Source: a virus. From it: a DNA stretch of 20,135 nt. The notes beneath the pieces were generated by a model. The model was not told the DNA's origin. It searched no databases and worked only from the letters and a program-made list of their open reading frames with translations. A program made the position numbers and the translations under genes. Below are positions 1 to 20,135 of the stretch, piece by piece. The stretch covers positions 1-20,135 of the IMG/VR virus record IMGVR_UViG_3300037635_001538, one strand, 5' to 3'. Position 1 is the first letter of the stretch, and every line of letters starts with the position of its first letter.

Positions 1-655
1 TTGCACCTTTCTTTTTAAACTTAACTGAAAGGCCAGTATCTCCAAAAGATACTTTTTTTACATTTCCTTTCTTTGACTTAACGTAGACGTAGAATTTTTT
101 ACTTCCACCTCTTTTAGGTTTGTTAAGAGCAACCTTTTTACCTCTGTATTCAGCTTCGGGTATGTAATCAACTGACGCTTTAAGCATTTCAAAACCATTA
201 TAGTCGAAACTTTCGTTTTGTATTGAAACTGCTTTTCTTAATTTGTCCATGTTTATGTTACCCCCTATTGACTCTACTAGTTCTTTGATCATATCAAAGT
301 CTATCATCTCGTCTATAGAAGCTGCTTCGTCGATTAGGTCTTCATTTTCGATCATTTCATCGATAACGTTACCTATTTCGAACAGAGGATTGTAATTAGA
401 AGATACCATTGGTAAGTCTAATGGTACTTTAAGTCCATTATAGTCACCGTACTCTCCTATATCTGTTGTTTCTAAAAGCTCTCTATCTACTTCATCCAAC
501 TCGATAGCTCCGTCTCTAAGAGCTTCTCTCGCTTCAGCAAATAAACTTATAAAGCTATCACTAGAATAACGGTAGACATGCTCATGTAAAGAGAGTCCTT
601 TGTGAATATGATACTGTAGTGATGGATATCCTATAATGTCTTTTAGTTTAATCAT
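1..655 (-). CDS. Conserved phage protein of unknown function, C-terminus cut by window edge
   Basis: I translated this by hand. An ATG at 655-653 opens a frame that stays open to base 1, giving 218 codons without a stop, so the C-terminus is missing. The N-terminal two thirds is acidic and helical (IELDEVDREL, NVIDEMIENEDLIDEAASID). From about residue 165 it turns strongly basic: EYRGKKVALNKPKRGG, then KKFYVYVKSKKGNVKKVSFGD. That basic segment resembles a small conserved domain that I recall from many T4-like marine phage proteins of unknown role; this is from memory, not a search. The start lies 2 nt past the stop of the 98-aa gene, so the two are probably co-transcribed. There is no Shine-Dalgarno sequence. 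The acid-then-basic layout would fit a head-associated or DNA-binding protein, but that is a guess. Confidence 0.8.
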   Translation of the reverse strand, partial: MIKLKDIIGYPSLQYHIHKGLSLHEHVYRYSSDSFISLFAEAREALRDGAIELDEVDRELLETTDIGEYGDYNGLKVPLDLPMVSSNYNPLFEIGNVIDEMIENEDLIDEAASIDEMIDFDMIKELVESIGGNINMDKLRKAVSIQNESFDYNGFEMLKASVDYIPEAEYRGKKVALNKPKRGGSKKFYVYVKSKKGNVKKVSFGDTGLSVKFKKKGA

Positions 656-657
656 AA

Positions 658-954
658 TTATTTCATTTCTGGATGAAAGAGTAGTTTAATTACTTTAGCA
701 TCTTTTGAGACTAACTTACCGTCTATCTCTACTTCGATAGGGTATGGCTTAAATTCATCAGCCCAATATGCTATAGTATAACTCTTATCCTTATTGTTAG
801 TTACTAACAGTCCTCTATTGTACTTATCTTCTTCAGCTTGAAGAACCATCTGTTTGTCGATAGGAAGAATTACATCGCCTAGTAACTTTACATTACCTTC
901 CTCGTAACCTTCTCCGTGGCCGTCTTCTTTAAGTAAAATATCTGTTAACTTCAT
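658..954 (-). CDS. Small hypothetical protein with a possible capsid-targeting N-terminus
   Basis: This 98-aa protein has no recognised domain. It starts MKLTDILLKE and then continues into an acidic, glycine-rich stretch (DGHGEGYEEG). The rest alternates short beta-like segments (VKLLGDVILPI, RGLLVTNN, SYTIAYWADEF, IEVEIDGKLV), which suggests a small compact beta-rich fold. The first ten residues have the form of the T4 capsid-targeting peptide: MK start, about ten residues, ending in the L-x-E cleavage consensus of the gp21 prohead protease. A head-internal protein is therefore possible but unproven. The ATG overlaps the stop of the upstream GIY-YIG gene by 4 nt (ATGA), which supports this start and translational coupling. 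Confidence 0.75.
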   Translation of the reverse strand: MKLTDILLKEDGHGEGYEEGNVKLLGDVILPIDKQMVLQAEEDKYNRGLLVTNNKDKSYTIAYWADEFKPYPIEVEIDGKLVSKDAKVIKLLFHPEMK

Positions 955-1427
955 AAGTTAAAATCTTTTCTATAAAATTTACCTAGAATATTATCATTAA
1001 TATAATTATTTCTAGAGTCTAGTACTTCATTTATAAATAGGTGCTTACATTCAAAATATGTTAGCTGCTTCTTATTAGGTACATACTGTAGTATTTTTTT
1101 AGAAAAAGCAGTTGGGCCATCAATTTTTAATAATTCTTTTATTTTAAGATGAGAACCAAAATAAGATATCCAATCTGATTCTGTTATTATTTTTTGTTTA
1201 GCTGGAGGTCTTCCTCCAATTCCTTTTGCTTTTCTTTCTAATCTTAAAGCCTCTAGAGCTCTTTTACCTAATCTTTTATTTCTTTCAAAAAACAAAACTT
1301 TTTTTCCAATATACTTTTGTTTAGTACTTAGGTGAGTTACTTCGTAAATAAATCCATAAGTTCCTTCTGGCATATCGGATATTTCGGTAACTAATTTACC
1401 GTCGTAAGTCCAAATTGGTTCTGTCAT
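951..1427 (-). CDS. GIY-YIG family endonuclease
   Basis: This 158-aa protein is a predicted DNA-cleaving enzyme of the GIY-YIG superfamily. The first half of the motif is GFIY at residues 25-28. The second half is YIGKK at 39-43. A basic stretch follows (residues 49-78), then SDWISYFGS (84-92). The expected catalytic glutamate is in YFECKHLF (E126), and an asparagine follows in NYINDNI. The W-x-Y-x-GS and YxE-K spacing matches the stand-alone SegE-like phage nucleases common in T4-like genomes. The N-terminal tract WTYDGKLVTEI is also typical of that group as I remember it. It has no recognisable DNA-binding tail such as a NUMOD repeat, so it may be a minimal homing-type nuclease or a domesticated phage enzyme. 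It lies among virion genes in the same orientation. Confidence 0.88.
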   Translation of the reverse strand: MTEPIWTYDGKLVTEISDMPEGTYGFIYEVTHLSTKQKYIGKKVLFFERNKRLGKRALEALRLERKAKGIGGRPPAKQKIITESDWISYFGSHLKIKELLKIDGPTAFSKKILQYVPNKKQLTYFECKHLFINEVLDSRNNYINDNILGKFYRKDFNL

Positions 1428-1430
1428 AAT

Positions 1431-2384
1431 TTAAATATCTAATTTAACTTGTATAGCTAATTCTGTATTAGATGGTTTGGTCAGAGGTTGACCAAGTTTG
1501 CAAACAGCTATTAATTCTTGAGCATCATTATAAAGCCCTACTGATGTAATATACGGATTAAAATTCGAACCAGAAACATTATCTTTAAGAATATTATTTG
1601 ATCCTGTTAAAGCTGTTTTATTTTGTGTGTGGTTGAATTCGTAATCAGAAATTTTACAGTGATAGTTGTATGTGTATATGGGTTGGTTAGATTTAAATTC
1701 TATTGAGTCTGCCTTCTTACTATTGAAATGAGATACAACATCGCTATTTGTAAGTACTGCTATACCGTGTGAGTAGAATATATTTCCAACATTAGTGTTA
1801 TAGTTAGATGCAGATAACACTAGATCTCCTTCGCCGTTATCTATAATAGGTAGACGGCCTCCAAAGTAAGTTGTTCCAGCTTGATCAGCTATAATTTTAA
1901 ACGAGTTAGGTTCTATGTGAGTTCCTACTATATCTCTAGGTAAAGAATAAACATGAGCTGTATTTTTTAAATATCTAGAGCCTGAAATATCACTCCCTTC
2001 TATTTTAGTAAAGCTTGACTGTTCGTAGTTATCAAAAAATTTAGAAGCTGAATAGTCTGAGGTAGGTATAGAGTTGCTACCGGTTGATTGGTTGAAAAGG
2101 TTTGGTTCTAATATAGATCCGTTTGTGCTATTGTAGTTTGAATAGTATAACTGGTATATGCTTTTATATACAATTTCTTTATAGTACTCTCCTTGATTGT
2201 TGATTCCGCTTTCAGTAGGACCGTAAGTTGTACCGTCTAGATATACAGCACCAGAGCTTGATTCAGCAGCTAGAGTTTGTATATTATATGAATTAAAGAT
2301 GCTACCGGAAATATTCCAGCTTTTCTTAGCTACATACGTTGATACAAACGCATCTGTTGATTTTAATTTTTTGAATGCACTCAT
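1431..2384 (-). CDS. Putative virion structural protein, paralogue of its upstream neighbour
   Basis: This 317-aa protein is rich in Ser, Asn, Thr, Tyr and Gly and looks all-beta, as tail or baseplate appendage proteins often are. It ends with YITSVGLYNDAQELIAVCK followed by a run of alternating hydrophobic residues finishing in VKLDI. The neighbouring 333-aa protein ends the same way. A second shared segment is VYSLPRDIVGTHIEPNSFKI here against VYFISLQRSRFKEKILPGTL there. Both therefore appear to come from a duplication. The C-terminal VGLYNDxxxLLAVxKL signature is one I associate with structural proteins of marine T4-like phages. No enzyme motif, signal peptide or transmembrane helix is visible. 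The exact role, whether fibre, baseplate decoration or neck, cannot be read from sequence. Confidence 0.8.
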   Translation of the reverse strand: MSAFKKLKSTDAFVSTYVAKKSWNISGSIFNSYNIQTLAAESSSGAVYLDGTTYGPTESGINNQGEYYKEIVYKSIYQLYYSNYNSTNGSILEPNLFNQSTGSNSIPTSDYSASKFFDNYEQSSFTKIEGSDISGSRYLKNTAHVYSLPRDIVGTHIEPNSFKIIADQAGTTYFGGRLPIIDNGEGDLVLSASNYNTNVGNIFYSHGIAVLTNSDVVSHFNSKKADSIEFKSNQPIYTYNYHCKISDYEFNHTQNKTALTGSNNILKDNVSGSNFNPYITSVGLYNDAQELIAVCKLGQPLTKPSNTELAIQVKLDI

Positions 2385-2387
2385 TCA

Positions 2388-3389
2388 TTAATAATCTAAT
2401 TTGATTCTAACTAGCGCTTCTTTTGTGAAGTCTTTTAATAGGGGTGTAGATAATTTAGCGACTGCTAGTAAATCATTACTGTCGTTGTAAAGTCCAACTT
2501 GTGTTATATACCCTTGAGGGTTATCAATCATTACACTGTGTCTCAATTCTCCTGAGCCAGTAATGTTTGATGGGTTAGTTGAGTAATTAAATTCACTGTT
2601 TCTAGCTCTTACAAAAATAAAGTTAGAAGATAAAGTTTCATCTGCTCTCAGTTTAAAAGATGAACCTGACTCAATTGAAAAGAAAAGATCTCTCTTATTA
2701 TCGTTAAGTGTTGTAAAAGTTGTACTAGTACCTGATGTTTCATTCAGAGATTGTAGTACGCTTGAACTATCTAGGAGTGCAGCGTCTAGTGCTATTATTC
2801 CAACATCAGGATATAATTTTCCGTATTCAATTGCATTACTTGTGACTACTCCTTCTGATCCAGAATAAATACTATAAACTCTACCAGCATCCGTAAATGT
2901 ATCAGTAGAACTTGATCTACTGTTATCAGTTAGAGTTAAAGAGGTTGTTGAATTTTGTAATTTTAATGATAAAGTGCCAGGTAATATTTTCTCTTTAAAC
3001 CTAGATCTCTGTAAAGATATAAAGTATACACTATTAGGTGATCTTGTTTCACTTCCAGATATAAATGTAAAGTCTGTATCTTCATCACCGTTTAAAAGTG
3101 TTCTGTATTGTCCATATACGGTAGAAGAATATCCCTTACCGTTTTCACCTGTATCGTATAATGCTGACCCGCTTCCTACTTTATTTCCGTACGCTATAGC
3201 AAACTGTATTTCTTGTGCAGCTGTTGAAGAGTTATAAACATGGTAATAGTATTTACCAGAGTTAGCTGCTTCTTGAGTACTACTTGTAAAGAAAGTTGAT
3301 AGTGTAGTTAGATTATTTGTCCATGCTGGTGTAGTAATTGAATCTGCACTTACTACTATATCGTCTTGATCGAATCTTCTATATGACAT
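2388..3389 (-). CDS. Putative virion structural protein with conserved VGLYND C-terminus
   Basis: This 333-aa protein is polar and beta-rich. The N-terminal 40 residues (MSYRRFDQDDIVVSADSITT onward) are followed by YYYHVYNSS and IQFAIAYGNKVGSGSALYD, then VYGQYRTLLNGDEDTDFTF around residues 91-109. The C-terminus carries YITQVGLYNDSNDLLAVAK, which is shared with the downstream 317-aa protein. The central segment VYFISLQRSRFKEKILPGTL also has a counterpart there. The internal Asp/Gly/Ser-rich strands suggest a surface-exposed oligomeric virion protein, probably on the tail or baseplate given its neighbours. It starts 4 nt after the stop of the 220-aa gene. No catalytic motif is visible. A plus-strand open frame inside this gene is a coding shadow. 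Confidence 0.8.
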   Translation of the reverse strand: MSYRRFDQDDIVVSADSITTPAWTNNLTTLSTFFTSSTQEAANSGKYYYHVYNSSTAAQEIQFAIAYGNKVGSGSALYDTGENGKGYSSTVYGQYRTLLNGDEDTDFTFISGSETRSPNSVYFISLQRSRFKEKILPGTLSLKLQNSTTSLTLTDNSRSSSTDTFTDAGRVYSIYSGSEGVVTSNAIEYGKLYPDVGIIALDAALLDSSSVLQSLNETSGTSTTFTTLNDNKRDLFFSIESGSSFKLRADETLSSNFIFVRARNSEFNYSTNPSNITGSGELRHSVMIDNPQGYITQVGLYNDSNDLLAVAKLSTPLLKDFTKEALVRIKLDY

Positions 3390-3393
3390 AATC

Positions 3394-4056
3394 TTAATTA
3401 TTTACTTTTGTTATTGTGATAGGAATAGTTACTCTAGCTCCACTGTCTCTACCTATTAAGGTCACTGTAGTTTGTAAAGTTGTTCTAGTAGTTCCAAATA
3501 AAGTATTCACTGTAGTTGCTGTCAAGTTAATTGACGTTCCTATTACTGTTTTAGAAACATTAGTTCCAATAGTTGAAGTTGTATTTAACTTTTCTGCTTC
3601 TTCAGAATTAACTCCTACTCCAGTAAAGTTAGATAATACTCTAGTATCAGCTACTGTTGCTGTATACCCTCCTGCTTCGAAAGTAGAAGTAGCTCCTAAA
3701 TAGTTTAATGTTTGAGGAGTAATCGCTAATGATGCTCCTTGTCGTAAACTTATAGATGCATATCCTGCTTCTAGTAAAGGTAGTTTAGATGTACCTCTTG
3801 GTAGAGTAGCAAGTTTGTATTTCATAACTTGAGTTTCATCTGGAAATGCTTCTAAGAGCGGCATGTTTTCAATTGCTTGTCCATAAAAAGCTGAACCTGA
3901 AGCATGATCTGGATTATATAGAGTGTAGTCTATTTCATCGTCTGCTAAAGCAAATTGTGTTATCTTAAAGGTTCCGTCTCCTTTTGCAAGAAGCTCTCTC
4001 CCTTTTTTTGTTAGAATTGCGTCGACTGTTACGACTGCATTGTTTAAATATCCCAT
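3394..4056 (-). CDS. Putative virion structural protein
   Basis: This 220-aa protein begins MGYLNNAVVTVDAILTKKGR, followed by ELLAKGDGTFKITQFALADD (residues 21-40). I recognise this start as a conserved phage virion family, usually annotated only as structural. The first 110 residues form a mixed alpha/beta head domain (LTKKGRELLAKG helix, then FKITQFALADDEIDYTLYN). The rest, from about residue 110, is Thr/Val-rich and looks like a beta-sandwich (TTRTTLQTTVTLIGR, then ARVTIPITITKV). That could be an Ig-like or fibre-type domain, although no defined family is assigned. It follows the giant repeat gene after a 41-nt gap, one of the two longest gaps between genes here. The ATG at 4056-4054 is the first in frame, and no Shine-Dalgarno precedes it. 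Confidence 0.8.
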   Translation of the reverse strand: MGYLNNAVVTVDAILTKKGRELLAKGDGTFKITQFALADDEIDYTLYNPDHASGSAFYGQAIENMPLLEAFPDETQVMKYKLATLPRGTSKLPLLEAGYASISLRQGASLAITPQTLNYLGATSTFEAGGYTATVADTRVLSNFTGVGVNSEEAEKLNTTSTIGTNVSKTVIGTSINLTATTVNTLFGTTRTTLQTTVTLIGRDSGARVTIPITITKVNN

Positions 4057-4097
4057 TTGATTATGTTTCTTTTATATAAATATATTAAAATAATGTT

Positions 4098-7000
4098 TTA
4101 AGGTACGTTCTTCGATGATGATAGTATAGTTACAAATGTTTTGTTAATTAATGTTGACCTACTATCAGAGAATATTGCATGTGTACCTCTAGTAGCATCT
4201 ATAATGTCTATTGCATAGCTAGTAGTAGAAGGTATAAACGAACCACTAATATCAATTACATCAGAAGTATTAGGTCTTAATTCTATAGGACCGATTAGTG
4301 TGTTATTTGACCCTGTATAGTAATAATAGAAGTCTTGAGTAGCTATAGTTTCTACCATTACATGAAAAACATTATCACCAGAAACTGCTCCTGGATTGGA
4401 GCCAGTTGGTTTAGGTTCGTAAAAAGCTTGATAATCTACTAGTTGTATTATATCGTCTGTACTCGGTAAGTAAAGTTTTGACTTAGTTAATCTTTTAAAG
4501 TTTTTTCCATCTAGTTCATATATTGGTTGTGCTCCAGGAGGTGTGTCTATTATACTTCCCTGTTGGTAAGCATCTAGACCAGTTCTAACGGTCACATAAG
4601 GAGGGTTGAAATAAAATGTTTCTATATCTAAATCAGAATAAGATTGGCTTCTTATATAACTTGAACTTTCTAATAAAGCAAATTTAGCTGCTTCGAATGG
4701 TTTGAATGTTAATGCAGGGTCGTTATAGAATAAACTTCCACTATCTAATTTTGTACCATCGTATCTTCCTGAAGTCCAAGTTTTAGAGTATAGGTTTGAT
4801 TCTTGGAATGAAGCAGTAACAGCTGATCCACTAATTACTGAATCAAGATTAGTAGGTTCGAGTTGACTTGCTCTTTTGTCTAATTCAAATACACCACCGA
4901 TTGTGCCATCTAAAGAACCAGTACCTTGAATTCTTCTCAGTTGCATTACGTTATTAAAAGCAGCATTATATTCACTAGTTCTAAAGTCTAATTCTTCTGG
5001 TTCAGGGTATAAAGTCGTAACAGTACATCCGTAAGAACTATCTGATGGTAGTAAACTCTCACATGGATAATCTGGATCATTAGACATTTCATAGTAGAAA
5101 GAGTCTCCTAAATCTATTCCTGGTCTTATTACTGTAAGAGAAGAAGCTCCTATATCTAATGAAGTTAAGTTTGCAATACTATCTATTCTATTTGTACCAG
5201 AACAATCTGCGGTACTTATATTAATGGCTCTAATCTTGTCACATTCTCCATCATCAGAAGAAGAGATGTGGTAAAGTATATCTCCGGCAGCTACGTTTAA
5301 GTTTTTAAACTCTGATACAGTCTTGTTAGAAATATAATCGCAGTCTGGTCTTTCTTGACCTGGTGCTGGAGGAGTGTCAGATACGCTTGGTGTTACACTC
5401 GGTGTATTAGATGGAGTGTTAGAAGGGGTATCAGAAGGAGTATTACTTGGAGTATTACTTGGAGTGTCAGATACGCTTGGAGTATTGCTCGCTGTATTAC
5501 TTGGTGTATTACTTGGAGTGTCTGATATACTCGGTGTATTGCTCGGTGTATTCGAGGGGGTATTACTTGGTGTATCAGATATACTCGGAGTGTTAGAAGG
5601 CGTATTTGAAGGTGTGTTAGAAGGCGTATCAGATATGCTTGGAGTATTACTTGGTGTATTACTTGGTGTATTACTTGGTGTATCAGATATGCTTGGAGTA
5701 TTACTTGGAGTATTACTTGGAGTATTACTTGGTGTATCAGAAATACTCGGAGTGTTCGAAGGTGTGTTCGAAGGTGTATTACTTGGTGTATCAGAAATAC
5801 TCGGAGTGTTCGAAGGTGTGTTCGAAGGTGTATTCGAAGGTGTATCAGAAATACTTGGCGTATTGCTAGGAGTATTTGAAGGAGTGTTACTCGGAGTATC
5901 AGAAATACTTGGTGTATTTGAAGGAGTATTACTCGGTGTGTTACTCGGAGTATCAGATACAGTTGGAGTATTTGAAGGTGTATTACTCGGTGTATTAGAC
6001 GGTGTATCAGAAACAGTTGGAGTGTTACTTGGTGTGTTAGATGGTGTATTACTTGGTGTATCGGATACAGTTGGAGTATTAGAAGGTGTATTGCTTGGTG
6101 TATTGCTTGGTGTATTACTCGGTGTATTAGAAGGTGTGCTAGATGGAGTGTTACTTGGGGATGCACAACCAACTGTTGTTTTAGCTATAACATCAGGAGC
6201 ATCAGTATCGTTTATTATTGTTACTGTATTACTTCCTGTACCGGAATATCTAGAAATATACAGAGTTGAAGCTGAAGATCCTGCAGCTGTTTGTATATCG
6301 GACCAAGTCCATTTAGTGCCTGTACTATTCTTATATAAAGTTTCTCCGGTTTCGATTGGTTGATCTGCATCAAAAATTGTTATATTTACTGAAGGTGTAC
6401 AGAAGCAAGCTCCATTTGCTGTTTCTGATAAGCAATATAAAGAGCCATCTAAAGGATCTGTTGTCGAAGGAGTTGGTGAATTACTTGGTGTATTAGATGG
6501 AGTATTAGACGGTGTATCTGATACAGTCGGAGTATTGCTTGGTGTATTACTCGGTGTATTAGATGGTGTGTCAGATACAGTCGGAGTATTGCTAGGTGTA
6601 TTTGAAGGTGTATTACTTGGTGTATTACTTGGAGAATTAGATGGTGTGTTACTTGCTGATAATGTTAAACATAATGTTAACGCAGCTGTTACTGCACCTC
6701 CAGAATTCACTGCAAAGAAATAAGTCCCTAATCCATCAGGTCCATTTCCTGACCATCCAAAGTACCCTCCACCGGATATAAATACACAGCTTGTATCTCT
6801 TAATGTGTCCCCAACTTCAGGGTAGCTCTCAGTATTACCGGTATCTTTATTTATGTAAACTACGTGAGCATAGTTACCGGAAATTACAGCTGAGCAAGCA
6901 TCATCGTCGGTTGAATCTGGTGTTGGAGTACCAGAAGTAGTTGAAAATACTCCTATTTGTACACCACAAGGTGATGTAGTTATAGATATTGATGGAGTAT

Positions 7001-8363
7001 TACTCGGTGTAGCACTATTTGTTGTACTCGGTGTTGGTGAATTACTCGGTGTATTAGATGGAGATCTTGATGGTGATGGAATAGGTGTGTTACTTGGAGT
7101 AGGTGTGTTACTTGGAGTATTACTTGCTGAAAGAGTTATACAGTCTGTTAAAGCTGTTTGTACTGCTCCTGCAGAATTTACTCCGAAGAAATAGTTTTTC
7201 AGTCCTGATCCTATATTTCCTGACCATCCAAAGTAACCTCCTCCAGATACGTTTTGACAATTTGATTTTCTTACTATATCTCCAACCTCAGGGTAATTTT
7301 CTGTATTACCTGAGTCTTTATCTAGGTAGACTGTGTGAGCATAATTACCTGAACTGACTGCTGCACAAGCTTCATCATCTGTATCATCAGGTGTTGGGGT
7401 GCCTAAAGTGCTTGAATATACTCCTATTTGTAAACCACATGGTGTTGAAGTGATAGAAGGAGTTGGTGTAGCAGTCTTCGTTGTAGAAGGAGTTGGTGTA
7501 TTACTCGGTGTATTTGATGGAGTATTAGACGGTGTATTTGATGGCGTATTACTTGGAGTATTAGATGGTGTATTACTTGGGGTAGGTGAATTACTTGGAG
7601 TATTAGACGCTGATAAAGTAATACAGTCTGCTAATCCAGCTGTTACTGCTCCTGAAGAATTCACTCCAAAGAAGTAAGTAGTTAGTCCTGCTGGTCCTAA
7701 TCCAGACCATCCAAAGTACCCTCCTCCGGATACATTTTGACAATTTGATTTCCTTACTATATCCCCTACCTGTGGGTAGTTTTCAGAATTACCTGAGTCT
7801 TTATCTAGATAAACCGTATGAGCATAGTTACCAGAAATTACTGATGAACAAGCTGTCTCTCCTGTTGAATCAGGTGTTGGTGTACCACTAGTTGATGAAA
7901 ATACTCCTATCTGTAATCCACATGGTGAAGATGTTACAGAAGGTGGTGGGGTATTACTCGGTGTGTTACTTGGTGTATTCGAAGGAGTATTACTCGGTGT
8001 GTTGCTCGGAGTATTAGATGGAGTATTACTTGGTGTATTCGAAGGGGTATCACTTATAGTAGGTGTTGGTGTTGGTGTTGGTGAAGCTGATGGAGGATAA
8101 GTAGTAGAGGAAGGGGTTGGTGTTGGAGTATTAGAAGGTGTTGCTGCTGCAGTACATTCTTCAAACTGATCTTCTATATCAACGTTTTCATTTAATCCTC
8201 CTACAGTAGAAGGTATAGTACCATCTTCAACACAAATAGTAGTGTTAGCGCCGGCAGCTAAACTAAAAGTTGTAGTAGCACCATCACAGATAGTATAACT
8301 GATATTGACTGTTCCCGAGTCGTTATTAGTTATTAAAAATTCACTACATGATCCAATTGGCAT
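4098..8363 (-). CDS. Giant modular fibre/adhesin-like tail protein with PSNTP repeats
   Basis: This 1421-aa protein is the largest here. Its layout is as follows. Residues 1-73 form a small Cys-containing N-terminal domain. Residues 74-147 are a Pro/Thr/Ser linker. Three homologous domains lie at 148-250, 308-411 and 466-568, each with four Cys at identical spacing (24, 36 and 39 residues) and a GGGYFGWSG core, separated by PSNTP linkers. Residues 640-733 hold a diverged domain ([10 protein letters not shown]). Residues 734-996 are a continuous PSNTP array with an 18-residue period. Residues 997-1421 form a C-terminal beta-rich domain with no repeats. It follows the gpI-like baseplate gene, where P2-type phages place tail fibre genes. 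A receptor-binding or virion-decoration role is inferred from layout and position; no enzyme motif is visible. It is flanked by the two longest intergenic gaps (46 and 41 nt), and there is no Shine-Dalgarno. The repeats create long open shadow frames that I do not count as genes. Confidence 0.85.
5374..6164 (-). repeat. Tandem PSNTP-coding array with 54-bp higher-order period
   Basis: About 790 bp encode residues 734-996 of the giant tail protein. The basic unit is four codons (Ser-Asn-Thr-Pro). A higher-order unit of 18 codons (54 bp) is marked by SISDTP or TVSDTP once per turn, followed by three SNTP units. I count three TVSDTP-type units (markers near 5955, 6009 and 6063), eight SISDTP-type units (near 5523 to 5901 at 54-bp steps), then SVSDTP units at the 3' end of the gene. 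The protein sequence is nearly invariant, but the codons vary between copies: Ser is written AGT, AGC, TCG, TCT and TCA at equivalent positions. Confidence 0.95.
6660..6968 (-). repeat. Third copy of four-cysteine domain repeat
   Basis: This encodes residues 466-568 of the giant protein. It is the most diverged of the three copies: [18 protein letters not shown] replaces [18 protein letters not shown], and AVNSGGAV replaces GVNSAGAV. Cysteines at 466, 490, 526 and 565 keep exactly the spacing of the other copies. Confidence 0.92.
7131..7442 (-). repeat. Second copy of four-cysteine domain repeat
   Basis: This encodes residues 308-411. It has cysteines at 309, 333, 369 and 408, and shares long identical runs with the first copy, such as [15 protein letters not shown] and [20 protein letters not shown]. 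It is followed by [11 protein letters not shown], as copy one is, so the repeat unit includes the start of the linker. Confidence 0.93.
7614..7922 (-). repeat. First copy of four-cysteine domain repeat
   Basis: This encodes residues 148-250, with cysteines at 148, 172, 208 and 247. The order of motifs is [10 protein letters not shown], then [54 protein letters not shown] and [11 protein letters not shown]. The even number of cysteines and fixed spacing suggest two disulfides or a metal site in a compact beta domain. I do not recognise a named family. Confidence 0.93.
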
Positions 8364-8409
8364 ACTCTACTTTATTATAATTAGTTTCTTATTCAAATTT
8401 TACTTTTTA

Positions 8410-11400
8410 CTAACATCCTTCATCTCCACAATCATAATACTGTGTCACTACTCCTCCGGAAGTTGTTTCCAGAACGCTAAATGTATATGGTCCAGTTGTT
8501 CCGGTATCACCAAATTGAGAACCATTATTATTCACTGTTACATTAAGTATATAGAATTCACCAGAGAATCTAGGGCTACTAAGTGTTCCTACTTGATTGT
8601 CTAGTGCGGTACTATTATTATATATTACGTCTCCTACAGCAGGGAATATTCTAATATCACCAGAAGGTTTGTAGAACCACATTGTTCTTATTGTCCCTGT
8701 ATGTCCTCCGGTGCAAGCATCGCATACAGTTGCGTAATATGCTCCATCAAACGACTGTACTACTAGGGAGTTAGAAGGTGTCGGTGAAATAGACGGTGTA
8801 TTAGACGGTGAAATAGACGGTGTCGGTGTATTACTTGGTGTATTAGATGGAGTATTAGAAGGTGAAGGCGGTATTACATAGAAACAATACTTCTTACCTC
8901 TATACTGAACTCCACCTGGATTGTTATATTTCCAGTCGTTATCGTCATTTAATGAGTGTTGATAAACATCAAAGTTACTACCACTAAATTCTCCATCATA
9001 TCTAGTTCTTTCTTTTTCGTGGTAAAAATATTCAGCAGGTCCAATTGGTGTTATAATACTTTCAGAGTAACTTGCTGTTAAAGGTATAGTTAATTCATCG
9101 TGTAGTTTATTAGTAAAGGCTGAGCCATCACTACCTGAAGAAAAAGCTGTGTTGATTTCGGTTAAGTAGCTTGATGTTAAAAAGCTTCCTTCTACTTGTT
9201 TTATTTTATTTCTCTCTAATAAATGAGGTTTTATGATAAGTCCTGTATCGATATTAGATCTTGCTGGAACAAAATCTTTAATCATTTTAAATAGAACGTT
9301 ATCGTAATATCTTAAGTACCTTACGAGTTCACCGTAATTGTGGCTTCTTTCAGCAACGTTAAGTACTGCTGATTGACTTATCAATCCAGAATAACTTGAA
9401 GAGTAGGCAAGCCTAGGATCACCTATTATATTGTCTATATTGAAGTCTGCACTTGATGATGCTATGATAGCTTCGTTATAAGCGTCTGTAGGAGCATACC
9501 CAACTTCAATAGTATGTATGTCATCTGTATATTGATCATCTCTGGACATAATAGAACTGTACCTAGATAATGTACTTCCGGTAACTATGCTACCTGTATT
9601 ATCTATTCTTATTCTGTCTAAAGATGAGGTTATATTAACTGATGGTCCAAAATAAGGAGTAGCATTTCTATCTGCTCCACCTATAACTCTTACTTTAAGT
9701 CCTGATATATTTTGTTTATCTGACCCTGTTATATGTGATATATTATTTTCTGTAGGTACTCCAAAAGAAGCTATAAGAGCTTTTAATCCTCTTTCAGTAC
9801 CTTTAGTTTTAAGTAGATAAGGTAGGTTGTGATAGATTCTTTTGTTTATATCTCTTTTATAATCTTCTAATGAGTCAGAATTAATCAAACCTTCAGAGCC
9901 TGATACTGAGTATATTCCGTTATTAGAAGCACTAACTAAAGAAGCTATAATATTAGATCCAGACTGTTCAAATGCAGTACTTCCGGAACTATATAACTTT
10001 CCTGTAAAGGTGTTGAATAAATCTTCAGTTGATTGAAAGCTATTGTATATTGTTATACCAAAGTTCTTTAATGTATCTTGAACTAAGTCTTTTGAAATAC
10101 CGTAATCTATTCGGTTATCATTATCGTATTTGTCTGATAGAGCTTTTGTATATACCCATATGTTATCAAAATGCTGCCCTAGCATGTGAGTAAAAATAGA
10201 ATACTTTACACTATCTGTATCTTCTCTAAGGTAGTCTGGAACTGTATTGATAAGAGATGAATTATTACTAGTATCATAGTTGCTTGCTGAAAGCAGCATG
10301 CCTGTTATAAACGACCCTGTTATAGATCCAGTTGTAGCATTAATGTAGGGTTTGTTGTATGGAGCTAGTTTAGGCCAAGAAGTAGACCCACTATCGAAGT
10401 ATAGATGTCTATCGTAGTGATCAAAATTCTGTATTATGCCGTTTAGTTTATCAGTCCAGTAAGTTGTACTGCCACTAGTGTTTGCAAAGCTACTAGCTAA
10501 AGAAGAACTATCTATATTTTTTTGATATGATTCTATAAGGTTTAGTTTATACTGAAAGTTTCTTAATCTTTCTTCAGCAGAACTAAATTGGATGAATTCT
10601 TCGTAGTTACTGTAATCAAAGCTTAATTCTATTCCTTTCTCTTTAAATAAACTATTAACCTGTCTATAGGTATTATTAGTTGGAAATGAAAATAACTCGT
10701 CTGAGCTTAGAAAAGAAGTAGGGTAAGAGACACTGTCAGGTTCCCCTATACTAAAGTTAGGTCCTTTTAATGTAGGTGGTTTAACTATATCGGGTGTAAC
10801 TGTAGTATCTACTTCATACCCGGCACTATCGGACACTATTCTATCGATAGTCAGTAGCTGCTTTAATTGGTACTTAATAGGAAGAGCTTCGTATAATTTT
10901 ACTACAACAGATTTATACTCTCTATAATCTTGTATTTTTATATTTATACCTATAAGTAGGTCATTATCTTTTACGTTTAATCTAAAATCATTGAAGAAGG
11001 AATCAGAGCTTAGGTCTTCTTCTATAGCTTCTGTATAATCAACTATATCTTCTTCTGTAATTTGATTTGATAATAACCTAATTTCAGTTCTATCTTCTGA
11101 TATCTCTTCTATGAAGAACTCTCCACCTGCTTGATTTTCAGAGTATAAATTGTCTAAAAAATTGTATACTAACTTGACACCGCCTAATTCATAACTAAGA
11201 TCAATAGCATCTTGAATAGGGTCTAAAGTTACTTCTGAAGCTCCTGTAGTACCTACTGTTTCACTTCCTTGTAAAAATTTAAAGTTCCTATGGTCGTATT
11301 TAGAGTCTAATAGTACATTGTCTGTACCGTAAACGTGAAGTTCAACCTTATCTTCATAAGGAGTAAAATTAGTATTGATAGAAAACTTTTCAATAGTTTT

Positions 11401-11472
11401 TAAGTCAAACTCTGATATTTGTTCTAACCCTATTGGGTTTACTTGAAACAATTTGTAGTCTATACTTGCCAT
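8410..11472 (-). CDS. Baseplate protein with P2 gpI-like segment and C-terminal displayed domain
   Basis: This 1020-aa protein follows gp6/J after two intervening genes. A segment at about residues 543-572 (YHNLPYLLKTKGTERGLKAL, then IASFGVPTEN) resembles the LPYLLKxKGTxRG motif of P2 gpI-like tail proteins, which act as the gp7-type wedge component linking J/gp6 to the tail fibres. The N-terminal 250 residues are acidic and carry alternating strands (EFFIEEISEDRTEIRLLSNQ). The middle holds Ser/Tyr-rich structural sequence. Residues about 867-902 form a Pro/Ser/Thr linker ([20 protein letters not shown]) like those of the downstream giant protein. The linker leads to a roughly 118-residue C-terminal domain with VGDVIYNNST and two cysteine clusters (CDAC near its start, DCGDEGC at the end). 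So a wedge-like body appears fused to a displayed domain. The gp7/gpI role is inferred from motif plus position. Confidence 0.82.
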   Translation of the reverse strand: MASIDYKLFQVNPIGLEQISEFDLKTIEKFSINTNFTPYEDKVELHVYGTDNVLLDSKYDHRNFKFLQGSETVGTTGASEVTLDPIQDAIDLSYELGGVKLVYNFLDNLYSENQAGGEFFIEEISEDRTEIRLLSNQITEEDIVDYTEAIEEDLSSDSFFNDFRLNVKDNDLLIGINIKIQDYREYKSVVVKLYEALPIKYQLKQLLTIDRIVSDSAGYEVDTTVTPDIVKPPTLKGPNFSIGEPDSVSYPTSFLSSDELFSFPTNNTYRQVNSLFKEKGIELSFDYSNYEEFIQFSSAEERLRNFQYKLNLIESYQKNIDSSSLASSFANTSGSTTYWTDKLNGIIQNFDHYDRHLYFDSGSTSWPKLAPYNKPYINATTGSITGSFITGMLLSASNYDTSNNSSLINTVPDYLREDTDSVKYSIFTHMLGQHFDNIWVYTKALSDKYDNDNRIDYGISKDLVQDTLKNFGITIYNSFQSTEDLFNTFTGKLYSSGSTAFEQSGSNIIASLVSASNNGIYSVSGSEGLINSDSLEDYKRDINKRIYHNLPYLLKTKGTERGLKALIASFGVPTENNISHITGSDKQNISGLKVRVIGGADRNATPYFGPSVNITSSLDRIRIDNTGSIVTGSTLSRYSSIMSRDDQYTDDIHTIEVGYAPTDAYNEAIIASSSADFNIDNIIGDPRLAYSSSYSGLISQSAVLNVAERSHNYGELVRYLRYYDNVLFKMIKDFVPARSNIDTGLIIKPHLLERNKIKQVEGSFLTSSYLTEINTAFSSGSDGSAFTNKLHDELTIPLTASYSESIITPIGPAEYFYHEKERTRYDGEFSGSNFDVYQHSLNDDNDWKYNNPGGVQYRGKKYCFYVIPPSPSNTPSNTPSNTPTPSISPSNTPSISPTPSNSLVVQSFDGAYYATVCDACTGGHTGTIRTMWFYKPSGDIRIFPAVGDVIYNNSTALDNQVGTLSSPRFSGEFYILNVTVNNNGSQFGDTGTTGPYTFSVLETTSGGVVTQYYDCGDEGC
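8770..8872 (-). repeat. PSNTP/PSISP linker repeat in the baseplate protein
   Basis: This short tract encodes about 34 residues of SNTP and SISP units ([18 protein letters not shown], then [16 protein letters not shown]). It is the same low-complexity type as the linkers in the adjacent giant tail gene and lies directly ahead of the C-terminal cysteine domain. Two neighbouring genes therefore share homologous repeat DNA. Confidence 0.9.
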
Positions 11473-11475
11473 CTG

Positions 11476-12105
11476 TTATATTACTCTAGCTATATGAGCT
11501 TTACTAGCTCCAAATTCAGTCAAAGCTACTTTAATTTCTAATCTTGTTTTACCTAATTTTTTTAATCTTAAACCTTCTGCGGCTACTTCTTGAAATCTTC
11601 TTTTTCTTTTAGTAGAAAAATCTTTTGCTATATCAGATGCAGGTTCTTCTCTGAGTACTGGTTTTACAGCAGGTTTGTTGTCTAGATCTATTTGTTCAGA
11701 TGATCTATTTATTCTATCTTGTAATCCTTTCAGTCCTCCTTCAAGATCAATATTTTCTGAGTTACCTATAGATTTAAGTATATCATTTTCAGTTTCTATA
11801 GCATCTGCATTTTGTTCTAATAGTCTTTTTCTAAGATCAGATATTTCATCTAATAAAGGTTGAATTGCTTCATCGTTTCGTTCGAAGTCTACTAATTTAG
11901 AACTTTCTTTTATGAGAAATTCATGTGAGTTAAATTCACCTTCTGGTTCTATATCGTAATATAGTTTATTATATAATCTAAAGAACTCTTCTATAGTATC
12001 ATTATCCACTTCTACAGTATCAACAAATGATTTAAACGAGGTATCAATCGATTTATCGAATTGATCCTTTTTCAATACAGTTCTTGATAACCTTATATTA
12101 GCCAT
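11476..12105 (-). CDS. Putative baseplate-associated coiled-coil protein
   Basis: This 209-aa charged protein is mostly helical. Residues 80-112 (IQPLLDEISDLRKRLLEQNA, then DAIETENDILKSI) have heptad-like hydrophobic spacing, and 119-140 (IDLEGGLKGLQDRINRSSEQ) continues it. A basic patch, STKRKRRFQEV, is at 164-174. The C-terminal 35 residues (LRLKKLGKTRLEIKVALTEF, then GASKAHIARVI) look like a small helical tail domain. I do not recognise the family. Its position between gp6/J-side genes and the gpI-like protein, with an 8-nt overlap upstream and a 3-nt gap downstream, suggests a baseplate assembly or structural role. It is not an enzyme as far as can be seen. Confidence 0.78.
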   Translation of the reverse strand: MANIRLSRTVLKKDQFDKSIDTSFKSFVDTVEVDNDTIEEFFRLYNKLYYDIEPEGEFNSHEFLIKESSKLVDFERNDEAIQPLLDEISDLRKRLLEQNADAIETENDILKSIGNSENIDLEGGLKGLQDRINRSSEQIDLDNKPAVKPVLREEPASDIAKDFSTKRKRRFQEVAAEGLRLKKLGKTRLEIKVALTEFGASKAHIARVI

Positions 12106-13219
12106 TTCTTACAATTTTAAATACGTTATCGTTATCAAATGTACATGTATTGCCGTCTATTTCAGATCTAACTAATATTCTGTAGTATCTTTCTGGTTGT
12201 AATCCATTCATATATAAGTCAAAATACGGTCCAGAACTATCACAGCTAATTTTACTGTAGCTAGAATTGAACGGTATTACTAAGTCTTCTGTAAATTCAT
12301 CTTTCAACGCATAAACAGAACCGCTATTTAAAGCATAATTAGTTTTATATATACTTCCTGTAGTAAAAGTTCTTGTTGGATATTTAGGTCTTGCATGAAG
12401 TCTAAACCTCTGTTTACCTGTATCTGGGTATTCACCGCTATTGTTAGTGATAATAACATGAGATGTAGGATTAGATAGTACGCTAAGGCTTCCTGTAGAG
12501 TAGCTTTGATCGTCCCAGGTAAAGGTTAATGATGGTGGGTATATAGTATTAGTATTAGCACTATAGAATTTATGTCTTACTGAAGATGAAAGGTTAAATT
12601 CTATGCTATCATGAAACTTTAGTATAAACCCGTTGTTAGTTAACGTACCACTGTAGTGCATATGAACAGCGTTCGTAACATCCATAAATACATCTACATC
12701 ATCATTAGTTTCATAACTTTGAGTTGACTCTAGGTTGACACCAGCTGAACCTGTATACCAGTTACCTCCGCCGGGGTATTTAACATTGTGAGAGCCTGTG
12801 GTTAAAGCAGTAAATGTAGGTGAAGTTTGCCAAGGTACTTGTGAGTTATTTTTAGTATACTTCCAAGATACTCCTGATTTATCAGCAGATCCGGTATTAA
12901 GATCATCTCCGTATTTACCTATACCTCCATCCCAATAAGTACTAACGGGGTAGCACTCTATTGAATGAGATACCGGTGTTTCATAAGCAGAAGCTATAAA
13001 CATTTCTATACTTGAAGTCCAGACATTAGCACCAATCTTATTAGATATTACATCTGTTATTTCACTATCTTTGAAATGTATCAATGTTCTTGAGGCTTGA
13101 CCTATTTCTTGTATCGGATAACCTCCTATCTCTAACATCTCATCATAACCAGCATTACCGGTTACTACTTCTGTAAAGATAAATGAGTCTTTATCGGGAA
13201 AAATTTTATATACTGCCAT
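12098..13219 (-). CDS. Beta-rich baseplate/appendage protein with DNRLRE-like domain
   Basis: This 373-aa protein begins MAVYKIFPDKDSFIFTEVVT. Residues 1-235 follow the pattern of DNRLRE/CBM96-type beta-sandwich domains: a 'D..I' opening strand, ASRTLIHF (42-49), WTSSIEMFIAS (67-77), IECYPVSTYWDGG (87-99), SGVSWKY (115-121), VDVFMDVTNAVHMHYSGTLT (175-194) and NNGFILKF (195-202). These domains bind or scaffold on polysaccharide in other proteins. The second part (about 236-373) is another beta-rich region (RFRLHARPKYPTRTF, then YFDLYMNGLQPERYYRILVR). The gene starts 1 nt past the gp6 stop and overlaps the next gene by 8 nt. A surface baseplate or appendage protein is likely. The DNRLRE call is by pattern only, without a profile search. 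Confidence 0.78.
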   Translation of the reverse strand: MAVYKIFPDKDSFIFTEVVTGNAGYDEMLEIGGYPIQEIGQASRTLIHFKDSEITDVISNKIGANVWTSSIEMFIASAYETPVSHSIECYPVSTYWDGGIGKYGDDLNTGSADKSGVSWKYTKNNSQVPWQTSPTFTALTTGSHNVKYPGGGNWYTGSAGVNLESTQSYETNDDVDVFMDVTNAVHMHYSGTLTNNGFILKFHDSIEFNLSSSVRHKFYSANTNTIYPPSLTFTWDDQSYSTGSLSVLSNPTSHVIITNNSGEYPDTGKQRFRLHARPKYPTRTFTTGSIYKTNYALNSGSVYALKDEFTEDLVIPFNSSYSKISCDSSGPYFDLYMNGLQPERYYRILVRSEIDGNTCTFDNDNVFKIVRNG

Positions 13220-13220
13220 T

Positions 13221-15044
13221 TTAAATATTTATTACTCTTCCTTGTATATCTGCATCAGGAAACTTTACTTCAAAAAAGCAAGGATCTTGTGAAGGATATA
13301 CTAAATTATCTCTAGTAGCTCCTTTAACATCGTAAGCATATTGAGAATAGCTACCACCTTGTTTGTTTTCTATCTCTACTTTCTGAACTGTTTGTACTCC
13401 TTGTACTTTATCTAATAAAGTTGATATTTCAGATAAGTTAATAGGTTGATTTATATTTCTCTTAGATACCTTAAAGTATTCTTTTAATTCACTATTACAG
13501 TTTAGTATTACGTCTCTACTTGCAAAAGAAGGTCTAGTAATTATTTCGTATTTTACTCCTATATTTACTACAAATGCATCTTTTAAGTTTATACTATCTG
13601 ATAGCATCATATAGTTTTGTAAGTATGTCTTAAGGTTATTTTTTAATGTTACTGTAGCATTAACTAAGTTGCTATTGTTATCATAAGCTAATACGTATAG
13701 AGATAAAGCTAATGGATTATTATCTACTATACTGTCTGTGTTATTGCTATTAGTTAGCTGGTCTTGTATTACATATGCTTTTGCTATGCTACCATACTGA
13801 CTTGGAAGAGACAAAGCTCTAACAGTATAATCCTGTAATGTAACTGCTCTATTTTGTTCATTGAAGGCTCTTAAAGAATTTTCTCTAAGCTCTTCTATAG
13901 TATCTCCATCTCTACCGCCTGTAGCAGCAAGTTCATTAGTAAATGATAAGTCGTTAAGGTTAGATCCAGCAACTGTAGCTGATGTTAATGTATTAGCAGA
14001 AACATTAGCACTAATACCTCCTCCTTTAAGATAGGTTACAGTAAGGGTATCTCCTTGATCAGGTGCTATTCCATAAGCTTTACTATATGTAAAGTTAGAA
14101 GGGTCATATGCTTTATCAACAGTGCCTTTTCCATTATAGTTTAAAGAGCCTTGATTAGTAGCATTTCCTATCGTAGTTGCATCAGGTATGATAGTAGAAT
14201 CATCTTGTATAATAGTACCGGCTCCAAACTGTATATCTAAGTTACCATTGGCTCTAAACCTTGTAACGAATCTTCTAGGTACTTTTTTTAGAGCTAATGC
14301 ATAAGGAACACTTGCTATATCTGAGGCTACATTAGCTTCATCTAGAAGAATAGTGTCTTGTCCTAAAAAAGGAACTTCGAAGTATTCATACCCGTTAGTT
14401 TCTTCTACTTTTAATACCTGTACTATATCATTATCTGATAATGTGATTGTATTAAATTTCTGAGGAGTTGCATCTATAGTGAAAGCTTTTGTAAGTATTT
14501 TACCGGAAATAGCTTTTGCTTTTTTTATAAGGTTAAATTTTGTAGGTCTATTACTTGAGTCTAAAGAATTAATAGTAACCACGGTTGGGTCATAAGAACT
14601 ACTGAAAGTAAAGTCTACTGGTTTAGGTATATAAAACTGCGTGTTAGTTTTATCTGTAGAGGTTAAAGCACCTTGAGCGTTTATTTTAGCTGCTTGAGTA
14701 TAATCTGGTTCGTAACTACCGTTAGCATCTACTATTTGAGTAATAGTAATCTCTGTTTCTGCTATACCAGTTACTCTAGGCTTATAGCCCATCATGTATG
14801 CCAGGTTAAAAAGATTCTTTGGATCTTTAGCGTGAGTTAAAAAAGTCTCTTGAAGTTGAGTATCTTGGTAAAAAGCTAGTACATCTCCAACGTATGCTGC
14901 CATTTCCATAAACATCATACCGGGTGATGTAGGAGAGAAGTCATTATAAGTATCAGGAAAGTAAGATTTAGAAAACTCTACTAGTTGATCTCTAAAGTCA
15001 TCAAACTCTCTATTAATATACTTTATGTTTCTAGTTTGTGCCAT
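13221..15044 (-). CDS. 6: Baseplate wedge protein, gp6/J-like
   Basis: This 607-aa protein is a structural component of the contractile-tail baseplate and forms the iris of wedges around the hub. The N-terminus has the typical start of the family: DFSPTSPGMMFMEMAAYVGD at residues 35-54, then QDTQLQETFL (60-69) and LAYMMGYKPR (81-90). The central baseplate-J signature is at 370-410: NELAATGGRDGDTIEELREN, then AFNEQNRAVTLQDYTVRAL. The C-terminal domain (RNINQPINLSEISTLLDKV onward) matches the wedge-contact end of the family. Its length is close to that of T4 gp6 (660 aa) and well above P2 J (about 300 aa), so it is the larger T4-type form. The ATG overlaps the gp25 stop by 1 nt (TAATG), implying coupled translation. 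Confidence 0.92.
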   Translation of the reverse strand: MAQTRNIKYINREFDDFRDQLVEFSKSYFPDTYNDFSPTSPGMMFMEMAAYVGDVLAFYQDTQLQETFLTHAKDPKNLFNLAYMMGYKPRVTGIAETEITITQIVDANGSYEPDYTQAAKINAQGALTSTDKTNTQFYIPKPVDFTFSSSYDPTVVTINSLDSSNRPTKFNLIKKAKAISGKILTKAFTIDATPQKFNTITLSDNDIVQVLKVEETNGYEYFEVPFLGQDTILLDEANVASDIASVPYALALKKVPRRFVTRFRANGNLDIQFGAGTIIQDDSTIIPDATTIGNATNQGSLNYNGKGTVDKAYDPSNFTYSKAYGIAPDQGDTLTVTYLKGGGISANVSANTLTSATVAGSNLNDLSFTNELAATGGRDGDTIEELRENSLRAFNEQNRAVTLQDYTVRALSLPSQYGSIAKAYVIQDQLTNSNNTDSIVDNNPLALSLYVLAYDNNSNLVNATVTLKNNLKTYLQNYMMLSDSINLKDAFVVNIGVKYEIITRPSFASRDVILNCNSELKEYFKVSKRNINQPINLSEISTLLDKVQGVQTVQKVEIENKQGGSYSQYAYDVKGATRDNLVYPSQDPCFFEVKFPDADIQGRVINI

Positions 15045-15451
15045 TATTCGATGTTAATTAAAATTTCGTCTTGGATATTTTGATCTGCTATTGCATACCT
15101 TAAAAAGAAGTTTATAGCATTTGTATCTGGTTCTGATATTACTTCTATTTTAGTAGGTATTATTGTTGGAAAGAAAGCTACTATATTACTAGTTATAGTC
15201 TCTTTCAAGTCCTCTAATTGCTCTTCATCTATATTTTCAAATAAAAGTTCCCTTATACCAGCTCCAAAAGAAGGGTTTAAAGGTCTTTCACCTTTGTTTG
15301 TCAAAAGATAGTTAATTAAGTTTACTTTAAGTGCATCTTTAGTTTGAAATGTTGAATTAAATACCCCGTTTCCGGAAAAAGGTAGGTCTATACCTATTGC
15401 TTTTCTAGGCTGTCTATCTAACGGGTTTATCTTTTTAACATCTAATGCCAT
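15044..15451 (-). CDS. 25: Baseplate wedge protein gp25/W-like (lysozyme-like fold family)
   Basis: This 135-aa protein belongs to the gp25/gpW/TssE family, which joins the baseplate wedge to the first ring of the tail sheath. The conserved core is LINYLLTNKGERPLNPSFG at residues 45-63, followed by AGIRELLFENI (64-74) and the LEDLKETITSNIVAFFP helix. The C-terminal strands (KIEVISEP, then INFFLRYAI and EILINIE) complete the usual fold. Length matches T4 gp25 (132 aa). Despite the family's lysozyme-like name, no catalytic residues are expected. It sits directly before gp6/J, the universal W-J order. Its start overlaps the preceding stop by 1 nt, and its stop overlaps the gp6 ATG by 1 nt. Confidence 0.92.
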   Translation of the reverse strand: MALDVKKINPLDRQPRKAIGIDLPFSGNGVFNSTFQTKDALKVNLINYLLTNKGERPLNPSFGAGIRELLFENIDEEQLEDLKETITSNIVAFFPTIIPTKIEVISEPDTNAINFFLRYAIADQNIQDEILINIE

Positions 15452-15885
15452 TAACTTAATCTATTCTTATCTTTTTCTAAAGACTTATCGTATATAGCTT
15501 TTGCTTTACCGACAAAGTCTAGTTTACTTATATCTATTCCTGGCATAGGACCAGAATTCTCTGTTAATCCCATGCTAGTAGCTACATTAGAAGCGAAGTT
15601 TGGTTTCTTAACCATAGATGAATCAGCGTTAACTACATTTTTATAGTCTTCGCCGGTCATTTCTTGTTTAGTCATACTTAACATCTCTTCTAAAGGAACT
15701 GTCCCAGGGTTCATTCTACCTGTTGACCATGTTCTTTTAAGGTCTTTTTGCTTTACAGCTTTGTAATCTTGTGATGCTGGTGTACTAGCTGCTTTGACAG
15801 CTTCGTTAAGCATCTCTTGTAACTCATCCTTTACGGCAGATCTTACCTCTTCGCGGATGATTTTTCTTAGTTGATCTAGTTTCAT
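15451..15885 (-). CDS. Hypothetical phage protein with helical N-terminus
   Basis: This 144-aa protein is unrecognised. Residues 1-32 form a strongly amphipathic charged helix (MKLDQLRKIIREEVRSAVKD, then ELQEMLNEAV). The remainder is polar and probably extended or partly disordered (TWSTGRMNPGTVPLEEMLSM, then VKKPNFASNVATSMGL). Short N-terminal helices of the MKLxxLRxIIREEV type recur in T4-like marine phage proteins, as far as I remember. An I-x-E motif (IRE, residues 10-12) could be a prohead-protease site, but the neighbours here are baseplate genes, so an assembly or structural helper of the hub/wedge is the simpler guess. It is spaced 17 nt after the 271-aa gene and overlaps the gp25 ATG by 1 nt. 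Confidence 0.75.
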   Translation of the reverse strand: MKLDQLRKIIREEVRSAVKDELQEMLNEAVKAASTPASQDYKAVKQKDLKRTWSTGRMNPGTVPLEEMLSMTKQEMTGEDYKNVVNADSSMVKKPNFASNVATSMGLTENSGPMPGIDISKLDFVGKAKAIYDKSLEKDKNRLS

Positions 15886-15902
15886 ATTAATAAATAGTAT
15901 GT

Positions 15903-16718
15903 TTATGGAAGTTGATTGTCTATTCTGAATTTTAATTCTTCTATAAGTACATTACTATCACTTGCAAACGATAGTGGTCCTTTGAGAACCTGTACTCCTC
16001 TTCTATCTACAGCTATTGCTCTACGTTGAGGTGCTATAGAAGGAGAGTTAGGATCAGTTATTACTTTTATAGTATAGGGTGTTCCTTTTTCAGAAACATA
16101 TTCTACTGGTTTATCAGTTTCTTTATCTTTCACAGCAGTAAGTAATTCTAATCTTTCTTCCTGGGTTAAGTTAGGGTTTTGTGAACATCTGTTAAGAAGT
16201 GCATTTATAAGCTCTAGTTTAGCTTGTATCGGAATAAATACTAAATTAAAGTTAGCAAGTATTTCATTTATATTATCATTCTTTTCTTCTAGGTACTCTA
16301 CTAGTTCTGTCCACCATTTAAGTTTTGCTGCTCTAGTTACGATTAAAGCTAGGTCCATAGCAAATAAGTGACCACCGGCAGGGCCTGGAGGAGTACCAAA
16401 CGATGTAGGAATATTAAAGTGTGCTATTATATTAATTATTACCTTTGCAGCATCAATAGCTATCTTTAATACGTCTGACTGTTTCTTCACTTTGTCTGCT
16501 CTTTTACCGGCTTTAGCTATTTGCTTATTTATCCTGTTAGTTGTAGCTAGCATTTTTTTTATTACATCAGGCGGTGGACATTGCTGTCTTAAGTAGTCTA
16601 TTATATCAGCTATCTTTTTCTCTGCATACTCTCTTATAAGAATTTCTGCATAGGTTAGTAGTTCTGCAGATACTTTATCTATCTTTATTTTCGGTATTTT
16701 TAAACCAAAGTGTGGCAT
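15903..16718 (-). CDS. Putative hub/tail structural protein
   Basis: This 271-aa protein has no family I can name. Residues 15-180 are mostly helical and include long charged helices (LLTYAEILIREYAEKKIADI, KQIAKAGKRADKVKKQSDVL) and moderately hydrophobic ones (KIAIDAAKVIINIIAHFNIP). None is a convincing membrane segment. Residues 205-271 form a small beta domain (PVEYVSEKGTPYTIKVITDP, then QVLKGPLSFASDSNVLIEEL) ending in KFRIDNQLP. It sits between the gp5-like spike and gp25, 2 nt after the spike stop, so a baseplate hub, tail tube connector or spike-associated role is likely. T4 gp48/gp54-type hub proteins are alternatives by position only. Confidence 0.78.
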   Translation of the reverse strand: MPHFGLKIPKIKIDKVSAELLTYAEILIREYAEKKIADIIDYLRQQCPPPDVIKKMLATTNRINKQIAKAGKRADKVKKQSDVLKIAIDAAKVIINIIAHFNIPTSFGTPPGPAGGHLFAMDLALIVTRAAKLKWWTELVEYLEEKNDNINEILANFNLVFIPIQAKLELINALLNRCSQNPNLTQEERLELLTAVKDKETDKPVEYVSEKGTPYTIKVITDPNSPSIAPQRRAIAVDRRGVQVLKGPLSFASDSNVLIEELKFRIDNQLP

Positions 16719-16720
16719 AG

Positions 16721-17908
16721 TTAAAATTTATTAGAATCTTTATTAGTTACTATCTTATTAGAATGTACAAATACTTTGTCTGATTTTATTTTTGATGGTC
16801 CGCTATCCTTTAAAAATCCTCTTAGAGATTTAACTCTAGATTTTAAACTCATACTAGCAGATTTCATTATAGGTACTACATTACCGGGAGCAGCTAGTTT
16901 ATCAAAGCTATTACCAAGTCTATTAAGTTCGTCTAATAGTTGAGATAAGAAGTCATCTAGTTGATGACCTAGAACTACTGGTTCTGGTGTACCTTGATTT
17001 GTATCAGCAATCATTGAATTATCTCCAAGGTATATCTTTTTAGCATCTAAACTTATATAATCTTCTCCATCTATGTTAACATCTCTACTTGTAACAGTAA
17101 AGCTTTCTTTAGCAGAAAAAAAGATATCTTCTTCTTTAGTATTGAAAACTAACCTACCTGAGTTAAGTATTATTTGATTTCCTTTATACTTATCTGTATG
17201 TATAGTTTTAACAACGTTAGAATTAAGCTTAGTATTTGACTGCTTAAGTGGAACTAAATGATCCGATACTATATAGATACTTGATTTATCTTTATTTATA
17301 TCTTCTGATACAGGTAAAAGAGAATCTTCTTTACTTTCTCTACCGTTATTTATTATTATGTAAGGTTTACCGGTATTAGTGTTATCTGCAATATTACTTT
17401 TATTACCACTGTAGCCTCCTAATCTTATTGAGTTACCTGTTCTACCGTCAATGAGTGTATCGCCAGGATTAGGGTAAAGCTGATTAATTTTAAGTTCATC
17501 TATATTTTCTCCTAGATTCGTTTCTACTACTTCATCTGAATCTCCTATTGGTAAAGAGTTATGGTTTACAGCATTCCATCCTGATACTACTCTACCATAG
17601 TATGTTTTATATTCACTATCACTTCTATCTTCATCATCTCTAGGTCCTCCTATGATTTCTACTATCTCTCCTTTTAATGGTAGAGTTAAATTGGTAGAAT
17701 CGTAAGGGTACGCCATAAAAAGGTTAGATGGGTCTTCAGAAAAACTATCTGCATCAAATATATTGTACCTTATTACTCCTACAGTTTTATGAATACTATA
17801 GTCGGGGTGTTGTTCATCTAGTACAATATCATATACTCTACCTAACTTAACGCTAACGTTAGGAGAAAAATTAGTCTGTGATTTTTGTCTATGTATGCTA
17901 AAGTACAT
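16721..17908 (-). CDS. Baseplate hub / spike protein, gp5/V-like, without a lysozyme domain
   Basis: This 395-aa protein looks like the central spike of the contractile tail. Residues about 20-115 resemble the N-terminal OB-fold of gp5/VgrG/gpV proteins (VKLGRVYDIVLD, LTLPLKGEIVEIIGGPR, YYGRVVSGWNAV). Residues 150-190 contain DGRTGNSIRLGG and GKPYIIINNG, which are common in T4-like marine spike proteins. Residues 240-300 are a run of short strands (IILNSGRLVFN, DIFFSAKESFTVTS, DYISLDAKKIYLG) of the kind that builds the spike's beta-prism or helix. After these, EPVVLGHQLDDFLSQLLDEL (309-328) matches the gpV-type end. T4 gp5 carries a lysozyme domain between these parts; none is seen here. The ATG overlaps the preceding stop by 11 nt. 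Confidence 0.85.
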   Translation of the reverse strand: MYFSIHRQKSQTNFSPNVSVKLGRVYDIVLDEQHPDYSIHKTVGVIRYNIFDADSFSEDPSNLFMAYPYDSTNLTLPLKGEIVEIIGGPRDDEDRSDSEYKTYYGRVVSGWNAVNHNSLPIGDSDEVVETNLGENIDELKINQLYPNPGDTLIDGRTGNSIRLGGYSGNKSNIADNTNTGKPYIIINNGRESKEDSLLPVSEDINKDKSSIYIVSDHLVPLKQSNTKLNSNVVKTIHTDKYKGNQIILNSGRLVFNTKEEDIFFSAKESFTVTSRDVNIDGEDYISLDAKKIYLGDNSMIADTNQGTPEPVVLGHQLDDFLSQLLDELNRLGNSFDKLAAPGNVVPIMKSASMSLKSRVKSLRGFLKDSGPSKIKSDKVFVHSNKIVTNKDSNKF

Positions 17909-18272
17909 CTTTGTCTTCTTCTTCTGGTGTTTCTACTTCTTCTACTTCTTGATCTAAAGCTTCCTGTTCTTCTAACAAGTCTTGTAAATCAGAGAAATCA
18001 AACTCTCCATCGTCTCCTTTAGCTTGCGCTGTTTCTATACGTTGAATTACTGTGGCTAACTTAATCAAATGCTCATCATTTCTTACTCCTATCTCCATAT
18101 ATTCTTTTATCATAGGAACAATAAGAGTAGCATCTCCTATATTCTCTATAAGAGGTTTAAGTTCTCCAATTAAACCTTTAACCTGGCCTTTTGTTTCTTT
18201 TGAGTTGTCGTAGATTTCACCGAAGAGGTCAGATAGTGTTTTACCTTTAAAAATTTCTTTATCTAAGCTCAT
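17898..18272 (-). CDS. Acidic hypothetical protein between late sigma factor and baseplate genes
   Basis: This 124-aa protein is helical. Residues 10-60 (KTLSDLFGEIYDNSKETKGQ, then VKGLIGELKPLIENIGDATL) and 62-85 look like two or three helices. The last third is very acidic (FDFSDLQDLLEEQEALDQEV followed by EEVETPEEEDKDVL). I do not recognise the family. It lies 30 nt after the gp55-like sigma gene and overlaps the spike gene by 11 nt. T4 pairs gp55 with the small co-activator gp33, which tethers RNA polymerase to the sliding clamp; a similar role is conceivable from size, acidity and position but is not shown by sequence. A tail assembly chaperone is another option. Confidence 0.75.
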   Translation of the reverse strand: MSLDKEIFKGKTLSDLFGEIYDNSKETKGQVKGLIGELKPLIENIGDATLIVPMIKEYMEIGVRNDEHLIKLATVIQRIETAQAKGDDGEFDFSDLQDLLEEQEALDQEVEEVETPEEEDKDVL

Positions 18273-18302
18273 AGTATTTTATAATAAATATCACTGAGGA
18301 TA

Positions 18303-19004
18303 CTATTGAGCCTTAGTTAAGTAACCTAAGTCGTAAAGTTGCTGGTATTTAGCTTTGAAGTCTTCTTTGAGAACAGTGACCACTTTTGTTAATTTAGGTG
18401 TATCGCAATCAGTCATCTCTCTTATGTAAATGTAAAGAGCTTTCTTTTTAAATATATCTAAATCGTTTCTAGTTTTAAATATAGTCAATACGGCATCTGC
18501 TATCTTTTTATCTTCATTTTTAATAAACATTTCGTCTAAATCTTCATAACATTCAGACACCCATTCGTCTATAAACTTAGAAAGTGTTTTTGCAGATGGA
18601 GAATGCATTCCAGGTTCATCATCATAGGATTCTTCTATATCTTGAAAGTTTCCTATCTTCTTTAGCTTCTTATAATTCTTATTGTTGTAGTTAATAAGCC
18701 ATCTCTTGACTATAGTACCGAAATATGAATAAGCTTTTGCACCATTAGTAGGATCAAACTTCATAATCTTCTCTTCTAGTAAGACAGACACTAGTTCGTG
18801 CTTTAAATCCTCTATTTTATCAACATCTGTGTAGTAAAACTTAAATGTATGTATGATATTTTCGGATAACTTGTAAAAAGGTAGGTAGATATGATCTGTG
18901 AATATTTTATTTCTGTATTCCTGATCAGTAGATTCGTTATACTTTACTATATACTCTTCTGTTTCTTTTGTAAAGTAATTAGCTTTCGCTCGTTTCCTTG
19001 CCAT
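18303..19004 (-). CDS. 55: Late-transcription RNA polymerase sigma factor, T4 gp55-like
   Basis: This 233-aa protein would direct host RNA polymerase to phage late promoters. The sigma region 2 core is clear at residues 62-110: DKIEDLKHELVSVLLEEKIM, KFDPTNGAKAYSYFGTIVKR and WLINYNNKN. The FDPxxGxxxYSYFGTIVKRW pattern is characteristic of gp55-type sigma factors in T4-like phages. Residues 178-220 are helical (RNDLDIFKKKALYIYIREMT) and may form the reduced downstream domain. T4 gp55 is 185 aa, so this is somewhat longer. The ATG lies inside the end of the membrane protein gene, a 26-nt overlap in a different frame. The next Met is residue 81, inside the core, so this start is likely right. TATAAATA boxes upstream of the cluster fit this factor. 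Confidence 0.9.
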   Translation of the reverse strand: MARKRAKANYFTKETEEYIVKYNESTDQEYRNKIFTDHIYLPFYKLSENIIHTFKFYYTDVDKIEDLKHELVSVLLEEKIMKFDPTNGAKAYSYFGTIVKRWLINYNNKNYKKLKKIGNFQDIEESYDDEPGMHSPSAKTLSKFIDEWVSECYEDLDEMFIKNEDKKIADAVLTIFKTRNDLDIFKKKALYIYIREMTDCDTPKLTKVVTVLKEDFKAKYQQLYDLGYLTKAQ

Positions 19005-19299
19005 AATTTTGGGGGAGCATATAATCGTTTAGTTGCTCCTGAACTTCTTTCATTTGGTTAAAAAATTCACCAACTTCATCATCTGACTGAAAGACCCCCT
19101 TGTCATCGAGATTTTGTAAGTGTTGCTTTGATTCTCCTATGATATTTGAGATATTCTGAAGATATTTTACTTGATCTTGTGTAACATCTTCGTATTGCTC
19201 TGTTTTTACCAGTAGGTTTCTTATAATGTATGAACTAATAAGCAGTAAAGCAACTAAGATACCGATTATTATGTAAAAAAGTGTAGGATTTATTGTCAT
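18979..19299 (-). CDS. Small single-pass membrane protein with coiled-coil tail
   Basis: This 106-aa protein has one clear transmembrane helix at residues 7-31 (LFYIIIGILVALLLISSYII, with flanking RN and K). A charged, probably coiled-coil region follows (about 33-95: YEDVTQDQVKYLQNISNIIG, then VGEFFNQMKEVQEQLNDYML). The short, weakly polar N-terminus before the helix and the Arg/Lys after it place the tail on the cytoplasmic side by the positive-inside rule. No cleavage site or lipobox is seen. Its function is unknown. A holin usually has a shorter polar tail, so I do not call it one. It begins directly after the stop of the HD gene (TAGATG) and its end overlaps the sigma gene by 26 nt. Confidence 0.8.
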   Translation of the reverse strand: MTINPTLFYIIIGILVALLLISSYIIRNLLVKTEQYEDVTQDQVKYLQNISNIIGESKQHLQNLDDKGVFQSDDEVGEFFNQMKEVQEQLNDYMLPQNYGKETSES

Positions 19300-20034
19300 C
19301 TATAGATTTTTAAGCATATTTGTTAGTCCAGGTGAAGAATTTACTCTTTTTCCTGTGGTTGACTTGGTTTTTTGTACTTTGGACACTGCTCCACCGGTAG
19401 ATTGTAACCAAATATCGTATTCTACCTTGGAAGCCATAAAGTCTGCCATGTGAAGTACGTATACTATGTTAGTTTTCATCCTAGAGTTAGGATTATGGCT
19501 GTAGAAGTACGCTTCATTAGCTTTGTCAAACACACCATCATGTAGTCTGATGCCTAAAAACTCGTTATGGCTTACTTTTATATCGAATTTCTGTAAAATA
19601 TATAGTGATCTGTCCGGAATAAGCATAAAAGGTAGGTCTGAGTTAAAAGTATACATCTCATGTAACTTATCTTGCCTCCATTTATCAGTCTGAGGTATAT
19701 AGTTATGTGTATCACCATCACCTAGTTTACCTAAGTCATGGAATATAGCAGCAAATACTAGCTCTTCATCAGTGAAGTCAATAGTACCACCCATTTCTTC
19801 ATATAATCTCTTAGATTTAATAGCATACTCTACTACTCTGTTAACATGATCAACGTATCCACCGGGAATAGCATTGTGATGCCATGTTTTAGAACTAGCA
19901 GGTGCCATAATATACGTTTCACCTATGTGTTCTATTAGTTCTTTCACCTTATCCTTCCTATCACCTATGTAAGTATCTACTATCTTAAGGTGTTTTTCAT
20001 AGTTTGAATGGATTTTTTCCGCTGTCAATGTCAT
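19300..20034 (-). CDS. HD-domain metal-dependent phosphohydrolase
   Basis: This 244-aa protein belongs to the HD superfamily, which hydrolyses phosphoester bonds in nucleotides or nucleic acids. The metal ligands are visible in order: H63 in GGYVDHVNRVV, the HD pair H99-D100 in FAAIFHDLGKLGD, and D198 in VLHMADFMAS. WHHNAIPGGY (51-60) just before the first ligand, and its GG-x-x-x-H spacing, resemble the HD domain of YhaM-type 3'-5' exoribonucleases and TraI-like helicase relaxases, so a nucleic-acid substrate is plausible. A dNTPase or cyclic-nucleotide phosphodiesterase role is not excluded. RLHDG at 163-167 adds another potential ligand. The last 35 residues are basic and Ser/Thr-rich. It is the first gene after the AT-rich leader and likely heads this operon segment. 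Confidence 0.88.
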   Translation of the reverse strand: MTLTAEKIHSNYEKHLKIVDTYIGDRKDKVKELIEHIGETYIMAPASSKTWHHNAIPGGYVDHVNRVVEYAIKSKRLYEEMGGTIDFTDEELVFAAIFHDLGKLGDGDTHNYIPQTDKWRQDKLHEMYTFNSDLPFMLIPDRSLYILQKFDIKVSHNEFLGIRLHDGVFDKANEAYFYSHNPNSRMKTNIVYVLHMADFMASKVEYDIWLQSTGGAVSKVQKTKSTTGKRVNSSPGLTNMLKNL

Positions 20035-20135
20035 ATTAGATTAATTTCTATTATTATTATAATTATTTATATTATACTATATATATTTATATATCTATAT
20101 ATTATTTATTATTAATATCTTTAATATATAATTAA
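20035..20135. other. Extremely AT-rich intergenic leader (95% A+T)
   Basis: Only five of these 101 bases are G or C. No open frame or hairpin with GC pairs is visible. It is the only apparently non-coding stretch over 50 nt in the window and continues past the edge. It may hold the promoter region for the minus-strand cluster or a DNA-unwinding element. Confidence 0.8.
20064..20091 (-). promoter_or_regulatory. Two TATAAATA late-promoter-like boxes
   Basis: On the minus strand, TATAAATA occurs at 20071-20064 and 20091-20084, 20 bp apart start to start, upstream of the HD gene ATG at 20034. TATAAATA is the T4 late -10 consensus recognised by gp55, and a gp55-like gene is encoded just downstream. 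The first box is 30 nt from the ATG, giving room for a short leader. The surrounding sequence is so AT-rich that chance matches are likely, so confidence is low. Confidence 0.35.

Follow-up and report, generated by a model that had tools for sequence, protein, structure and literature searches.

Cysteine-bracketed domains on low-complexity stalks where two adjacent, putatively baseplate-associated phage genes face each other

The DNA analysed here (the window) is the whole of IMG/VR virus record IMGVR_UViG_3300037635_001538, 20,135 nt long. Its minus strand carries two large neighbouring genes, whose open reading frames were confirmed where the first-pass annotation had placed them: one encodes a 1020-aa protein (11472-8410), and the other, 46 nt downstream, a 1421-aa protein (8363-4098). 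A conserved 220-aa gene (3394..4056, also minus strand) lies next to them, 95% identical to its counterpart in the nearest relative, L004, and 78% identical to gp107 of the cultured Flavobacterium phage immuto. Counting the conserved parts of the two large proteins as ‘core’ and ‘anchor’, the gene order gp25 - Baseplate_J - 373 aa - 209 aa - core - anchor - 220 aa is kept in L004 and matches immuto gp113-gp105 in outline. The 1020-aa protein had been labelled a baseplate protein. Profile searches returned no family match for it, but its synteny with the gp25 and Baseplate_J genes suggests that it is baseplate-associated. The host of the phage is probably Flavobacterium-like. A scan of the locus for promoters and terminators gave no signal above chance level.

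Both proteins are built from a conserved part and a display part, and all coordinates below refer to the minus strand. In the 1020-aa protein, the conserved core (aa 1-867; 8872..11472), which is 78% identical to that of L004 and 43% identical to immuto gp109 over 857 aa, is followed by one short PSNTP/SPTPS stalk of 35 aa (aa 868-902; 8767..8871) and a Cys-bracketed terminal domain, E (aa 903-1020; 8410..8766). After an intergenic gap of 46 nt (8364..8409), the 1421-aa protein begins with an N-domain (aa 1-72; 8148..8363) and continues as an alternation of five P/S/T/N stalks and four small domains: stalk 1 (aa 73-146; 7926..8147), domain D1 (aa 147-253; 7605..7925), stalk 2 (aa 254-307; 7443..7604), domain D2 (aa 308-414; 7122..7442), stalk 3 (aa 415-464; 6972..7121), domain D3 (aa 465-571; 6651..6971), stalk 4 (aa 572-635; 6459..6650), domain D4 (aa 636-734; 6162..6458), and the long stalk 5, made of 18-aa units (aa 735-1001; 5361..6161). 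It ends in the conserved anchor (aa 1002-1421; 4098..5360), the part common to all orthologues of the 1421-aa protein.

The three D copies, each ~105 aa, are 70-79% identical in pairwise comparison, and their cysteines (148/172/208/247 in D1, 309/333/369/408 in D2, and 466/490/526/565 in D3) have the identical spacing of 24, 36, and 39, as the first-pass annotation had reported. Only Cys 2 and Cys 4 stay constant when the whole D family is compared; thus, having four Cys in this pattern is peculiar to the window's copies. The Cys-bracketed domains may form disulfides. AlphaFold models gave confident folds for D3 (pLDDT about 92) and D4 (about 85-91), with the intervening stalk 4 disordered. 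Both domains are predicted to share the order β-α-β then β-β-β, with one Cys within the first helix and another directly after the last strand. A fold search against the PDB gave no clear match and no known binding fold (best Z 3.9), while BFVD yielded one uncultured-phage protein annotated without a function, A0A6J7WGP7 (E-value 2.5e-5). Used as a single sequence or as a three-copy query, D retrieved no relatives; these were found only with a profile built including relatives' copies, which identified D at 16 loci, for 19 distinct D sequences in all. The D profile found no relative in bacterial genomes, plasmids, and a phage collection, and Pfam scans of both proteins and of 17 D members gave no family match, BACON (PF13004) and Ig included.

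D4 had been described as a diverged fourth copy of D. It does have the predicted secondary-structure order of D, but it forms a separate sequence family, with a DPLD start and a cysteine arrangement (644/653/655/733) unlike that of D1-D3. Profile comparisons were scored against 60 column-shuffled decoys. The direct D-D4 comparison did not rise above the decoys, while D and D4 each matched a third family, S (17 members, all from relatives), above 60/60 decoys. The D-D4 link has just these two elements, and because the predicted order is shared and the S bridge exceeds all decoys, D4 probably belongs to the same broad class as D.

Domain E had been taken as a further relative of D at the end of the 1020-aa protein. 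That this protein ends in a PSNTP-type stalk and a domain was borne out; the kinship of E to D is suggestive only. The cysteines of E (917/920/1015/1020) are spaced unlike those of D1-D3, BLAST aligned E with D at an E-value of 0.003 in a tiny sequence set, and 1/60 decoys scored as high as the direct D-E profile comparison (E-D above 59/60). Against the bridging S family, E scored above 60/60 decoys. Its structure prediction, made from an alignment with few relatives, had a pLDDT of 36, and a scan with E found a sole other member, on the 1020-aa-type gene of L004. E is possibly of D's broad class. The N-domain of the 1421-aa protein is 35% identical to the N-domain of L004 (E-value 1e-8) and weakly matches a tip in L047 (E-value 0.04).

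The DNA carries tandem repeats with periods of 12, 54, and ~483 bp, far above the score threshold. Among the 18-aa stalk units, identity is 95% at the protein level and 47% in codons (0.47 versus 0.43 expected at random from codon usage), near synonymous saturation; only two adjacent unit pairs look recent (codon identity 0.89). The stalk is thus kept by selection on the protein, and DNA homology is scant. Homologous repeat DNA had been proposed to link both genes. A common tract exists, as the longest exact match that the 1421-aa gene has with the stalk/tip part of the 1020-aa gene is 30 bp, located in the stalk, but the DNA of E has common runs of only 8-10 bp with that of D. Inside the 1421-aa gene there is one exact repeat of 59 bp, and D1-D3 are 73-78% identical in DNA, with a longest exact run of 20-21 bp and no recent conversion tract seen. 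A literature search on P/T-rich phage stalks found nothing relevant.

Relatives were retrieved through the core (L004 and immuto gp109) and then with a profile of the 220-aa neighbour, which added 80 more loci. The anchor matches its immuto orthologue at an E-value of about 1e-7 by BLAST and 6e-77 with a family HMM that includes the anchor. The window and L004 are colinear through N-domain, D array, D4, long stalk, and anchor, and both carry D on the anchor gene, with three D copies in the window versus two plus a VWA domain (PF00092, 1.3e-12) in L004. Modular display, as first proposed, extends to other tail genes of relatives, where D and D4 recur in other numbers and orders. For instance, L009, L089, and L091 have two genes with a single D copy each, one of 213 aa upstream of the core and the other a downstream fibre gene, and D is found on fibre genes of L052, L088, L098, and L100, with the array order D-D4-D in L088 and D4-D4-D in L098/L100. 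D copies cluster by genome with modest support, which fits lineage-specific duplication or replacement. The D paralogs have a dS of 0.60 in L004 and of 0.63-0.88 in the window; between the two genomes, dS is higher for Baseplate_J and core (~1.2-1.7) but 0.57 for the 220-aa gene. From these values, duplication after the window/L004 split, or replacement, is the likely history of the D copies, with rough timing only since dS is near saturation.

Domain sets appear to change slowly. Where one virus was represented by contigs from different samples, these were 99.3-99.99% identical through the fibre genes, with unchanged arrays. The window has L004 as its single near relative; the ‘close’ pairs compared were other genomes of the clade. 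In the more distant pairs L089/L091 and L098/L100, the number and order of folded domains are kept, and differences lie mainly in stalk length, short repeats (LDCSFEIxVDDEP between L089 and L091), and the terminal domain, whose dN is 0.47 and 0.25, respectively, versus 0.05-0.06 for D. Between the window and L004, dN is 0.08-0.15 in Baseplate_J and the core and 0.49-0.86 in E, D4, the N-domain, and D. Domain number is fixed at short range but not at the range of L004. Taken together, the comparisons support slow modular evolution and do not support fast programmed variation, two modes that are here set apart. No reverse transcriptase was found in eight long relatives, in agreement with the first-pass annotation, or among the ORFs scanned in the window, a 20-kb fragment; a RecA-like gene is present in 7/8 long relatives.

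The conserved parts of the two proteins lie at opposite ends. The family of the 1020-aa protein has a common N-terminus and a variable tip: of 69 pairs whose cores are >=50% identical, 13 have tips, both of at least 60 aa, in which no similarity could be detected, among them immuto and L025, with a core identity of 64%. Stand-alone anchor orthologues (including immuto gp108) are about 300-435 aa and stalkless, and an N-terminal stalked extension of ~1000-1370 aa was found only in the window and L004. With a conserved N-terminal core in one protein and a C-terminal anchor in the other, the display parts of the two neighbouring genes face each other. Core and anchor form one ORF in the same order in at least ten relatives (L038, L052, L053, L061, L066, L069, L075, L076, L082, and L085), joined where the window has its 46-nt gap. 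In L010, L020, and L036, an extra whole gene lies between core and anchor; it is stalked in L010 and L036, and that of L036 carries a HINT-like domain scoring below the curated cut-off. Since the display sits where core and anchor are fused elsewhere, the split point probably acts as a graft site. We tentatively propose, with rather less than even confidence, a dedicated site of this kind. In that scenario, the baseplate protein was ancestrally fused and became split here, and unrelated stalked modules, namely D/D4 arrays, S-type domains, a lectin-like gene, and a HINT-bearing gene, were repeatedly inserted beside or between the halves. If true, the particle would keep its docking parts while the displayed modules change.

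Relocation of display from missing fibre genes was considered and rejected. In the interval from the 317-aa gene to the GIY-YIG gene, the window and L004 lack the fibre genes that other measurable split-anchor relatives have, but other lineages are without them as well, and display length showed no trade-off with downstream fibre-gene length across 45 loci (rho -0.19, p 0.22). Fibre genes could also be located outside the 20-kb fragment analysed here.

The best explanation as a whole, to which we assign a probability of about 0.72, is that the two genes of this myovirus-like, immuto-related phage encode baseplate-adjacent virion proteins with slowly reshuffled stalked adhesin modules. The N-terminal core of the 1020-aa protein and the C-terminal anchor of the 1421-aa protein would dock on the particle beside the baseplate wedge, and the disordered P/S/T/N stalks would hold the small Cys-bracketed domains (three D, D4, E, and the N-domain) off the particle, where they would most likely bind host surface glycans or proteins. 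The set of domains would change slowly by lineage-specific duplication, loss, insertion, and replacement, assisted by ordinary phage recombination, with terminal domains changing fastest in alignable relatives and the core/anchor split serving as the place where display modules are grafted. The architecture, its pattern of conservation, the spread and differing numbers of modules, and the fused or split state of core and anchor are seen directly in the sequences. No known binding fold came out of the fold search, so that the ligand, and even adhesion, is something we infer, as are the location in the virion and recombination as the route.

That same fold search could also favour a structural reading, in which the domains are spacers or particle-stabilising decorations rather than receptor binders and the stalks provide reach or bulk; the strong constraint on the stalk protein (95% amino acid versus 47% codon identity) points the same way. 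However, the domains evolve much faster than the cores, the terminal ones fastest in L089/L091 and L098/L100, and domain sets vary among relatives and are grafted on fibre-position genes, a pattern that host contact fits better. We therefore regard a purely structural role as unlikely. Still less probable is a decoy or enzyme-bearing surface coat, hinted at by the VWA domain in L004 and the HINT-like domain of the L036 junction gene as signs of other activities: the display parts of the window match no catalytic family, and VWA is itself a common adhesion domain.

On a strong reading, the first-pass annotation implies a faster process, in which stalk and domain repeat DNA is exchanged between both genes within populations by dedicated recombination, making receptor-binding variants. 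Repeat DNA is indeed present in both genes, with the 30-bp exact tract between their stalks and the 59-bp repeat in the 1421-aa gene, and L089 and L091 differ in stalk length and short repeats. Such an exchange nevertheless seems improbable as an active source of diversity, as near-identical contigs keep their domains unchanged, D1-D3 have no long identical or recently converted tracts, and stalk-unit codon identity is near random. Exchange between the 1020-aa and 1421-aa genes was not seen, E being confined, in the window as in L004, to the gene of the 1020-aa type.

The proposed slow reshuffling of stalked adhesin modules has its closest precedent in the BACON arrays of Bacteroidota phages. 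In crAss-like and other gut phages, these tandem arrays of small domains lie on tail-associated proteins, grew by lineage-specific duplication and horizontal transfer of single domains, and have a conserved domain order in one lineage (PMC6949934). Similarly, D1-D3 stand in tandem in one gene with baseplate synteny, D copies from the same genome cluster together (with modest support), and D and D4 occur on several genes. The present case differs in that no Pfam model, BACON included, matches D, D4, or E, the predicted fold of D and D4 has a helix, the stalks are long and P/S/T/N-rich, and display lies at a core/anchor split.

Small Ig-like domains are promiscuously added to several structural genes of phages (cited in PMC6949934); for D, there was no Pfam Ig match, the predicted β-α-β…β-β-β order contains a helix, and the fold search gave no clear match. 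The MSCRAMM Sdr adhesins likewise present binding domains on low-complexity Ser-rich stalks. NCBIfam SdrC and SdrD models scored 46.9 of a 2500-bit and 40.5 of a 1700-bit cut-off, with only the stalk aligned, which makes the resemblance one of analogy rather than kinship. Phage receptor binding can likewise be varied by diversity-generating retroelements; no reverse transcriptase turned up in the eight long relatives or among the ORFs scanned in the 20-kb window, and the repeats observed are those of stalks and domains. Exchange of T4-type adhesins is known among phages. Tail-fibre modules are described as exchanged between distantly related phages, for example among Alteromonas phages (PMC10579305). 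By that description, host-recognition modules move and docking parts stay, as proposed here; the difference would be that the docking parts here are baseplate-type proteins and small stalked domains change.

Receptor-binding parts of uncultured Bacteroidota phages are mostly unannotated. New here are the D and D4 families, neither named by Pfam, the stalked display to either side of the split in a baseplate-type protein, and the junction as a probable graft site. The locus supplies a recognisable architecture (docking part, P/S/T/N stalk, and small Cys-bracketed domain) and a fixed genome place, between core and anchor, for finding such display parts. Immuto, with its like gene order, 43% identical core (857 aa), and 78% identical 220-aa gene, is a cultured relative usable for tests.

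The window carries a SegE-type GIY-YIG gene directly after the gene for a 317-aa protein, with a spacing of about 4 nt (the pair spans positions 951-2384). In the cultured Flavobacterium phage immuto, the counterparts of these two genes are separated by 7.4 kb that includes tail fibre and spike genes. Among the measurable relatives that encode the conserved N-terminal part of the 1020-aa protein (the core) and the conserved C-terminal part of the 1421-aa protein (the anchor) on separate genes, a fibre-free interval was found only in the window and its nearest relative, L004; fibres are also absent from this interval in other lineages. The GIY-YIG gene itself (951-1427) matches the SegE endonuclease model PF19835 (2.8e-25). 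Its family, PHROG 447, bears the label ‘NAD synthetase’, which also appears in the record of immuto and is probably mistaken.

The place between core and anchor is occupied by different genes in some related phage loci. In L036, a stalked gene at this junction (7234-8829) has a terminal HINT/intein-like domain (PF07591, 1.2e-4, under the curated cut-off). A 329-aa gene separates core from anchor in L020 (7760-8749), and its C-terminus, judged by eye, looks like a lectin-type (DUF1566-like) domain. The stalked junction gene of L010 (7836-8813) carries a domain of the S family and a Peptidase_C39-like match (PF13529, 1.8e-5), with the stalk lying partly inside the matched stretch.

The L004 counterpart of the 1421-aa protein contains a VWA domain (12863-13511; PF00092, 1.3e-12), flanked by an array of the small Cys-containing domain D on one side and by domain D4 on the other. 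In L010, two kinds of domain alternate in tandem as an ABAB array on TPTP stalks of a 1063-aa fibre gene product (11669-14860). A short unit, LDCSFEIxVDDEPAPT, is repeated along the stalk in L089 (16468-19341) and L091 (16758-19550), two related phages in which its copy number differs. A DNRLRE-domain model, NF033679, weakly matches the window's 373-aa baseplate neighbour (12098-13219), at 5.7e-5 and under the cut-off.
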